DNA of 64,000 nt, from contig NZ_CP014796.1 of NCBI RefSeq assembly GCF_001969385.1, positions 1,443,501 to 1,507,500 of the forward strand. The letters run 5' to 3'. A model generated the notes under the pieces. The model was given only the letters and a program-made list of their open reading frames with translations, made no database searches and had not been told where the DNA came from. This DNA comes from Salipiger profundus. GTDB lineage: Bacteria > Pseudomonadota > Alphaproteobacteria > Rhodobacterales > Rhodobacteraceae. The translations under genes were made by a program, and so were the position numbers. Shown here piece by piece: positions 1-64,000 of the stretch (the stretch's first letter is position 1; each line of letters starts with the position of its first letter).

Positions 1-282
1 GTTGGACGCCGAGAAGGGCGTGATCGTTACCGTCACCACCCCGGCCTCGACGAAGGGATCGCGGGCCATCAGCGCCTCGATCTCGTCGCGCGACGGGCCG
101 GTCGCGATGACGATGCCGCCGGTGCGGGGGTCTTTCGGGCCAGAGACGAGGAAACGACCCTCGGCGTAGCACTGCTTCACGAAGTCCATGTGCGGTGCCA
201 GGACCGGCTCGATCTGCTCGAAGGGGACGGTGTACTCAATGTCGATCACGAACAGGCCGTGGCCCTCTGGGATAAGGCTCAT
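1..282 (-). CDS. YciI-like family protein, partial (C-terminus beyond window edge)
   Basis: The reading frame starts at an ATG at 282-280 that overlaps the stop codon of ubiG by four bases (ATGA), so the two are translationally coupled. The 94 residues visible run from [17 protein letters not shown] to ITPFSASN without a stop. The short ferredoxin-like pattern (VIDIEY strand, [19 protein letters not shown], then DPFVEAGVV near the end) is typical of YciI/YCII proteins, small dimeric alpha-beta barrel proteins of mostly unknown catalytic role. A second YciI-like gene lies at 31184-31456. The gene is cut by the window edge, so its length cannot be judged. Confidence 0.8.
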
Positions 283-1025
283 GCCGCGGTCCCGGGGTTC
301 AGCGCGGCCGTCACGTAGTTCACCGACAGGTCACGGTCCGAGATGTGCCACGACCAGCTCACCGGGTTGAAAACGTAGCCCTTGCGGTCGACCGGCTCGA
401 GCCCAGCCCTGCGCATGAGGTCGTAGAGCTCGTCGGGCGTGATGAACTTCGACCATTCGTGCGTGCCCTTCGGCAGCCAGCGCATCACCCACTCGGCCCC
501 GACGATCGCCATCGCGAAGCTCTTGGAATTGCGGTTGATGGTCGAGCACAGGTGCAGCCCGCCGGGCTTCAGCAGCGCGCGGCAGGCGGTGAGATAGGCG
601 AGCGGATCGGCGACGTGCTCGACCACCTCCATGTTCAGCACCACGTCGAAGCGCTCTCCGGTCTCGGCCAGCGCCTCGGCGGTGGTGTGGCGGTAGTCGA
701 TCTCCAGCCCCGACTGCTCGGCGTGCAGCTGCGCCACGGGAATGTTGCGCTCGGCCGCGTCGACCCCCACGACCTCGGCGCCGAGCCGTGCCATCGGCTC
801 GCAAAGAAGTCCGCCGCCGCAGCCGATGTCGACGATGCGCAGCCCCTCGAAGGGACGCTCGGACGACAGGTCACGCCCGAACTCGCCCGCCACCTGCCGG
901 GTGATGTAATCGAGCCGCACCGGGTTCATCATGTGCAGCGGCTTGAACTTGCCGGTGGGGTCCCACCACTCGGCGGCCATCGCTTCGAACTTGGCGATCT
1001 CGGACGGGTCGACGGTTACGGTCAT
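279..1025 (-). CDS. ubiG: 3-demethylubiquinol 3-O-methyltransferase UbiG
   Basis: UbiG carries out both O-methylation steps of ubiquinone synthesis with S-adenosylmethionine. At 248 residues it has the normal family length. The opening ([18 protein letters not shown]) is the conserved UbiG N-terminus. SAM-binding motif I is [10 protein letters not shown] at about residue 66, and [11 protein letters not shown] is the later SAM-fold motif. The ATG start at 1025 agrees with family starts. It is divergent from the iminopeptidase gene and overlaps the downstream YciI-like gene by four bases. Identification is firm from motif content; SAH produced here would be removed by AhcY, encoded at 23878. 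Confidence 0.93.
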
Positions 1026-1077
1026 CGGTCACTTTTCCCCATGGTCATTCGGGTGCCCCTGAACATATAGATGGGAC

Positions 1078-2076
1078 ATGGACAAAATCCCGGGCCAGAA
1101 GCGCGCAGTGCAATATCTCTACCCAGCCCTGGACCCGTTCGATCAACGCATGATCGACATGGGCGATGGGCACAAGATCTATATGGAGCAGTGCGGCAAC
1201 CCGCGCGGGATCCCCGTGATCGTGCTCCATGGCGGCCCGGGCGGCGGCTGTTCGCCCGCCATGCGCCGCTATTTCGACCCGCGCGTGTTCCGCGTGGTGC
1301 TGTTCGACCAGCGCGGGTGCGGCCGGTCGCGGCCCCACGCCAGCGTCACCGACAACACCACCTGGCATCTCGTCTCGGATATCGAGCGCATCCGCGAGAT
1401 CCTCGAGATCGACCGGTTCATCGTCTTCGGCGGCAGCTGGGGCGCGACGCTGGCGCTGATCTATGCGGTCAGCCATCCCGAGCGCGTGCGACATCTCGTG
1501 CTGCGCGGCGTCTTCATGATGACCCGCACGGAGCTCGACTGGTTCTACGGCGGCGGCGCCGGGCAGTTCTGGCCCGAAGCCTGGGCACGGTTCAGCGAGC
1601 TGATCCCGGAGGACGAGCGCGGTGACCTGATCGGCGCCTATCACCGGCGGCTGTTCTCGGGCGACATGCAGGAAGAGACCCGCCACGCCCGGGCCTGGTC
1701 GGGCTGGGAGAACGCGCTGGCCTCGGTCTACTCGAACGGGCAGGGCGGCGAGGCCCCCGGCGACTACGCCCGGGCCTTCGCCCGGCTCGAGAACCACTAC
1801 TTCGTGAACGAGGGCTTCCTCGAGGAAGACGGCTGGATCCTGAACAACGCCGACCGCCTCCACGGCATCCCCGGCGTGATCGTGCAGGGCCGCTACGACA
1901 TGATCTGCCCGCCGCGCCGCGCCTGGGAGCTGGCGCAGGCCTGGCCCGACGCGAACCTGCGGATGATCCGCAACGCCGGCCACGCGCTCTCCGAGCCCGG
2001 CATCAGCGCCGAGCTGGTGCGCACCATGGACCAGATCGCCGAGGCCGAGGGTTTACAGGACGGGACCGGCCTCTAG
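1078..2076 (+). CDS. pip: Proline iminopeptidase (alpha/beta hydrolase, S33)
   Basis: This 332-residue protein belongs to the prolyl aminopeptidase family, which removes N-terminal proline from peptides in the cytoplasm. The N-terminal YLYPALDPFDQRMIDMGDGH and the oxyanion segment HGGPGGG are family hallmarks. The nucleophile elbow FGGSWGATLAL places the catalytic serine at about residue 120. The aspartate is expected in GRYDMICPP and the histidine in NAGHALSEPG near the C-terminus, so the triad is complete. The start lies 53 bases from the divergent ubiG start. Substrate preference cannot be read from sequence. Confidence 0.92.
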   Translation: MDKIPGQKRAVQYLYPALDPFDQRMIDMGDGHKIYMEQCGNPRGIPVIVLHGGPGGGCSPAMRRYFDPRVFRVVLFDQRGCGRSRPHASVTDNTTWHLVSDIERIREILEIDRFIVFGGSWGATLALIYAVSHPERVRHLVLRGVFMMTRTELDWFYGGGAGQFWPEAWARFSELIPEDERGDLIGAYHRRLFSGDMQEETRHARAWSGWENALASVYSNGQGGEAPGDYARAFARLENHYFVNEGFLEEDGWILNNADRLHGIPGVIVQGRYDMICPPRRAWELAQAWPDANLRMIRNAGHALSEPGISAELVRTMDQIAEAEGLQDGTGL

Positions 2077-2124
2077 TCTGGACCGGCTGCCGGATCGCGC
2101 CGGCACGGAGGAGGACGCGCCGCG

Positions 2125-3417
2125 ATGAACGCCGAGACCGGATGCGATGCGCAGCAGGCACGGCTGTTCACGGTCTCGCCGCTGCGCACGTCCCTGAACT
2201 TCTACAGCCTTGGCAGGACCCAGGAAGAGTCCGCGCGGCTCGTCTCGGCGATGCGCCGGATCGACGCGGTCACCGAGATGTTCGATGTCGAGTATCCCGA
2301 CTGGTCCTTCGGCTACGGGACCGTGCAGCACGACGCGCTGCCGGTGTTCTTCCAGCCGGTCGCGATCCTGCGCATGAGGCTGGGCTCCGGCCTGCCGGTG
2401 GTGCGCGACGACCGCAGCTTCACCGCCATCGGCGCCGAGATCCACCTATACGACGATTGCGTGGCCATTCTGTTCGTCGAGTGGGCGACCGACGTCGATG
2501 CCTGCCCGCGCGAGGATTTCGACAGCGCCTTGACCGGGGCCACCAAGAGCCTGTTCCGGCGCCACGTGCTGGGCTGTCTCGAGACAATGCAGGAGGCGTT
2601 GTCCCGCGACGACACGGCGCTGAAGGTGCTGCGGGCGCGCGACGAGTTTTCCGTCTTCACCCCGCTGCACGCGCTGCCCGACGCCCCCGACTGGACGGCG
2701 CGTTCGGTCCTCGTGACCGGCGGTCCGGAAACCGCCGTCATGCTGTCGGGCAAGCTGGGCGGCCTGCCGCCCGTGCCCGAGGAGTTCGACGGTGCCCGTG
2801 CCTGGGTCGGATCGGGCAACAGCCTCTTCGCGGTGACCTCCGGCCGGCTTGAGGCCTTCACGCAGGACTGGATGCGCTGCATGAGCCTCTGCCAGTTCTA
2901 CGCGACGCTGCTCTCGCGCTACCAGGCCATGCTTCTGGGCGACCTGCGGCTGATGGAGAACGCCGGGGACCGCGAGATCAAGAAGACGATCCTGCGCACG
3001 CTGGAACGCAAGCTCGATCACCTCGATTTCATACGGCTGCAGCACGAACGGGCGCTCTACGGCTTGCAGGGCATCCGGCGCCCGCTCTGCCGCTACATCC
3101 ACGAGGCGTGGGAAAGCGCGCTGCAGTTCGGCAATGTCGAGGGCTGGGCGGCCTTCCTGCGCAAGCAGATCGACCGCTACTACCGCCGCCGTCAGCTGGC
3201 GCAGACCCGCATTCTCAAGAGCATCGTTGCCGCCATCGGGAGCTTTTCGCTCTTCGATCTCTTCCTCGTGCTGCGCCATGAAAGCGACGAGCAGGAGGAC
3301 GGAGGCCTGCCGGGCATTCTCGACATCTTCGCCGGCCATTCCGCCGATACGGTGCTTTACGGGGCGCTCGCGATCCTGCTCTTCCTCATGCTCATCACCT
3401 ACCTGAACGAGAAGTAA
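2125..3417 (+). CDS. Hypothetical protein with two C-terminal membrane segments
   Basis: The 430-residue product is not recognised. It opens with a mixed, probably soluble alpha/beta region (residues 1-240), followed by a long, charge-rich helical stretch around residues 250-350 (for example REIKKTILRTLERKLDHLDF). It ends with two hydrophobic segments, ILKSIVAAIGSFSLFDLFLVL and DTVLYGALAILLFLMLITYL, and a four-residue tail. This soluble N-terminus, helical stalk and two terminal membrane helices recall CorA-type topology, but the GMN loop motif of CorA is absent. The stop TAA at 3415-3417 directly abuts the ATG of the next gene, indicating a two-gene unit. An inner-membrane protein of unknown function is the safest call. 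Confidence 0.75.
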   Translation: MNAETGCDAQQARLFTVSPLRTSLNFYSLGRTQEESARLVSAMRRIDAVTEMFDVEYPDWSFGYGTVQHDALPVFFQPVAILRMRLGSGLPVVRDDRSFTAIGAEIHLYDDCVAILFVEWATDVDACPREDFDSALTGATKSLFRRHVLGCLETMQEALSRDDTALKVLRARDEFSVFTPLHALPDAPDWTARSVLVTGGPETAVMLSGKLGGLPPVPEEFDGARAWVGSGNSLFAVTSGRLEAFTQDWMRCMSLCQFYATLLSRYQAMLLGDLRLMENAGDREIKKTILRTLERKLDHLDFIRLQHERALYGLQGIRRPLCRYIHEAWESALQFGNVEGWAAFLRKQIDRYYRRRQLAQTRILKSIVAAIGSFSLFDLFLVLRHESDEQEDGGLPGILDIFAGHSADTVLYGALAILLFLMLITYLNEK

Positions 3418-3795
3418 ATGACTGCAGACCAGACCCTCCCGGCCCGGCGCTGCCGGATCATCGTGCTCATGGGCAGCGCGTCGGACCGGCTGGAAGAGGC
3501 CGTCCCGCGCATCGCCCGCACGGTCTCGGAACGCTACGGGGGGCTCACCACGAGCTTTGCCACCGGTCACTGGACCCCGGACGGCGAGAACGCCAGCGGC
3601 CCCTACGACGTGTCCGCGCTGATGACCGAGCGGGTCCTGCGGCTCGACCTTCTTGTGATGCCCGAGCAGAAGGCAGAAGCGCTCGATCTGCTGCAGGAGG
3701 CCTGCCGCGAGGTGAACAGAACTCTTGCTTTGGGCTGTGTCCATCTTCACATAGAATGTCTGGAGGCCGAGGCGCATCATCGTCTCATCGCCTGA
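3418..3795 (+). CDS. Hypothetical protein, coupled to upstream membrane protein
   Basis: The 125-residue product follows the membrane protein gene with no intervening base, so the two are almost certainly co-translated. It starts MTADQTLPARRCRIIVLMGS and has an alternating strand/helix pattern (RIIVLMGS, VLRLDLLVMPEQKAEALDLL, LALGCVHLHIECLEAEAH). This suggests a compact alpha/beta fold of ferredoxin-like type. There is no signal peptide or membrane segment. I do not recognise the family. Its partner position suggests it acts with the membrane protein, but no function can be assigned. Confidence 0.65.
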   Translation: MTADQTLPARRCRIIVLMGSASDRLEEAVPRIARTVSERYGGLTTSFATGHWTPDGENASGPYDVSALMTERVLRLDLLVMPEQKAEALDLLQEACREVNRTLALGCVHLHIECLEAEAHHRLIA

Positions 3796-3876
3796 CCCGG
3801 CGCGCGCCGCGTCGCCACACGGACCACGATCCGGCGGGCCACCGCCCGCCGCGCAAGACAGGGACACCACGCTGCC

Positions 3877-5424
3877 ATGACGGCCTTTCGCCGCCGCCGC
3901 CTGATCCAATCCGCCCTCGCCGCCGCGGTGCTGGGGGCGTCGGGTCTTGCCGCCGCTCCGGCGCGGTCCGGCGGCACGTTGCGCGCGGGTCTCGGCGGGG
4001 CGCATCGCTCCGACAGCTGGGATTCGCGCACCCATTCCGATTTCTTCATGATCGCCGCCGCGCAGGGCGCGGTCTTCGACACGCTGACCGAGGTCGCCGC
4101 CGACGGCAGCCTGCGCGGCGAGCTCGCCACCGGCTGGGAGGCCAGCCCCGACGCCCGCGTCTGGACGGTGACCCTGCGCGAGGGCGTCCGATTCCACAAC
4201 GGCAAGCCCTTCGTGGCCGAGGACGTGCTTGCCTCGCTCAAGCTCCATCTCGATCCGGCCGCCGCCTCGGGCGCGCGCCCGCTGGTCGAGTCCATCGCGA
4301 CGATGGAGCGGCTCTCGGATCACCGCGTCCGCTTCACGCTGGAAGCCGGAAACGCCGATTTCCCCTACCTGCTCGCCGACTATCACCTGCTGATCTACCC
4401 CGCCGGCCAGATCGCCGAGGCGATGGCCCGTGGCATTGGCACCGGCCTCTACCGGGTCGAACATTTCGAACCGGGCGTGCGCTTCCTCGGCCGCCGGGTC
4501 GCCGGACACTACAAGGACGGGCAGGCGGGCTGGTTCGACGAACTTGTCTTCACCGCGATGAACGACGGCGCGGCGCGGGTCGCGGCGCTGCGCTCCGGGC
4601 AGGTGGACGCCATCAACCGGGTCGCCCCGCAGCGCGCGGCGCGGCTTCAGGGCGTCGCCGGTGTGCAACTGCAGGACATTCCCGGCAACCAGTATTACGG
4701 CTTCGCCATGCAGACCGGGGCGGCGCCCTTCGACGCGGTGCACGTGCGGCAGGCGATGAAGCATGCCATCGACCGGCAGGCGATCCTCGACCGGGTGTTG
4801 CTCGGCCACGGCCGCATCGGTGCCGACAGTCCGCTGGGACCGGCGAACCAGTTCGCCGCCGATCTCGATGCGCCGGGCTACGACCCCGACCGCGCCCGCT
4901 ACCATCTGCGGCAGGCCGGGCTCGCCTCGCTGACCGTGCCGCTGTCGGTCTCCGACACCGCCTTCGAGGGGGCGCCGCAGGCCGCCGGGCTGTTCCGCGA
5001 CACCGCCGCCGCAGCGGGGCTCGACATCCAGCCGGTGACAGAGCAGTCCGAGGGCTACTGGTCCGAGGTCTGGCGCAACCGACCCTTTTGCGCCTGCGCC
5101 TGGTCGGGCCGCGTGACCGAGGACTGGATGTTCTCGACCGCGCTGCAGCACGGTGCGCCGTGGAATGACACGCAGTGGGGCATGGAGCAGAGCCCGCGCT
5201 TCCAGTCGCTTCTGACCGAGGCCCGCTCCGAGCTCGACAGCGCCCGCCGCCGCGCGTTCTACGGCGAGATGCAGCAGATCCTGCGCGACGAGGGCGGGCT
5301 GCTCATCCCGGTCTTCGCGAACCACCTTCAGGCGGTCGGAGAGGGCATCGCGACGCCCGCCACGGTGGGCAATCTCTGGGCGATGGACAACGCGCGCTTC
5401 GCCGAGCGCTGGTGGCGCGCCTGA
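3877..5424 (+). CDS. Peptide/oligopeptide ABC transporter substrate-binding protein, Tat-exported
   Basis: This 515-residue family 5 extracellular solute-binding protein (DppA/OppA type) should bind peptides or related ligands in the periplasm. The N-terminus RRRRLIQSALAAAVLGASG is a twin-arginine signal peptide, implying folding before export. Family signatures include GGTLRAGLGG at the mature start, EVAADGSLRGELATGWEASPD, VWTVTLREGVRFHNGKPFVAEDV and YDPDRARYHLRQAG. No permease or ATPase genes flank it, so it is an orphan binding protein that must use a transporter encoded elsewhere. It converges with the sugar isomerase gene. Confidence 0.88.
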   Translation: MTAFRRRRLIQSALAAAVLGASGLAAAPARSGGTLRAGLGGAHRSDSWDSRTHSDFFMIAAAQGAVFDTLTEVAADGSLRGELATGWEASPDARVWTVTLREGVRFHNGKPFVAEDVLASLKLHLDPAAASGARPLVESIATMERLSDHRVRFTLEAGNADFPYLLADYHLLIYPAGQIAEAMARGIGTGLYRVEHFEPGVRFLGRRVAGHYKDGQAGWFDELVFTAMNDGAARVAALRSGQVDAINRVAPQRAARLQGVAGVQLQDIPGNQYYGFAMQTGAAPFDAVHVRQAMKHAIDRQAILDRVLLGHGRIGADSPLGPANQFAADLDAPGYDPDRARYHLRQAGLASLTVPLSVSDTAFEGAPQAAGLFRDTAAAAGLDIQPVTEQSEGYWSEVWRNRPFCACAWSGRVTEDWMFSTALQHGAPWNDTQWGMEQSPRFQSLLTEARSELDSARRRAFYGEMQQILRDEGGLLIPVFANHLQAVGEGIATPATVGNLWAMDNARFAERWWRA

Positions 5425-5484
5425 GCCCACCCGGTCGGGACCGATGATCCGGGATCGCCGCCGCAAGGGGCAACCCACCACCCG

Positions 5485-6162
5485 TCAGAGCTTGTCGTCG
5501 TAATCCGAGACCAGCAGGTGCAGCGGCGGCTCGTCCTCCTCGACGGTCGAGAACCGCCCGATGTCCATCTCGAAGATATTGTCGGTATGGTCGTCGTTGA
5601 CCGTCGAGACCTCGCCGATCAGCACGTCGCTGCCCTCGCCCCAGAACGCATGCCACGTGGTCGGGAAAAGCGTCACCGACTCGCCGGGATCGAGCCTCAG
5701 GTGCCCCCCCGCCGGCAGAGTCCGGTCGATGCCGTCGCACATCACCGTCACCGGCGCCTTGCGGTCGATGTCGCCCTCGGGCGTGGCCGCGAACAGCTCG
5801 AGCACCAGCGTGCCTCCGCCGCGGTTGATGATGTCCTCGACCTTTAGGTCATGGCGATGGTTCGGGCTGAGCTGATCGCGCCGCGAGATCATGATCTTCT
5901 CGGCGTAGAGCATGGCGCTGCGCTTGCCGAGATCGGCATTCAGCCCGTTCCGTGTGGTGAACAGGAACAGGCCCATCCGGTCGAAATCGCCGCCGCCGTA
6001 GTCGGTGATGTCCCAGCCCATGCCGCGCCGCTTGATCTCGGCGTGATCGGCCGCGCGCAGCTCGTCGGGGCTCAGGTAGGCGAAGGGCGGCAGGCAGACG
6101 CCGTGGCCGCGGATGAAGGCATCGCCTTCGCGGATGATCTCGTTGATGCGCGAGCGTTTCAT
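5485..6162 (-). CDS. D-lyxose/D-mannose isomerase family protein (cupin)
   Basis: This 225-residue cupin matches the D-lyxose ketol-isomerase (YdaE-like) family, which interconverts aldoses and ketoses using a bound metal. The N-terminal MKRSRINEIIREGDAFI and the GWDITDYGGGDF segment are characteristic. The cupin metal ligands are likely in SPNHRHDLKVEDI (two histidines and a glutamate) and in TTWHAFWG (histidine). No kinase, transporter or regulator for the sugar lies beside it, so the physiological substrate is unknown. It is transcribed leftward alone and followed by the convergent binding-protein gene. Confidence 0.83.
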   Translation of the reverse strand: MKRSRINEIIREGDAFIRGHGVCLPPFAYLSPDELRAADHAEIKRRGMGWDITDYGGGDFDRMGLFLFTTRNGLNADLGKRSAMLYAEKIMISRRDQLSPNHRHDLKVEDIINRGGGTLVLELFAATPEGDIDRKAPVTVMCDGIDRTLPAGGHLRLDPGESVTLFPTTWHAFWGEGSDVLIGEVSTVNDDHTDNIFEMDIGRFSTVEEDEPPLHLLVSDYDDKL

Positions 6163-6240
6163 GGCATTTCCTCCCGTGGCCGGTCGCGGCGACGTTAGCG
6201 GGAGGTCTGCGCCGGTGGTAGGGGCCGGATGCCTCCGGCG

Positions 6241-6309
6241 GGGATATTTATGGCCAGAAGATGCCCCCGGGTGTGCCCGGCATGGGCATCTTCTGGCCTC
6301 AAGTATCCC
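6241..6309. repeat. REP-like inverted repeat between isomerase gene and hslU
   Basis: Two 26-base arms, 6241-6266 and 6284-6309, are inverted copies of each other with three mismatches. The conserved core reads GGCCAGAAGATGCCC in the left arm. The 17-base centre contains its own hairpin, CCGGG-TGTG-CCCGG (6267-6280). The left arm with its lead-in GCCTCCGGCGGGGATATTT resembles an intergenic repeat that I recall as common in Rhodobacterales genomes. A further hairpin, GCGAGGGG-CTGG-CCCCTCGC, follows at 6317-6336. Neither has a T-run, so simple intrinsic termination is unlikely. Confidence 0.7.
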
Positions 6310-6348
6310 GGGGAGCGCGAGGGGCTGGCCCCTCGCTGTCGTCCCGGC

Positions 6349-7656
6349 TCAGAGCACGTAGCGGCTGAGGTCGGCGCTGCGGGTCAGCTCGCCGAGGTAG
6401 GTTTCGACGAAGGCCTCGTCGACGGTGATCGTCTCCCCGGTCCGGTCGGGCGCGTTGAAGGAGAGCTCCTCGAACACCCGTTCCATCACCGTGTAGAGCC
6501 GCCGTGCACCGATGTTCTCGACGCTCTCGTTCACCTGCGCCGCGATCTTCGCGAGCGCGTGGATGCCCTCCTCGGTGAACTCGACGGTGACTTCCTCGGT
6601 CGCCATGAGCGCCGTGTACTGGCGGGTCAGCGCGTTGTCGGTCTCGGTCAGGATGCGCACGAAGTCCTCTTCGGTGAGCGCCCGGAGGTTCACCCGGATC
6701 GGCAGGCGGCCCTGAAGTTCGGGCAGCAGGTCCGACGGCTTTGCGATGTGGAAGGCGCCCGAGGCGATGAACAGGATGTGGTCGGTCTTCACCGGGCCGT
6801 GCTTGGTGCTGACGGTGGTGCCCTCGATCAGTGGCAGCAGGTCGCGCTGCACGCCCTCGCGGCTGACGTCGCCGCCGCGGGCTTCCTGCCGCGCGGTGAC
6901 CTTGTCGATCTCGTCGAGGAAGACGATGCCGTTCTGCTCCACCGATTCCAGCGCCGCGGCCTTGACCAACTCGTCGTCGAGAAGCTTGTCGGCCTCTTCC
7001 TGGATCAGCACATCGTAGCTTTCGGAGACTCTCATCTTCTTGCGCGTGGTGCGGCCGCCGAAGGCTTTCCCGAACATCTCGGAGAGGTTCATCATCCCCA
7101 TGTTCTGGCCCGGCTGGCCGGGCATTTCCATCATCGGGAAGGGGCTTTGCGTCTCGGCCACGTCGAGCTCGATCTCGGTGTCGTCCAGCTCGCCGTTGCG
7201 CAGCTTCTTGCGGAACATCTCGCGGGTCGATTCGCGCGCGTCGCTGCCGGCGATGGCCTCGATCACACGTTCCTCGGCGGCCTTGTGGGCGGCGGCCTTG
7301 ACGTCTTCGCGCATGTGCTCGCGGGTCATGGCGATGGCACTGTCGATCAGGTCACGGATGATCTGCTCGACGTCGCGACCGACGTAGCCGACCTCGGTGA
7401 ACTTGGTGGCCTCGACCTTGATGAAGGGCGCGCGGGCGAGCTTCGCCAAACGGCGCGAAATCTCGGTCTTGCCGACGCCGGTGGGCCCGATCATCAGGAT
7501 GTTCTTGGGGTAGACTTCGTCGCGCAGGTCCTCGGAGAGCTGCTTGCGGCGCCAGCGGTTGCGCAGTGCCACGGCCACGGCGCGCTTGGCGTCCTTCTGG
7601 CCGATGATGAAGCGGTCGAGTTCCGAGACGATCTCGCGGGGGGTCAGGTCGGTCAT
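6349..7656 (-). CDS. hslU: ATP-dependent protease ATPase subunit HslU
   Basis: HslU (ClpY) is the AAA+ hexamer that unfolds substrates and feeds them to the HslV peptidase. The 435-residue length is normal. Walker A is GPTGVGKTE at about residue 56, and Walker B is [10 protein letters not shown]. The opening [32 protein letters not shown] is conserved in the family. The C-terminal end SADLSRYVL is the tail that docks into HslV and opens its gate. It lies 20 bases downstream of hslV in one heat-shock type operon. Confidence 0.97.
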
Positions 7657-7676
7657 GGTGGTCCTTTCGCGGCGGC

Positions 7677-8234
7677 TCAGGCCGAAATGCTCTCAACCGT
7701 GAGGTTGCCGTTCGTGTAGACGCAGATGTCGGCGGCGATGGCCATGGCGCGGCGGGCGATCTCCTCGGCGGAGTGGTCGCTCTCGTAGAGGCCGCGCGCG
7801 GCGGCCAGCGCGAAGTTGCCGCCCGAGCCGATCGCGGCGATGTCGTGCTCGGGTTCGAGCACGTCGCCGGCGCCGGTGATGACGTAGAGATCACGCCCGT
7901 CGGTGACGATCAGCATCGCCTCGAGCTTCTGTAGGTACTTGTCGGTGCGCCAGTCCTTGGCGAGCTCGACGCAGGCGCGCTGGAGCTGACCGGGGGTCTT
8001 TTCCAGCTTCCCCTCGAGCCGTTCCAGCAGGGTGAAGGCGTCGGCGGTGGATCCCGCGAAGCCGCAGACCACGTCCGAGCCGCCGGGCGAGAGGCGCCGC
8101 ACCTTGCGGGCGGTGCCCTTGATGACGGTCTGGCCGAGGCTCACCTGCCCGTCGCCCGCGACGACCACCTGGCCGCCCTTGCGGACGCCGATGATCGTGG
8201 TGCCGTGCCAGCCGGGGAATTCCTGATCGGCCAT
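7677..8234 (-). CDS. hslV: ATP-dependent protease peptidase subunit HslV
   Basis: HslV is the proteasome beta-like peptidase of the HslUV complex. From the ATG at 8234 it is 185 residues. The sequence [12 protein letters not shown] supplies the catalytic N-terminal threonine (residue 12), exposed after propeptide removal. [14 protein letters not shown] is a conserved family segment. Two closely spaced ATGs exist at 8243 and 8234. The Shine-Dalgarno AGGAGA lies about eight bases before the second and abuts the first, so 8234 is chosen. Longer extensions upstream have no family match. Confidence 0.96.
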
Positions 8235-8265
8235 GTCTGTCATCTCCTTTTCCGTGCTTGCCGCC

Positions 8266-8294
8266 ATATGGGGGCTGGACATTGCCGCGACAAG
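8266..8294 (-). promoter_or_regulatory. Sigma-32 (RpoH)-type heat-shock promoter of hslVU
   Basis: Read on the minus strand, the -35-like element CTTGTCG (8294-8288) is separated by 14 bases from CCCCATAT (8273-8266). This is very close to the established RpoH consensus CTTGAAA-N13-15-CCCCATNT. Transcription would start about 25 bases before the hslV ATG, leaving room only for its ribosome binding site. Heat-shock control of hslVU is known in other proteobacteria. The assignment here comes from the sequence alone. Confidence 0.75.
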
Positions 8295-8382
8295 GCGATG
8301 CCCTTTGGAGGTGGACATAGGGCACCGCGCGGCGGATGGAAATGCGTCGGCCGGGGCCCTTGCAGGCAACGGAGGGCGCCAC

Positions 8383-8607
8383 ATGGACGACACCGAACTC
8401 ACGCGGTTGCATGACGCGGCGGCAGGTCTTCCGGCCGGGGAATTCCACCTGCCCGAGCTCTACGGCCCGGACTGGGACAGGCTCTGGATCGGCGACAAGG
8501 TGAAGACCGGGCGGGCCTTCCTGCAGGCGGTGCGCGCCGGCCGGCTTCCGGGGATCGAGGACACGGGCCGCAAGGCCGGCGGCGGTCGGATCTACCGCAA
8601 GCTCTGA
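8383..8607 (+). CDS. Small DUF1413-like protein
   Basis: The 74-residue product starts at an ATG at 8383, seven bases after a GGAGG ribosome binding site. This is preferred over the longer upstream frame, which overlaps the hslV promoter. The core [31 protein letters not shown] followed by [13 protein letters not shown] at the end fits the small DUF1413 pattern (short dimeric-looking protein, no known activity). It has no membrane segment. It is divergent from hslV and converges with trxA. Confidence 0.65.
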
Positions 8608-8661
8608 GCCCGCCGCGCCGGGGGCTGGCGGTCAGGCAGGGGCGCAAACTAGGGCGCAAAG

Positions 8662-8691
8662 AAAAATGCGCCCCCGGATGGAGGCGCATTT
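8662..8691 (-). terminator. Intrinsic terminator of trxA
   Basis: On the minus strand the stem AAATGCGCC (8691-8683) pairs with GGCGCATTT (8672-8664) around a 10-base loop, and the right arm runs into TTTTTC. It lies just downstream of the trxA stop at 8715. On the plus strand it could also end the small gene at 8383-8607. Confidence 0.75.
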
Positions 8692-8714
8692 CTGTCCGAA
8701 AGATCGGGCGTGGT

Positions 8715-9035
8715 TCAGATGGATTCCTTGATCCAGCTTTCCAGCGAGGCCTTGGGGGCGGCGCCGGTGCGGTTCGAGATCACTTCGCCGTCCTTGAAGA
8801 TGAACAGCGCCGGGATGCCGCGCACGCCGAGCTGTGCCGCCATCGCCTGATCCTTGTCGACGTCGACCTTGGCGACCTTGATCTTGCCGTCATACTGTTC
8901 GGCCAGCTCTTCGAGCGCCGGGCCGATCTGCTTGCAGGGGCCGCACCATTCGGCCCAGAAATCGACCACGACGGGAACGTCGGAGTTCTTGACTTCCTCG
9001 TCGAAAGTCGCGTCGGTCACGTGAACGGTGGCCAT
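8715..9035 (-). CDS. trxA: Thioredoxin 1
   Basis: This 106-residue cytoplasmic thioredoxin reduces protein disulphides with electrons from thioredoxin reductase. The active site WCGPC places the redox cysteines at residues 31 and 34. The cis-proline loop is [13 protein letters not shown]. The start ATG at 9035 is preceded by AAGGAGAG at good spacing. Longer upstream frames add unrelated residues and are rejected. It lies downstream of addA but has its own likely promoter and terminator, so it may be both co-transcribed and independent. Confidence 0.97.
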
Positions 9036-9078
9036 GATACTCTCCTTGCGGGTTTGGCAGCTGAAAACTTGAGGGCCG

Positions 9079-9107
9079 AACGTAGGTAGGGGCCGCAGAA
9101 TCGTCAA
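9079..9107 (-). promoter_or_regulatory. Possible sigma-70 promoter for trxA
   Basis: On the minus strand TTGACG (9107-9102) is followed after exactly 17 bases by TACGTT (9084-9079). The -35 is close to consensus and the -10 is weak. It overlaps the addA stop codon and sits about 45 bases before the trxA start, a sensible position for an internal promoter. Confidence 0.4.
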
Positions 9108-12100
9108 GCCGTTGTAGCGCGCGCCAGCGCGGCAGACACAAGATCGTGTGGCAGGGCCATGTAACTGCTGCGCTCGGTCCACAGGATGCCCGTCTCGATG
9201 GCACGGCCCGGCCAGATCTTTGCCAGCGCGGCGGCATAGGCGCCCATCTGCCGCAACAGCCCCTCGGGCACGTCCTCGGGGCGCTCGGGCACGGTGCGGT
9301 TGGTCTTGAAATCCACCGCCACGACCCGCTCAGGGGTGACCTGAAGCCGGTCGATGATGCCGTGGATGCGGCCAAGGCCGTCGATCTCGGCGGTCACCGG
9401 GACCTCGGCCAGCGTCTCGGGCGCGAAGATCGGGCGCAGCGCCTCGGCCGAGAGCACGTCGAGCGCGCTCTGCACCAGAGATTCCGTTTCCTCGGGCAGC
9501 TCCTCGGCGATGGCGAGCACATGCGGCGCGGCGGCGGCGCGGGCCTCCTGCGGCAGCGCCGAGAGATGTTCGAGCAGCAGGTGCAGCACCGTGCCGCGCA
9601 GCATCGCCTCGTCCTGGTCGAGCCCGTCCTCGCCGCCAAGCGCCTTCGCGCCACCAAGGTCCGAGGGGCTGACCGCGCCGGGCAGAGCCTCGGGCGGCGT
9701 GGCGGGGGTCTTGTAGACCTCGGGCAGCACCGGGGCGCTGCGGGCGTCTTCGGAGACGGTTTCGAGCGGCAGAGCCGACCAGTCGGCATCGCCGAGCCGC
9801 AGGCCTTCGTCGGCGCCCCAGCCGCCGAAATCGAAGCGGGCGGTCTCGGCACCCGAGCGCTCCATCCCGGCCTTCACCTGTTCGTACCAGGACAGCCCGT
9901 CCTTGCCGAGCTCGCCGGCGGCGGCGACCACGAGCCATTTCTCGGCCCGGGTCAGCGCGACGTAGAGCAGCCGGTCGCGCTCGCGGGCATCTGCGTCCTT
10001 GGCGGCCTGCAGGGCCTCGGCCTGAACCCTCGGTTGGGCCTCGGCGCCGGTCTTCCAGACTGTGCCGGTCTCGCCGTCGAGCAGCTGGTCGCGGATGTCG
10101 GTGCGGGGCTGGGCGCAATCGGGCAGGATCACGATGGGCGCCTCGAGGCCCTTGGCGCCATGCACCGTCATCACGCGGATGCGCTGCCCGGCGCTGTCCG
10201 GGGCGCGCTTGATCTCGAGATCGTCGGTCTGCATCCACTCGAGGAACCCGGTGAGCGAGGGCACCTCGGTCTGCTCGTAGGCCAGTGCCTGCCCGAGCAG
10301 CGCGTTGATGCCGTCCTCGGCCTCTTCCCCGAGCCGGCCCAGAAGCCGCGCCCGGCCGCCGTGCCGGGTCAGGATGCGCTCGATCAGGTCGTAGGGCCGC
10401 AGGAAGTCGGTCTGGCTGCGCAGGTCGTCGAGCACCGCCATCGCCTGCGGGAATGCGTCCCTGTTTCCGCGCAACGCGGCCCAGAGATAGCCCTTGCGCG
10501 GATGCGCGAGGGTGAAGAGATCCTGCTGCGACAGGCCGAACAGCGGCGAGCGCAGCGCCGTGGCAAGCGACAGGTCGTCCTCGGGCGTGGCGAGAAAGGC
10601 CAGCAGGGCGCCGATGTCCTTCACCGCGAGCTCGGACATCACCTTGAGTCGGTCGGCGCCCGCGATGGGCAGGCCGCGCTGCTTGCAGGCGCGGATGATC
10701 TCGGTGAAGAGCGTGCCGCGTCCGCGCACGAGGATCAGGAAGTCTCCGGCATGGGCGGGGCGCGCCCGGTAGGTGCCGCTGTGGCCGATCTCCTCGGGCA
10801 GCGGGGTGCCGATGGTGTCGTCGATGAAGCCGGCGATGCGGTTGGCAAGGATCACCGAATGATGCTGCGCACCGACCCGGTCCACCGGCTCGAACCAGTC
10901 GCCCTCTTCGCCTTCGTCCTTGGTCCGGTCCACGTGTGGCCAGAGGTCGACGCGCCCCGGCATCTCGCTCTTGAACGCCCGGTGGGTCTGGTCCGGCGAA
11001 AATCCGGCGGCCTCGCGGCCCTCGAAGGTGTTGTCCACGACCCGCAGGATCGGCGCGGCCGAGCGGAAGCTGTATTCCAGCATCATCCGCGACAGCGGCG
11101 CCTCGGTGCGCTTCAGCCGTTCCGAGAACTCGTCGCACATGCGGTCGAACTCGCGCGGGTCGGCGCCCTGGAAGCTGTAGATCGACTGCTTCTTGTCGCC
11201 CACCACGAAGATCGTGCGCCGCACGTCGGCGCGCGCGCCCTCGCCGCTGGTGAACTCGTGTGCCAGCCGCTCGATCACCTGCCATTGCACTGGCGAGGTG
11301 TCCTGCGCCTCGTCCACGAGGATGTGGTCGATGCCGCCGTCGAGCCGGTAGAGCACCCATTCCGCGACCCGGTCGTCCGACAGCAGGTCGCGCGCCCGCG
11401 TCACGAGGTCGTCGAAGTCGAGCCAGCCCCGGCGCTGTTTCTCGTCCTCGTAGGCGGGCAGGAAGACCTGCGCGAAGCGGTGCAGCGCCAGCTCGCGCCG
11501 GGCCGAGACCAGTGCGAGACGGGTTTCCCGCGCGGCTTCGACCCGCCGCATGAAGTCTTCGAGCCGGGGCATGAGCGGTTCGAGCGCGCCGGTGCGCAGG
11601 CCCTTGGTGGGGAAACTGCCCAGCTTCGCGGTGAACGGCTCCTTGGCGGACTTGCCGGTCAGGAACACCGACTCGAGGATCTCGAGCGCGGCGAAAGACG
11701 GCTCTGTCACGGCGGAAAGCGCGGCGCCGGCCTTGGAATCGTTGGCCCCGGAGCCCCGCAGGTGTGGCACGATTTCCGCGATGAACTCGATTTCGCCCCC
11801 AAGGAAGACCCGGTCGAGCAGGGTTTCGGCGTCGTCTTCGGGAGCAAGGCCGTAGAGCGCCAGCACCTCCTCGGGCGCGCGGGGCGGCAGGAACGCTTCG
11901 CGGGTGGCGCAGAGCTCGGCCAGCAGCGGATCGGGGTCGGCGGTGAGCCAGGTCGACAACTCCGCGACAAGGTGCCCGTGCGGACCCTCGGACAGCCGGT
12001 CGAGCACGTCGGCCCGCAGAAGCTGCGCGGCGCGGTCCTCCATCTCGTGGAACTGCGGCGACACGCCGGCCTCGAGCGGGAAGCGCCGCAACAGGCTCGC

Positions 12101-12481
12101 GCAAAACGAGTGGATCGTCTGGATGCGCAGCCCGCCCGGCGTCTCGATGGCGCGGGCGAAGAGCGTGCGCGCGTCGGCCAGCCGTTCCGGCGGCAGCGGA
12201 CCGTCGAGGCCAAGCGTGCGCAGTTCGTCGCGCAGTGCCTCGTCGTCGCGCATGGCCCAGTCGCCAAGCCGCCGGAACAGGCGGTTCTGCATCTCGGTCG
12301 CCGCCGCCTTGGTGTAGGTCAGGCAGAGGATGTGCTCGGGCAGCACCCCGTCGAGCAGCAGCCGTGCCACCCGGTCGGTCAGCACACGCGTCTTGCCCGA
12401 GCCCGCGTTGGCCGACAGCCAAGTCGAGCTGTCGGGCCGGGCCGCGCGGACCTGCGCTTCGCTCGCCTCGTCGCGTTTCAT
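9104..12481 (-). CDS. addA: Double-strand break repair helicase AddA
   Basis: AddA is the UvrD-type helicase-nuclease of the AddAB complex, the alphaproteobacterial counterpart of RecBCD that resects DNA ends for RecA. From ATG 12481 it is 1125 residues. Walker A is SANAGSGKT at about residue 25, and motif II is [28 protein letters not shown] is motif III and [14 protein letters not shown] is motif V. The C-terminal nuclease motif includes [11 protein letters not shown]. The start overlaps the addB stop by four bases (ATGA), so the longer frame running back into addB is rejected. Confidence 0.95.
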
Positions 12482-15408
12482 TCCAGTTCCTCGCGGTCGG
12501 CCGGGTCGATCACGTCCCACTCTCCGAAACGGGCAAGGTGATCGTAGTCGGACACGTCCTTTTCCTTCAGCAGCGCGGCGCGGGCGGTGTAGCCCCGGTC
12601 GCGCTCGAACCAGCGGGTGATGAGCGTCTCGAACTCGGCCCAGACCTGCGCCGCCGGCACCTCGTCGAGCGGCGCGGGCACCTCTTTCGGGGTGCTGCCG
12701 AGCGCGACGAAGACCGCCCGTTCGGTGTGCCGAGGCTGCAACTCGCGGAAGGCGCCGCGTTCGACCATGGCGGCCTCGAGCAGAAGCTGCTTGTCGAAGT
12801 GCCGCTGTTCCTTGGCGCTGGGCGCGTTGCCGGTCTTGTAGTCGTAGAGATGCGCGTTGCCCCGCTCGTCGATGTCGATCCGGTCGGCCTTGCCGCGCAA
12901 CGTGAAGCCAAGCGCCGGAATCTCGCCGTATCCCATCTGTTCGAAATGGGTCGGGTGCGCGATGGCCTGCCGCGCGCGCTCGGTCTCTACGAACCACTCG
13001 GCAACCCGGCCGATCCGCGAGGTCCACAGGTGGCGCGTGGTCGGGTAGGGCACGATCGCGGGATCGCCGAGGATCTCGCCGGCCATGCGCATCAGCTCCG
13101 AGACCTCGAGCCGGGCCGGATCAGAGACGCTTTCCTTGACGAACTGCTCCAGCACCTCGTGGATCAGCGTGCCGCGCAGCAGCGCGTCGGGGGCGCGTTG
13201 CAGCGGGTTCAGCTGCCGCAGCCGCAGCACCCTCTTGGCGTAGATGTGGAAGGGATCGCGGATCAGTGTCTTGATCTCGGTCACCGAGAGGCTGCGCGGC
13301 CGTGCCTCGACCGGCGGGGCGGGCGAGGGGCGCGTGGCGGGCGGGCTCGGTTCCGGTGTCTCGAGCGCGCGCACCAGCCCCAGCCAGTCGGCGCCACGGG
13401 TTTGCATCGCCCTGAGGGCCTGCGGGCCGTTCTGTCCGGGCAGACCGTTCATCAGGTTCATCAGCCGGTTCACCCAGCGCGAGGGGACGGTCTCGGCATC
13501 GTCCGACTTGAGCGCGCGGGTCAGCCAGACCTCGGGGGCGGCCACTGCCTGCTGGAAGTCATGCGCGGCCAGACCGATGCGGCGCTCGGGCACGAGCAGA
13601 CCCGCCTTGTGCCGCATCCGCCGGTTGAGCCACGGATCGGCGCCGGGCAGCTCGGGCCACGAGCCTTCGTTGAGCCCGCCGAGGATCAGCAGGTCTGCGC
13701 CCATCACGCGCGCCTCGAGCGTGCCCCAGATGAGGATCTTCGGGTGCGGCGCATCGCGGTCGCGCAGCTCTTCGCGTGACAGGACCGCGTTGAACAGGTC
13801 GGCGTAGTCGCGGGCATCGAGATCGGTGCCGAAGCCCGCCTCGGCCTGCAGCCCCTCGACCACGGCGCGGGTCTTGCGTCCGGCGCGTTCCTTCCACAGC
13901 TCCGAGTCGGTGCCCTCCGGACCTGTGGCGATGGACTCGGCGCGGGCGACATGGGTGTCGAGCCAGTCGGACAGGGAGCGCGTGCCCGGCACCGGCGGCT
14001 GGCAGAAACAGTCGGCGACCCAGTCGGCCCAGGCACCCATCTCGTTGGCATTGCCCCATTCGCGCAGCTTCTCGGGCTGCGGATAGGGCCATGACTTGTC
14101 GCGGATGTGCAGCTCGAGCTCGCGTGTGGCGCGCAGGTGTGCGCCGCGATCGTGGCCGGAGTGGGTGAGCGGATGCTTGAGCAGGGTGAGCAGCGCCTCG
14201 GCGGAAAGATCCTGCTGGAACAGGCTCGCAACATGGCGCAGGAAGCGGCCCGGCGGGGTCAGCTGCAACGGCGTGCCGGCGCTGTCGTCGGGCAGGATGT
14301 TCCACCGGTCGAGCGCCGCCGTGACCTGCCGTGTCAGCATCCGGTCGGGTGTGATCAGCGCGGCGGTCACACCCTCTTCGGCGGCCTTGCGCAGGCGCAT
14401 GGCGATGGCCGTGGCCTCGTCGCGCTGGGTCGGCGCCTCGAGCAGCGTCAGGTCATCGGTGGCGGCCACGAGATCGGGCAGTTTCGGTCCCTCGTCGCGC
14501 CACTGGTCAGTGACCGGCGCGGGCCGCAGCGCCAGCGAGACCAGCCGGTTGCGCCCCGGGTTCGGTTCGGGCGTGTCGGACCAGCGCGGAAGCGTGTCCG
14601 CGGTGAAGCCGAGATCGTGCATCAGCCGGGCAAAGCGGAACTGCGGGTGATCCTCGCCCGAGAGCGCGTCGGTCAGCCCGTCCCAGACCGCTTGCGGCGT
14701 GTCGAAGTCGAAGCCCGGCAGCACCAGCGCGCCCTGCGGCAGCTTCGAGACCGCCTGCATCAGCCGGTTGGTCATCCCCCGCGATCCGGTCGAGCCGGCA
14801 AGGATCACCGGGTGCTCGGGCGGCTGCTCTTCCCAGTCCCTCAGTCTCTGTTCCAGCGCAAGACGCCGAAAGGCGTTCACGTCGGGCGCCTCGGGCGTAT
14901 CGCCGAAATACTGCTGCACGATGTTGAAAAACGTGAGCGCGCGCTGCCAGTGGCCGGATTCGTCGCTCACGTCGAGCGCGGCGATATCGTCGGGAAAGAC
15001 GCCTTCGTCCTGCATCTCGTCCATCAGCGTGGCGAGACTGTCGGCCAGATCGAACAGCGCCGTGCGCGGGGCGAGGTCCGGCTGCGCGTCGAGCAGTTTC
15101 GACACCAGTCCCGTCAGCTCGAGCCGCCGGCGCAGCGGTGAGACCGGTGGCGGCAGGTGCGACAGCGAGATCGGGTCGGCGACATTGCCGAGCATCCGCA
15201 TCCGCGGCATCAGGGTCGCCGGGCCCTCGTCGAAGATCTGCCGGATGCGCCGTGCCATGCGGGTGGTGTTCACGATCAGCTCGACGCGGGCCATTGCCTC
15301 GGGCGGCTGCCCGGCCATGCGGGCCCGCAAGCCCTCGACCAGCGCGGCGGGGAAGTCGACGCCGGGGGCAAGCGCGAAGACGCGGGGGCGGTCGGACGGC
15401 TCAAACAT
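12478..15408 (-). CDS. addB: Double-strand break repair protein AddB
   Basis: AddB is the second nuclease subunit of AddAB. The 976-residue protein starts MFEPSDRPRVFALAPGVDFP at 15408. The C-terminal PD-(D/E)xK nuclease motif is HLYDYKTGNAPS, preceded by GTLIHEVLEQF. No Walker A motif is visible at the N-terminus, where APGVDFPAALVEG stands instead. No cysteine is visible in the last stretch of about 100 residues, so the iron-sulphur staple of Bacillus AddB appears absent. Its start overlaps the end of murU by eight bases. Confidence 0.93.
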   Translation of the reverse strand: MFEPSDRPRVFALAPGVDFPAALVEGLRARMAGQPPEAMARVELIVNTTRMARRIRQIFDEGPATLMPRMRMLGNVADPISLSHLPPPVSPLRRRLELTGLVSKLLDAQPDLAPRTALFDLADSLATLMDEMQDEGVFPDDIAALDVSDESGHWQRALTFFNIVQQYFGDTPEAPDVNAFRRLALEQRLRDWEEQPPEHPVILAGSTGSRGMTNRLMQAVSKLPQGALVLPGFDFDTPQAVWDGLTDALSGEDHPQFRFARLMHDLGFTADTLPRWSDTPEPNPGRNRLVSLALRPAPVTDQWRDEGPKLPDLVAATDDLTLLEAPTQRDEATAIAMRLRKAAEEGVTAALITPDRMLTRQVTAALDRWNILPDDSAGTPLQLTPPGRFLRHVASLFQQDLSAEALLTLLKHPLTHSGHDRGAHLRATRELELHIRDKSWPYPQPEKLREWGNANEMGAWADWVADCFCQPPVPGTRSLSDWLDTHVARAESIATGPEGTDSELWKERAGRKTRAVVEGLQAEAGFGTDLDARDYADLFNAVLSREELRDRDAPHPKILIWGTLEARVMGADLLILGGLNEGSWPELPGADPWLNRRMRHKAGLLVPERRIGLAAHDFQQAVAAPEVWLTRALKSDDAETVPSRWVNRLMNLMNGLPGQNGPQALRAMQTRGADWLGLVRALETPEPSPPATRPSPAPPVEARPRSLSVTEIKTLIRDPFHIYAKRVLRLRQLNPLQRAPDALLRGTLIHEVLEQFVKESVSDPARLEVSELMRMAGEILGDPAIVPYPTTRHLWTSRIGRVAEWFVETERARQAIAHPTHFEQMGYGEIPALGFTLRGKADRIDIDERGNAHLYDYKTGNAPSAKEQRHFDKQLLLEAAMVERGAFRELQPRHTERAVFVALGSTPKEVPAPLDEVPAAQVWAEFETLITRWFERDRGYTARAALLKEKDVSDYDHLARFGEWDVIDPADREELE

Positions 15409-16081
15409 CGGCGCGGAGCATGTCTTCGGCCAGCGTGATCCCCTCGGGGTGGCCCACGTCGCACCATTGGCCGGGGTAGGGCAGGCCGTAGAGCCGGTTC
15501 TCGGTCGCCATGGCGTTCCACAGAAGGTTGAGCGAGAAGACCGGCTCCGGGACGCTGGCAAGCCCGTCGGTCCTGATGATCTGCGCCCCGGTGTAGACCG
15601 CATCGCCGCCCCGGCTGAGCCGGCCATCGGTGCCGACGGTGAAATCGCCGCCACCCTTGCGGCCGATGGCGCGGGCGACCGGCACGCAGAGGAGCAGCGC
15701 GTCCATGCGCTCGGGATCCCATGCCTCGGCCAGCAGCCGCAGCGGATTGGGGCCGGACCAGACGGCATCTGTGTTGAGCGCGAAGACCGGGTCGGGGCCG
15801 AGCAGGGGCAAAGCGGCGCGAAGGCCACCGCCGGTATCGAGGATCTCGGGCTCCTCACGCGAGAGGGCCACGTCGCGGCCGTCGAGATGGGCGGCAAGCT
15901 GGTCGGCGCGGTAATGCGCGTTGGCGACCCGGCGCAGCGGCCCGACCCCCTCGGCAAGGTCGAGCGCGTGGTCGATGAGCGGCTTGCCAGCGACCTCGAC
16001 CAACGGCTTGGGCCGGTCGGCGGTGAGCGCGCCCATGCGGGTGCCGAAGCCGGCGGCGAAGAGCATCAGCGCGTCGGGCAT
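15401..16081 (-). CDS. murU: MurU-like N-acetylmuramate 1-phosphate uridylyltransferase
   Basis: This 226-residue sugar-phosphate nucleotidyltransferase has the signature MLFAAGFGTRMGALTADRPKPLVEVAGKPL at its N-terminus. FALNTDAVW is the metal-binding motif. In Pseudomonas MurU makes UDP-MurNAc from MurNAc-1-phosphate in a cell-wall recycling route that bypasses the fosfomycin target. The gene follows and overlaps an AmgK-like kinase, the known upstream partner. Other NTP-transferases of this fold exist, so the exact sugar is inferred from context. Confidence 0.82.
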   Translation of the reverse strand: MPDALMLFAAGFGTRMGALTADRPKPLVEVAGKPLIDHALDLAEGVGPLRRVANAHYRADQLAAHLDGRDVALSREEPEILDTGGGLRAALPLLGPDPVFALNTDAVWSGPNPLRLLAEAWDPERMDALLLCVPVARAIGRKGGGDFTVGTDGRLSRGGDAVYTGAQIIRTDGLASVPEPVFSLNLLWNAMATENRLYGLPYPGQWCDVGHPEGITLAEDMLRADV

Positions 16082-17043
16082 GGAGATTTCAGCCTTTGCA
16101 GAACGTCAGGAGTTGGGGCGGGCAGGGCGCCGCGCAGCAGGCCGGCGACCTCGGAGAGTGCCGGGTGCTGCAGGTCCGTTTGCAGGTGCCGCCATACACG
16201 GGGGACCAAGTCGATGTAGCCGGGTTTGCCACGCGCGGCGGCCAGCCGCGCGAACACGCCCAGGATGCGCAGGTTGCGCTGGGCGCCGAGCACCGCAAGC
16301 GCGGCGCGGAACGGTGCCTCGGGCAGGCCGGTTGCGGCGAGATAGTGTCGAATGGCCGCCTCGGCGGTCTCGGGCGACACATCGCGGCGGGCGTCCTCGA
16401 CCAGTGACACGAGATCGTAGGCGCGGTGCCCCTGAAGCGCGTCCTGGAAGTCGAGCAGGCCGGCGCGGGCGGCGCCCTCGCGGTCGGGCAGCCAGAGAAT
16501 GTTCTCGGCGTGATAGTCGCGCAGGATCATCACGTCGGTTTCGGGGGCATGGGCGAGCAGCGCCCGCTCGAAGGCGGCGGCGCATTCGTGCATGATCTCC
16601 GGCGCGATGGGCGTGCCGGCATTGGCCGCGTAGACCGAGAAGGCGAGGTCGGTCATCGCCGCCAGCCGTGCCGGGTCGGCGACCGGAAGATCGGAGGGCG
16701 GCGGGTGGCGGTGCAAGGCGACAAGCGCGTCTGTTGCGCAGAGATAGAGCCGCTTTTCGCTCTCGGCATCCGTGGCAAGACGCGCGATCAGCCCGTCACC
16801 GAGGTCTTCCAGAAGCAGCAGCCCCGGCGCCTCGGCAAGGATCTCCGGCGCGCTGAGACCGAGCCCGCGGAGGTGCCGCGCCAGCCGGGCAAAGAGGCCG
16901 GTGTCACCCTCGGGGTCGTCCATCAGGATGGCGGTGTCATTCCCATGGTGCAGCCGGCTGTAGCGCCGGGCCGAGGCATCCCCGGCAAGTGGCGTGAGGG
17001 CGGCATCGCCCCAGCCCGCCGTCTTCAGGAAATCGTCGATCAT
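16066..17043 (-). CDS. amgK: AmgK-like anomeric MurNAc/GlcNAc kinase (APH fold)
   Basis: The 325-residue protein has an aminoglycoside phosphotransferase-type fold. The catalytic loop is LRDYHAENILWL and the metal-binding motif is LLDFQDALQG. In Pseudomonas AmgK phosphorylates MurNAc and GlcNAc at the anomeric carbon and MurU then uridylylates MurNAc-1-phosphate. The downstream MurU-like gene overlaps it by 16 bases, supporting that role. The ATG at 17043 overlaps the tsaE stop by four bases (ATGA), which fixes the start. A general APH-fold kinase of other specificity remains possible. Confidence 0.82.
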   Translation of the reverse strand: MIDDFLKTAGWGDAALTPLAGDASARRYSRLHHGNDTAILMDDPEGDTGLFARLARHLRGLGLSAPEILAEAPGLLLLEDLGDGLIARLATDAESEKRLYLCATDALVALHRHPPPSDLPVADPARLAAMTDLAFSVYAANAGTPIAPEIMHECAAAFERALLAHAPETDVMILRDYHAENILWLPDREGAARAGLLDFQDALQGHRAYDLVSLVEDARRDVSPETAEAAIRHYLAATGLPEAPFRAALAVLGAQRNLRILGVFARLAAARGKPGYIDLVPRVWRHLQTDLQHPALSEVAGLLRGALPAPTPDVLQRLKSPCPTR

Positions 17044-17513
17044 GCCGCGAGCGACCCGGCGCGCGTGTCCCAGCGCGGATCGGTCCAGCGCATGGCAAGG
17101 TGGCGCACGGTCTCGCGCTCGTCCGTCGTGAAGTCGAGCGAGAGCGCGTTTCCGGGCGCCAGATCCTCGAGTCGGTCGGGCCATTCGACAAGGCAGATCG
17201 CGTCTTCGAAGGCGTCGGTCAGGCCGAGTTCGACGCATTGGTCCGGGTCCGAGAGGCGGTAGAGGTCGGCGTGCCAGAGCTCGCCCGCCCCCGTGTCGTA
17301 GACCTGCACCAGCGTGAAGGTGGGCGAGGGCACGTCTTCGGGAGCCTCCTGCAGCGCGTGGATCAGGCACCGGGCGAAATGGGTCTTGCCCGCGCCGATT
17401 CCACCGGACAGCAGCAGCACATCCCCCGGCCGCAGGCTGGCCGAGAGCCTTTCGGCCAGGGCGCAGGTCTCTTCGGGCGAGTGCAGGGTAAGCTGGGCGC
17501 GCGGCGACGTCAT
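17040..17513 (-). CDS. tsaE: tRNA t6A modification ATPase TsaE
   Basis: TsaE is the small ATPase that works with TsaB and TsaD (encoded at 32417) to make N6-threonylcarbamoyladenosine at position 37 of ANN-decoding tRNAs. The 157-residue form from ATG 17513 has Walker A GGIGAGKTHFAR near residue 42, and SPTFTLVQVYDTGAGELWHADLYRL is the family block. A longer in-frame start upstream adds an arginine-rich stretch with no family match and is rejected. It begins the coupled run tsaE-amgK-murU-addB-addA. Confidence 0.93.
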   Translation of the reverse strand: MTSPRAQLTLHSPEETCALAERLSASLRPGDVLLLSGGIGAGKTHFARCLIHALQEAPEDVPSPTFTLVQVYDTGAGELWHADLYRLSDPDQCVELGLTDAFEDAICLVEWPDRLEDLAPGNALSLDFTTDERETVRHLAMRWTDPRWDTRAGSLAA

Positions 17514-17553
17514 GGCCGCAAGATACCTTGCGACTGCGGCGGCGCAAGCGGGT

Positions 17554-19074
17554 TCAGGCGTGGGATTGCAGGACGTTCCTGCACTGGCGGACGATGCCGC
17601 AGGGCATCGGGCTGAAGCGCACCAGCGTCGCACCGCCGGCCAGCGGTTCGGCCCGGCAGAACAGGCGCTCTCCGGCGATCGTGTGGATCTCGGCGTCCCA
17701 GCCGGCGCGGTCGCGCAGCGTCAGCACGAATTCGCGCAGGTCGCCCCAGATCGGGCTCGGATGGCAGGACGATTGCCACGAGCGCGTCGCCTCGGCGATG
17801 TCGGTGGCGGAGATGGTGGCCTCGGTCTCGTCGCCCCAGAGCGCACGGTAGGCCGCGTTGCAGAAGGTCAGGTGCCCGAGCTGCGAGAAGACCACCACCG
17901 CATCCTCGAGCGTTTCGAGGACCGACTGGGTGATCTCGATTTCCTGCCGGTAGCCACGGGTCAGCGAAATCTCGGCCGAGATGTCCTCGATCAGGAAGGC
18001 GATGCCGGCGTCGGGATGCGGTCGCCCGGTGATCCGGTAGGTCAGCCCCGAGGGCAGGTTCCAGGTCTCGACATAGTGGTCGCTGCTGGCCGCGTTGATG
18101 ACGTCCTGCAGGTGCTCGCGCCAGCTTCCGTAGTCCTTGGGCTCGGGCATCATGTGCTGTTCGCGCAGCATGTCGAAGAAGGTGAGCAGGTTGGGCCGCC
18201 CGCTCAGGAACTCTGCGGAGAGCCGGGTCAGGTCGATGAGCGCGGGGTTGAACAGGACCAGCCGGTGCTTGCGGTCGAACACGGCGAGCGCGATGGGCAG
18301 ATGGGCGAAGATCTTGGTCAGCGTCTGAAGGAAGGTTCGCTGTGCGGTCTCCGCCTCGATCGCGGCGTCGATGTTCTGGGCGAAATGCAGGCGACCGTCC
18401 GGAATGCGGCAGGACTGGATCTCGTACCAGCTGAGCGCCGTGCCCTCCTGCGTCGGGATGCTGGCGCGGGTGACCCTGTCCTCGAGGTCGTCGCCGGGCA
18501 GAAGGGTGAAGGGCGGCGTGGCTGGGTCCGCGCCCTGTTGCGTGCAGAGGTCGGTATAGGCGGCATTGCTCCAGATGACCCGGTTTTCGTCATCCGAAAG
18601 CCAGGCGGGCGCAGGGGTGCGCGTCATCACCTGACGTAGCAGTGCAAGCTCGCGCGCCCCGACGCGCCAGCGCAGCCGGTCCCCGGCGCCGACCGGTGGC
18701 GCGGAAATCGAAAGATGCCGGCGCCCGCCCCCGCTGGTGATCTCGAGCCGCGTTTCGGGGTCGTCTGGCGCAGGAAGAATCATCTGCGAAGAGTCGGGAT
18801 CTGCTGGAATAGGGCCGAAGAACGGCCTGAGCGCCGCGCGGACCTCTTCCCAGGCAAGGGTTTCATGCGGGCCGATGTCGAGCAGCGCTCGTGCCTGCGT
18901 GGTGGTGTCGACCAGCACACCATCCCGCAGGACCATTTCCGTCGGAGCCGCAGCCTGTGCCACGGGATCTGGAGATCGCCGCTCACTGCGCTGGCTCATG
19001 CGAAAGAGATATCCGCTCACAACTCCGGCGATCGCGGCACCGAGGCCGATCGCAAGTGCAGTTACATGGTCCAC
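17554..19074 (-). CDS. Membrane-anchored PAS-domain protein without kinase output
   Basis: The 506-residue protein begins with a single membrane segment (VTALAIGLGAAIAGVVSGYLF). At least three PAS-like regions follow, around residues 160-250 (APAWLSDDENRVIWSNAAYTDL), 265-380 (FDRKHRLVLFNPALIDL) and 395-490 (VLETLEDAVVVFSQLGHLTFCN). No H-box, HATPase, GGDEF or other output domain is visible. It ends MPCGIVRQCRNVLQSHA, 40 bases before tsaE, so it probably leads that operon. A sensory role is inferred from PAS content. Ligand and partner are unknown. Confidence 0.8.
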   Translation of the reverse strand: MDHVTALAIGLGAAIAGVVSGYLFRMSQRSERRSPDPVAQAAAPTEMVLRDGVLVDTTTQARALLDIGPHETLAWEEVRAALRPFFGPIPADPDSSQMILPAPDDPETRLEITSGGGRRHLSISAPPVGAGDRLRWRVGARELALLRQVMTRTPAPAWLSDDENRVIWSNAAYTDLCTQQGADPATPPFTLLPGDDLEDRVTRASIPTQEGTALSWYEIQSCRIPDGRLHFAQNIDAAIEAETAQRTFLQTLTKIFAHLPIALAVFDRKHRLVLFNPALIDLTRLSAEFLSGRPNLLTFFDMLREQHMMPEPKDYGSWREHLQDVINAASSDHYVETWNLPSGLTYRITGRPHPDAGIAFLIEDISAEISLTRGYRQEIEITQSVLETLEDAVVVFSQLGHLTFCNAAYRALWGDETEATISATDIAEATRSWQSSCHPSPIWGDLREFVLTLRDRAGWDAEIHTIAGERLFCRAEPLAGGATLVRFSPMPCGIVRQCRNVLQSHA

Positions 19075-19195
19075 TCGTCCAACCAGTCTTCCGTCATTCC
19101 GACGTTCGTAGTTATGAGCAGATAGTTAATTATTCGTTAACACATGTCTTGTGACATATCCGGTAGATGGCGGAGGGCGTGAAAATATATTGGTT

Positions 19196-20587
19196 TCAGG
19201 CCTCGATACGGGGGTTCTCGCCGACGGGATCGCCCGGAGCACGCCGCGGCGGTTCGATGGCCGCGCGAGGCCAGGTGACCTCGACGATGGCGCCGCGCCG
19301 CTCGCCCTTTTCGGACCCGACGAACGGGTCGGCGCCATTGGCAAAGCTCAGCTCGGCGCCGCTGCGTTCCAGCAGCGTCTTCGCGATGAACAGGCCCAGC
19401 CCCATGCCCTCGTACTCGGGTCGGCTGCGCCGCTCGCTCTCGCTGCGCCGACGCCGCATGAGCGGGTCGCCGAGCCGTCCGATGAGATGTGGCGGAAAGC
19501 CCTGCCCGTCGTCGAGGATGCGCACGGTGATGCGTGCCTCGGTCCAGATGACCTCGACCCAGACCTGGCTGCGGGCGAAATCCACCGCGTTCTGAATGAG
19601 GTTGCGCAACCCGTGGATGACCTCCGGGCGGCGCAGGATCTGCGGGTGGGGCGCCGAGGCGGGTTCGGGGCGTTCCTCTATGGTGATCTGCTTGCCGCGG
19701 TTCTCGTGCGGCTCGGCGGCTTCCCGGATGACCTCGGCCAGCGGTGCCTGGTGCATGTGCAGGTCGTCCTTTCCGGCGCGCCCCATGCTGCGGAGGATGT
19801 CGCGGCAGCGGTCGGCCTGCTCGCGAATGAGCCGCGCGTCGTCCTGCAGGTCGGGATGGTCGTCGAGATCCTCGATCAGCTCGGCCGAGGTCAGCTTGAT
19901 GGTGGCCAGCGGCGTGCCCAGTTCGTGCGCGGCCGCCGCAACGACCCCGCCGAGATCGTTGAGCTTCTGCGCGCGCGCCAGCGCCATCTGCGTGGCGATG
20001 AGCGCGTCGGACATGGTGTTCATCTCGGTGGTGATCCGCCGCGCGTAGACCGAGATGAAGACCAGCGCGATGGTGATGGCGACCCACTGTCCGAAGATGA
20101 ACACGCGCGGAAGTTCGAGCGTCAGGCCGTCGTCTGTCTGCAGCGGCACGTGCAGGAAGGCCATGAGCGAGATGAAGACGAAGGCGGTGACGTTCAGCAG
20201 CACGGTCGAGCGCCGGGACAGTACCGCCGCCGACACCGTGACCGGCGCGATGACCAGCAGCGAGAAGGGGTTGTTCAGCCCGCCCGTCAGGAACAGCAGG
20301 AAGCACAGCTGCAACAGGTCGAACATGACCATCAGGAAGTTCTCGGTTTCCGAGAGCCGCTTGTTCTCGGGAAAGACGAACATCGCCACGAGGTTGCCGG
20401 CCACCGCGATGCCCACGGCAAGATAGCACATGCCGAGGTCGAGCTGCAGGTCGTAGAGCTGGCGCGCGACCGAGATCGCGATGAGCTGGCCGGCGATGGC
20501 CACCCACCGCAGGAGAATCATGGTGCGCAACCGGATGAAGTTGCTGCGCTGGCCCTCGTCCAGCAGTCCGAGGTCGGTCTGGCTCAT
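19196..20587 (-). CDS. regB: Redox sensor histidine kinase RegB/PrrB
   Basis: RegB (PrrB, ActS) is a membrane histidine kinase that senses the respiratory redox state and phosphorylates RegA. The 463-residue form from ATG 20587 matches the family length. About six membrane segments occupy residues 20-170. The quinone-site motif GGLNNPFSLLVIAP lies in a periplasmic loop. The H-box is AAAHELGTPLATIKL and the redox cysteine lies in QADRCRDILRSMG. The catalytic domain has NLIQNAVDFA, DDGQGFP and GMGLGLFIAK. It is divergent from senC-regA, the classical arrangement in Rhodobacterales. Confidence 0.95.
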   Translation of the reverse strand: MSQTDLGLLDEGQRSNFIRLRTMILLRWVAIAGQLIAISVARQLYDLQLDLGMCYLAVGIAVAGNLVAMFVFPENKRLSETENFLMVMFDLLQLCFLLFLTGGLNNPFSLLVIAPVTVSAAVLSRRSTVLLNVTAFVFISLMAFLHVPLQTDDGLTLELPRVFIFGQWVAITIALVFISVYARRITTEMNTMSDALIATQMALARAQKLNDLGGVVAAAAHELGTPLATIKLTSAELIEDLDDHPDLQDDARLIREQADRCRDILRSMGRAGKDDLHMHQAPLAEVIREAAEPHENRGKQITIEERPEPASAPHPQILRRPEVIHGLRNLIQNAVDFARSQVWVEVIWTEARITVRILDDGQGFPPHLIGRLGDPLMRRRRSESERRSRPEYEGMGLGLFIAKTLLERSGAELSFANGADPFVGSEKGERRGAIVEVTWPRAAIEPPRRAPGDPVGENPRIEA

Positions 20588-20675
20588 CTGCGCGCTTTCG
20601 TCACTTGTGATGGTGGCGCCCCAATTGATAGGTCTGCGCCGTCGCTTTCGCAATCGCATCTCCCGGAGTCAGCTC

Positions 20676-21299
20676 ATGCGCTGGATCATCGCCGTCGCCG
20701 CCACCCTCGTTCTCGCCGTCGCGGTGGGGGGCGTCTGGCTCTATACCCGCGCGGCCAGCACCGCGACCGATCCGTTCGAGCCCTGCCGGGCGAGCACCAT
20801 CGCCGGCGGTGCCGACCAGATCGGCGGCCCGTTCGAGCTGCTGAACGCCGAGGGCAAGACGGTCACCGACGAGGACGTGATCACCGAGCCGACGCTGCTC
20901 TACTTCGGCTACACCTTCTGCCCCGACGTCTGCCCGCTCGACACGGTGCGCAACGCCGACGCGGTCGATGTGCTGAAGGGGCGCGGCTACGACGCGCAGA
21001 CGGTCTTCATCTCGATCGACCCCGAGCGGGATACGCCCGAGGTGGTGGGCGATTTCGCCGCCAACATCAGCGAGGACATGATCGGTCTCACCGGCTCGCC
21101 CGAGCAGGTGAGGGCGGCGAGCCAGACCTACCGGACCTACTTCAAGAAGCAGCCCGCCGACGACGAGTACTACCTGGTCGATCATTCGACCTTCACCTAC
21201 CTCGTGCTGCCCGGTCATGGCTTCGTCGAGTACTTCCGCCGGGACATGCCGCCAGAGCAGCTGGCCGAGCGCGCCGCCTGCTACATCGACCGTATGTGA
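20676..21299 (+). CDS. senC: SCO1/SenC/PrrC copper-binding protein
   Basis: SenC/PrrC is a membrane-anchored, thioredoxin-fold copper chaperone needed for cytochrome oxidase assembly and linked to RegB signalling. The 207-residue protein starts MRWIIAVAATLVLAVAVGGVWL, a signal anchor. The copper ligands are the two cysteines of FCPDVCP and the histidine of LVDHSTFTYL. ISIDPERDTPE is a SCO family block. The ATG at 20676 follows a CCGGAG ribosome binding site. It lies between divergent regB and downstream regA as in related genomes. Confidence 0.93.
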   Translation: MRWIIAVAATLVLAVAVGGVWLYTRAASTATDPFEPCRASTIAGGADQIGGPFELLNAEGKTVTDEDVITEPTLLYFGYTFCPDVCPLDTVRNADAVDVLKGRGYDAQTVFISIDPERDTPEVVGDFAANISEDMIGLTGSPEQVRAASQTYRTYFKKQPADDEYYLVDHSTFTYLVLPGHGFVEYFRRDMPPEQLAERAACYIDRM

Positions 21300-21389
21300 A
21301 CGCGTCCGCGCCATTGCAGGTTTGACCGCTAGGCGCCCGCGGGATAATAGAAACATCCAGTGCGGCGAACAGGATTTGGGGATCTCTCA

Positions 21390-21944
21390 GTGGCGGAACA
21401 GACGTATGAAGAGCTTGGCGACGACCGGTCGCTGCTTCTGGTCGACGACGACGAGCCCTTTCTGCGCCGGCTTGCAAAGGCCATGGAAAAACGTGGTTTC
21501 GAGGTCGAGACGGCGGACTCGGTCGCCGGGGGCACCGCCATCGCGACAGCGCGCCCGCCCGCCTACGCCGTGGTCGACCTGCGGCTCGAGGACGGCAACG
21601 GGCTCGACGTGGTCGAGGTGCTTCGTGAGCGGCGGCCGGATTCCCGGATCGTCGTGCTGACGGGTTACGGTGCCATCGCCACCGCCGTCGCCGCGGTCAA
21701 GATCGGCGCGACCGACTACCTGTCGAAGCCCGCGGATGCCACCGACATCACCAACGCGTTGCTCGCACGGGGCGATGACCTGCCGCCGCCGCCCGAGAAC
21801 CCGATGAGCGCCGACCGTGTCCGCTGGGAGCACATCCAGAGGGTCTACGAACTGTGCGACCGGAATGTGTCCGAGACCGCGCGGCGGCTCAACATGCACC
21901 GCCGCACCCTTCAGCGCATTCTCGCGAAACGCTCGCCGCGCTGA
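21390..21944 (+). CDS. regA: Redox response regulator RegA/PrrA
   Basis: RegA (PrrA, ActR) is the global response regulator for photosynthesis, respiration and carbon and nitrogen metabolism in this group. The receiver domain starts SLLLVDDDEPFLRRLAKAMEKRGFEVE, with the phosphoacceptor aspartate in YAVVDLRLEDGNG. A Fis-type helix-turn-helix closes the protein (NVSETARRLNMHRRTLQRIL). The chosen GTG at 21390 follows GGGGA and gives 184 residues, the usual PrrA length. An upstream in-frame GTG at 21360 adds ten atypical residues. Confidence 0.95.
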   Translation: MAEQTYEELGDDRSLLLVDDDEPFLRRLAKAMEKRGFEVETADSVAGGTAIATARPPAYAVVDLRLEDGNGLDVVEVLRERRPDSRIVVLTGYGAIATAVAAVKIGATDYLSKPADATDITNALLARGDDLPPPPENPMSADRVRWEHIQRVYELCDRNVSETARRLNMHRRTLQRILAKRSPR

Positions 21945-21975
21945 CGCCGGCGCGCCGTTCGGAGCCTGCCCCGAA

Positions 21976-22461
21976 CTACAGGTCGTAGCGTTTCAGCACC
22001 TTGTCCACGACCTGCCCGTTGGCCATCAGCTGGCCCTCGACACGCCCGTAATCCTCGAAGCCGCGGCTCTGGTAGTAGATCAGGCCACCCTCGTTGTCGG
22101 CGCGGATCTCGGCGTTGATCCAGGCGTAACCGGCCACGCGGGCGGCTTCCTTCGTCGCCTCGAAAAGCTTCGTCCCGATCCCGAGCCCGGTCTTGCCGTG
22201 CTTCGCGAAGGTCGCGATCTGGCCGACCTGCGCGCCGTGGTCCCGATGCGGCGCGATCCACTGGAAGCCGAGGATCTCGCCCGCCGGGTCTTCGGCGACA
22301 TGCCAGATACTGCGCGGGTCGGCCTCCATCCAGCGCATCAGGTCCTCGCGGCTGACCGGCTCGGTCATCGCGGTGGTGCCGCCGACCTCGATGATCTCGT
22401 TGAGCAGCTCGGCCATGGGGCGCGCATCGAGCGGTCCGGCGCGGCGGGTGGTGACGGTCAT
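21976..22461 (-). CDS. GNAT family N-acetyltransferase
   Basis: The 161-residue protein is a phosphinothricin acetyltransferase-like member of the GNAT superfamily. Acetyl-CoA binding is expected in the loop HGKTGLGIGTKLFEATKEAARVAG (Q/RxxGxG/A-type motif). The later NEGGLIYYQSRGFEDYG is the C-terminal GNAT motif B. No signal peptide is present. The ATG at 22461 overlaps the stop of the upstream HD gene by four bases, indicating coupling. The substrate is unknown; convergent regA ends 31 bases from its stop. Confidence 0.85.
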   Translation of the reverse strand: MTVTTRRAGPLDARPMAELLNEIIEVGGTTAMTEPVSREDLMRWMEADPRSIWHVAEDPAGEILGFQWIAPHRDHGAQVGQIATFAKHGKTGLGIGTKLFEATKEAARVAGYAWINAEIRADNEGGLIYYQSRGFEDYGRVEGQLMANGQVVDKVLKRYDL

Positions 22462-23054
22462 GGCAATTGCTCCAGCAGTTCCTGATGGCGGGCGGTGAAG
22501 GCGCGGCGGACCTCGACCGGCGGGCGGAGGTGGATGTCGAGCCCCTCCATGTGTTCGGGCGCGGGACGTCCGAAGAAGCGGCGCGCCTCCTCGACACGGA
22601 AGCCGGCGATCTGCGTCGCCTCCATGAAGGCGGAGACCATATCGGCCTTCTTGATCCGTTTCTTCAGCGCCGGGGGCGTGATCGCGGGCAGGCCGAAGCG
22701 GATGTGGATCGCCGCCTCGAGCCGCTTGTCGAGTTCCTTGTATTCCGGTCCCACCGCCGCCTTCACCGGAGAGATCATGTCGCCGATGACGTATTCCGGC
22801 GCGTCGTGCAGCAGCGCGGTCAGTTGCTGCGCCGGGCTGGCGCCGGGATACATGCGCGAGAAGAGCGCCTCGACCAGCAGCGAGTGTTCGGCCACGGAAT
22901 ACGGAAAGTCGCCCTCGGTCTGGCCGTTCCAGCGCGCCACGAAGGCGAGCCCGTGGGCAATGTCCTCGATCTCTATGTCGACCGGCGTCGGGTCGAGAAG
23001 ATCGAGCCGGCGGCCGGAGAGCATGCGTTGCCATGCGCGGGTCTGACGTGCCAT
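22458..23054 (-). CDS. HD-domain hydrolase (YfbR/5'-nucleotidase-like)
   Basis: The 198-residue protein has the HD metal-binding pattern, with SVAEHSLLVEALF and LLHDAPEYVIGDMISPVK, the latter supplying the HD dyad. These fit the YfbR-type HD hydrolases, which act on nucleotides, though other phosphohydrolases share the fold. KRIKKADMVSAFMEATQ is the likely last metal ligand region. It is 10 bases downstream of the FkbM methyltransferase gene and overlaps the GNAT gene, so the three likely form one operon. Substrate cannot be read from sequence. Confidence 0.83.
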   Translation of the reverse strand: MARQTRAWQRMLSGRRLDLLDPTPVDIEIEDIAHGLAFVARWNGQTEGDFPYSVAEHSLLVEALFSRMYPGASPAQQLTALLHDAPEYVIGDMISPVKAAVGPEYKELDKRLEAAIHIRFGLPAITPPALKKRIKKADMVSAFMEATQIAGFRVEEARRFFGRPAPEHMEGLDIHLRPPVEVRRAFTARHQELLEQLP

Positions 23055-23064
23055 GCGGATCGCC

Positions 23065-23763
23065 TCAGGTCTGGGGAAGGAAGAAGGCGTTGCGTTCCAT
23101 CGCGCCGCAGAGCCGGTAGCCCTTGTCGGGGAACTGCTCGGCGAGGAAATCGGCGTACATCTGCCGCTGCCATGGCCGGCCGGCCTCGAGCACGATCATC
23201 GGGGCGCAGTGCTCGACGATGCGGCGGGCCCCAAGCAGCGCCGGGCGCTCGTGCCCCTCGACGTCGAGATGCAGGATCGAGACGCGCCGACCGGCGGGCA
23301 CCAGCGTGTCGAGCGTCGTCACCTCGACCGGCAGGGTATCGCCCTCTGCCTCGGGCGAGACGATCCGGGCGCGGGCGGCCATGGGGTCGCCGCCGGGGCG
23401 GGCCAGCTGCAGTTGCAGGGTGCCCGGGGTCTCTCCGACCGCCACGGGGGCGAGCGTGACATTGGCCAGATCGTTGAGCGCGATGGTCTCGCAGGCGGCC
23501 GAGAAGCTCAGGGGATTGGGTTCGAAGCTGAAGATTTGAGCGCCCGGAGAAAGCGCACGGGACAGCGCCGGCAGGAAATCTCCGATGAAGGCGCCGCCTG
23601 TCACGATGTCGCCGCCTCCGGTGCGCCGCTGCATGAGCCGCAGCGTATTGGGTTCGTAAACCTCACCGTTCGCTAGGATTTTCGGAATTTCGCGCTTCAC
23701 GTAGTCGGCCGGGACGCAGTAGAACCCGTATTCGTTTACCGAGATGCGATGTTCGAAATCCAT
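23065..23763 (-). CDS. FkbM family methyltransferase
   Basis: The 232-residue protein starts MDFEHRISVNEYGFYCVPADY at 23763 and is a SAM-dependent methyltransferase of FkbM type, often acting on sugars or lipids. The SAM-fold segment is GDIVTGGAFIGDFLPAL, where DIVTGGAFIGDF replaces the more usual D-x-G-A-N-x-G. IFSFEPNPLSF is motif II and SILHLDVEGHERPAL the FkbM signature. The longer upstream frame runs through ahcY on the opposite strand and is rejected. Its divergence from ahcY, which removes SAH, may be coincidental. Confidence 0.85.
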   Translation of the reverse strand: MDFEHRISVNEYGFYCVPADYVKREIPKILANGEVYEPNTLRLMQRRTGGGDIVTGGAFIGDFLPALSRALSPGAQIFSFEPNPLSFSAACETIALNDLANVTLAPVAVGETPGTLQLQLARPGGDPMAARARIVSPEAEGDTLPVEVTTLDTLVPAGRRVSILHLDVEGHERPALLGARRIVEHCAPMIVLEAGRPWQRQMYADFLAEQFPDKGYRLCGAMERNAFFLPQT

Positions 23764-23877
23764 GGAGCCCTTCCTGCCCGGCGGTACGGAATTGCACAAG
23801 GCATCCCTGTTGTTGTCGTTCATGGCAAGCTTTAAGACGAGAGCATCCCGCAGGAGCCCCAACAGGAGTGCAGGCAT

Positions 23878-25266
23878 ATGACAAACGACTATATCGTCAA
23901 GGACATCTCGCTGGCGGAGTTCGGCCGCAAGGAGCTGGACATCGCGGAAACCGAGATGCCGGGCCTGATGGCCTGCCGCGCCGAGTTCGGTGAGGAGAAA
24001 CCCCTGAAGGGCGCGCGCATCGTGGGCTCGCTTCACATGACGATCCAGACCGCCTGTCTCATCGAGACGCTGGTCGCGCTGGGCGCCGAGGTGCGCTGGG
24101 CGTCGTGCAACATCTTCTCGACACAGGACCACGCCGCCGCCGCCATCGCTGCGGGTGGCACGCCGGTCTTCGCGGTCAAGGGCCAGACGCTCGAGGAGCA
24201 CTGGGACTATCTCGACAAGTCGTTCCAGTTCGAGGACGGCCCGAACATGATCCTCGACGATGGCGGCGACGCCACGCTCTACGTGCTGCTCGGGGCCCGT
24301 GCCGAGGCCGGTGAAGACGTCATCCCGGTGCCGCAGTCCGAGGAAGAGTCGGTCATCAAGGCGCAGATCAAGAAGCGGATGGAGGCTTCCCCCGGCTGGT
24401 TCACCAAGGTGCGCGACCAGATCAAGGGCGTGTCCGAGGAAACCACCACCGGCGTGCACCGGCTCTATGAGCTGCACAAGAACGGTCAGCTGCCGTTCCC
24501 GGCAATCAACGTGAACGACAGCGTCACCAAGTCGAAGTTCGACAACAAGTACGGCTGCCGCGAGTCGCTGGTCGACGGCATCCGCCGCGCGACCGACGTG
24601 ATGATGGCGGGCAAGGTCGCCGTAGTCTGCGGTTACGGCGACGTGGGCAAGGGCTCTGCCGCGTCGCTCGCCGGCGCGGGCGCCCGCGTCAAGGTGACCG
24701 AGGCCGACCCGATCTGCGCCCTGCAGGCCGCCATGGACGGCTTCGAGGTGGTGCTGCTGGAAGACGTGATCGCGGATGCCGACATCTTCATCACCACCAC
24801 CGGCAACAAGGACGTGATCCGCATCGAGCACATGCGCGAGATGAAGGACATGGCGATCGTTGGCAACATCGGCCACTTCGACAACGAGATCCAGGTCGCC
24901 GCGCTGAAGAACCACAAGTGGACCAACATCAAGGACCAGGTCGACATGATCGAGATGCCCTCGGGCTCGCGCATCATCCTGCTGTCCGAGGGGCGCCTGC
25001 TGAACCTCGGCAACGCCACCGGCCACCCGTCCTTTGTCATGTCGGCATCCTTCACCAACCAGGTGCTGGCACAGATCGAGCTCTGGAAGAACGGCGACGA
25101 CTACGAGAACAAGGTCTACATCCTGCCCAAGCACCTCGACGAGAAAGTCGCGCGGCTGCATCTCGACCGCATCGGCGTGAAGCTGACGCAGCTGTCGACC
25201 GAGCAGGCGGCCTATATCGGCGTGACGCCCGAGGGCCCGTTCAAGCCCGAGCACTACCGCTACTGA
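23878..25266 (+). CDS. ahcY: S-adenosyl-L-homocysteine hydrolase (adenosylhomocysteinase)
   Basis: AhcY splits S-adenosylhomocysteine to adenosine and homocysteine, using tightly bound NAD, and relieves product inhibition of methyltransferases. The 462-residue length is typical of bacterial forms with the extra insert around residue 150. The N-terminal block [23 protein letters not shown] holds substrate ligands. The NAD site is [17 protein letters not shown]. The C-terminus ends KPEHYRY, the universal tail whose lysine and tyrosine contact NAD of the neighbouring subunit. The ATG follows AACAGGAG. Confidence 0.98.
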
Positions 25267-25274
25267 TCGCGGTA

Positions 25275-25296
25275 GGGTGGGCAATATTGCCCACCC
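25275..25296. repeat. 22-base perfect palindrome after ahcY
   Basis: The sequence GGGTGGGCAAT (25275-25285) is followed immediately by its exact reverse complement (25286-25296). It lies nine bases after the ahcY stop and before the terminator. It resembles short palindromic repeats that I recall from alphaproteobacterial genomes. No second copy was noticed in the window. Confidence 0.65.
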
Positions 25297-25325
25297 CACG
25301 AGCCGACACGCCGCAACGAGAAAAC

Positions 25326-25355
25326 GCCCCGCCCGCAAAGGCGGGGCATTTTTTT
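25326..25355 (+). terminator. Intrinsic terminator of ahcY
   Basis: The stem GCCCCGCC (25326-25333) pairs with GGCGGGGC (25340-25347) around the loop CGCAAA. It is followed by A and seven T residues (25349-25355). This is a strong factor-independent terminator about 60 bases after the ahcY stop. Confidence 0.9.
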
Positions 25356-25426
25356 GTCGGCCCCGGGGGTTGCACTTCGGCTCTGGCTGGGGCCGCTTGG
25401 GGCGAAGCTGAACAGGGGATAGCGAC

Positions 25427-26398
25427 ATGCGGATCATCATTCACGGCGTGGGCGCCATCGGCGGCGTGGTCGGCGCGGCACTGGCCGAGAGCGGGCAGGA
25501 GGTCATCGGCATCGCACGCGGCCGGATGCTGGAGGCAATCCGCGCCGACGGCATCCGCCTGGTCAGCCCGAAGGGCCGCGCGCAGGTGGATCTGCCTTGC
25601 GTCGCGCATCCGTCCGAGATCACCTTCCGCCCCGACGACGTCGTGCTGCTCTGCGTGAAGGGGCAGGACACCGAGCCGGCGCTGCGCGACCTGCGCGCCG
25701 CCGGCATGACCGATCAGCCGCTGGTCTGCCTGCAGAACGGCGTGGCCAACGAGCGTGCCGCGCTGCGCTACTTTCCCAACGTGCACGGGGCGATGGTCGC
25801 CATGCCCGCCACCTACCTCGAGCCCGGCGAGGTCATCACCCACGGCGCGCCCTGCTACGGGCTGCTTGTCCTCGGGCGCTATCCGGGGGGCACCGACGCG
25901 GCGGACACCGCGCTGAAAGAGACGCTCGACCGGGCCAACATCGCTACCATCCTCTCGGATCGGGTGATGGACTCGAAATACGGCAAGCTCCTGATGAACC
26001 TCGGCAACATCGTCGACGCCCTGCTGCCGCTCGATGCTGACCGCGCCCGGTTCACCGAGCGTCTCAAGGACGAGGCGCGCGCGGTCTTTGCGGCGGCGGG
26101 GATCGGATACGAGGATGTCGGGCTCGACGATCCGCAGCGCAAGCAGTTCATGCAGATCACCGAGATCGAGGGCGTGCCGCGCTCGGGAAGTTCGACCCGC
26201 CAGAGCATCGCCCGGGGCGCGGGCAGTGTCGAGACCGACTACCTCAACGGCGAGATCGCGCTGCTGGGCCGGCTGCATGACACGCCGGCGCCGCTGAACG
26301 CGCGGCTGACCGGCCTTTCGGCGCGGCTCGTCGCAGACGGCAACGGCGCCGGTGGCATGAGCGAGGCGGAGCTCGAGGCGGTGTTCGCGAACGGCTGA
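25427..26398 (+). CDS. Ketopantoate reductase family (PanE-like) oxidoreductase
   Basis: The 323-residue protein has the 2-dehydropantoate 2-reductase architecture. The N-terminal dinucleotide motif is IIIHGVGAIGGVVGAALAESG. LLCVKGQDTEPALRDL and LVCLQNGVANERA are the family blocks. The catalytic lysine is expected in MDSKYGKLLMNLGN. The C-terminal all-helical domain includes RSGSSTRQSIARGAGSVETDYLNGEI, with the conserved substrate-binding E-T-D-Y-L-N-G-E. PanE makes pantoate for coenzyme A, but paralogs act on other 2-oxoacids, so no symbol is given. It stands alone after the ahcY terminator. Confidence 0.85.
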   Translation: MRIIIHGVGAIGGVVGAALAESGQEVIGIARGRMLEAIRADGIRLVSPKGRAQVDLPCVAHPSEITFRPDDVVLLCVKGQDTEPALRDLRAAGMTDQPLVCLQNGVANERAALRYFPNVHGAMVAMPATYLEPGEVITHGAPCYGLLVLGRYPGGTDAADTALKETLDRANIATILSDRVMDSKYGKLLMNLGNIVDALLPLDADRARFTERLKDEARAVFAAAGIGYEDVGLDDPQRKQFMQITEIEGVPRSGSSTRQSIARGAGSVETDYLNGEIALLGRLHDTPAPLNARLTGLSARLVADGNGAGGMSEAELEAVFANG

Positions 26399-26501
26399 GG
26401 ACAGGGGGCGGCAGTCACGAAAGCGATACCGTTTGGTGATCGCCCCGTTACCTTGCCACGTTAGCGACGGGTCATTCCGAAATCCGACAGGGATGACCAC
26501 G

Positions 26502-27851
26502 ATGCGTCTTTCTATTTCCGTTTTCGCGCTCGCCGGCATGCTGGCAGCGCCCGCCGTCGCCGAAGAGACCTTTCCGGCCACGCTCGCCGGCCACGCCTAC
26601 CTCCCCGCGCTCTCGCTGGTCGAGCCTCCGGCCGACGCGCCGCGCGACGCCTGGATCTCGGGCAAGTTCACGCAAGGGGCGCGCAACGAGCAGCCCATGT
26701 CGGTCATGGGCAACACCGGCGGCAACTACGGCGCGCATGACACCGGCATCGCGCTGCCGTTCATCGGTCAGCCCGTGCAGGGCATGTCCGGCTTCGCCAT
26801 GAACCGGGCCGAGGACGGGGCCTACTACGTGCTGACCGACAACGGCTTCGGCTCGAAGCGCAACTCGCCCGACGCGATGCTGTTCTTCCACAAGATGATG
26901 CCCGACTTCGAGACCGGCACGGTCGCGCGGCGTGACACGATCTTCCTCAGCGATCCCGATCGCAAGGTGCCGTTCCGCATTGCCTACGAGGGCACCGAGA
27001 GCCGCTACCTGACCGGCGCCGACTTCGACACCGAGTCGATCCAGGTGATCGACGACGAGGTGTTCATCGGCGACGAGTTCGGTCCCTACATCATCCGCGC
27101 CGGTCTCGATGGCGTGGTGCGCGAGGTCTACGCCACCGAGCTCGACGGCAAGGAGCTGCACGGGCCCGACACCTACAGCGTCTACGTGCCCGCCTCGGCC
27201 GGCAGCGACTATCAGGTGCAGCGCTCGGGCGGCTACGAGGGCATGGCGCTCCAGCCCGGGACCGGCCTGCTCTGGGCGATGCTCGAGAAGCCGATCCTGC
27301 TCGAGGGCGGCGAGACCGAGGGACCGTTCCTGCGCGTCATCGCCTTCGATCCGGAGGCCGGGGAGTGGACCGGCGAGAGCGGGAAGTTCCAGCTTGCCGA
27401 CGGTGCGACGGCCATCGGCGACTTCAACTTCATCGACGAGACCCGCGCGCTGGTCATCGAGCGTGACAACGGCGAGGGCGACGCCGCGCAGGCCTGTGCC
27501 GAAGACGCCACCGATACCTCGGACTGCTACCCCAACCCGGCCCGCGTGAAGAACATCGTGCTGGTCGACATGTCGGACGTCTCCGAGGACGGCTTCGTGC
27601 GCCGCCTGGGCCATGTCGACCTGCTGGACATCGCCGATCCCGACGGCGTCGCGCTCGATGGCATGGCCCCCGCAGAGGGCCCCTTTACCTTCCCGTTCTT
27701 CACCATCGAGGACGTGGTTCGGGTGGACGAGACCCACATCCTCGTGGCCAACGACAACAACCTGCCGTTCTCGGGCGGGCGCGTGCCGGGGCAGGCCGCG
27801 CACAACGAGTTCATCCTGCTGTCGGTGCCCGAGCTGCTCTCGGCCGAGTGA
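26502..27851 (+). CDS. Secreted esterase-like/phytase-fold protein
   Basis: The protein begins with a clear signal peptide (MRLSISVFALAGMLAAPAVAEE), so it is periplasmic or secreted. The roughly 430 mature residues match the esterase-like activity of phytase family, a beta-propeller-like group. Segments include GFAMNRAEDGAYYVLTDNGFGSKRNSPDA, FIGDEFGPYIIRAG, YEGMALQPGTGLLWAMLEKP and FPFFTIEDVVRVDETHILVANDNNLPFS. ATGs occur at 26493 and 26502. The AGGGA site sits eight bases before the second, which is preferred and gives 449 residues. The substrate is unknown. Confidence 0.82.
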   Translation: MRLSISVFALAGMLAAPAVAEETFPATLAGHAYLPALSLVEPPADAPRDAWISGKFTQGARNEQPMSVMGNTGGNYGAHDTGIALPFIGQPVQGMSGFAMNRAEDGAYYVLTDNGFGSKRNSPDAMLFFHKMMPDFETGTVARRDTIFLSDPDRKVPFRIAYEGTESRYLTGADFDTESIQVIDDEVFIGDEFGPYIIRAGLDGVVREVYATELDGKELHGPDTYSVYVPASAGSDYQVQRSGGYEGMALQPGTGLLWAMLEKPILLEGGETEGPFLRVIAFDPEAGEWTGESGKFQLADGATAIGDFNFIDETRALVIERDNGEGDAAQACAEDATDTSDCYPNPARVKNIVLVDMSDVSEDGFVRRLGHVDLLDIADPDGVALDGMAPAEGPFTFPFFTIEDVVRVDETHILVANDNNLPFSGGRVPGQAAHNEFILLSVPELLSAE

Positions 27852-27871
27852 CCTGACAGGCTGCGGAACGA

Positions 27872-27900
27872 GAAAGGGCGCCCTCGCGGGGCGCCCTTTC
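27872..27900. terminator. Bidirectional hairpin between convergent genes
   Basis: GAAAGGGCGCCC (27872-27883) pairs perfectly with GGGCGCCCTTTC (27889-27900) around a five-base loop. It lies between the stop at 27851 and the convergent stop at 27922. T content after the stem is modest on both strands, so termination strength is uncertain. Confidence 0.65.
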
Positions 27901-27921
27901 CACCTTTCCTGAAGCGATGGA

Positions 27922-29463
27922 TCAGTTCTTGAATTTCCGGATCTCGCCGGACTTCAGCCGCGCGATGTAGCTGTTGAGCTCGCGTTTCACGATGGGCATC
28001 AGCAGGTAGAGCGCGATCACGTTCACCACCGCCATCGAGAACAGCATGGCGTCGGAGAAGTCGATCACCGGCCCGAGATTGGCCGCCGACCCGATGACGA
28101 TAAAGACGCAGAAGATCACCTTGAAGACGATCTCGCGCGACTTGCCCTCGCCGAAGAGGTAGGTCCAGGCCTTCAGCCCGTAGTAGCTCCAGGAGATCAT
28201 CGTCGAGAAGGCGAAGAGCACCACCGCGATGGCGAGCATCGCCGGGAACCACGAGAAGGCATGCGCGTAGGCCGCCGAGGTCAGCTCGACTCCGGCAACC
28301 TCGCCCTCGGTCGAGATGCGGCCGGCCTCGGCGTTCCAGACGTACATGCCAGTGTCGGGGTCGACGTTCAGCACCCCGGTGATGACGATCACCAGCGCGG
28401 TCATGGTGCAGATCACTACCGTGTCGATGAACGGTTCGAGCAGCGCCACGTAGCCCTCGGTGACCGGTTCCTTGGTGCGCACAGCCGAGTGGGCGATGGC
28501 CGCCGAGCCGATGCCGGCCTCGTTCGAGAAGGCGGCGCGGCGGAAGCCCTGGATCAGCGCGCCGGTGAAGCCGCCGAGCACGCCGAGGCCGGTGAAGGCG
28601 CCCTCGAAGATGCGGCCGAAGGCCCAGCCGATCTCGTCGTAGTTCATCAGCAGGATGATGACCGAAACGATGACGTAGAACACGCCCATGAAGGGCACGA
28701 CCTTCTCGGTCACCTGCGCGATCGACTTGATGCCACCGACGATCACCGCGAAGGTCACGCCCGCGAGCAGGATCCCGGTGATCCAGCCCGGGTATTCGCC
28801 GAGCACGCCGGACAGCTGCGCGTGCGCCTGGTTGGCCTGGAACATGTTGCCGCCGCCGAGGGCGCCGAGGATCGTGAAGATGCAGAACACCACGGCGAAG
28901 ATCTTGCCGGCCGGCAGACCGCGTTCGGCGAAGCCCTTGGTCATGTAGTACATCGGGCCGCCGGAGACGGTGCCATCGGGATACTCGTTGCGGTATTTCA
29001 CGCCGAGCGTGCATTCTGTGAACTTCGTGGCCATGCCGAACAGGCCGGCGACGATCATCCAGAAGGTCGCGCCCGGCCCGCCGATGCCCACGGCGACCGC
29101 GACGCCCGCGATGTTGCCAAGACCCACGGTGCCCGACAGCGCGGTGGCGAGGGCCTGGAAATGGCTGACCTCGCCGGCGTCGTCCGGGTCGGAGTAGTCG
29201 CCCTTGACCAGCGCGATCGAGTGGCCGAAGCCGCGCAGCTGGATGGCGCCGAAGTAGACCGTGAACACCAGCGCGGCGACGACCAGCCAGAGCGCGATCC
29301 ACGAGAAGTTGGTGCCCGGCAGGTCGGCGAAGATCAGCGAGACATACCAGCCTGTATAATCGGCAAAGAGCGTGTTGATGGTTTCATCGATACCCTGCGC
29401 CGCCGCCCGGTGGGGCAGGAGCATGGCGGCGAGTGCAAACAGCGAGAATAGGCGGAATGGCAT
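27922..29463 (-). CDS. Sodium:alanine/glycine symporter (AGCS family)
   Basis: The 513-residue protein is an alanine or glycine:cation symporter of the inner membrane. It has an N-terminal hydrophobic leader (MPFRLFSLFALAAMLLPHRAAAQ) followed by about ten membrane segments. The family signature spans ALATALSGTVGLGNIAGVAVAVGIGGPGATFWMIVAGLFGMATKFTE. The mid-region GGGNMFQANQAHAQLSG and FRRAAFSNEAGIGSAAIAHSA carry conserved substrate and sodium site residues. It lies 15 bases downstream of a universal stress protein gene and is probably co-transcribed with it. Confidence 0.9.
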   Translation of the reverse strand: MPFRLFSLFALAAMLLPHRAAAQGIDETINTLFADYTGWYVSLIFADLPGTNFSWIALWLVVAALVFTVYFGAIQLRGFGHSIALVKGDYSDPDDAGEVSHFQALATALSGTVGLGNIAGVAVAVGIGGPGATFWMIVAGLFGMATKFTECTLGVKYRNEYPDGTVSGGPMYYMTKGFAERGLPAGKIFAVVFCIFTILGALGGGNMFQANQAHAQLSGVLGEYPGWITGILLAGVTFAVIVGGIKSIAQVTEKVVPFMGVFYVIVSVIILLMNYDEIGWAFGRIFEGAFTGLGVLGGFTGALIQGFRRAAFSNEAGIGSAAIAHSAVRTKEPVTEGYVALLEPFIDTVVICTMTALVIVITGVLNVDPDTGMYVWNAEAGRISTEGEVAGVELTSAAYAHAFSWFPAMLAIAVVLFAFSTMISWSYYGLKAWTYLFGEGKSREIVFKVIFCVFIVIGSAANLGPVIDFSDAMLFSMAVVNVIALYLLMPIVKRELNSYIARLKSGEIRKFKN

Positions 29464-29478
29464 GAGGGACTCCTGGGC

Positions 29479-29916
29479 TCAGGGCACGATTACGGTAGGG
29501 ACGGGAGCGACCTGGGCAAGTCCCAGCGGCACCGAGCCGAAGACGCGGGCCGCCATCGACTGCGAGCCGGAGCGTCCGACGAAGATGACCGTTCCGCCGG
29601 CCTTGGCGGTTTCCTCGACGACGAGTTCGACCACCTGCCCGTAGCGGATGATGCCCGAGGCCTCGACACCGGAGGCCCGTGCCTTTTCGAGCGCCGGAGC
29701 CAGGACGATCTCATGCGCGCGGGCAAGCTCCTGCTTGCGGCGGCCGTGGCGTTCCTCGACCTCCTGTGGCGTGAGGAACGAATAGGGCGACCACTCCAGA
29801 ACATGGACGAGCAGCAATCGCGCGTCCTCGGCCTTGGCGCGCTTGATGGCGTATTCCAGGACGCTCGGGGCGTCGGGCCGGCCTTCGTAGGCGACCACGA
29901 ATGTTTCTGAACTCAT
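29479..29916 (-). CDS. Universal stress protein (UspA family)
   Basis: The 145-residue protein has the Usp alpha/beta fold. It opens ETFVVAYEGRPDAPSVLEYAIKRAKAEDARLLLVHVLEW. The ATP-binding motif near the end is GGTVIFVGRSGSQSMAARVFGSVPLGLAQVAPVPTVIVP, matching G-x2-G-x9-G-S/T, so it is likely of the nucleotide-binding class. Pairing with a membrane transporter gene downstream (15 bases) is common for Usp proteins and suggests a role in tuning transport. The start ATG at 29916 heads a 271-base intergenic region shared with the DUF2853 gene. Confidence 0.88.
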   Translation of the reverse strand: MSSETFVVAYEGRPDAPSVLEYAIKRAKAEDARLLLVHVLEWSPYSFLTPQEVEERHGRRKQELARAHEIVLAPALEKARASGVEASGIIRYGQVVELVVEETAKAGGTVIFVGRSGSQSMAARVFGSVPLGLAQVAPVPTVIVP

Positions 29917-30187
29917 GTCGGCTGTCCCTGTCTGGTCTCGTGGTCCGCAGGTCGCGATCGTGACGCGCGGATGACATGATGCTCTGCGAGCAGCGGGCCA
30001 TCTGTCACGGTTTTTCTTTCATTCAACTAAAAATTGTCGGGTTCTCGCCCGTTCGCGTTGGTTTCGCGCAAAATATGTGAGGATTTTCTTCTTTTTATTC
30101 GGCATGCGGAGACTAAGCTGCCCCTGCGCAGCCGCCGCTTCTGGTTTTCGAAAGACGGCGGGGCCGTCAGCACAGGGAGAAGGGATC

Positions 30188-30529
30188 ATGGGCAAGAGAG
30201 ACGATCTGATCGAGAAATATGCCGAGGACCTGCGCGAGAAGTGCGGGATGCAGCCTGACATGGACCTGCTGACCAAGGTCACCATCGGCTGCGGTCCGGC
30301 GATCTACAACGCCGACAGCGCCACCGTCGCCGCCACGCAGGAGGGCGAGCTCGAAACCGTCAAGGCGAACTTCCTTGTGAAGAAGCTGGGACTTTCGGAC
30401 GGGCCAGAGCTGATGGACGCCATCGAGTCGGTGATCGAGACCTACGGGCGCTCCGAGCGCAACAAGTACCGTGCCGTGGTCTACTACATGCTGGTGAAGC
30501 ACTTCGGCAAGGAAGCGGTCTACAGCTGA
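30188..30529 (+). CDS. DUF2853 family protein
   Basis: This 113-residue protein starts MGKRDDLIEKYAEDLREKCGM at 30188, after AGGGAT. The block DLLTKVTIGCGPAIYNADSATV is the DUF2853 hallmark, and ELETVKANFLVKKLGLSD follows. It is a small, helical, probably cytoplasmic protein with no known activity. It is monocistronic: a long upstream spacer precedes it and a strong hairpin terminator lies 20 bases after the stop. Confidence 0.85.
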   Translation: MGKRDDLIEKYAEDLREKCGMQPDMDLLTKVTIGCGPAIYNADSATVAATQEGELETVKANFLVKKLGLSDGPELMDAIESVIETYGRSERNKYRAVVYYMLVKHFGKEAVYS

Positions 30530-30547
30530 GACCGGAACCGGCCGCAG

Positions 30548-30583
30548 AGGAAACCTCCGAATCCTAAGCGGAGGTTTCCTTTT
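30548..30583 (+). terminator. Intrinsic terminator of the DUF2853 gene
   Basis: AGGAAACCTCCG (30548-30559) pairs with CGGAGGTTTCCT (30569-30580) around a nine-base loop, followed by further T residues (to 30583). Confidence 0.85.
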
Positions 30584-30645
30584 CATGCCAGCATTTTAGA
30601 CACTCGGGTTTTGCCCCGGCGGGCCATGCAGGCTACACAGGGGGC

Positions 30646-30742
30646 AGGGCCAGAAGGCCGAAAACCGTATCACTCGATCCGTGCTGTGGGAGTATGCATG
30701 GGGTGGGGACGGGGTTCGGCTTCGGGCCGGGCCCCGTCTTTT
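30646..30742 (+). ncRNA. Candidate small RNA with its own terminator
   Basis: The space between the DUF2853 terminator and the convergent EVE gene holds a second, independent terminator on the plus strand. GACGGGG (30708-30714) pairs with CCCCGTC (30732-30738), with an inner stem CGGC/GCCG and a TTTT tail. No open frame leads to it. A weak promoter-like pair, TTGCCC (30611-30616) and TACACA (30634-30639) at 17-base spacing, would start a transcript of about 97 bases near 30646. The existence of the RNA is inferred, not shown. Confidence 0.35.
30708..30742 (+). terminator. Orphan rightward terminator
   Basis: A seven-base-pair GC-rich outer stem (30708-30714 with 30732-30738), an inner four-base-pair stem around TTCGG, and TTTT. 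On the minus strand the stem is followed by C residues, so it does not serve the EVE gene. It is the evidence for the candidate RNA. Confidence 0.75.
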
Positions 30743-30767
30743 AGAAAGCGGTGGGGCCGGTGGTGCC

Positions 30768-31187
30768 TTACGGGTCGAGCCCGGCCATCGCGCAGACGAT
30801 CTGCCATTCGTCCTCAGTCACCGGCTGCACCGACAGGCGCGAGTTCTTTACCAGCACCATCTCGGCCAGGCGCGGATCGCCCTTGATGTCGTCAAGCGTC
30901 ACGGGAGTCTTGGCGGATTGCACCGCCTTGATGTCGACGCACTCCCAGCGCTCGTCGTCGGTGGTGCTGTCGGGATGGACGGGCGCGATCACCTCGACGG
31001 TGCCCACGACGGCCTTTTCCTTCTGCGAATGGTAGAAGAAGCCGCGGTCACCCACGGCCATCTCGCGCATGAAGTTGCGGGCCTGGTAGTTGCGCACGCC
31101 GTCCCATTCCTCGCCCACGTCGCCCTTGGCGACCTGGTCGTCCCACGACCACGTCGACGGCTCGGACTTGAACAGCCAGTGGTTCAT
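30768..31187 (-). CDS. EVE domain-containing protein
   Basis: The 139-residue protein is a single EVE domain of the PUA-like superfamily, thought to bind modified bases in RNA or DNA. The opening MNHWLFKSEPSTWSWDDQVAKG and WDGVRNYQARNFMREMAVGDRGFFYHSQ are the conserved pocket-forming segments. LVKNSRLSVQPVTEDEWQIVCAMAGL closes the domain. The ATG at 31187 overlaps the stop of the YciI-like gene by four bases (ATGA), which fixes the start. It is the last gene of the tsaD-gpsA-yciI-EVE run. Confidence 0.9.
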   Translation of the reverse strand: MNHWLFKSEPSTWSWDDQVAKGDVGEEWDGVRNYQARNFMREMAVGDRGFFYHSQKEKAVVGTVEVIAPVHPDSTTDDERWECVDIKAVQSAKTPVTLDDIKGDPRLAEMVLVKNSRLSVQPVTEDEWQIVCAMAGLDP

Positions 31188-31456
31188 CCGATGACTTTCT
31201 TCCACGCGGTCAGCTCGACGCTGTCGAAGAGACCGGCCTTGGCGTAGGGGTCGCCGTCGGCCCATGCCCGGGCCGCGTCCATGTCGGCCACGTCGAGGAT
31301 CACGAGGCTGCCTGCCATCTCGCCCGCGTCGTCGAGCAGCGGGCCGGCCTGCGCCACCACGCCGGTCTCCTCGATGTAGGCGAGATGCGCCTCGCGGTTG
31401 TCCTTGCGGGTCTGCAGCGCGCCGGGCTTGTCCTTGGCGATCAGGGCAACGAGCAT
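31184..31456 (-). CDS. YciI family protein
   Basis: This 90-residue protein (MLVALIAKDKPGALQTRKDN onward) is a typical YciI/YCII protein. The histidine-aspartate region is REAHLAYIEETGVV, and ADMDAARAWADGDPYAKAGLFDSVELTAWKKV is the C-terminal family signature. Its stop overlaps the EVE gene start, and it begins one base after the gpsA stop, so it is tightly embedded in the tsaD operon. The reaction is unknown in this family. Confidence 0.87.
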   Translation of the reverse strand: MLVALIAKDKPGALQTRKDNREAHLAYIEETGVVAQAGPLLDDAGEMAGSLVILDVADMDAARAWADGDPYAKAGLFDSVELTAWKKVIG

Positions 31457-31457
31457 G

Positions 31458-32420
31458 TCATTCTTCCTTCAGTGGACGGTTGAGCAGGTAACGGATGGCC
31501 TCGGCGACGCTGGTGTCGCGGGCGCCGACCTCGTGCACCATGGCACAGATCGGCAGGTCGATCTCCAGCCTTTCCGCCAGCCGGCGGACGGCCTCGGCGG
31601 TCTTCACGCCCTCGACGGTGAGCGAGGCATCAAAGACCTCGCCGCGCCCGAGCGCCAGCCCGAAGCGGTAGTTGCGCGACAGCTCCGAGGTGCAGGTCAG
31701 CGCGAGGTCGCCGAGCCCCGACAGCCCGGCGAGCGTTTCGGGCTTCGCGCCGAGCTTCGCGGCAAGGCGGGTCATCTCGGCGAACCCCCGGGTCATCAGT
31801 GCGGCGCGGGCGCTGTCGCCAAGCCCCTCGCCGATGCAGGCCCCGCAGGCGATGGCGATCACGTTCTTCAGCGCGCCGCCCAGTTCGGCGCCGATGGTGT
31901 CGGTGGTGCGGTAGAGCCGCAGCGCGCCGGTCGAAAGCTGGTGCTGCAGAGCCTTGCCGGCCGCGTCGTCGGCACAGGCGAGCGTGAGCGCCGTCGGCAG
32001 GTCGCGCGCGATGTCGTCCGCAAAGCTCGGGCCGGTGAGAATCGCCGGGATCGCCTCGGGCTTGGCATGGGCGATGACGCCGGTCGGGCCGGTCAGCTCG
32101 GTAAGGTCGACGCCCTTGCAGCAGGCCACCAGCCGCTGTCCGGTAAGCGGCGCCTCGACGCGGGCAAGCGTCGCGTGCAGGGCCTGCATCGGCACGGCGA
32201 GCAGCAGCGTTCCGGCCTGTGCCACGTCGTCGATGTCCGTGCTCGCGGTGATGCTGTCGGGCAGCGCGATGTCGGGCAGGCGCGGGGCGCGGTGCGCCTC
32301 GTTGATGCTGGCGACGGTCTCGGGGTCGCGCGCCCAGATGCGCACCGCGTGCCCTTCGCGGCTGAGGCTCAGGGCAAGGGCGGTGCCGAAGGCGCCGGCG
32401 CCGAGGACCGCGATGCTCAT
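31458..32420 (-). CDS. gpsA: Glycerol-3-phosphate dehydrogenase [NAD(P)+]
   Basis: GpsA reduces dihydroxyacetone phosphate to sn-glycerol 3-phosphate for phospholipid synthesis in the cytoplasm. From ATG 32420 it is 320 residues. The dinucleotide fold is [19 protein letters not shown]. The catalytic lysine lies in [14 protein letters not shown], and [16 protein letters not shown] and [14 protein letters not shown] are family signatures. The start overlaps the tsaD stop by four bases (ATGA), and the longer upstream frame within tsaD is rejected. Confidence 0.95.
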
Positions 32421-33508
32421 GCCTTGGCTCCCTTCTTGCCGGACCCGATGAGCGGGGCGGCGTTGCGGTCGAGCGGCCAGCGGGGACGGGCGGCAAGCGT
32501 CATGTCGGCGGTCTCGCCCGCCGCGAAGAGCTCGCCCCCGGCGTAGGCGATCATCGCCGCGTTGTCGGTGCAGAGCCGCAGCGGCGGGGCGGTGAAGCGC
32601 ACGCCGCGTTCGGCACAGAGTGTCTCGAGCGCCGCCCGGATCGCGCCGTTCGCGGCGACGCCACCGGCGATGGCAAAGGCGGGCTCGGCGGGCGCCTCGT
32701 CGAGATAGAGCGCCAGCGCGCGCCGGGTCTTCTCGGCCAGCACGTCGCGCACCGCCGCCTGGAAACCCGCACAAAGGTCGGCGCGGTCCTGCGCGTGCAG
32801 CCCGCCCTGCTCGGCGACCAGTGCGTCGCGCATCCGCAGCAGCGCGGTCTTCAGCCCCGAGAAGCTCAGGTCGCAGCCCTCGCGGTCGAGCAGCGGGCGC
32901 GGGAAGCGGAAGCGACGCTCATCGCCGGATTTTGCCTCGGCCTCGACCGAGGGGCCGCCCGGTTGCGGCAGGCCGAGCAGGCGGGCGGTCTTGTCGAAGG
33001 CCTCGCCCGGGGCGTCGTCGATGGTGCCGCCGAGCCGGGTGAAGTCCTGCGGGCCGCGCACGGTGAGGAACTGGCAATGCCCGCCCGAGACCAGCAGCAT
33101 CAGGTAGGGATAGGCCAGCCCGTCGGTGAGCCGGGGCGTCAGCGCGTGACCGGCAAGGTGGTTCACCCCGATCAGCGGCTTGCCAAGGCCCGCCGCCAGC
33201 CCCTTGGCCAGCATCACGCCCGACAGCACGCCGCCGATCAGTCCGGGCCCGGCGGTGACCGCCACGGCGTCGACCTCGCGCAGCGTTACGCCGGCCTGCG
33301 ACAGGGCCTCTTCGACGGCAAGGTCGAGTTTCTCGGCATGGGCGCGGGCGGCGATCTCGGGCACCACGCCGCCGAAGGCCGCGTGCAGCTCGGTCTGGCC
33401 CATGACCACCGACGAGAGGATCTCGCGACCGCGCAGAACGGCGGCGGCGGTGTCGTCGCAGCTGCTTTCCAGCCCAAGGATGATCGGATCCGGCATCGGT
33501 GCGTCCAT
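32417..33508 (-). CDS. tsaD: tRNA N6-adenosine threonylcarbamoyltransferase TsaD
   Basis: TsaD (formerly Gcp) transfers the threonylcarbamoyl group to A37 of tRNA, together with TsaB and TsaE (encoded at 17040). The 363-residue protein has ASKHA-fold signatures. [16 protein letters not shown] is the opening. The iron-binding histidine pair is in [29 protein letters not shown] and [18 protein letters not shown] follow. An internal ATG at 33496 is a possible alternative start. Divergent hemD starts 60 bases away. Confidence 0.95.
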
Positions 33509-33568
33509 TGCAAAGCCTTGTCCTTGCAGCTACCACCTGCACAACCGCCCCACAATCCCGGAGCGCAG

Positions 33569-34315
33569 ATGCCCGCAGTGCCGCCCGTTCTTCTGCTGAC
33601 CCGCCCCGAGGCGGGGTCGCGGCGGTTTCTGGAGGATCTGGCGGCCGAGGGGGTCACCGGCTTCACTGCCATCATCAGCCCGCTTCTCGGGATCGAGGTC
33701 ACCGGGCCGCTGCCGGATCTCGACGGGGCAGGCGGGGCGATCTTCACATCGGCGAACGCGGTGCGGGCCTACACGGCGCTCGGCGGCAGGCCGCTGCCGC
33801 TTTGCTACACGGTGGGCGACGCCACGGCGCAGGCCGCGCGCGAGGCAGGATTCGCGCCGCGCAGTGCCGGCGGCAATGCCGATGCGCTGGTCGCGATGAT
33901 CCGGGCCGAGGCGCCCGGGGAACGGCTCGTGCATTTTCGCGGGACACATGCCCGGGGCGACGTGGCGGCGCGACTCGCGGCGGCGGGGCTTCATGCGGGC
34001 GACGCGGTGATCTACGATCAGCCTGCACAGGAATTGAGCGCGGCGGCGAAAGCCGCGCTCGATGGCGATGTGCCCGTGATCGTGCCCCTTTTCTCTCCGC
34101 GCAGCGCGGCGCAGTTTGCCGGGGTGCCGCGCGGACGCGCGCCGCTTATCGTCGCAGCGATGAGCAGGGATGTGGCCGCGGCGCTTGGGGCGCTATATGT
34201 GACTCGACTGGAGATTCCGGCGCAACCCGACGCTGTTGATATGCGTAGGGTTGTGATTGGTTTACTGAAGGACTTCGGGGCGCTTGTGAAAGGTCACGGG
34301 TCTGTGAAAGGTTAA
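33569..34315 (+). CDS. hemD: Uroporphyrinogen-III synthase
   Basis: HemD cyclises hydroxymethylbilane to uroporphyrinogen III in haem, cobalamin and bacteriochlorophyll synthesis. The 248-residue protein from ATG 33569 begins PPVLLLTRPEAGSRRFLEDL. The weakly conserved signatures are present: GAIFTSANAVRAYTAL, TVGDATAQAAREAGF and LVHFRGTHARGDVAARLAAAG. The family is divergent in sequence, but the position beside tsaD and before the mitofilin/HemY-like genes supports the call. hemC is not adjacent. Confidence 0.87.
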   Translation: MPAVPPVLLLTRPEAGSRRFLEDLAAEGVTGFTAIISPLLGIEVTGPLPDLDGAGGAIFTSANAVRAYTALGGRPLPLCYTVGDATAQAAREAGFAPRSAGGNADALVAMIRAEAPGERLVHFRGTHARGDVAARLAAAGLHAGDAVIYDQPAQELSAAAKAALDGDVPVIVPLFSPRSAAQFAGVPRGRAPLIVAAMSRDVAAALGALYVTRLEIPAQPDAVDMRRVVIGLLKDFGALVKGHGSVKG

Positions 34316-34360
34316 GCGGGCACCTGACCGTGCCTGAACATGAATTCGAAAGGGTGGAGC

Positions 34361-35908
34361 GTGGCCGACGAGAAAAAGCCAGTGGACGGCACCGAGGAGA
34401 ACGCCGAGGGTGAAGCGGCGAAGACTCCTGAGACCGAACTGACGCCGGAGGCGGTCCCCGACGCGGTCGTCACCGAAGAGGATGACGCCGAGAAGGCCGC
34501 CGAGGAAACGCCCGAGGGAGAAGATACCCCCGAGGCCGGCGGCGACGACTCCGCCGATGATACGTTGGCCGAAGGTGCCGACACGCTGTCCGGAACCGAG
34601 GACGAGGCGACCGACAGCGCGATGATCGACGGCACCGTCGGCGAGGACACGCTTGGCGAAGACACGCTCGAGGCGATGTCGACCGGCGAGGATACCATCG
34701 GAGAGGACACCTCGGGCGACGAGTCGCTCGAGACCTCCGGTGACCAGATCCATTCCGTCGGCGAGGCGGTCGATCTCGACAGGAACTCCGACACGGTCCA
34801 CTCTCACGACAGCGACACGACGTCGTCAGCCTCGGCGTGGGGTGCAGGCGCGGGGGCTGCCGGCGCGACCGCGACCAGCGGCACGACGACCGGCGCCACG
34901 CCGGAACCGGCAGTGCGCGAAAAGGTCGTTGAAAGAAAGGGTGGCTTCGTCCCGATGCTGCTCGGCGGCGTGATCGCCGCGGCGCTGGGCTACGGGGCCT
35001 CGGCCTACCAGTCCGGCAGCTGGCCCTTCAACGAGGCCGTCGCGCCCGACACCTTCCGCGAGGATACGCAGACGGCGCTCGAGGATCAGACCGCGCGGAT
35101 CGACGCGCTCGCGCAGGAAGTGCAGACCGCGACCGACACCGCGAACGGGATCGACCTGAGCGGTCTCGAGTCCTCGGTCGAGGAGTTGCGCGGCAGCATC
35201 GACGCCGCTGCCGGCAACTACGACGCGCTGGCGCAGCGGATCGAGGCCATCGAGAAGCGCCCCGTCGAGGAATCGGTCTCGCCCGAGGCGATGGCCGCCT
35301 ACGAGGACGAGCTGAACAAGCTGCGCGAGGCGATCGTGCAGCAGCGCACCGAGGTCGAGGAAATGACCCAGCAGGCGCTTGCCGCCGAGGCCAACGCCGA
35401 GGAAACCGCGGCGCTCTCCAAGGCGCGCGCGGCCCTGTCCGAGGTGATGACGGCGCTCAACAGCGGCGATCCCTACGGGGAGGCGGTCACCACGATCCAG
35501 GAAAACGGCGTGACCGTGCCCGACCCGCTCTCTGCCCCGGCAGAGGAAGGCGTGCCGACGCTCGCCGAGCTCACCGAGGAATATCCGCCGCTGGCGCGCG
35601 AGGCGCTCACGGCGGCCCGCCAGAGCGCATCCGAGGACCAGAGCGGCACCGACCGGTTCGCGACCTTCCTGACCGATCAGGTCGGGCTGCGCTCGGTTAC
35701 TCCGCGGTCGGGCGACAGCCCCGACGCGATCCTGTCGCGTGCCGAGGCGGCGCTGCGCAGCGGTGACCTGCCGCAGACGCTGACCGAGCTCGGCAGCCTC
35801 CCGGAGGCGGCGCAGGCGCCGTTGTCGGACTGGATGGACCGGGCGCGCACCCGCGCCGATGCTGTTGCGGCGGCCGACGGCCTCGCGCAGGAAATGAACA
35901 AGGAATAA
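34361..35908 (+). CDS. Mitofilin-like (COG4223) inner membrane protein
   Basis: The protein has a long, strongly acidic, low-complexity N-terminus (about residues 1-180, rich in E, D, T). One membrane segment (FVPMLLGGVIAAALGYGASAYQ) follows, then a coiled-coil region (residues 230-350) and a C-terminal helical domain with LAREALTAARQSA. This matches the alphaproteobacterial mitofilin/COG4223 family between hemD and hemY, thought related to mitochondrial Mic60. GTG at 34361, preceded by AAAGG, is chosen. An ATG at 34340 without a ribosome site is the alternative. Confidence 0.85.
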   Translation: MADEKKPVDGTEENAEGEAAKTPETELTPEAVPDAVVTEEDDAEKAAEETPEGEDTPEAGGDDSADDTLAEGADTLSGTEDEATDSAMIDGTVGEDTLGEDTLEAMSTGEDTIGEDTSGDESLETSGDQIHSVGEAVDLDRNSDTVHSHDSDTTSSASAWGAGAGAAGATATSGTTTGATPEPAVREKVVERKGGFVPMLLGGVIAAALGYGASAYQSGSWPFNEAVAPDTFREDTQTALEDQTARIDALAQEVQTATDTANGIDLSGLESSVEELRGSIDAAAGNYDALAQRIEAIEKRPVEESVSPEAMAAYEDELNKLREAIVQQRTEVEEMTQQALAAEANAEETAALSKARAALSEVMTALNSGDPYGEAVTTIQENGVTVPDPLSAPAEEGVPTLAELTEEYPPLAREALTAARQSASEDQSGTDRFATFLTDQVGLRSVTPRSGDSPDAILSRAEAALRSGDLPQTLTELGSLPEAAQAPLSDWMDRARTRADAVAAADGLAQEMNKE

Positions 35909-35918
35909 GGGTCGCACA

Positions 35919-37472
35919 ATGCTCTGGTCACTTCTCAAGATCGTCCTGTTCGTCGCCGTCGTGGCGGCCCTGACCGTCGGCGCCGGCTACATCATGGAAA
36001 GCCAGGGCGGCATCCAGATCACCGCCGGCGGCTACGAGTTCAACCTCGGGCCGCTGCAGTCTGTGATTGCCGTCATCCTGCTGGTCATCGCGCTATACGT
36101 GATCTTCAAGCTGGTCTCGCTGCTGATCGCGGTGCTGAAGTTCATCAACGGCGACAGCACGGCGCTGTCGCGCTATTTCGACCGCAACCGCGAGCGCAAG
36201 GGCTACCAGGCGCTGTCCGAGGGCCTGCTGGCGCTGGCCTCGGGCGAGGGCAAGCTCGCTATGGCCAAGGCCCAGAAGGCCGACCGCTACCTGCACAAGC
36301 CCGGCCTCACCAACCTGCTGACCGCGCAGGCCGCCGAGATGACCGGCGACACGCGCAAGGCGGAAGAGGTCTACAAGAAGCTCATCACCAACGACGAGAC
36401 GCGGTTCGTCGGCATTCGCGGGATGATGAAGCAGAAGCTTGCGCGCGGCGATACCGATACCGCGCTGAAGCTGGCGGAGCGCGCCTTTGCCATCAAGCCC
36501 AAGCACCCCGAGATCCAGGACACGCTTCTGATGCTCCAGGCGCAGAAGCACGACTGGCGCGGTGCGCGGGCGACGCTGTCGGCCAAGCTCAAGCACGGGT
36601 CCATGCCGCGTGACGTCTACAAGCGCCGCGACGCGGTGCTGGCGCTGTCCGAGGCCAAGGACATCTTCGCCGAGGACAAGCCCATCGAGGCGCGCGAGGC
36701 GGCGATCGCCTCGGCCAAGGGCTCGCCCGATCTCATCCCGGGGGCCTGCATGGCGGCCCGGTCCTACATCGCGAAGAACGAGCCGAAGAAGGCCGTGCGC
36801 GTGCTCAAGAAGGCGTGGAGCGTTCAGCCGCATCCCGACCTCGCGGCCGCCTTCGCCGAGATCAAGCCCGAGGAAACGCCGGCCGAGCGCATGAAGCGCT
36901 TCCGCACGCTCACCACGATCAAGCCCGAGCACCGCGAGACGCGCCTGCTGCGCGCCGAACTGGCGCTGGCGGCCGAGGACTTCCCGGAGGCGCGCCGCGC
37001 CATGGGTGATCTCGTCGAGCGTGAACCGGATGCGCGCGTGCTGACGGTGATGGCGGCCATCGCCCGTGGCGAGGGGGCCGGTGACGCCGAGGTGCGCGGC
37101 TGGCTGGCCAAGGCACTGTCGGCGCCGCGCGGTCCGCAGTGGGTCTGCGACAGCTGTCACCAGATCCATGGCGAGTGGACTCCGGTCTGCGAGAACTGCG
37201 GTGGCTTCGACACGCTGAGCTGGACCACGCCGCCGCAGACCGATGCCGCGCGCCCCGGCGCGGAAATGCTGCCGCTGATCGTCGGCGGCTCGGACGAGGC
37301 GCCCGCCGCGGCCCCGGCCGACACCGGCGAGACGCACGAGATCCTGACGCCGAATCCGCCCACCGGGCCGGGCCGCGAGGCCGCCGAGGAGGCGTCGGAA
37401 ACCCCGGTCGAGGATGCCGAGGAAGTCTCGGGCGAAGGCGATGCCGAGCGCGAGAAGGAAGAGGCAAAATAG
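35919..37472 (+). CDS. HemY N-terminal domain protein with C-terminal zinc ribbon
   Basis: The 517-residue protein has two N-terminal membrane segments (LLKIVLFVAVVAALTVGAGYI and LQSVIAVILLVIALYVIFKLVSLLIAV) and a HemY N-terminal domain. TPR-like helices fill residues 90-400. A zinc-ribbon pair WVCDSCHQIHGEWTPVCENC with two CxxC motifs occurs near residue 410, ahead of an acidic tail. The family acts in late haem synthesis as a scaffold rather than an enzyme, although its exact role is unsettled. It lies 10 bases after the mitofilin-like gene. Confidence 0.87.
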   Translation: MLWSLLKIVLFVAVVAALTVGAGYIMESQGGIQITAGGYEFNLGPLQSVIAVILLVIALYVIFKLVSLLIAVLKFINGDSTALSRYFDRNRERKGYQALSEGLLALASGEGKLAMAKAQKADRYLHKPGLTNLLTAQAAEMTGDTRKAEEVYKKLITNDETRFVGIRGMMKQKLARGDTDTALKLAERAFAIKPKHPEIQDTLLMLQAQKHDWRGARATLSAKLKHGSMPRDVYKRRDAVLALSEAKDIFAEDKPIEAREAAIASAKGSPDLIPGACMAARSYIAKNEPKKAVRVLKKAWSVQPHPDLAAAFAEIKPEETPAERMKRFRTLTTIKPEHRETRLLRAELALAAEDFPEARRAMGDLVEREPDARVLTVMAAIARGEGAGDAEVRGWLAKALSAPRGPQWVCDSCHQIHGEWTPVCENCGGFDTLSWTTPPQTDAARPGAEMLPLIVGGSDEAPAAAPADTGETHEILTPNPPTGPGREAAEEASETPVEDAEEVSGEGDAEREKEEAK

Positions 37473-37517
37473 GTCTTTCCTACGGGCGGCCCCGGTGTTA
37501 AGAGGCCGCCCACCAGT

Positions 37518-37593
37518 GCCGGTGTAGCTCAGCTGGTAGAGCACGTCATTCGTAATGATGGGGTCGTAGGTTCGAGTCCTATCACCGGCACCA
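37518..37593 (+). tRNA. tRNA-Thr (anticodon CGT)
   Basis: A 76-base cloverleaf can be drawn. The acceptor stem GCCGGTG pairs with CACCGGC, the D arm contains GCTCAGCTGGTAGAGC, and the anticodon stem CGTCA/TGATG has one G-T pair. The anticodon loop TTCGTAA reads ACG (Thr). The T arm is GTAGG-TTCGAGT-CCTAT, and CCA is encoded at 37591-37593. It lies after the HemY-like gene and before a strong terminator. Confidence 0.96.
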
Positions 37594-37599
37594 GTTGAA

Positions 37600-37637
37600 A
37601 AGCGCCCCGCGTCTGATCTGACGCGGGGCGCTTTTTT
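37600..37637 (+). terminator. Terminator downstream of tRNA-Thr
   Basis: AGCGCCCCGCGTC (37601-37613) pairs with GACGCGGGGCGCT (37620-37632) around a six-base loop, followed by TTTTTT. The minus strand reads into TTTT as well, so it may also stop transcription from kdsA (stop at 37717). Confidence 0.9.
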
Positions 37638-37716
37638 CTTTCGGGGGCTGGTGCGGTGGTCGAGGCGGCAGGCGGCGCCGGGGGGCCGACGTTCCGCCTG
37701 CGAGCGGGACCCGAAC

Positions 37717-38565
37717 TCAGGCGAAGAGATCGTCCAGCAGGTCGGTCCGGCCCTTGGTCAGGTCGTCGATACCACGCAGCCCGTGCAGGAGATGCCCGAG
37801 CTTCGAGACCGGCACCATGTTCGGCCCGTCCGAGGGGGCAGTATCGGGGTCCTCGTGGGTCTCGATGAAGACCGCCGCCGCGCCGACGGCCAGCGCCGCA
37901 CGTGCGAGCGGTTCGACGAACTGCCGCTGTCCGCCCGAAGAGCTGCCCTGTCCGCCCGGAAGCTGCACCGAGTGCGTGGCATCGAAGACCACCGGGTAGC
38001 CGGTCTGGGCCATGATCGGCAGCGACCGCATGTCGCTGACCAGCATGTTGTAGCCGAAGCTGGCGCCGCGCTCGCAGAGCATGATCCGCTCGTTGCCGGT
38101 CGAGGCGATCTTGTCGGCGACGTTCGCCATGTCCCAGGGCGCGAGGAACTGGCCCTTCTTGACGTTGATTGCCGCCCCGGTCTCGCCGGCGGCAAGCAGC
38201 AGGTCGGTCTGGCGCGACAGGAAGGCCGGGATCTGCAGCACGTCCACCGCCTCGGCCACCGGCGCGCATTGCTCGGGCCCGTGGACGTCGGTCAGCACCG
38301 GAACGCCGAACTCCTTGCCGATGGTCGACAGGATGTGCAGCCCGTCCTCCATGCCGATGCCGCGCTTGCCCGACAGCGACGACCGGTTCGCCTTGTCGAA
38401 GCTGCCCTTGAAGATCCAGTGGGTCTCGGCGGCCTCGGCGGCGGCGGCGATCTTCTCGGCCAGCATCCGCGCGTGGTCGAGGCTCTCGAGCTGGCAGGGG
38501 CCGGCGATGAGCGTGAAGGGCGACGTGTTGGACACGGTGATGTCGCGAATGCGAACGTCGGTCAT
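37717..38565 (-). CDS. kdsA: 3-deoxy-8-phosphooctulonate synthase (KDO-8-P synthase)
   Basis: KdsA condenses phosphoenolpyruvate with arabinose 5-phosphate to KDO 8-phosphate for lipopolysaccharide. The 282-residue form from ATG 38565 begins VSNTSPFTLIAGPCQLES. FKGSFDKANRSS, VLTDVHGPEQC and LCERGASFGYNMLVSDMRSLP are family signatures. The metal-ligand position has APWDMANVADKI rather than the asparagine-rich N-terminal motif, so metal dependence is not predicted here. Its start overlaps the kdsB stop by four bases; it is last in kdsD-kdsB-kdsA. Confidence 0.95.
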   Translation of the reverse strand: MTDVRIRDITVSNTSPFTLIAGPCQLESLDHARMLAEKIAAAAEAAETHWIFKGSFDKANRSSLSGKRGIGMEDGLHILSTIGKEFGVPVLTDVHGPEQCAPVAEAVDVLQIPAFLSRQTDLLLAAGETGAAINVKKGQFLAPWDMANVADKIASTGNERIMLCERGASFGYNMLVSDMRSLPIMAQTGYPVVFDATHSVQLPGGQGSSSGGQRQFVEPLARAALAVGAAAVFIETHEDPDTAPSDGPNMVPVSKLGHLLHGLRGIDDLTKGRTDLLDDLFA

Positions 38566-39350
38566 GCGATGTTCTCCTTTTTCAGCACCGCTTCGATGCG
38601 GGCCACGTCGACGGGGTTGTTGAGCTCCCAGAACACGCGGCCGCGCGCCTCGACGGGCACGCAGGTCACGGGCACGCCGTTCTCGAGGAAGCGGAGCTGT
38701 TCGAGCCCCTCGGCGCGCTCCAGCGGCCCCTCGGCCCATTCGGCATAGCGGCGCAGCGCGGCGGGGCGATAGCCGTAGACGCCGACATGGTGCCAGACCT
38801 CGGGCGGCGCTTCGAGGTCGCCGACATAGGGCAGCACCTCTTTCGAGAAGTAGAGCGCCGTGCCGTCGCCGCGCATGACGGCGGTGGTGCCGCCGACGCG
38901 GCCCTCGCGCCGGTCGGTGACGAAATGCACCAGCGTGTCGCGGTCGGTGCGCAGGACCGGGGTCGCCATCTCGACGGCCGGGTCGCGCATCCGCTCGATC
39001 AGCGCCTCGACGAACCACGGAGGCGTCAGCGGTGCGTCGCCCTGCAGGTTGATGACCGTCTCGGGTTCGGAGGGCAGCTGGGCCACGCCCTCGGCGCAGC
39101 GCTCGGTGCCGTTGCGGGCCTCGGACGAGGTCATCAGCACGTCGGCGCCGAAGCCGCGCGCCGCTTCGGCGATGCGGTCGTCGTCGGTCAGCACGTAGAC
39201 CGCGTCGGCGCCCTTGACCGTGCGGGCAGCGTCCCACGCCCGCCGGATCAGCGAGCGGCGTTCGCCGGTGGCGCCGGTCAGCTCGACCAGCGGCTTTCCC
39301 GGGTAGCGGGTCGAGGCGTAGCGAGCGGGAATGAAGATGACGGCGCTCAT
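38562..39350 (-). CDS. kdsB: CMP-KDO synthetase
   Basis: KdsB activates KDO with CTP to CMP-KDO for transfer onto lipid A. The 262-residue protein begins VIFIPARYASTRYPGKPLVEL, the nucleotide-binding block. YVLTDDDRIAEAARGFGADVLMTS, NGTERCAEGVAQL and INLQGDAPL are conserved CMP-sugar synthetase motifs, with the aspartate in QGDAPL as a metal ligand. VWHHVGVYGYRPAALRRYAEW also fits. The start at 39350 overlaps the kdsD stop (ATGA). Confidence 0.95.
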   Translation of the reverse strand: MSAVIFIPARYASTRYPGKPLVELTGATGERRSLIRRAWDAARTVKGADAVYVLTDDDRIAEAARGFGADVLMTSSEARNGTERCAEGVAQLPSEPETVINLQGDAPLTPPWFVEALIERMRDPAVEMATPVLRTDRDTLVHFVTDRREGRVGGTTAVMRGDGTALYFSKEVLPYVGDLEAPPEVWHHVGVYGYRPAALRRYAEWAEGPLERAEGLEQLRFLENGVPVTCVPVEARGRVFWELNNPVDVARIEAVLKKENIA

Positions 39351-40300
39351 GCGACACCTGCCCGCAGCGCGTCGTGGATGTGGACGAGCCCGACGAGCGT
39401 GCCGTCGTCCTCGACCGCGAACAGCGCCGAGATCTTCGAGGCGTTCATCACCCCGAGTGCCTCGGTCAGCAGGGCATCGGGAGCGATGCTGCGGGGATTG
39501 CGCGTGGCGACTTCGCCGGCGGTGCGGTCCATGAGTCCCTCCAGGTTGCGGCGCAGGTCGCCGTCGGTGATGACGCCCGCGAGCTTGCCGTCCTCGACCA
39601 GCGCCGCGACGCCGAAGCCCTTCTGCGACATGACGACGAGCGTCTCGCCCATGTCCGTGTCGGGCATGACCACGGGCAGCTCGTCGCCCCGGTGCATGAC
39701 GGCGGACACCCGCAGAAGCTGCGCGCCCAGCGAGCCGCCGGGGTGGAAGGCGAGGAAGTTCTCGCGGTCGAAGCCGCGCTGGTCCATCAGCGCCACGGCC
39801 AGCGCGTCTCCGAGCGCCATGGTCATCGTGGTCGAGGTGGTCGGCGCCATGCCGATGGCGCAGGCCTCGGGGGCGTCGGGCAGCAGCAGGACGTGGGTGG
39901 CGGAGCGCGCCAGCGTGCTGTCGGCACGGCGGGTCATGGCGATCATCGGGATCGCGAAGCGCGCGCAATGGGCGATGATGTCGGCCAGTTCGCGGGTCTC
40001 GCCCGAGTTCGAGATCAGCAGCACCGCGTCGTCGGGGGTGATCATGCCGAGGTCGCCGTGGCTGGCCTCGCCGGGATGCACCGCCTGCGCCGGCGCGCCG
40101 GTCGAGGCGAGCGTGGCGGCGATCTTGCCGGCGACATGGCCGGACTTGCCCATGCCCGAGACGATGATCCGCCCGCCGATGTGCAGCAGCAGCGCGATCA
40201 CGTCCTCGAAGGCCGGGGGCAGCTCGTCTCCGAGCCGGGTCAGCGCCGCGGCCTCGGTGTGCAGCACCGCGCGGGCGATTTCTGAAGGCGTCTGGGACAT
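39347..40300 (-). CDS. kdsD: Arabinose-5-phosphate isomerase (KpsF/GutQ/KdsD)
   Basis: KdsD interconverts ribulose 5-phosphate and arabinose 5-phosphate, the first step to KDO. The 317-residue protein has a SIS domain (residues about 30-170; GRIIVSGMGKSGHVAGKIAATLASTGAP, GDLGMITPDDAVLLISNSGETREL). Two CBS repeats occupy the C-terminal half (STVLDVMHR-like region AVMHRGDELPVV; DALLTEALGVMN). All three KDO enzymes are coupled by four-base overlaps in the order kdsD-kdsB-kdsA, giving a complete KDO supply unit. Confidence 0.94.
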   Translation of the reverse strand: MSQTPSEIARAVLHTEAAALTRLGDELPPAFEDVIALLLHIGGRIIVSGMGKSGHVAGKIAATLASTGAPAQAVHPGEASHGDLGMITPDDAVLLISNSGETRELADIIAHCARFAIPMIAMTRRADSTLARSATHVLLLPDAPEACAIGMAPTTSTTMTMALGDALAVALMDQRGFDRENFLAFHPGGSLGAQLLRVSAVMHRGDELPVVMPDTDMGETLVVMSQKGFGVAALVEDGKLAGVITDGDLRRNLEGLMDRTAGEVATRNPRSIAPDALLTEALGVMNASKISALFAVEDDGTLVGLVHIHDALRAGVA

Positions 40301-40381
40301 GTGCGCACCCGTGTTGAACCTTTGGCCTGTTACCGCGCTCCGCGCCCGGTGTCCAATGGCGTGCCCGGCGGGGCGGCGTGT

Positions 40382-40882
40382 CTACTCGCGGGTTTCGTCC
40401 GGAGCCACGCCCCAGTAGGCGGTCTTTGCGGCCCAGCCGTCGTAGCCGCCCGCCGAAAGCTCGCACCAGTCGACGGTGCATTCGCCGAGCCGCGCGATCA
40501 CCCCGAGCGCCAGCTTGGCGTTCACCGGCGTATCGGCGCCGGGGCGGGCATGAAGCTCGAGCATGTCCTGCTGCACCAGCACGGTGCGCACCCCGGACAG
40601 CAGCGAGTAATGCACCCAGCCGCCGGCGCCGTCGGCGTCGCGCACCCGGCGCCAGTGGCCGTGCTCGGCGGTGATCTCGAGCGGCATGTCGCGGCGCTTG
40701 TAGACCCAGTCGATGCGATGGGTCAGCGACGGGCCGCGCCGCACGTTGGCCTCGGAGGTCTTGAGCGACACGTATCTCGGGATCGGCAGGTTGGTGACCG
40801 GTCCACGGTCGTCGCTTGCGGCAGCCACGCTGCCCGCAACGACGGAAGCGACCAGCCCGGCGATCAAAGCTGCCTTGCGCAT
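40382..40882 (-). CDS. Periplasmic SH3 (SH3b) domain protein
   Basis: The 166-residue protein begins with a signal peptide (MRKAALIAGLVASVVAGSVAAAS) and contains bacterial SH3 segments. The first is RYVSLKTSEANVRRGPSLTHRIDWVYKRRDMPLEI, where ANVRRGP is the SH3b signature. The second follows as LELHARPGADTPVNAKLALGVIARLGEC. Two cysteines in ECTVDWCEL could form a disulphide. Such proteins are usually cell-wall binding modules in the periplasm. The ATG at 40882 follows AGAG, with no support for the longer upstream start at 40951. It lies 81 bases ahead of kdsD. Confidence 0.88.
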   Translation of the reverse strand: MRKAALIAGLVASVVAGSVAAASDDRGPVTNLPIPRYVSLKTSEANVRRGPSLTHRIDWVYKRRDMPLEITAEHGHWRRVRDADGAGGWVHYSLLSGVRTVLVQQDMLELHARPGADTPVNAKLALGVIARLGECTVDWCELSAGGYDGWAAKTAYWGVAPDETRE

Positions 40883-40986
40883 TTCTCTGTCCTGCCCGCG
40901 TTTTTTCGGCGGGGTTCTTGTGCCCCGCACGCTCATGGGACACTGTGCCATCGAGCGCGAGCCATGGAAAGGGAGGGGAGGCGGCC

Positions 40987-41973
40987 ATGCCTCAGAAACG
41001 CCTGAGTGTTGTCGTGACGCGACGCCTGCCGGAAGCGGTCGAGACCCGTCTGAGCGAGCTGTTCGACGTGACCCTGCGCGAGGATGACGCGCCGATGACG
41101 CGCGCCGAGCTGACGGAGGCGGTCCGCCACGCAGACGTGCTCGTGCCCACCATCACCGACCAGATCGACGCCGGGCTGATCGGGCAGGCGGGCGAGAACC
41201 TGCGGCTCATCGCCAACTACGGTGCCGGTATCGACCACATCGACGTCGAGACGGCGCGGCGCAACGGCATTCTCGTGTCGAACACCCCCGGCGTGATGAC
41301 CGACGATACCGCCGACATGGTGATGGCGCTGATGCTCGCTGTGACCCGACGCATGCAGGAGGGCCAGCTGCTCATGCAGCGCGGCGAATGGGAGGGCTGG
41401 GCACCGACCGCCTTCCTCGGGACGCGGCTGGGCGGAAAGCGGCTGGGCATCCTCGGCATGGGCCGCATCGGTCAGGCGGTGGCACGGCGGGCGCGGGCCT
41501 TCGGGATGCAGATCCACTACCACAACCGCCGGCGCCTGCGCGCCGAGACCGAGGCCGATCTCGAGGCGACCTACTGGGAAAGCATCGACCAGATGGTCGC
41601 GCGGATGGACGTGATCTCGGTGAACTGTCCGCACACGCCCTCGACCTACCACCTTCTGAACGCACGGCGGCTGAAGCTGATGAAGCCCACGGCGGTGATC
41701 GTGAACACCTCGCGCGGCGAGGTGATCGACGAAAGCGCGCTGACGCGGATGCTCAAGGCGGGCGAGCTCGCCGGCGCCGGGCTCGACGTCTACCAGCACG
41801 GCATCCGGGGCAACCCGGAGCTCGTGAACATGTCGAACGTGGTGATGCTGCCGCACATGGGCTCGGCGACGATCGAGGGGCGCATCGAAATGGGCGAAAA
41901 GGTGCTGCTGAACGTCAAGACCTTCGCCGACGGGCACCGGCCCCCGGATCAGGTCGTGCCGTCGATGCTCTGA
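40987..41973 (+). CDS. D-2-hydroxyacid dehydrogenase (glyoxylate/hydroxypyruvate reductase-like)
   Basis: This 328-residue NAD(P)-dependent oxidoreductase belongs to the D-isomer 2-hydroxyacid dehydrogenases, close to GyaR-type glyoxylate reductase. The Rossmann motif is LGILGMGRIGQAVARRARAFGM. IANYGAGIDHIDVETARRNGILVSNTPG contains a substrate loop, and the catalytic arginine, glutamate and histidine are expected in VIVNTSRGEVIDE, GLDVYQHG and LPHMGSATIEGR. The ATG at 40987 follows GGGAGG. Substrate is not certain; it stands alone, divergent from the SH3 gene. Confidence 0.88.
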   Translation: MPQKRLSVVVTRRLPEAVETRLSELFDVTLREDDAPMTRAELTEAVRHADVLVPTITDQIDAGLIGQAGENLRLIANYGAGIDHIDVETARRNGILVSNTPGVMTDDTADMVMALMLAVTRRMQEGQLLMQRGEWEGWAPTAFLGTRLGGKRLGILGMGRIGQAVARRARAFGMQIHYHNRRRLRAETEADLEATYWESIDQMVARMDVISVNCPHTPSTYHLLNARRLKLMKPTAVIVNTSRGEVIDESALTRMLKAGELAGAGLDVYQHGIRGNPELVNMSNVVMLPHMGSATIEGRIEMGEKVLLNVKTFADGHRPPDQVVPSML

Positions 41974-41980
41974 ATGCCGC

Positions 41981-42008
41981 CGCCCCGCAGTCCGCTGCGG
42001 GGCGTTTT
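41981..42008 (+). terminator. Intrinsic terminator of the hydroxyacid dehydrogenase gene
   Basis: CGCCCCGCAG (41981-41990) pairs with CTGCGGGGCG (41995-42004) around TCCG, followed by TTTT. It begins 8 bases after the stop. Confidence 0.88.
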
Positions 42009-42205
42009 GCTTCGCCCGTCCACTCGCGCCACGGGTACGCCCCGACGTTGCCCGAATTCGGGTAAAACGTTCTAATGGCCTGAATGACTTAGAGAATAAG
42101 TCGAGGCAAGCGCCTTACTTTCGCCGCAATCCTGCGCCGGCAGAGGCCGTGCCTGCCCGTCACCTTCTTCCTGTCCGACGTTTCAAGGACTGATGGAAGA
42201 GTAAG

Positions 42206-43345
42206 ATGGTGATATTTCATACGATCGGCAGGTTCCCGGGTGGAGCCGCGGGAACGATAACTGACTGGCCCGAGCCGGGTGCCCTCTCGGCGTCACATAT
42301 CCTCGAGTACGATCTGGCGGCCCTCGATATGGGTCTTCGCCTGACGGGCGGCGGTCTGCTGCGCGAGGTTCCGGGCGCGTCGTGGCGCGCGTCGGTCCTG
42401 GCAGAAATCGACAGGTCGGCGCGCGAGGATGACGCGGTGCGTAACAACCACGACGAAGACGGGCACGATGACCACCACCCGGGCCGCCGCGCCGGGGCCG
42501 GGTCTGCACTGAAGATCGAGACCGACGGCAGCGTTCGCAATCTGTGCAACGCGGCGGTCAGCCTCGGCTACATGGTGGCGCTCGAATCCGTCGAGGAGAT
42601 CGAGGAGGGGGCGCTGACGGACGTTGGCGCGCCAGGCGGTGGCGCTGGGACGGGTCCGGTGGGGGGCTTTTTTGCCAGTGCCGATGCCTTCGGCCTTGAC
42701 GACATCCACGGGGCCGCTGTCGGTGCGCCCGATTTTCACGATCCGCGAACGGAGGCGTTGGATCACCTCTCGATGACCGCGACGGATGTTCTGGCGCACG
42801 CGCATGGCTTGGCGGGTGGCATGCTCGGGCATGACCGGCCCGAGCCAAACCACGCCTCGCATGCGGGCTTTCGCGAAGACGCGCAGCGCGCCGCAGCTCA
42901 GGACTGGCTCGAGGAGGCCCGGGATGGACGGTCGCACTCCACTGACAGCGCCGTTCAACTGCACATGGAAGACATGCCGCGCTCGGCGCACGTCATCCGT
43001 TGGGTGGATGACGCCGGCCCGCGCTCCGGAGCGCGGGGGGATCCTCAGGATCTCTCGGACCAGCGCTACGACGAATGGGTGGACACGGAGGGCGAAGCCG
43101 AAGTCTTCATCTTCACGGAGCAGAATGACGCCGATGACACTGCCGTTTTCGACGACAGCCCCGCCCTTCAGGATGCCGAGGTGATGGCGATCGTGATGGA
43201 GGAAATCCTGCGAGACTATTCGGAGGGGGCGGAGCCCCCGCTCTTCGCGTCTGGCGAAGCCGCTACGCCCGGGCCTGATTTCACGGATCTTTCGGCCGGA
43301 GCCTTGGTCACGGACATCGCATATGGCGCGGTCGATGATCTCTGA
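42206..43345 (+). CDS. Unknown acidic protein, orphan gene
   Basis: The 379-residue product is not recognised. It has no signal peptide or membrane segment. It is rich in D, E, H and A with short low-complexity runs such as NNHDEDGHDDHH and VESVEEIEEGALTD, a glycine-rich stretch GAPGGGAGTGP, and an acidic C-terminal part (DTEGEAEVFIFTEQNDADDTAVFDD). Codon use is less biased toward G/C at third positions than in its neighbours, which hints at recent acquisition or low expression. The ATG at 42206 follows GGAAGAG. It is bounded by terminators on both sides and is monocistronic. Confidence 0.6.
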   Translation: MVIFHTIGRFPGGAAGTITDWPEPGALSASHILEYDLAALDMGLRLTGGGLLREVPGASWRASVLAEIDRSAREDDAVRNNHDEDGHDDHHPGRRAGAGSALKIETDGSVRNLCNAAVSLGYMVALESVEEIEEGALTDVGAPGGGAGTGPVGGFFASADAFGLDDIHGAAVGAPDFHDPRTEALDHLSMTATDVLAHAHGLAGGMLGHDRPEPNHASHAGFREDAQRAAAQDWLEEARDGRSHSTDSAVQLHMEDMPRSAHVIRWVDDAGPRSGARGDPQDLSDQRYDEWVDTEGEAEVFIFTEQNDADDTAVFDDSPALQDAEVMAIVMEEILRDYSEGAEPPLFASGEAATPGPDFTDLSAGALVTDIAYGAVDDL

Positions 43346-43375
43346 GATATCGCCTTTGTCCTTCCCTGCATGCGA

Positions 43376-43406
43376 AAACGCCCGCCCCGGAAGGAGGCGG
43401 GCGTTT
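43376..43406. terminator. Bidirectional terminator between the orphan gene and leuA
   Basis: AAACGCCCGCC (43376-43386) pairs with GGCGGGCGTTT (43396-43406) around a nine-base loop. On the minus strand it ends leuA with a TTTT tail; on the plus strand it follows the orphan gene's stop. Confidence 0.8.
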
Positions 43407-43417
43407 GAATGTCGGGA

Positions 43418-44983
43418 TCAGCTGACGTCCTTGTAGCTGATTTCCTTCACGTCGCTGCCGGTCTTGCTGCGGCGCACGTGCAGCCGGTTGAGCGCGTTCA
43501 CGTAGGCCTTGGCCGAGGCATAGACGGTATCGGTGTCGGCCGACTGGCCGGTCGCGATCTTGCCGTCCTCCTCGAGGCGGACCGAAACCGTGGCCTGCGC
43601 GTCGGTGCCCTCGGTCACGGCGTGCACCTGGTAGAGCTGAAGCCGGGCCTTGTTCGGGTAGAGCGCCCGCACCGCCTTGAAGGTGGCGTCGACGGGGCCG
43701 TCGCCATGCTCGGTCGCGCTCATTTCCTCGCCACCGACTTCCATCTCGAGCGTCGCTTCGGCGGGGCCGCCGGTGCCGCAGGTGACCTTGAGCGAGACGA
43801 TCTCGAGATGCTCGGCCCCGTCGGTCATGGCGTCGGTCACGAGCGCGAGGATGTCCTCGTCGTAGACCTCCTTCTTGCGGTCGGCGAGATCCTTGAACCG
43901 CACGAAGATGTCCTTGAGCTGGTTGTCGCCCACCTCGGTGCCGAGCTGCCGGAGCTTGTCGCGCAGGGCGGCGCGGCCCGAGTGCTTGCCGAGCGGAAGC
44001 GAGTTGGTGGCAAGGCCCACGTCCTCGGGTTTCATGATCTCGAAGGTCTCGGCGTTCTTGAGCACGCCGTCCTGGTGGATGCCGGATTCATGCGCAAAGG
44101 CGTTCTTGCCGACGATGGCCTTGTTGTACTGCACCGCGAACCCCGAAACCGTCGAGACACGGCGCGAGATGTGCATGATCTTCTTCGAGTCGATGCCGGT
44201 CTCGAAGGGCATGATGTCGCCGCGGGTCTTGAGCGCCATGACCACTTCTTCAAGCGCGGTGTTGCCGGCGCGCTCGCCGAGGCCGTTGATCGTGCATTCG
44301 ATCTGGCGGGCACCACCCTCGACCGCCGCGAGCGCGTTCGCCGTCGCCATGCCGAGGTCGTTGTGGCAGTGGGTCGAGAAGATTACCTCGTCGGCGCCGG
44401 GCACCGTCTGGATCAGGCGGCGGATGAGCTCCGCCGATTCGACCGGCGCGGTGTAACCGACGGTGTCGGGAATGTTGATCGTGGTGGCCCCGGCCTTGAT
44501 CGCGATCTCGACGACGCGGCAGAGGTAATCCCACTCGGTGCGGGTCGCGTCCATCGGCGACCACTGGACGTTGTCGCAGAGGTTGCGGGCGTGGCTCACC
44601 GTCTCGAAGATCCGGTCGGCCATCTCGTCCTGCGAGAGGTTCGGAATGGCGCGGTGCAGCGGCGAGGTGCCGATGAAGGTGTGGATGCGCGGGCGGGGTG
44701 CGCCCTTGATCGCTTCCCAGCAGCGTTCGAGATCGGGGACCTGGGCGCGGGCGAGTCCGCAGATCACGGCGTTCTTGCTGCGGTTCGCGATGTCGCGCAC
44801 GGCGGCGAAATCGCCCTCGGACGCGATGGGGAACCCGGCCTCGATGATGTCGACGCCCATGTCCTCGAGCAGCTCGGCGATCTCGAGCTTCTCGTCGTGG
44901 GTCATGGTGGCGCCGGGCGATTGCTCGCCGTCACGGAGAGTCGTGTCGAAAATGTACACGCGGTCTTTGGCTTGGTCGGTCAT
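43418..44983 (-). CDS. leuA: 2-isopropylmalate synthase
   Basis: LeuA condenses acetyl-CoA with 2-oxoisovalerate in the first committed step of leucine synthesis. The 521-residue length fits the long-form, leucine-feedback-regulated type. The HMGL-like barrel holds VYIFDTTLRDGEQSPG (catalytic Arg-Asp), INIPDTVGYTAP and STHCHNDLGMATANALA (metal histidines). The C-terminal LeuA dimer/regulatory domain (from about residue 380) includes the leucine-binding portion with DGPVDATFKAV. An ATG at 44983 is preceded by a leader region of about 180 bases that encodes a leucine-rich peptide. Confidence 0.95.
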   Translation of the reverse strand: MTDQAKDRVYIFDTTLRDGEQSPGATMTHDEKLEIAELLEDMGVDIIEAGFPIASEGDFAAVRDIANRSKNAVICGLARAQVPDLERCWEAIKGAPRPRIHTFIGTSPLHRAIPNLSQDEMADRIFETVSHARNLCDNVQWSPMDATRTEWDYLCRVVEIAIKAGATTINIPDTVGYTAPVESAELIRRLIQTVPGADEVIFSTHCHNDLGMATANALAAVEGGARQIECTINGLGERAGNTALEEVVMALKTRGDIMPFETGIDSKKIMHISRRVSTVSGFAVQYNKAIVGKNAFAHESGIHQDGVLKNAETFEIMKPEDVGLATNSLPLGKHSGRAALRDKLRQLGTEVGDNQLKDIFVRFKDLADRKKEVYDEDILALVTDAMTDGAEHLEIVSLKVTCGTGGPAEATLEMEVGGEEMSATEHGDGPVDATFKAVRALYPNKARLQLYQVHAVTEGTDAQATVSVRLEEDGKIATGQSADTDTVYASAKAYVNALNRLHVRRSKTGSDVKEISYKDVS

Positions 44984-45023
44984 GTCTCTGAATCTCTGTA
45001 AGGTCTTCGTCCTGGATGTCTCG

Positions 45024-45079
45024 CCGGCGCGAAACGGGTTCCCCTCTGAGCGATCGCGCCGGGAGTGCGCGCTCAGAGG
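45024..45079 (-). promoter_or_regulatory. Competing hairpins in the leuA leader (attenuator-like)
   Basis: In the minus-strand transcript four segments lie in order A (45079-45070), B (45062-45054), C (45052-45043), D (45032-45024). A (CCTCTGAGCG) is exactly complementary to C (CGCTCAGAGG). B (CCGGCGCGA) is exactly complementary to D (TCGCGCCGG). The two pairings cross, so they are mutually exclusive or form a pseudoknot. Segment A contains the stop codon of the leader peptide, so a ribosome there would block A:C. There is no T-run after either stem, so whether the output is termination (Rho) or translation is open. Confidence 0.6.
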
Positions 45080-45162
45080 CGGATTAGGAGAAGACGCAGG
45101 CCGAGCGCAAGCGGCGCGCTGAAAGCGCGTGCAACGGGTGCGATATGGCCAAGGGTCATCAT
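45073..45162 (-). CDS. leuL: Leucine-rich leader peptide of leuA
   Basis: A 29-codon frame starts at tandem ATGs (45162 and 45159), about 180 bases upstream of leuA on the same strand. It ends LALGLRLLLIRL before TGA, with eight leucines in all and seven in the last twelve residues. One of these uses CTA, a rare codon in this genome. Ribosome stalling in these codons would change access to segment A of the hairpins. No strong Shine-Dalgarno precedes the tandem ATG, which is a weakness. The role is inferred by analogy with known leucine attenuators. Confidence 0.6.
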   Translation of the reverse strand: MMTLGHIAPVARAFSAPLALGLRLLLIRL

Positions 45163-45263
45163 GGGGCGAAATATACGTGCAAACCGGAAGAATTAAACCC
45201 GCAAAATGCTTCGGTTTCGGGGAAATGCGATGCCGCGCCGCAGCATCGCGCGCGAGGGGTTGA

Positions 45264-48200
45264 GTGGCGCGGAAAGCCGTCCATACTCGCAAGGGGGCGT
45301 CTGGGACAGGGAGACCAGATTTGATCGGACGACTTTGCCGTGCGGCGGTGCTTGCTGCCTGTGTGCCTCTTGCCGCCCTTGCTGCCCCCCGTGACGAGGC
45401 CGATGTCTACGTGTTCGGCAACAGCCTCGTGAATCACATTGGCGAACAGGCCCATTCCAACGTGCCGCACTGGATGGCCGAGATGGCCCGTGCCGACGGG
45501 CGTGGCTTTACCCTGGATGGGCAGTTCGGGTTCCTGCGCAACTTCGTGCAGGATCTGCCGCCGCGGCCCGGCTGGTCGTTCCCGGGCGTCGACAGCCTCT
45601 GGGATCCGGGGCGGGGGCCCTTTGCCGAGGCGGGCTACGACGCGGTGCTCGTGACGCCCGCCAACTTCATCCAGTACCAGCCGCCGGACCGGCCCTACGA
45701 CGGCGACAACCCCGGCAAGGAAAGCCCGCTCGGGGCCACCGCCACGCTGGTCGAGTGGCTGCACACGCGCGCTCCGGGAACGCCGGTCTACATCTACGAG
45801 GGCTGGGCCGAGATGGCCGGGGTGGCGCGCGGCTTCCCGCCGTCGCGGCGGGGCCTGCGCCGATACCACGCTTTCAACACCGGCGATTACCACGACTGGT
45901 ACGAGACCCTGCGCGACGACCTGCGCGCGGAGCAGCCCGAGGCCGACGTGCGCCTGATCCCGGTGGCGCGCATCCTTGGCGTCCTGCTGGGCCGGGGCGG
46001 TCCGCTCGAGGACATGCCGGCCGAGGCGCTCTACGTCGATGACGCTCCGCACGGAACGCCGTCGCTCTACTTTCTCGCGGCGATGATAACCTATGCCGCG
46101 ATCTACGAGGCGCCGCCGCCCGCAGGATACGAGCCGCCGGAGAGCCTCCACCCCGACGTCGTGGCGGCCTATCCGGCGCTGGCCTCCGCGATCTGGGACG
46201 CAGTCTCCGGCGCGGGGATATTCGAGGAAGCCGCCGCCCGGCCTTCGGCGCCGGACGATACCCGGACCGCCGAGGCCGACGCTGCGGACGACGCGGCGCC
46301 TGCCGCCGAAGATCCCCTGCCACCGCGCGGCCGGGTGGCACTGCCCGAGGGTGGGGCGCGACCGGAGGGGCTGCCGGCGCTGGCGATGAACATCAACGGC
46401 ATCTCGGACTGGTCGACGCAGCATCCCTTCATCGACCGCATGAAGAGCGCCCGGCAGTGGGTGGGCCACCTGCCGGGGCAGTGGGGCGGCGTCACCATCG
46501 AGGAATTGCGGGCGGAGGGCGTGCTCGACCCGGACGGCTGGCCGCTGCGCATCCCCGAGCGGGTCGAGCGGCTGGAATCGCTGCTGCTGACCGACCAGCC
46601 CGAGGAGGCGACGCATCTGCGCGGCACCTACATCGTGACCTGGAAGGGCGAGGGCGATCTGAAGCTCACCGGCCGCGCGCAGCGTGTGCGCTACGGCGAT
46701 CACGAGGCCGAGTTCGACTACAGCCCCGGCGAGGGCGCGGTGGGCATCGCGCTCGGGGCGACCGATCCCGACGATCCGATCCGCGACATCCACGTCATCC
46801 GCGAGGACCAGCGCGATCTCCACGAGGCCGGGGTGATCTTCAACCCGGCGTGGATCGAGACCGTGCACGACCTGCGCAGCATCCGTTTCATGGACTGGAT
46901 GGTGACCAACGGCTCTCCGGTGCAAGGCTGGGACGACCGTCCGCGCACGTCGGATTTCAGCTACACCTCCTGGGGCGTTCCGCTCGAGGTGATGCTGGCG
47001 CTTGCCAACCAGATCGGTGTCGACCCGTGGTTCACCATGCCGCACCAGGCCGACGACGCCTACATCCGCCGCTTCGCCGAGGCGGTGCGCGACGGGCTCG
47101 ACCCCCGGCTGAAGGCCCATGTCGAGTATTCCAACGAGGTCTGGAACTTCATCTTTCCGCAGGCGGAATGGGCGCAGGCGCAGGCCGATGCGCTCTGGGG
47201 CCGGTCCGAGGCCGGCTGGATGCAATACTACGGCCTGCGGGCGGCGCAGGTGATGACGATCTGGAGCGACGTCTTCGGTGACGAGGTCGCCGACCGGCTG
47301 GTGCGCGTCGTGGCGACCCACACCGGCTGGCCGGGGCTCGAAGAGAACATCCTCGTGGCGCCTCTGGCCTACCTGCAGCTCGGATACGCCCCGGCCGAGG
47401 TCTTCGACGCCTACGCGGTGACCGGCTACTTCGGCTACGAGATGGGCGGCGAGGAGATGGCGCCGCAGATGGACGACTGGCTCGAACGGTCCGAGGCGCA
47501 GGCCCGCGCCGAGGGCGAGCGGCAGGGGCTGCGCCGCGTCGCGCTGCGCGAATACGTCCGCGCGCACCGTTACGAGGCGGCGGTGGCGCCGGTCGCCCTG
47601 GCGCTGCTCGAGGGCTCGCTGCGCGAGCTCACCGACGAGATCTTTCCCTACCAGGCGGCGGTGGCCGAGGCCTCGGACCTGCGGCTGGTGATGTACGAGG
47701 GCGGCACGCATCTGACCGCGCAGCTGCCGCGCGTGAATGACGAGCGGCTCACGGGGTTCTTCGAGTATTTCAACTACACGCCGGAAATGGCCAAGCTCTA
47801 CGAGACGCTGCTGACCGGCTACGTCGCCGCCGGGGGCACGCTGTTCAACGGCTTCGTCGACGTGGCGCAGCCGTCGAAATGGGGCAGCTGGGGCGCGCTG
47901 CGCCACCTGCAGGACGACAACCCGCGCTGGGACATGCTGGCGAACTACAACGCCACCGGCCCCTCGGACTGGGCGCCGCGCGACCCCGAGGCCTTTGCCG
48001 ACGGCGTGCTGACACGGGGCGGCGGCGGCGGCGAGACGTTGCAGGGCACCGCGCAGGAAGACATCCTGCTGGGCGGCGGCGGCAACGACGTGCTGGTCTC
48101 GGGTGGTGGCGACGACCATCTGCACGGCGGTGCGGGCACCGACCGCGCGGTTCTGCCCGGGCACCGGACCGACTACGTGTTTTCGCACGAGGACGGACGG

Positions 48201-48302
48201 CTGGTGGCCGACGGTCCGGCGGGGCGGGTGCTGCTGTTCTCGGTCGAGCGGCTGGGATTTGCAGGGGCCCCCGGCGACGACATCGCGACGGCGGGGCTCT
48301 AG
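45264..48302 (+). CDS. Exported multidomain protein: SGNH-like, GH-A-like and RTX repeats
   Basis: The 1012-residue protein has an N-terminal signal-like segment (LCRAAVLAACVPLAALAAP). It then resembles an SGNH hydrolase: the motif FGNSLVNH puts a serine at residue 54, and DDAPHG gives Asp260/His263 as a DxxH block. A low-complexity linker follows near residues 310-370. The second domain has HVEYSNEVWNF, an Asn-Glu pair (Glu625) as in clan GH-A, and LVMYEGGTHL (Glu812), a candidate nucleophile. The C-terminus has RTX-type glycine repeats around residues 930-960 (GGGGNDVLVSGGGDD), which suggest calcium binding and type I secretion. GTG at 45264 follows GAGGGG; TTG at 45321 with AGGGAGA is an alternative. 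Confidence 0.75.
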   Translation: MARKAVHTRKGASGTGRPDLIGRLCRAAVLAACVPLAALAAPRDEADVYVFGNSLVNHIGEQAHSNVPHWMAEMARADGRGFTLDGQFGFLRNFVQDLPPRPGWSFPGVDSLWDPGRGPFAEAGYDAVLVTPANFIQYQPPDRPYDGDNPGKESPLGATATLVEWLHTRAPGTPVYIYEGWAEMAGVARGFPPSRRGLRRYHAFNTGDYHDWYETLRDDLRAEQPEADVRLIPVARILGVLLGRGGPLEDMPAEALYVDDAPHGTPSLYFLAAMITYAAIYEAPPPAGYEPPESLHPDVVAAYPALASAIWDAVSGAGIFEEAAARPSAPDDTRTAEADAADDAAPAAEDPLPPRGRVALPEGGARPEGLPALAMNINGISDWSTQHPFIDRMKSARQWVGHLPGQWGGVTIEELRAEGVLDPDGWPLRIPERVERLESLLLTDQPEEATHLRGTYIVTWKGEGDLKLTGRAQRVRYGDHEAEFDYSPGEGAVGIALGATDPDDPIRDIHVIREDQRDLHEAGVIFNPAWIETVHDLRSIRFMDWMVTNGSPVQGWDDRPRTSDFSYTSWGVPLEVMLALANQIGVDPWFTMPHQADDAYIRRFAEAVRDGLDPRLKAHVEYSNEVWNFIFPQAEWAQAQADALWGRSEAGWMQYYGLRAAQVMTIWSDVFGDEVADRLVRVVATHTGWPGLEENILVAPLAYLQLGYAPAEVFDAYAVTGYFGYEMGGEEMAPQMDDWLERSEAQARAEGERQGLRRVALREYVRAHRYEAAVAPVALALLEGSLRELTDEIFPYQAAVAEASDLRLVMYEGGTHLTAQLPRVNDERLTGFFEYFNYTPEMAKLYETLLTGYVAAGGTLFNGFVDVAQPSKWGSWGALRHLQDDNPRWDMLANYNATGPSDWAPRDPEAFADGVLTRGGGGGETLQGTAQEDILLGGGGNDVLVSGGGDDHLHGGAGTDRAVLPGHRTDYVFSHEDGRLVADGPAGRVLLFSVERLGFAGAPGDDIATAGL

Positions 48303-48303
48303 C

Positions 48304-49518
48304 TCAACCGTTGTCCCGCGTCGCGAGGATTTCCGACACCAGCGTCTCGGCCCCGAGGCTCGCGCGGAAGCGGGTCTCGACCTGAATGCGCCCGGCATCG
48401 CTGAAGCGCTGGGCGCTGTCGGGGTTCTGTGCGAGATCGCGGATCGCACGGGCCAGCGCGGTCGGGTCCTTCGGCGGGACGAGCTTGCCGTTGTGGCCGT
48501 CGTCGATCAGCTCGCGCACCCCGCCCGCGTCGGTGCCGATCACCGGCACGCCGCAGGCCATCGCCTCCATGTAGGCCACGCCCAGGGGTTCATGCCACGA
48601 GGCGAGCACGAAGACATGCGCATCGAGCAGCTTTTGCTTTACCGCGCCCGCGTCGATGGCGCCCAGCAGCTTCACGTGGTCCTGCAGTCGCAGCTTGCGC
48701 AGGTGCGCCTCGAGGTCCTTGCGGAAGCCCTCGCCTCCGGCGTCGTCCTCGCCGGCGATCTCGAGCCGCACGTCGACCCCCTGGTCGAGCAGCTGCCGCA
48801 TCGCCGACATCAGGTCCTGGTGGCCCTTCACCACGTTGAGCCGGCCGCAGCTGAAGAGCCTGAGCGGCCGCCCCTTCTCGGGCGGCTGGTAGGGCGCGTC
48901 GCGGCGCAGCTCGTCGGTGTCGACGCCCATGGGGCGGACCACCAGCCGCGGCGGCAGGTCGTCGGGCATCGCCTCCTGCATCTCGTTCAGCAGCTTGTGG
49001 GTGATGATCGTGGCAAAGGCGGCGTGGCGCCACTTGAAGCGCTGGCCCGGCCCGTAGTCCGACAGCGGGCCATGCAGCGTGAGCGAGTAGGTCGGTCCAC
49101 CCATCTGCCGCGCCAGCGCCGCGATCAGCGCCGCGCGGGCGCAGGAATGCACGTGCACGTGGTCGAGCCCGCGCTCGCGCGCCAGCGTCACGAGCGCGCG
49201 CGCGGCAGAGAGCGTCACGGCGACGTCCTTCGCGAAGCCCGGCCCCTCGCGCAGGATGGCGCGGGGCAGCCCGCGCGGCAGCAGCGCCCATAGTGCCTGC
49301 AGCGCGGCGACGGGCTCGACTTGACCGAGGTAGGTGGTCCGCGCGATCGCGTCCTGAGACCAGTCGTGCGAAATCAGCCCGGAGTGCGGCATCCGGGTCG
49401 ACAGGAGATGCACCTCGTGCCCCATCGACTCGAGCACCTGCACCTCGCGCCAGAAGAAGATATGTGTCTGCCCCGGAAACTGGGGCACAAGATACCCGAT
49501 CCGCAATTTCTGCGACAC
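48304..49518 (-). CDS. Glycosyltransferase family 4
   Basis: The 404-residue GT-B enzyme has the N-terminal acceptor fold beginning LRIGYLVPQFPGQTHIFFWREVQVLESMGHEVHLLSTR. The C-terminal nucleotide-sugar domain includes PLRLFSCGRLNVVKGHQDLMSAM and FVLASWHEPLGVAYMEAMACGVPVIGTDAGGVREL, which is the family's EX7E motif. It is encoded convergently with the RTX protein (two stops almost touching) and divergently from the GT2-flippase genes. Sugar donor and acceptor are unknown. Confidence 0.9.
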   Translation of the reverse strand: MSQKLRIGYLVPQFPGQTHIFFWREVQVLESMGHEVHLLSTRMPHSGLISHDWSQDAIARTTYLGQVEPVAALQALWALLPRGLPRAILREGPGFAKDVAVTLSAARALVTLARERGLDHVHVHSCARAALIAALARQMGGPTYSLTLHGPLSDYGPGQRFKWRHAAFATIITHKLLNEMQEAMPDDLPPRLVVRPMGVDTDELRRDAPYQPPEKGRPLRLFSCGRLNVVKGHQDLMSAMRQLLDQGVDVRLEIAGEDDAGGEGFRKDLEAHLRKLRLQDHVKLLGAIDAGAVKQKLLDAHVFVLASWHEPLGVAYMEAMACGVPVIGTDAGGVRELIDDGHNGKLVPPKDPTALARAIRDLAQNPDSAQRFSDAGRIQVETRFRASLGAETLVSEILATRDNG

Positions 49519-49668
49519 GCGTCCCCCCGGATTTCAGGATTCCCGGGCGATCTGTCCGGGATTTGTGACAACTTCCATGTGATTTCTTTTTTTGGCCACA
49601 GTTTGCTGTCAGGTCATCGGCGAGCGGGAGAGGAAAATCGTCCATGTGTGGCGGCTATGGTACGGATC

Positions 49669-50526
49669 ATGTCGGCTGAGCACCAAACGGCCGGGATGCC
49701 TGCGGTGTCGGTCGTCCTTCCGGCGAGCAACGAGGCATCCCTGATCGGGCCCTGCCTGCGCGCGCTCTGCGCGTCGCGCCTGCCGGGGGTTCTGCGGGCC
49801 GAGGTCATCGTCGTCGCAAACGGCTGCCGGGACGACACCGCCGATCGGGCCCGCGCCGAGATACCCACATTCGAGGCGCGCGGCTGGGACGTGCGGGTGA
49901 TCGAGCAGGCCCATGGCAACAAGCTCGCCGCGCTCAACGCCGGAGACGCGGTCGCGCGGCACGATCTTCGGGTCTATCTCGACGCCGACGTCACCGTGAG
50001 CCCCGATCTTCTTGCCCAGCTGGTCGACGTGCTTGAACGTCCCGGCCCCCGCTACGCCAGCGGACGGGTGGTGATCACCGCCCGCAGCGTCCTGTCACGG
50101 GCCTATGCGCGATTCTGGCAAACGGTGCCGTTCATGCGGCAGGGCGTGCCCGGCTGCGGCCTCTTCGCGGTCAACGGCGAGGGTCGGGCCCGCTGGGGGA
50201 GGTTTCCCGAGATCATCTCGGACGATACCTTCGTCCGCCTGAGTTTTGCTCCCGGCGAGCGCGCGGGCGTTGCCGCAACATATGACTGGCCCATCGCCGA
50301 GGGCTTCGGCAATCTCGTGCGCGTGAGGCGGCGGCAGAACGCCGGGGTCGCCGAGATCGAACAGAGGTATCCCGAACTGCTCGCCAACGACGACAAGCCG
50401 ACCCCGACCCGGGGCGAGACCCTGGCGATGGCGCTGCGCGATCCACCGGGCTTTGCGGTCTACGCGGCGGTTGCGCTCGCGGTGAAGCTGCGCCCGCAGG
50501 CGGCGGAGTGGAGTCGCGGTCGATGA
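49669..50526 (+). CDS. Glycosyltransferase family 2
   Basis: The 285-residue GT-A enzyme starts MSAEHQTAGMPAVSVVLPASNEASLIGPCLRAL. The donor-binding VIVVANGCRDDTAD is followed by the metal-binding DADV pair in RVYLDADVTVSP. GCGLFAVNGEGRARWG and IISDDTFVRLSF correspond to later GT2 motifs. Internal starts at 49657 and 49669 are both possible; the latter gives a standard opening. The C-terminus has a short hydrophobic helix (FAVYAAVALAVKLR), so it may be membrane associated. Its stop overlaps the flippase ATG (ATGA). Confidence 0.87.
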   Translation: MSAEHQTAGMPAVSVVLPASNEASLIGPCLRALCASRLPGVLRAEVIVVANGCRDDTADRARAEIPTFEARGWDVRVIEQAHGNKLAALNAGDAVARHDLRVYLDADVTVSPDLLAQLVDVLERPGPRYASGRVVITARSVLSRAYARFWQTVPFMRQGVPGCGLFAVNGEGRARWGRFPEIISDDTFVRLSFAPGERAGVAATYDWPIAEGFGNLVRVRRRQNAGVAEIEQRYPELLANDDKPTPTRGETLAMALRDPPGFAVYAAVALAVKLRPQAAEWSRGR

Positions 50527-51887
50527 GCCAGGCCATCCTCACCCGGTTCCGGGGCGCGTCTCTCTCGGCCCGCGCGGTGCGCTCGTCGCTGCTGACGGTG
50601 GGCGGCTTCGGTTTCGGGCAGGCGATAAGGCTTGCGTCGAACCTCATTCTGACGCGGCTGCTCTTCCCCGAAGCCTTTGGCCTCATGGCGCTGGTGTCGG
50701 TCTTCATGATGGGGCTTCAGCAGTTCTCGGACGTGGGGGTGACGCCGGCGATCCTGCAGAGCCGCCGTGGCGATGACCGCGATTTCCTCAACACGGCGTG
50801 GACGATACAGGTTCTGCGCGGGGCAGGGCTGTGGCTCGCGGGATGCGCGCTGGCGTGGCCCATGTCGCTGTTCTACGACGAGCCGCAGCTACTGCACATC
50901 CTGCCGGTGGCAAGCCTCGCGCTGCTGATCGTCGGGTTCAAGCCGACCCGGATGGACACCGCCAACCGGCACCTCCTGCTCGGGCGCGTCACGCTTCTCG
51001 ACGTCATCACCCAGACCAGCGGCGTCCTCGGGGCCATCGTGCTCGCGTGGTGGACCGGGTCGGTCTGGGCGCTGGTGATCAGCGGTCTCATCGCGAGCGC
51101 GGTCGAGGTCATCATCAACTGGCTCTTCCTGCCGGGTGAGCATAACCGCTTCCGCTGGGAGCCTGCCGCGGCGCAGGAGCTCATCACCTTCGGCAAGTGG
51201 ATCTTCCTGTCGACGGTCTGCGGGTTCTTCTTCAGCCAGAGCGACAAGATCCTGATGGGGAAATATCTCACGCTCGACGTGCTGGGGATCTACAACATCG
51301 GCTATTTCCTCGCCGCCTTCCCGATGCTGCTCGGGGGGATGGTGACGCGCCGTATCCTGATCCCGATCTACCGCGAGACGCCGCCGACCGAAAGCCGCGA
51401 GAACTTCCAGCGGTTGCGCAAGATGCGGTGCGTGGTGACCGGTGCGCTGATAGGACTCGTCGGCGTCTTCGCGATCACCGGGCACTGGCTGGTCGATCTG
51501 CTCTACGATGACCGCTACGTCGCCGCCGGCGCGGTGACGGTCATCATCGCCTGCGTGCAGATGCCCCAGATCATCGTGCAGACCTACGACCAGGCGGCGC
51601 TTGCGGCGGGCGACAGCCGGACGTTCTTCGTGCTGGCGCTCGCGCGGGCGGTGCTGATGGTGGTCTGCCTTCTGGCCGGGCTCGAGATCGCAGGGTTCCT
51701 CGGCGCGCTGCTCGGCATCGGCGCCGCCTACCTGCTGGCCTACCCGGTGGTCGTCTGGCTGGCGCGCCGCATGGGGGCATGGGATCCGCTGCACGATGCG
51801 GTCTTCACGTTGGCCGCCGGGGGATTCGCCGCGCTGGCGGTGGCCCTGAACTGGCCGCACATCGTGGCGCTGGCTGCCTTGGGTTGA
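50523..51887 (+). CDS. Wzx-like oligosaccharide flippase
   Basis: The 454-residue protein is a polysaccharide biosynthesis/MATE-type integral membrane protein with about twelve hydrophobic segments. The opening LLTVGGFGFGQAIRLASNLILTRLLFPEAFGLMALVSVF and the mid-region SQSDKILMGKYLTLDVLGIYNIGYFLAAFPMLL are typical Wzx signatures. It should move a lipid-linked saccharide across the inner membrane. The start at 50523 overlaps the GT2 stop, coupling the two. Its placement beside glycosyltransferases and the PKS suggests that the cluster product or a sugar precursor is exported. Confidence 0.88.
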   Translation: MSQAILTRFRGASLSARAVRSSLLTVGGFGFGQAIRLASNLILTRLLFPEAFGLMALVSVFMMGLQQFSDVGVTPAILQSRRGDDRDFLNTAWTIQVLRGAGLWLAGCALAWPMSLFYDEPQLLHILPVASLALLIVGFKPTRMDTANRHLLLGRVTLLDVITQTSGVLGAIVLAWWTGSVWALVISGLIASAVEVIINWLFLPGEHNRFRWEPAAAQELITFGKWIFLSTVCGFFFSQSDKILMGKYLTLDVLGIYNIGYFLAAFPMLLGGMVTRRILIPIYRETPPTESRENFQRLRKMRCVVTGALIGLVGVFAITGHWLVDLLYDDRYVAAGAVTVIIACVQMPQIIVQTYDQAALAAGDSRTFFVLALARAVLMVVCLLAGLEIAGFLGALLGIGAAYLLAYPVVVWLARRMGAWDPLHDAVFTLAAGGFAALAVALNWPHIVALAALG

Positions 51888-51894
51888 TCAACCC
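51881..51894. repeat. 14-base palindrome over the flippase stop codon
   Basis: GGGTTGATCAACCC is a perfect palindrome that contains the stop codon TGA. It is followed six bases later by a second inverted repeat, GTCGCC-TTGC-GGCGAC (51900-51915). Neither has a T-run. Significance is unclear. Confidence 0.4.
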
Positions 51895-52051
51895 GAACGG
51901 TCGCCTTGCGGCGACAATTCCCAGATATCCCGAGACTGTTTTTCGTGGCACAACAGTTACTCTGAGTCTTTGGCATTCCGGGGGCGAGGCCGGTGGGGAT
52001 AGCTCAAACTCGCCGCATTTCCTCCCCATTTATCCTTTACAGAACCCTAGT

Positions 52052-52063
52052 GTCACATGTGAC
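52052..52063. promoter_or_regulatory. Palindromic putative operator upstream of the PKS gene
   Basis: GTCACATGTGAC is a perfect 12-base palindrome lying 13 bases before the PKS ATG, within the 189-base spacer that follows the flippase gene. Its location over the probable leader or ribosome-site region suits a repressor or activator site for the PKS-GT2-NRPS operon. It does not match the FNR box, and no regulator gene lies beside it. The identity is an inference. Confidence 0.35.
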
Positions 52064-52076
52064 GGGGTAACGGGTC

Positions 52077-55000
52077 ATGAGCAATGCAGCACAGCACGTC
52101 GCCGGCGAAAACGACATCGCCATCGTCGGCATGGCCGCGCATCTGCCGGGCGCCGAGAGCATCCTGCAATACTGGGAGAACCTGCGCGCGGGCCGCTCCT
52201 CGATCCGGCGCCTGTCCGAGGACGAGCTGCTCGAGGCGGGTGAGTCCCCCGGCCTGATCCGCCACAAGGACTACGTGCCCTTCGCCGCGCCGCTCGACGA
52301 TTTCGAGATGTTCGACGCCGAGTTCTTCGGGTTCTCGCCCAAGGAAGCGGCGATCATGGACCCGCAGCACCGCCAGTTCCTCGAGGCCGCCTGGGAGGCC
52401 TTCGAGAACGCCGGCCACGTTCCCGAAAGCTTCGACGGCCAGGTCGGCGTCTTCGCCGGCTGCGGGATGGGCTCGTATTTCTACTTCAACGTCTGCTCGA
52501 ACCCGGACCTGGTCGAGAACACGGGCATGTTCCTGCTGCGCCATACCGGCAACGACAAGGACTTCATGACCACGCGGGCGAGTCATGTCTTCGACCTGCA
52601 CGGGCCGTCGATCAACCTCCAGACCGCCTGCTCGACCTCGCTCGTGGCGGCGCATTACGCCTGCCAGGCGCTGCTCAACGGCGAGTGCGACATGGCACTG
52701 GCGGGCGGCGCTACCATCGAGCTGCCGCAGCGGCGCGGCTACCTCTACAAGGAAAACGAGATCCTCTCGCCCGACGGCGCATGCCATGCCTTCGATCACC
52801 GCGCGCAGGGCACGGTCTTCGGATCGGGCGCGGGCGTCGTGGTGCTGCGCCGGCTTGCCGATGCGCTGGCCGACGGCGACCACATCTGGGCCGTCATCAA
52901 GGGCACCGCCGTCAACAACGACGGCGCGCAGAAGGCGGGTTATCTCGCGCCGTCGGTCGACGGCCAGGCGCAGGCGGTGGCCGAGGCGCAGGCCATCGCG
53001 GGCATCCGGTCGGATACCGTGGACTACGTCGAATGCCACGGCACCGGCACCTACCTTGGCGACCCGATCGAGGTCGCCGCCATGACGCAGGCCTTCCGCG
53101 AGACCTCGACCGCCGTGGGGCATTGCCGCATCGGCTCGGTCAAGACCAACATCGGGCATCTCGACACGGCGGCGGGGGTGGCGAGCCTCATCAAGACCTC
53201 GCTGGCGCTGCACAACGCCGAAATGCCGCCCTCGCTGGGCTTCGAGGCGCCGAACCCGGCGATCGACTTCGACAATTCGCCGTTTCTCGTGAATGACCGG
53301 CTGACGCCCTGGCCGCGCGCGCATCATCCGCGCCGGGCCGGGGTCAACTCGCTGGGCGTCGGGGGCACGAATGCCCACGCCGTGCTCGAGGAGGCGCCCG
53401 AGATGGCACCCTCCGAGGACAGCGACTGGCCGTTCCAGATCCTGACGCTCTCGGCGCGCAGCAAGGCGGCGCTCGACGAGGGCGCGAAGCGGCTTGCGGC
53501 GCATTTGCGCGCCCACCCCGAGCAACCGTTGGCCGACGTGGCCTTCACCCTTAAGGAGGGCCGCCACGGCTTCGAGAAGCGCCGTATCGTCGTGGCCGAG
53601 ACCCACGAGGAGGCCGCCCGCCTGCTCGAGGAGGACAACCCGCGCCGGGTGCATTCCCACAGCGCCGTCGAGCGCCCCGAGGTGGTCTTCACCTTTCCCG
53701 GCGGCGGCGCGCAATACGCCGGCATGGCGCGGGATCTCTACGAGACCGAGCCGGTCTTCGCCGAATGGATGGATCGCGGGCTCGACGCGCTGGCCGGGAT
53801 CACCGACGCCGACATCCGCGCGCTCTGGCTGCCCGAGGGTGACACCGCCGAAGCCGACGCCGCGCTGAAGCGTCCGTCGCTGCAGCTGCCGCTGATCATG
53901 ATCACCGAGTACGCGCTGGCGCAGCTCTGGATGAGCTGGGGCATCGCGCCGGTCGCGCTGGCCGGTCATTCGATGGGCGAGAACACCGCCGCCTGCCTTG
54001 CCGGCGTGATGAGCTTCGAGGACTGCATCGGGCTCGTGCACTTGCGCGGGCGGCTGTTCGACACGGTGCCCGCCGGCGGGATGCTGTCGGTCAACCTGCC
54101 GGCCGACGCGCTTGCACCGCGTCTGGGCGATGACCTTGACCTTGGCGTCATCAACGCGCCCGAACTGTCGGTCGCCTCGGGGCCGGTGGCCGCGCTTCAG
54201 GCGCTCGAGACCGCGCTGAAGGCCGAGGGCATCGAATGCCACCGCATCGCCATCGACATCGCCGCGCACAGCCGGATGCTCGAGCCGATTCTTGCGGACT
54301 TCCGGGCGTACCTGGCCTCCATCGACCTGCTCCCGCCGCAGATCCCGCTGACCTCGAACCGCACCGGCGCGCTGATGACCGAGGCTCAGGCGACCTCGCC
54401 CGACTACTGGGTCGAGCATCTGCGCGGCACCGTGCATTTTGCCGACTGCATCGAGGCGGTGGCGCGGCCCAACCGCATCTTCCTTGAGGTCGGGCCGGGC
54501 AAGGCGCTGTCGGCACTGGCGCGGCAGCATCCGCAGGTGAACGGCCAGCAGGTGCTGTCCTCGCTGCGGCACCGCGACGAGACCATCGCCGACGACAAGC
54601 ACATGTTCGAGGTGCTGGGCCGGCTCTGGGCGCTGGGCGCCGCGTTCGACTGGGGGCAGGTCTGGGGCGATACGCGCCGCCGGCGCGTCGTGCTGCCCTC
54701 CTACGCCTTCCAGCGGGCGCCCTATTTCATCGCGCCGGGCAAGGCGCAGGCCGACACCGCGCCGCAATACCTGATGCGCACCGACGACCTGTCGCAATGG
54801 GGCTGGAAACCGGTCTGGCGCCCCCGCGCTGCCGCGGTCGAGGTCGATGTCGAGGCCGGTCTTGCCGATGCCGAGCCGCAGACATGGCTGATGTTCATGG
54901 ACGAGGCCGGGCTGGCGGCGCGCGCCGCCGCGCGGCTCTCCGGCGCCGGGCATACGGTCGTCGAGGTGCGCCCCGGCGACAGCTTCACGCGGCTTTCCGA

Positions 55001-58000
55001 CACCTCCTGCCTGCTGGCCCCAGAGCGCGGCCGCGAGGGCTACGACCTGCTGTTGCAGGATCTCGCGTTGCGCGGTCATGTCCCCACCCGCATCGGGCAC
55101 TTCTGGCTGGTGACCGAGGGCGAGACGCATCGCCCCGGCTCGAGCTTCTTCCACCGCCTGCAGGAGCAGGGCTTCTACTCGCTGCTCTTTCTCGCGCAGG
55201 CGTTGGCCGACGAGAACGTGCCGCGCCCGCTGCACCTGACCGTGGCGACCAACGGCGCTGCCCGGCTGCGCGACGAGGCGCTGAGCTCTCCGGCCAAGGC
55301 GACCATCGCCGGGCCGGCGCGGGTGATCCCGCGCGAGTTGCCGGGGGTGACGGTCTCGACCCTCGACCTCGTGCTGCCCGCCGCCGCGGAAGAGGGGTTG
55401 CTGAGGCACCGCAAGTCCGTGGCCGAGCGGAGTTCCGCGCTCGACCGTGTGGCGGACCAGCTTCTCGAAGAGCTGCTTTCCGCGCCCGCCAACGCCATCG
55501 CGGCGCTGCGCGGGGCGCGCCGCTTCGAATGCGCCATGAAGCCGGTGACGCTGCCGGCCGAACCGCCTGAGCCAGAGGCCGGCGGCACCTATCTTGTCAC
55601 CGGCGGTTTCGGCGGCATCGGCCTGACGCTGGCGCAGGATTTCGCCGTCCGTGGCGCAAACCTCGTGCTGGTCTCGCGCGAGGCGCTGCCCGAGCGTGGG
55701 CAATGGGACGACTACCTTGGTCGTCATGCCCCGCAGGATCGGATCGCCCGCCGCATCCGCGCGGTCCGGGCGCTGGAAGAGGCCGGGGCCGATGTCATGG
55801 TCGCCGCCGCCGACGTCTGCAACCTCGGCCAGATGCAGGCGGTGCGCCGCGCCGCCGAAGACCGCTTCGGACGCATCACCGGCGTGATCCACGGCGCGGG
55901 CGTCATCGCCGATGCGCCTCTGCTGACGAAAAGCCCGGCCTCGGTCGAGGACGTGTTCACGCCGAAGATCCACGGCACACAGGTGCTGGGCGAGGTCTTT
56001 CCCGACGGCAGCACCGACTGGATGGCGCTGTTCTCGTCGTCTTCGACGGTCACTGCTCCGCCGGGCCAGGTGGATTACGTCGCCGCCAACGAATACCTCA
56101 ACGCCTTTGCCCAGGCGCGGGCCGGGGGCCGCACGCGGGTCGTGGCGATCAGCTGGGGCATCTGGAACGAGGTCGGCATGGCCGCCGAGGCGGTCGCCGC
56201 GCGCCGGGGCGAGGTGCCCAAGGCGCCGGTCGAGCCCGCCGGTGTGCCGATGCTGGACGAAAAGACCTTTGACGGGCAGGGCAACCGGCTGTTCACCGCG
56301 CGCTATTCCTCGGACGACTGGTTCATCGACGAGCACCGCACGAAAGCGGGTGACGCGCTGCTGCCGGGCACCGGATACCTCGCGCTCGCCGCCGAGGCGT
56401 TGCGGGCGCAGGCCGAGACGGGTCCGTTCGAGATCCGCGACCTGACCTTCCTGCGGCCGCTGCGTGTGGCCGACGGCGGCTCGCGCGAGCTGCGTTTGCG
56501 GCTGTCGCGCCGCGACGAGGGCTACGGGTTCGACGTGCTGGCCGACGCCACGCTGGGGGGCCGGCGCGGGCACGCGCTGACCGCGCAGGGCACGCTGGCG
56601 TTGCTGCCGATGCAACGGCCCGAGCCGCTCGACCTTGCCGCGATCCGTGCCCGTTGCGGCAAGCCCGTGGTTGCCGCGCCCGGCGGCAAGCTTGCCACCG
56701 CGCAGGAGGTGCAGCTTGCCTTCGGTCCGCGCTGGAAGGTGCTCGACAGCCGCGCGCTGGGCGAGGGCGAGGGCATCGCCGAGTTGTCGCTGGCCGACAG
56801 TGCCCGTGGCGACGGTTGCCTGCTGCATCCCGCGCTGATGGACATTGCCACCGGCTGGGCGATGGAGCTGATCAAGGGCTACCAGCCGACGCACCTCTGG
56901 GTGCCGGTGAGCTACGCCCGCGTTCGTGTGCACGCGCCGCTGACCGGAAAGATCGTCAGCTGGGTGCGCAACGCCGCGGAGAACCGCGCCGATGCCGAGA
57001 CCGCGAGCTTCGACATCACTCTCTGCGCGCCCGACGGCGCGGTGCTTGTCGAGATCGCGGGCTTCACCATCCACAAGCTGGCGCAGGCGGACGTGCTGCA
57101 GGCCGCGCCGCGCCTGACCGCCGCCGAGCTCGAGGTCGACGGCCCGCAGGACGCCGCGCAGCCGCTCTCTCCGGCCGAGGAACGGCTGGCCCACAACCTG
57201 AGCCAGGGCATCCTGCCCGCCGAGGGGGTGGCCGCCTTTGCCCGCGCATTGGCGCTGGGTGCGCCGCAGGTGGTGGTCTCGTCGATGGATCTCGACGCGC
57301 TCACCCGGCAGACCGCCGCCGCGACCGCCGAGCAGGCCAGCCCGCAGAAATTCGACCGCCCGCAGCTCGACGGCGATTACGTCGCGCCGGAGAACGACAT
57401 CGAGCGTACGCTCGTCGGCTTCTGGGAGGATCTTCTGGGCGTGCAGACCGTCGGTGTCGAGGACAGCTTCTTCGATCTCGGCGGGCACAGTCTCATTGCG
57501 GTGCGGCTGTTCTCGATGGTCAAGAAGACATGGCGCATCGACTTCCCGATCTCGGTGCTGTTCGAAGCCCCGACGATCCGCAAGTGCGCCGTGCTCATCG
57601 CCGAGCAGGCGGGCATCGCCGCCGAGGATGCACCCGAGGGGGCCGCGCCCAAGGCCCCGGAGCGCCGGTTTACCCACATCGTGCCGATGCACGATGGCGA
57701 GGGCGGTCCGAAGACGCCGTTCTTCCTCGTGGCGGGGATGTTCGGCAACGTGCTGAACCTGCGCCACCTCGCGCATCTTCTGGGCGCCGACCGGCCCTTC
57801 TACGGGCTTCAGGCGCGCGGGCTCTACGGGGGCGAGGCACCGCATCACGACATCGTCGAGATGGCCCGGGACTACATTGCCGAGATGCGGCAGGTGCAGC
57901 CCGAGGGCCCCTACATGGTCGGCGGTTTCTCGGGGGGCGGCATCACAGCCTTCGAGATCGCCCGGCAGCTCGAGACGGCGGGCGAGGAGGTGTCGCTCTG

Positions 58001-58532
58001 CGTCCTGCTCGACACGCCGTTGCCGGTGCGCCGCCCGCTTGCGCCGCGCGACCGGCTGCTGATCCAGCTGCAGGAGGCGCGCGCCAAGGGGCCGTTCTAC
58101 CCGCTGCTCTGGGCGCGCAACCGCATCCGCTGGGAAATCGCGAAGCGCCGCACCGGTGCAGAGACCGGGGCCGAGCACAGCTTCCACAACGCCGAGATCG
58201 AGGCCGCCTTCCTCGCGGCGGTGGCCCGTTACGAGGTCACACCGTGGGACGGTCGGCTGGTGCTCTACCGGCCGCCGCTGGTGGGCAAGTGGCAGGTCTC
58301 GGGGGGTCGCATCGTGAACTCCGAACGGGCCTACGTCCTGAACGACAACGACTGGTCGCGGTTCGTGCCGCATGTCGAGGCGCATGAGGTGCCCGGCGAC
58401 CACGACTCGATGGTGCTTGAGCCCAACGTCCGCGTGCTTGCCGCGCTGATGCGCGAGGCCATCGCCGGCGCCGAGGCCCGGCGGCACGGCTCCGAGGTGG
58501 TGGATTTCCCCAACCACCGGGCGGCGGAGTAG
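52077..58532 (+). CDS. Type I polyketide synthase (KS-AT-KR-DH-ACP-TE)
   Basis: The 2151-residue enzyme shows one extension module plus a release domain. The ketosynthase (residues about 12-435) has Cys185 in TACSTSL, His321 in VECHGTGT and His361 in KTNIGHLD. The acyltransferase (about 545-855) has Ser632 in AGHSMGE and IAAHS instead of a clear malonyl or methylmalonyl motif. The ketoreductase has a structural part (about 900-1160), VTGGFGGIGL near 1175 and Tyr1334 in VDYVAAN. The dehydratase (about 1415-1690) has His1420 and Asp1589, placed after the ketoreductase. The carrier has Ser1805 in LGGHSL. The thioesterase has Ser1952 in GGFSGGG and His2109. No enoylreductase or methyltransferase is visible. 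Confidence 0.93.
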   Translation: MSNAAQHVAGENDIAIVGMAAHLPGAESILQYWENLRAGRSSIRRLSEDELLEAGESPGLIRHKDYVPFAAPLDDFEMFDAEFFGFSPKEAAIMDPQHRQFLEAAWEAFENAGHVPESFDGQVGVFAGCGMGSYFYFNVCSNPDLVENTGMFLLRHTGNDKDFMTTRASHVFDLHGPSINLQTACSTSLVAAHYACQALLNGECDMALAGGATIELPQRRGYLYKENEILSPDGACHAFDHRAQGTVFGSGAGVVVLRRLADALADGDHIWAVIKGTAVNNDGAQKAGYLAPSVDGQAQAVAEAQAIAGIRSDTVDYVECHGTGTYLGDPIEVAAMTQAFRETSTAVGHCRIGSVKTNIGHLDTAAGVASLIKTSLALHNAEMPPSLGFEAPNPAIDFDNSPFLVNDRLTPWPRAHHPRRAGVNSLGVGGTNAHAVLEEAPEMAPSEDSDWPFQILTLSARSKAALDEGAKRLAAHLRAHPEQPLADVAFTLKEGRHGFEKRRIVVAETHEEAARLLEEDNPRRVHSHSAVERPEVVFTFPGGGAQYAGMARDLYETEPVFAEWMDRGLDALAGITDADIRALWLPEGDTAEADAALKRPSLQLPLIMITEYALAQLWMSWGIAPVALAGHSMGENTAACLAGVMSFEDCIGLVHLRGRLFDTVPAGGMLSVNLPADALAPRLGDDLDLGVINAPELSVASGPVAALQALETALKAEGIECHRIAIDIAAHSRMLEPILADFRAYLASIDLLPPQIPLTSNRTGALMTEAQATSPDYWVEHLRGTVHFADCIEAVARPNRIFLEVGPGKALSALARQHPQVNGQQVLSSLRHRDETIADDKHMFEVLGRLWALGAAFDWGQVWGDTRRRRVVLPSYAFQRAPYFIAPGKAQADTAPQYLMRTDDLSQWGWKPVWRPRAAAVEVDVEAGLADAEPQTWLMFMDEAGLAARAAARLSGAGHTVVEVRPGDSFTRLSDTSCLLAPERGREGYDLLLQDLALRGHVPTRIGHFWLVTEGETHRPGSSFFHRLQEQGFYSLLFLAQALADENVPRPLHLTVATNGAARLRDEALSSPAKATIAGPARVIPRELPGVTVSTLDLVLPAAAEEGLLRHRKSVAERSSALDRVADQLLEELLSAPANAIAALRGARRFECAMKPVTLPAEPPEPEAGGTYLVTGGFGGIGLTLAQDFAVRGANLVLVSREALPERGQWDDYLGRHAPQDRIARRIRAVRALEEAGADVMVAAADVCNLGQMQAVRRAAEDRFGRITGVIHGAGVIADAPLLTKSPASVEDVFTPKIHGTQVLGEVFPDGSTDWMALFSSSSTVTAPPGQVDYVAANEYLNAFAQARAGGRTRVVAISWGIWNEVGMAAEAVAARRGEVPKAPVEPAGVPMLDEKTFDGQGNRLFTARYSSDDWFIDEHRTKAGDALLPGTGYLALAAEALRAQAETGPFEIRDLTFLRPLRVADGGSRELRLRLSRRDEGYGFDVLADATLGGRRGHALTAQGTLALLPMQRPEPLDLAAIRARCGKPVVAAPGGKLATAQEVQLAFGPRWKVLDSRALGEGEGIAELSLADSARGDGCLLHPALMDIATGWAMELIKGYQPTHLWVPVSYARVRVHAPLTGKIVSWVRNAAENRADAETASFDITLCAPDGAVLVEIAGFTIHKLAQADVLQAAPRLTAAELEVDGPQDAAQPLSPAEERLAHNLSQGILPAEGVAAFARALALGAPQVVVSSMDLDALTRQTAAATAEQASPQKFDRPQLDGDYVAPENDIERTLVGFWEDLLGVQTVGVEDSFFDLGGHSLIAVRLFSMVKKTWRIDFPISVLFEAPTIRKCAVLIAEQAGIAAEDAPEGAAPKAPERRFTHIVPMHDGEGGPKTPFFLVAGMFGNVLNLRHLAHLLGADRPFYGLQARGLYGGEAPHHDIVEMARDYIAEMRQVQPEGPYMVGGFSGGGITAFEIARQLETAGEEVSLCVLLDTPLPVRRPLAPRDRLLIQLQEARAKGPFYPLLWARNRIRWEIAKRRTGAETGAEHSFHNAEIEAAFLAAVARYEVTPWDGRLVLYRPPLVGKWQVSGGRIVNSERAYVLNDNDWSRFVPHVEAHEVPGDHDSMVLEPNVRVLAALMREAIAGAEARRHGSEVVDFPNHRAAE

Positions 58533-58537
58533 CGCAG

Positions 58538-59554
58538 ATGGGACCGAAGCTGCTGGTCATATCGCTGAACTACCGGACGGCCGCCATGACCCTGCGCTCG
58601 GTCCGCGCCGCGCTGCGCGAGATGCAGGGGCTCAACGCCGAACTGATCGTGGTGGACAACGACAGCGGCGACGGCTCCTTCGAGACGATGCAGGCAGCGC
58701 TTGCCGCGGAGCCCTGGGCACGGGGCGCGCCGGTGCGGCTGATCCAGGCGGGGCGCAACGGCGGCTTCGGCGCCGGCAACAACGTCGGAATCCGGGCCGG
58801 CTGGTCCGACGGCAGCCGCCCCGATTACGTCTACATCCTGAATTCCGACGCCTTTCCCGACCCCGGGGCGCTGTCGGCGCTTCTGGATCACCTTGAAAGC
58901 CATCCGGCCACGGGCTTCGCCGGCAGCTACATCCACGGCGAGGACGGCACACCGCACCTCACCGCCTTCCGCTTCCCCTCGGTCTGGTCCGAGTTCGAGG
59001 GCGCGGCGCGTTTCGGGCCGTTCTCGCGGATGCTGAAGCGCAAGATCGTGCCCATCGGCATTCCGCAGACCCGCGAGCGGGTCGACTGGCTTGCCGGGGC
59101 GTCGATGATGATGCGGCAGAGCGTGCTCGACGAGATCGGGCTCTTCGACGAGACCTTCTTTCTCTACTTCGAGGAAACCGACCTTTGCCTGCGCGCGGCG
59201 CGGGCCGGACACGAGGTGCATTACATCCGCGACAGCGAGGTCACGCACATCGGCTCGGTCTCGACGGGGATGAAGACCTGGGCGCGCGTGCCGGGCTTCT
59301 GGCTCGACAGCCGCTGGCATTATTTCACCAAGAGCCACGGTCGCGCCTATGCGGCCATGGCGACCCTCGCGCATGTGGCGGGCGGGCTGACGTGGCGGCT
59401 GCGCCGGCTGGTGCAGCGCAAGCCTCCGGCCGATCCGCCGCGCTTCCTGCGCGATTTGTTGTTTCACGATCTCAAGGCGCTGCTTCGGCCCCTGCCGGCG
59501 CAACGCGAGGCGCGCTCCGGGCACACCGGCGCGCTCGGGACCCAAGCGGAGTAA
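58538..59554 (+). CDS. Glycosyltransferase family 2 within the PKS-NRPS operon
   Basis: The 338-residue enzyme is of the dTDP-rhamnosyltransferase-like GT2 branch. It begins LLVISLNYRTAAMTLRSVRAALREM. ELIVVDNDSGDGSFETM and NGGFGAGNNVGI bind the donor, and YILNSDAFPD supplies the metal-binding D-x-D-like site. DWLAGASMMMRQSVLDEIGLFDETFFLYFEETDLCLRA is the conserved acceptor-side block. It starts 5 bases after the PKS stop and ends 5 bases before the NRPS start, so it is likely part of the pathway, probably adding a deoxysugar to the product or a precursor. Confidence 0.88.
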   Translation: MGPKLLVISLNYRTAAMTLRSVRAALREMQGLNAELIVVDNDSGDGSFETMQAALAAEPWARGAPVRLIQAGRNGGFGAGNNVGIRAGWSDGSRPDYVYILNSDAFPDPGALSALLDHLESHPATGFAGSYIHGEDGTPHLTAFRFPSVWSEFEGAARFGPFSRMLKRKIVPIGIPQTRERVDWLAGASMMMRQSVLDEIGLFDETFFLYFEETDLCLRAARAGHEVHYIRDSEVTHIGSVSTGMKTWARVPGFWLDSRWHYFTKSHGRAYAAMATLAHVAGGLTWRLRRLVQRKPPADPPRFLRDLLFHDLKALLRPLPAQREARSGHTGALGTQAE

Positions 59555-59559
59555 TCAGG

Positions 59560-62500
59560 ATGGCGCAGTTTTCCAGCGTGGTGATCGGCAATGAATCCCT
59601 GCTCGTGCAGTGCAGCGAGAAGCTGCTCGCGGCGGGCCACGCCATCCGGGCGGTGGTGACCCGAAACCCCGACATCGCGGCATGGGCCGAGGGCCGCGCG
59701 TTGCCGGTCGTGGCGCCGGGCGCGGGGCTTTCGGCACGGCTCGCGCCGATGGGCGGCTTTGACTGGCTGCTGTCGATCTCGAACCTCGACATGATCCAGC
59801 GCGACGTGCTCGCAATGCCCGCGCAGGGCGCGGTCAACTTCCACGACGGCCCGCTGCCCCGGCACGCCGGGCTCAACGCCCCGGTTTGGGCGCTGATCGA
59901 GGGCGAAAGCCGCCACGGCATCACCTGGCACATGATCGAAGGCGGTGTCGACGAGGGCGACATCCTTGTCACGCGCGGGTTCGACATTGCCGCGACCGAT
60001 ACCGCGCTGACGCTCAACACCAAGGCCTACGAGGCCGCCATCGACAGCTTCGGAGACCTGCTCGACCAACTCGAACACGGGCTGCGCCGCGTGCCGCAGG
60101 ACCTGTCGCAGCGCAGCTATCACGCACTGGCCGACCGTCCCTCGGCGCATGGTCTGCTTGATTTCACCCGGCCGGCGCATGAGCTCGCGCGGCTGGTGCG
60201 GGCGCTTGACCATGGAGGCTATGCCAACCCGCTCTCCGCGCCGAAGCTGCGCGCGCACGGCAGGCTCTGGCTTGTCGGCAGCGCAAGGGCGGTGGAGGGC
60301 GCCGGCACGCCCGGCGCGGTGGTCGAGGCGACCGACGACCATCTCACCGTGGCCTGCGGCGAGGGCGCGCTGAAAATGGCGCATTTCACCCATCTCTGCG
60401 GCGCGCTGGCGCTGGTGGCGCAGGTCGGCAAGCCCGGTGACGTGCTCGATGTGCCCTCGGTCGAGGAACGCGCCGCCATCTCCGCGCGTGTCGCCGAGGT
60501 CGCGCCCCACGAGCGCCACTGGCGCGCACGGCACGCCGATCTCGCGCCGGTCGAGCTTCAGGGCCTCGGCAAAGGCGGCGGTGCGCTGGTCTCGCGGCCG
60601 CTTGTGCTGGGCGAGGCCGTCGCGCCGGAAGCCCTTGTCGCCGCATGGGCGGCGCGGCTTGATGGGCATGACCTCTGCGATATCGCCTGTGCCGACGCCG
60701 CGCTCGCGGACCTCTCCGGCGGTGGGTTCATCGCGCCCTGGGTGCCGCTGCGCATAGACGCCGGGGGCAGCCTCGGCGGGCTGGCCGAGGCGCTGGAGAC
60801 CGCGCTGAACGAGACCCGCAAGCGCAAGGGCTTCCTGACGGACCTGCCCGCCCGCGATCCCGACCTGAGCGGCCCGCCGCAGGTGCCGCATATCGGGCTC
60901 AGCTTCGGCGCGGGGCACATCCCCGGCACCGCCGTCACGGTCGAGCTGACCGACGGCATGGCCACGTTTCACACCGACACCGGGCGGATGCCGCCGGCGC
61001 AGGCCGAGCTGCTCGCCGCGCGCCTGGAACTGCTGGCCCGCGAGGCCGATGCCGGAGCAACGGTCGCCGCGCTGCCGGTGCTGCCCGAGGCCGAGCGCGA
61101 CATGGTTCTCAATCGATGGAACGCCACCGGGCAGGCGCATGACTGTGGCCTCACCATGCAGGCGGCCTTCGAGGCGCAGGCGGCCAGGACGCCGGAGGCC
61201 ATCGCGCTGGTCTTCGAGGACCGCGCGCTGACCTATGCCCAGCTCGACGCGCGTGCCAACCAGGTGGCGCATGTGCTGCGCGGCATGGGGGTGACGGCGG
61301 GCACGGTCGTCGGGCTGCACACCCGTCGCTCGGTCGACCTGATGGTGGCGGCGCTGGGGATCCTCAAGGCCGGAGGCGCCTACCTGCCGCTCGACCCGGC
61401 CTACCCGGCGGACCGGCTGAGGCACTACATCGCCGACAGCGGCGCGCCGGTGATCGTGACTCAGGCGGCGCTGCAGGGCGAACTGCCGCCGCACGAGGCC
61501 GCGCTTCTGGTCATCGACGCCGATCCGCGTCTTGCGCAGGCGTCCACGACGGTGCCCGAAGCGGCCAGCAACCCCGACGATCTTGCCTACCTGATCTACA
61601 CCAGCGGTTCGACCGGCACCCCCAAGGGGGTGATGATCGAGCATCGCAACGTGCTGAACTTCTACCTCGGCATGGATGCCGTGGTGCCGCACGATCCGCC
61701 GGGCATCTGGCTTGCCGTGACCAGTCTCAGCTTCGACATCTCGGTGCTTGAGCTGTTCTACACGACCGCGCGCGGCTTCAAGGTGGTGCTGACCTCGGAC
61801 GAGGATCGCGGCCTGATCTCGAAGGGGCCGATGCCGCTGTCGGATCACGGCATGGAGTTCTCGATCTACTACTGGGGCAACGATGACGGCACCGGACGCG
61901 ACAAGTATGCCATGCTGCTCGAAGGCGCGAAATTCGCCGACGCCAACGGCTTCTCGGCGGTCTGGACGCCCGAGCGGCACTTCCATGCCTTCGGCGGCCC
62001 CTACCCGAACCCCTCGGTGACCGGCGCCGCCGTCGCCGCCGTGACCCGCAACATCGGCGTGCGGTCGGGCTCGGTGGTGGCGCCGCTGCATCATCCGGCG
62101 CGCATCGCCGAGGAATGGGCGGTGATCGACAACCTGACCAACGGTCGCGCGGGGCTTGCCATCGCAAGCGGCTGGCAGCCCGACGACTTCGTATTGCGCC
62201 CCGAGAACACGCCGCCGGACAACAAGCCGGCCATGCTCGAGAGCATCGACCAGCTGCGCAGGCTCTGGCGCGGCGAGGCAGTGGCGTTTCCGCGCAAGGA
62301 CGGCAGCCTGTTCGACGTGGTGACGCAGCCGCGCCCGGTGTCCGCGGAGCTGCCGGTCTGGGTGACGACCGCGGGCAACCCCGAAACGTGGAAGGAGGCT
62401 GGGCGGCTCGGCTGCAACGTGCTGACGCACCTGCTGGGCCAGTCCATCGACGAGGTCGCCGAGAAGATCCGCCTGTATCATGCCGCGCTGCGCGAGGCGG

Positions 62501-64000
62501 GGCATGACCCGGCCGAGTTCAGCGTCTCGCTGATGCTGCACACCTACATCGCCGACAGCCGCGACGCGGCTCGCGAGACGGCGCGCGGTCCGATGCGCGA
62601 GTATCTCCGCTCGGCGGCGGGGCTCATCAAGCAGTATGCCTGGAGCTTTCCGGCCTTCAAGCGACCCAAGGGGCTCAACAACCCGTTCGAGCTGGATCTC
62701 GAGATCCTCACCGACGACGACCTCGAGGCGATCCTCGACTTCGCCTTCGAGCGGTATTTCAACGAAAGCGGCCTGTTCGGCACGGTCGAGGACGCGCTTC
62801 AGCGGACCGAGCAGCTCAAGCGCATCGGCGTGACCGAGATCGCCTGCCTGATCGACTACGGCATACCGCGCGAGCAGGTGCTCGACGGGCTGAGACCGCT
62901 GGCGCAGGTGGTGAAGCAGGCCAATGTCGCGCCGGAACTGGCGGAAGACGATTTCTCGATCGCGGCGCAGATCCTGCGGCACGGCGTGACGCACATGCAG
63001 TGCACCCCGTCGATGGCCCGGATGATCGCCATGAACGACGAGGCCCGCTACGCGCTTTCCAAGGTGCAGCAGCTGTTCCTTGGCGGTGAGCCGCTGCCCG
63101 GATCGCTGGTCGAGGAATTCGGCCGGATCACCGAGGCGCGCGTCACCAACATGTATGGCCCCACCGAGACGACGATCTGGTCCTCGACCGAAGCGGCCTC
63201 GGCCGCCGAGGGCATCGTCAACATCGGTACACCGCTCGCAAACCAGCAGCTCTACGTGCTCGACGACGCGCAGCAGCCGGTGGGCGTGGGCCAGCCGGGC
63301 GAGCTCTGGATCGGCGGCGAAGGCGTGACCCGCGGCTACTGGGGCCGCGCTGACCTGACCGCCGAGCGCTTCGTTCCGAACCCGTTCCACGGCGGGCGGA
63401 TGTATCGCACCGGCGATCTCGTGCGGCGGCGGATCGACGGCCGGATCGACTTCATCGGCCGCGTCGACCACCAGGTGAAGCTGCGCGGCTTCCGCATCGA
63501 GCTGGGTGAGATCGAGGCGGTGATGGAGGCGCAGCCGGGCATCACGCAGGCCGTCGTCGCCGCGCGCGAGGACCAGCCGGGCGACATCCGGCTCGTCGGC
63601 TACTACACCTCGGATGCGCCGCTGAACGAGGCCGACCTCAAGGCGGCGATGGGCGCGGATCTGCCCGGCTTCATGGTGCCGACGCACATGATGCGGCTCG
63701 ACAGTTTCCCGCTGACGCCGAACAAGAAGGTCGACCGCAAGGCGTTGCCGAAGCCGGTGGCACGGACGGTGTCCGCGCCGAAACCGGCGGTGGCCGCGCC
63801 CGCGCTCGCGCCGGTCAGGCCGGCAGTCCCGCAGGGGCAGGGCGACGCGAAGCTGCAGGCGCAGATCGCCGAGATCTGGTCAACGGTGCTGGGCGTCTCC
63901 GAGATCGCCGGGCGCGACAGTTTCTTCGACCTCGGCGGGCACTCGCTGCTGGCGGTGCAGGCGCACCGGTCGATCCGTGACGAGCTGGGTGCGCGAGGAC
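59560..64000 (+). CDS. Nonribosomal peptide synthetase: formyltransferase, A domain split by luciferase-like monooxygenase, carrier (partial)
   Basis: The frame runs 1480 codons from ATG 59560 without a stop and leaves the window. The N-terminus (about residues 1-170) is a formyltransferase with Asn93, His95 (NFHDGPLPRHAG) and Asp131 (VDEGDIL), spaced as in Fmt. A formyltransferase C-like region follows to about 295. Residues 300-545 resemble part of a condensation domain but have no HHxxxDG. The adenylation domain has A3 YTSGSTGTPKG (about 680) and A4 FDISVLELF. A luciferase-like flavin monooxygenase occupies about 765-1115 (MupA/Atu3671-type). A5 NMYGPTE, A7 YRTGDL and A10 NKKVDRKALP then resume. 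The carrier serine is 1462 in LGGHSL. The architecture points to an initiation module that formylates and oxidises a bound amino acid. Confidence 0.9.
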   Translation, partial: MAQFSSVVIGNESLLVQCSEKLLAAGHAIRAVVTRNPDIAAWAEGRALPVVAPGAGLSARLAPMGGFDWLLSISNLDMIQRDVLAMPAQGAVNFHDGPLPRHAGLNAPVWALIEGESRHGITWHMIEGGVDEGDILVTRGFDIAATDTALTLNTKAYEAAIDSFGDLLDQLEHGLRRVPQDLSQRSYHALADRPSAHGLLDFTRPAHELARLVRALDHGGYANPLSAPKLRAHGRLWLVGSARAVEGAGTPGAVVEATDDHLTVACGEGALKMAHFTHLCGALALVAQVGKPGDVLDVPSVEERAAISARVAEVAPHERHWRARHADLAPVELQGLGKGGGALVSRPLVLGEAVAPEALVAAWAARLDGHDLCDIACADAALADLSGGGFIAPWVPLRIDAGGSLGGLAEALETALNETRKRKGFLTDLPARDPDLSGPPQVPHIGLSFGAGHIPGTAVTVELTDGMATFHTDTGRMPPAQAELLAARLELLAREADAGATVAALPVLPEAERDMVLNRWNATGQAHDCGLTMQAAFEAQAARTPEAIALVFEDRALTYAQLDARANQVAHVLRGMGVTAGTVVGLHTRRSVDLMVAALGILKAGGAYLPLDPAYPADRLRHYIADSGAPVIVTQAALQGELPPHEAALLVIDADPRLAQASTTVPEAASNPDDLAYLIYTSGSTGTPKGVMIEHRNVLNFYLGMDAVVPHDPPGIWLAVTSLSFDISVLELFYTTARGFKVVLTSDEDRGLISKGPMPLSDHGMEFSIYYWGNDDGTGRDKYAMLLEGAKFADANGFSAVWTPERHFHAFGGPYPNPSVTGAAVAAVTRNIGVRSGSVVAPLHHPARIAEEWAVIDNLTNGRAGLAIASGWQPDDFVLRPENTPPDNKPAMLESIDQLRRLWRGEAVAFPRKDGSLFDVVTQPRPVSAELPVWVTTAGNPETWKEAGRLGCNVLTHLLGQSIDEVAEKIRLYHAALREAGHDPAEFSVSLMLHTYIADSRDAARETARGPMREYLRSAAGLIKQYAWSFPAFKRPKGLNNPFELDLEILTDDDLEAILDFAFERYFNESGLFGTVEDALQRTEQLKRIGVTEIACLIDYGIPREQVLDGLRPLAQVVKQANVAPELAEDDFSIAAQILRHGVTHMQCTPSMARMIAMNDEARYALSKVQQLFLGGEPLPGSLVEEFGRITEARVTNMYGPTETTIWSSTEAASAAEGIVNIGTPLANQQLYVLDDAQQPVGVGQPGELWIGGEGVTRGYWGRADLTAERFVPNPFHGGRMYRTGDLVRRRIDGRIDFIGRVDHQVKLRGFRIELGEIEAVMEAQPGITQAVVAAREDQPGDIRLVGYYTSDAPLNEADLKAAMGADLPGFMVPTHMMRLDSFPLTPNKKVDRKALPKPVARTVSAPKPAVAAPALAPVRPAVPQGQGDAKLQAQIAEIWSTVLGVSEIAGRDSFFDLGGHSLLAVQAHRSIRDELGARG

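Follow-up and report, generated by a model that had tools for sequence, protein, structure and literature searches.

A candidate formyl-glycine loading module with an embedded monooxygenase, paired with a type I polyketide synthase in an exopolysaccharide-type locus of Salipiger profundus

One of the closest described counterparts of the non-ribosomal peptide synthetase (NRPS) examined here is the initiation module of linear gramicidin synthetase, LgrA, in which a formyltransferase likewise stands before the adenylation (A) and carrier (T) domains and there is no active condensation (C) domain. LgrA is not known to have a monooxygenase insert and feeds a C domain; by comparison, the present NRPS has a glycine code, an insert, a putative C-lobe remnant and a polyketide synthase (PKS) partner. 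A monooxygenase placed inside a glycine A domain, as in this NRPS, is found in MtaG and MelG of the myxothiazol and melithiazol pathways, where it lies between motifs a4 and a5 and is described as hydroxylating C-alpha (PMC10204066). A paper on corallorazine gives a concurring account of C-alpha hydroxylation in these two pathways, and describes some corallorazine-like clusters that also carry the monooxygenase in a glycine A domain (PMC11342130). MtaG and MelG act on a peptide arriving from upstream, whereas the module described here is the first of its line, and formyl transfer would replace the C domain. In solanimycin B the alpha-hydroxyglycine is described as being retained, and the flavin monooxygenase of that system sits between a8 and a9. 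PuwE (6ket) and the palmerolide LLM belong to the same TIGR04020 family as the present insert by curated model and fold, and some members of this family stand alone or serve PKS modules, for which alpha-hydroxylation has been proposed (PMC8739492). The type I PKSs WcbR and RkpA of Burkholderia and rhizobia are encoded in capsular polysaccharide clusters, as is the PKS of this study in a polysaccharide cluster; the likeness is one of setting, and the available text names no NRPS, formyltransferase or monooxygenase alongside them (PMC3908369).

The window analysed is a 64,000 nt stretch of the 5.4 Mb Salipiger profundus genome, and its last gene encodes the NRPS (Table 1).

Table 1. Features of the NRPS-PKS locus of S. 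profundus. Positions are those of the window unless stated otherwise; residue numbers refer to the NRPS.
Feature	Position	Strand	Basis or remark
Window	bases 1443501-1507500 of contig NZ_CP014796.1	forward	
RTX calcium-binding repeat protein, 1012 aa	45264..48302	+	in many of the loci
GT4 glycosyltransferase	48304..49518	-	
GT2 glycosyltransferase	49321..50526	+	
Wzx-type flippase (Polysacc_synt_3)	50508..51887	+	
Type I PKS, KS-AT-KR-DH-ACP-TE, 2151 aa	52077..58532	+	
GT2 glycosyltransferase between PKS and NRPS	58538..59554	+	in 38/40 fetched neighbourhoods
Single-module NRPS, 1564 aa	59560..64000 in window, ORF to 64254	+	
Formyltransferase domain with C-terminal subdomain, residues 1-300; triad N93, H95, D131	59560..60459	+	
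Linker, residues 301-525, folded; putative remnant of condensation-domain C-terminal lobe	60460..61134	+	HMM, model
Adenylation domain, first part, motifs A1-A4, residues 526-764	61135..61851	+	Pfam, alignment
FMN-dependent luciferase-like monooxygenase insert (predicted), TIGR04020, residues 765-1117, between A4 and A5	61852..62910	+	481.8 bits
Adenylation domain, second part, motifs A5-A10, residues 1118-1405	62911..63774	+	alignment
Carrier (T) domain, DSFFDLGGHSLL, runs on beyond window end	63850..64000	+	Pfam, alignment
4'-phosphopantetheinyl transferase (PPTase), behind NRPS	64259-64918		

The NRPS gene runs past the window, with its stop codon 254 bases beyond the end, and the domain order is formyltransferase, C-domain remnant (putative), A domain with an insert between A4 and A5, carrier, stop. 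Pfam and NCBIfam searches of 59560-63999 returned Formyl_trans_N at residues 78-158 (54.1 bits against a cut-off of 26.1), Formyl_trans_C at residues 197-273, an AMP-binding match falling in two stretches, AMP-binding_C at residues 1317-1390, and PP-binding from residue 1435. The motifs A1-A4, the insert, motifs A5-A10 and the carrier were all present and conserved in the alignment. The initial annotation had advised reading beyond position 64000 for further modules. When this was done, the frame ended at 64254 and no second NRPS module appeared in the following 34.8 kb, and the partner proved to be the PKS upstream. Searches by tblastn with the NRPS and PKS domains over the window and these 34.8 kb revealed neither a further KS nor a second copy of the A domain, insert or formyltransferase. 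Further NRPS modules downstream were thus ruled out to 34.8 kb past the window; the PPTase, a Wzz gene and polysaccharide genes lie there. As far as its sequence can tell, the protein is a single module.

The formyltransferase triad Asn93/His95/Asp131 recognised in the initial annotation was found at exactly these positions, and the loss of formyl catalytic residues that it named as grounds for doubt did not occur. Over 41 aligned rows (the NRPS of the window and 40 fetched relatives), N93 is kept in all and H95 and D131 in 40 each; both are missing in one of the two copies of genome G168, and the triad is intact in 40 of the 41. The parallel drawn earlier with the F-A-T start of LgrA also held, the formyltransferase being fused ahead of A-T and LgrA being the best PDB sequence match, albeit a weak one for the LgrA formyltransferase itself (31 bits, chain residues 36-177). 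With a formyltransferase ahead of A-T and no functional C domain recognisable, the protein is of the LgrA type by its predicted domains, and formylation of the carrier-bound amino acid is predicted. A methionyl-tRNA formyltransferase was rejected, since the domain is fused to A-T and three further genes of the genome score above the Formyl_trans_N cut-off. The fold of the domain is, by structure comparison, equally close to the sugar formyltransferase ArnA and to FMT, and an amino sugar is therefore a possible substrate. The domain would then have an amino sugar nucleotide for the polysaccharide as its substrate, in the manner of ArnA, WbkC and QdtF, and would merely be fused to the NRPS, leaving glycine unformylated; we regard this as quite improbable.

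The linker between the formyltransferase and A domains also matched the initial annotation in having no active condensation motif: HHxxxD was found in none of the 41 linkers. A hidden Markov model of the linker matches the C/A junctions of ordinary modules, and the structure model of the linker has a pLDDT above 90 along most of its length. Structure alignment with VIA-align covered mainly residues 1-298, and it is the HMM, together with alignments to PDB sequences across the C/A junction, that points to a remnant C-terminal lobe of a C domain. The three linkers tried gave no Pfam C-domain match, which counts against this reading.

The A code of the NRPS, spanning both parts of the domain, is DILQFGMIWK. 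Its first nine positions follow DILQ[FLMY]G[MF][IV]W in 41/41 rows, with the tenth position varying, and this we take to be a glycine code. The structure of DhbF (5u89), whose A domain is presumably glycine-specific, has the same Q, G and IW code positions. Activation of glycine is thus predicted from the code. A second set of 129 A(LLM) domains from other proteins (113 from a protein search and 16 ORFs of plasmid loci) was aligned, and 121 of these gave all nine code letters. The Q, G and W are common to all 121, and 119 read DILQxGx[IV]W; as the proteins are related, the 121 codes represent one family trait and not 121 independent events.

The initial annotation had described an A domain split by a luciferase-like monooxygenase of the MupA/Atu3671 type, to be abandoned if the insert turned out to be an unrelated domain. 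The insert instead matched TIGR04020 over residues 767-1117 with 481.8 bits, against a curated cut-off of 244.45, and it matched PuwE (6ket) with 333.7 bits by PDB sequence search and a TMt of 0.88 by comparison of the modelled structure. The insert is accordingly assigned to the TIGR04020 family by sequence match, and FMN-dependent oxygenation is predicted, the modelled fold being that of 6ket. No other part of the NRPS is as well conserved as the insert, which has 102 invariant positions over 40 relatives and a mean identity to the window's NRPS of 76%. The A halves reach 62-65%, the carrier 61%, the formyltransferase 54% and the linker 35%. A degenerate formyltransferase or FMN domain was rejected given the conserved triad and insert; for the FMN residues, whose loss would have counted against the annotation, this was judged from conservation of the insert and not from known cofactor residues. 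Conservation to this degree also argues against an insert that is inactive or structural in a module that loads plain formyl-glycine. Nothing direct favours such a reading, which we consider very improbable; the relic copy in genome G139 has lost the insert, but its other active sites have gone too.

In an IQ-TREE reconstruction from 75 of 170 insert sequences (midpoint root, bootstrap not settled, and including no row of proven function), 22 of the 23 formyltransferase-linked inserts form one clade (97/82) among the inserts of C-containing modules, P0165 being the exception. This placement and the C-lobe-like linker suggest a C-A(MOx)-T ancestor whose C domain gave way to formyl transfer, with formyl-glycine filling the role of peptidyl-glycine. 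Among the features of MtaG and MelG, the A4/A5 insert is present in this NRPS, the glycine A domain is indicated by its code, and the C domain is missing, so that the kinship proposed is one of architecture, code and place rather than of alignment.

A C4a-hydroperoxyflavin readily attacks amines, and the insert could on this ground be an N-hydroxylase, as the initial annotation had allowed. The amine of glycyl-S-T would then be oxidised, with the formyl group trapping an N-formyl-N-hydroxyglycyl unit that the PKS would extend to a retro-hydroxamate acyl group, a metal-binding decoration. In the assembly of necroxime, a glycine primer is proposed to be converted to an oxime by way of an oxygenase domain (PMC7318616), which may belong to a family other than TIGR04020. 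The exopolysaccharide of Salipiger mucosus, a species whose genome encodes a relative of the NRPS (P0013), is described as containing glucose, mannose, galactose, fucose, 1.9% hexosamine and 6% pyruvic acid and as binding metals, though an acidic polymer alone could explain the chelation (PMC2953402). Two points speak against oxidation at nitrogen, which we consider rather unlikely. The insert groups among those of C-containing modules, in which the glycine nitrogen becomes an amide, and the characterised inserts found in print for glycine A domains act on C-alpha (PMC10204066; PMC11342130). On this published precedent, C-alpha oxidation appears better supported than N-hydroxylation and is our first choice. 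Of the earlier proposal, oxidation of the first residue therefore stood and its placement on nitrogen was weakened; that the module would select, formylate and oxidise its first residue is in keeping with the domains, the triad and the code.

In the PKS, the residues KS C/H/H, AT S/H, KR K/Y/N, DH H/D, ACP S and TE S/H are kept in 40/40 rows (a set without genome G186), and the KR Ser residue varies, with 39 rows having S or T and one having V. The NRPS lies directly ahead of the PKS in Methylobacterium, Aliiroseovarius, a Deinococcus and G186, and these four loci speak for a working order of NRPS to PKS. The Aliiroseovarius PKS continues into A-T-TE, and no TE match was found in the PKS stretch of Deinococcus. 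A basic tail, [RK][RKMLQ]x[ML]R, closes the NRPS in 40/41 rows (G186 excepted) and may be a docking motif. The same pattern occurred in 9 of 8200 random 40-residue windows of those NRPS proteins; it was composed after the tails had been inspected, and a narrower first pattern had matched 13/41. It fits the plasmid copies of Ruegeria, Paracoccus and Methylobacterium; the tails of the Aminobacter, Shinella, Rhizobium and Neorhizobium copies are basic too but fall outside the pattern.

Salipiger sp. P9 has the closest named relative of the NRPS (84% identity over 96%). Homologues are present in 19/19 same-genus genomes searched (in two pieces in G009, and up to residue 1421 in G008), which excludes chance as the source of the module. 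Among 198 Rhodobacteraceae genomes, mostly one per genus, a search with the first 520 residues (E <= 1e-60) gave 71 matches and placed the module in 69 genomes, or about a third of the sampled genera; 40 matches were fetched with their flanks. A contig scan that started from the Deinococcus protein yielded 18 loci, with no match to the insert or the formyltransferase among them.

Apart from the features in Table 1, the genes around the PKS-GT2-NRPS trio encode Wzz-type, ParA/CbiA-type ATPase, MocA, epimerase, WecG-type glycosyltransferase and SDR proteins. By these gene assignments the NRPS and PKS sit in an exopolysaccharide-type locus, and the PKS resembles WcbR and RkpA in being embedded in a polysaccharide cluster. 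The PKS-GT2-NRPS order is retained in 38/40 neighbourhoods, all but those of G186 and of the second G168 copy; 37/40 have a WecG-type gene and 38/40 have Wzx or Wzz. Across the 198 genomes, the WecG-type gene was found in 65 of the 69 with the module compared with 7 of the 129 without it (E <= 1e-70), and the GT2 in 65/69 compared with 2/129 (E <= 1e-100), counts that ignore phylogeny and use thresholds fixed after the gap in the lists was seen. In 26 genomes (that of the window and 25 of those fetched) there are no more than 33 WecG-family genes, and in 25 of the 26 one lies at most 17 kb from the module, where about 1% would be expected by chance, an estimate based on WecG counts and genome size. 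In G129, the remaining genome, the gene is on another contig.

Outside the order, the NRPS is found on plasmids of Aminobacter and Shinella together with a PKS in divergent arrangement, a PPTase and polysaccharide genes. On a Deinococcus plasmid, capsule and polysaccharide genes flank the genes of an A-insert-A-T protein and a PKS, with a formyltransferase-like gene (34% identity, annotated hypothetical) immediately upstream. None of the polysaccharide genes searched for was found within 18 kb of the G186 module, and none is annotated within 15 kb of that of Aliiroseovarius, although both have PKS genes; a polysaccharide link is thus not inherent in the module as such.

These two clusters, the TE domain of the PKS and the GT2 between the two synthases would fit a free, diffusible metabolite that is secreted after glycosylation by the GT2, with the polysaccharide genes as mere neighbours. 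This we hold to be unlikely, given the locus order, the co-occurrence with the WecG-type gene and the capsule or polysaccharide genes that also adjoin the Aminobacter, Shinella and Deinococcus copies. The part of the locus ORFs that was run against Pfam included no dedicated small-molecule exporter. Apart from the TE of the PKS, no acyltransferase that could place a product on a sugar was identified.

Some of these clusters have probably been noticed before. A syntenic NRPS-like/type I PKS cluster predicted by antiSMASH has been described in Rhodoalgimonas, Marimonas, Lentibacter and Aquicoccus; the available text gives it no product or role, does not contain 'formyl' or 'luciferase', and has 'polysaccharide' in the reference list only (PMC10608839). 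It is probably the cluster studied here, since Aquicoccus porphyridii (P0093) and a Marimonas (P0090) encode relatives of the NRPS. In Phaeobacter inhibens a single locus number separates the PKS Inhi_1972 from the NRPS Inhi_1974 (PMC4062626); going by the numbering, these could belong to the same PKS-GT2-NRPS trio. Tritonibacter mobilis is described as having T1PKS and NRPS-like clusters unlike any known (PMC11225332). Among the open-licence papers found by search, no title or abstract described a formyltransferase-monooxygenase module, or an NRPS-PKS tied to Rhodobacteraceae polysaccharide. The bare prediction of the cluster is probably already published, and its known parts were not found explained in print in this combination and setting.

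The reading preferred here, to which we give about an even chance, is that the NRPS serves as loading module in an NRPS-PKS line of two proteins within an exopolysaccharide pathway, with C-alpha oxidation of formyl-glycine. The PPTase would prime the carrier of the NRPS, and the A domain would activate glycine and load it there. The formyltransferase would cap the glycine amine with formyl from formyl-tetrahydrofolate, the formyl taking the place of an upstream acyl chain because the formyltransferase stands where the C domain used to be. The FMN monooxygenase would then hydroxylate C-alpha of formyl-glycyl-S-T, and the resulting carbinolamide would be either kept as N-formyl-alpha-hydroxyglycyl or cleaved to formamide and a glyoxylyl thioester; formylation is put before oxidation provisionally. 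The PKS would add one extender unit, reduce and dehydrate, and the TE would release or transfer a short unsaturated acyl unit that would finally sit on a sugar of the polysaccharide or of its lipid-linked precursor. A more specific version is less probable: formylation may serve less as a lasting cap than to provide the minimal acyl group that enables the embedded monooxygenase to work, turning carrier glycine into an alpha-hydroxyglycyl or glyoxylyl PKS starter for a line that builds an exopolysaccharide substituent in marine alphaproteobacteria.

The module is predicted to unite two uncommon features, formylation and glycine oxidation embedded in the A domain, in one compact single-module protein. 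Assembly-line enzymes are usually taken to produce free small molecules; in this locus a complete starter and extender pair is tied to polysaccharide genes. Because the NRPS-PKS pair is kept in a polysaccharide gene cluster across many related genera, the locus probably makes a chemical decoration for exopolysaccharide, and the link predicts an unrecognised NRPS/PKS-derived group on a bacterial exopolysaccharide.

The RTX protein accompanies the locus in many genera, and may be exported to modify polysaccharide or to form part of the matrix. The fusion of a MocA oxidoreductase with an epimerase likewise recurs in many of the loci.

Features of the locus and of its relatives
Feature	Location	Strand	Source or remark
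RTX calcium-binding repeat protein, 1012 aa	window 45264-48302		
MocA oxidoreductase and NAD-dependent epimerase fusion, 698 aa	L005:9005-11101 (window coordinates 68004-70100)	minus	
VPLPA-CTERM exosortase XrtD and dTDP-rhamnose genes, near the PKS, glycosyltransferase and NRPS trio	L134:839-5925		Ruegeria conchae plasmid
FT on its own reading frame beside an A-insert-A-T protein	L135:15755-20346		Paracoccus marcusii plasmid
FT on its own reading frame beside an A-insert-A-T protein	L142:7086-12409		Deinococcus plasmid
Two copies of the system in one genome	contigs C6 and C47 (L120-L123)		genome G168
Degraded copy of the whole system	L150:8190-18512	minus	genome G139; locus order same as in intact loci

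In genome G168, the copy on contig C6 has lost the His and Asp of the formyltransferase (FT) triad, with F and S in those alignment columns. The triad is intact in the copy on C47, where the NRPS and PKS genes have no GT2 glycosyltransferase gene between them. The relic in genome G139, as judged by eye, lacks the monooxygenase and has lost the FT triad together with the Ser of the carrier, the Cys of the KS, the Ser of the AT and the Tyr of the KR, while the A-domain motifs, TE motifs and basic C-terminal tail are kept. Its NRPS-like frame is still open (1108 aa).

The separate FT frames are annotated as a formyltransferase in Paracoccus and as hypothetical in Deinococcus. The split in Paracoccus marcusii may be a frameshift, because other Paracoccus records carry the one-gene form. 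Within the plasmid collection, the FT query found many of its 75 records among rhizobial plasmids, namely those of Bradyrhizobium (20), Rhizobium (15) and Sinorhizobium (12), and four more in Mycetohabitans; many of these rhizobial and Mycetohabitans matches fall in genes annotated as NRPS.

Three NRPSs of 2653-3075 aa (P0161, P0165 and P0185, the last from a source named as a gammaproteobacterium) begin with an FT followed by a module whose A domain holds the monooxygenase, and also contain condensation domains. The FT-A(LLM) starter of the window's module thus recurs in other assembly lines.
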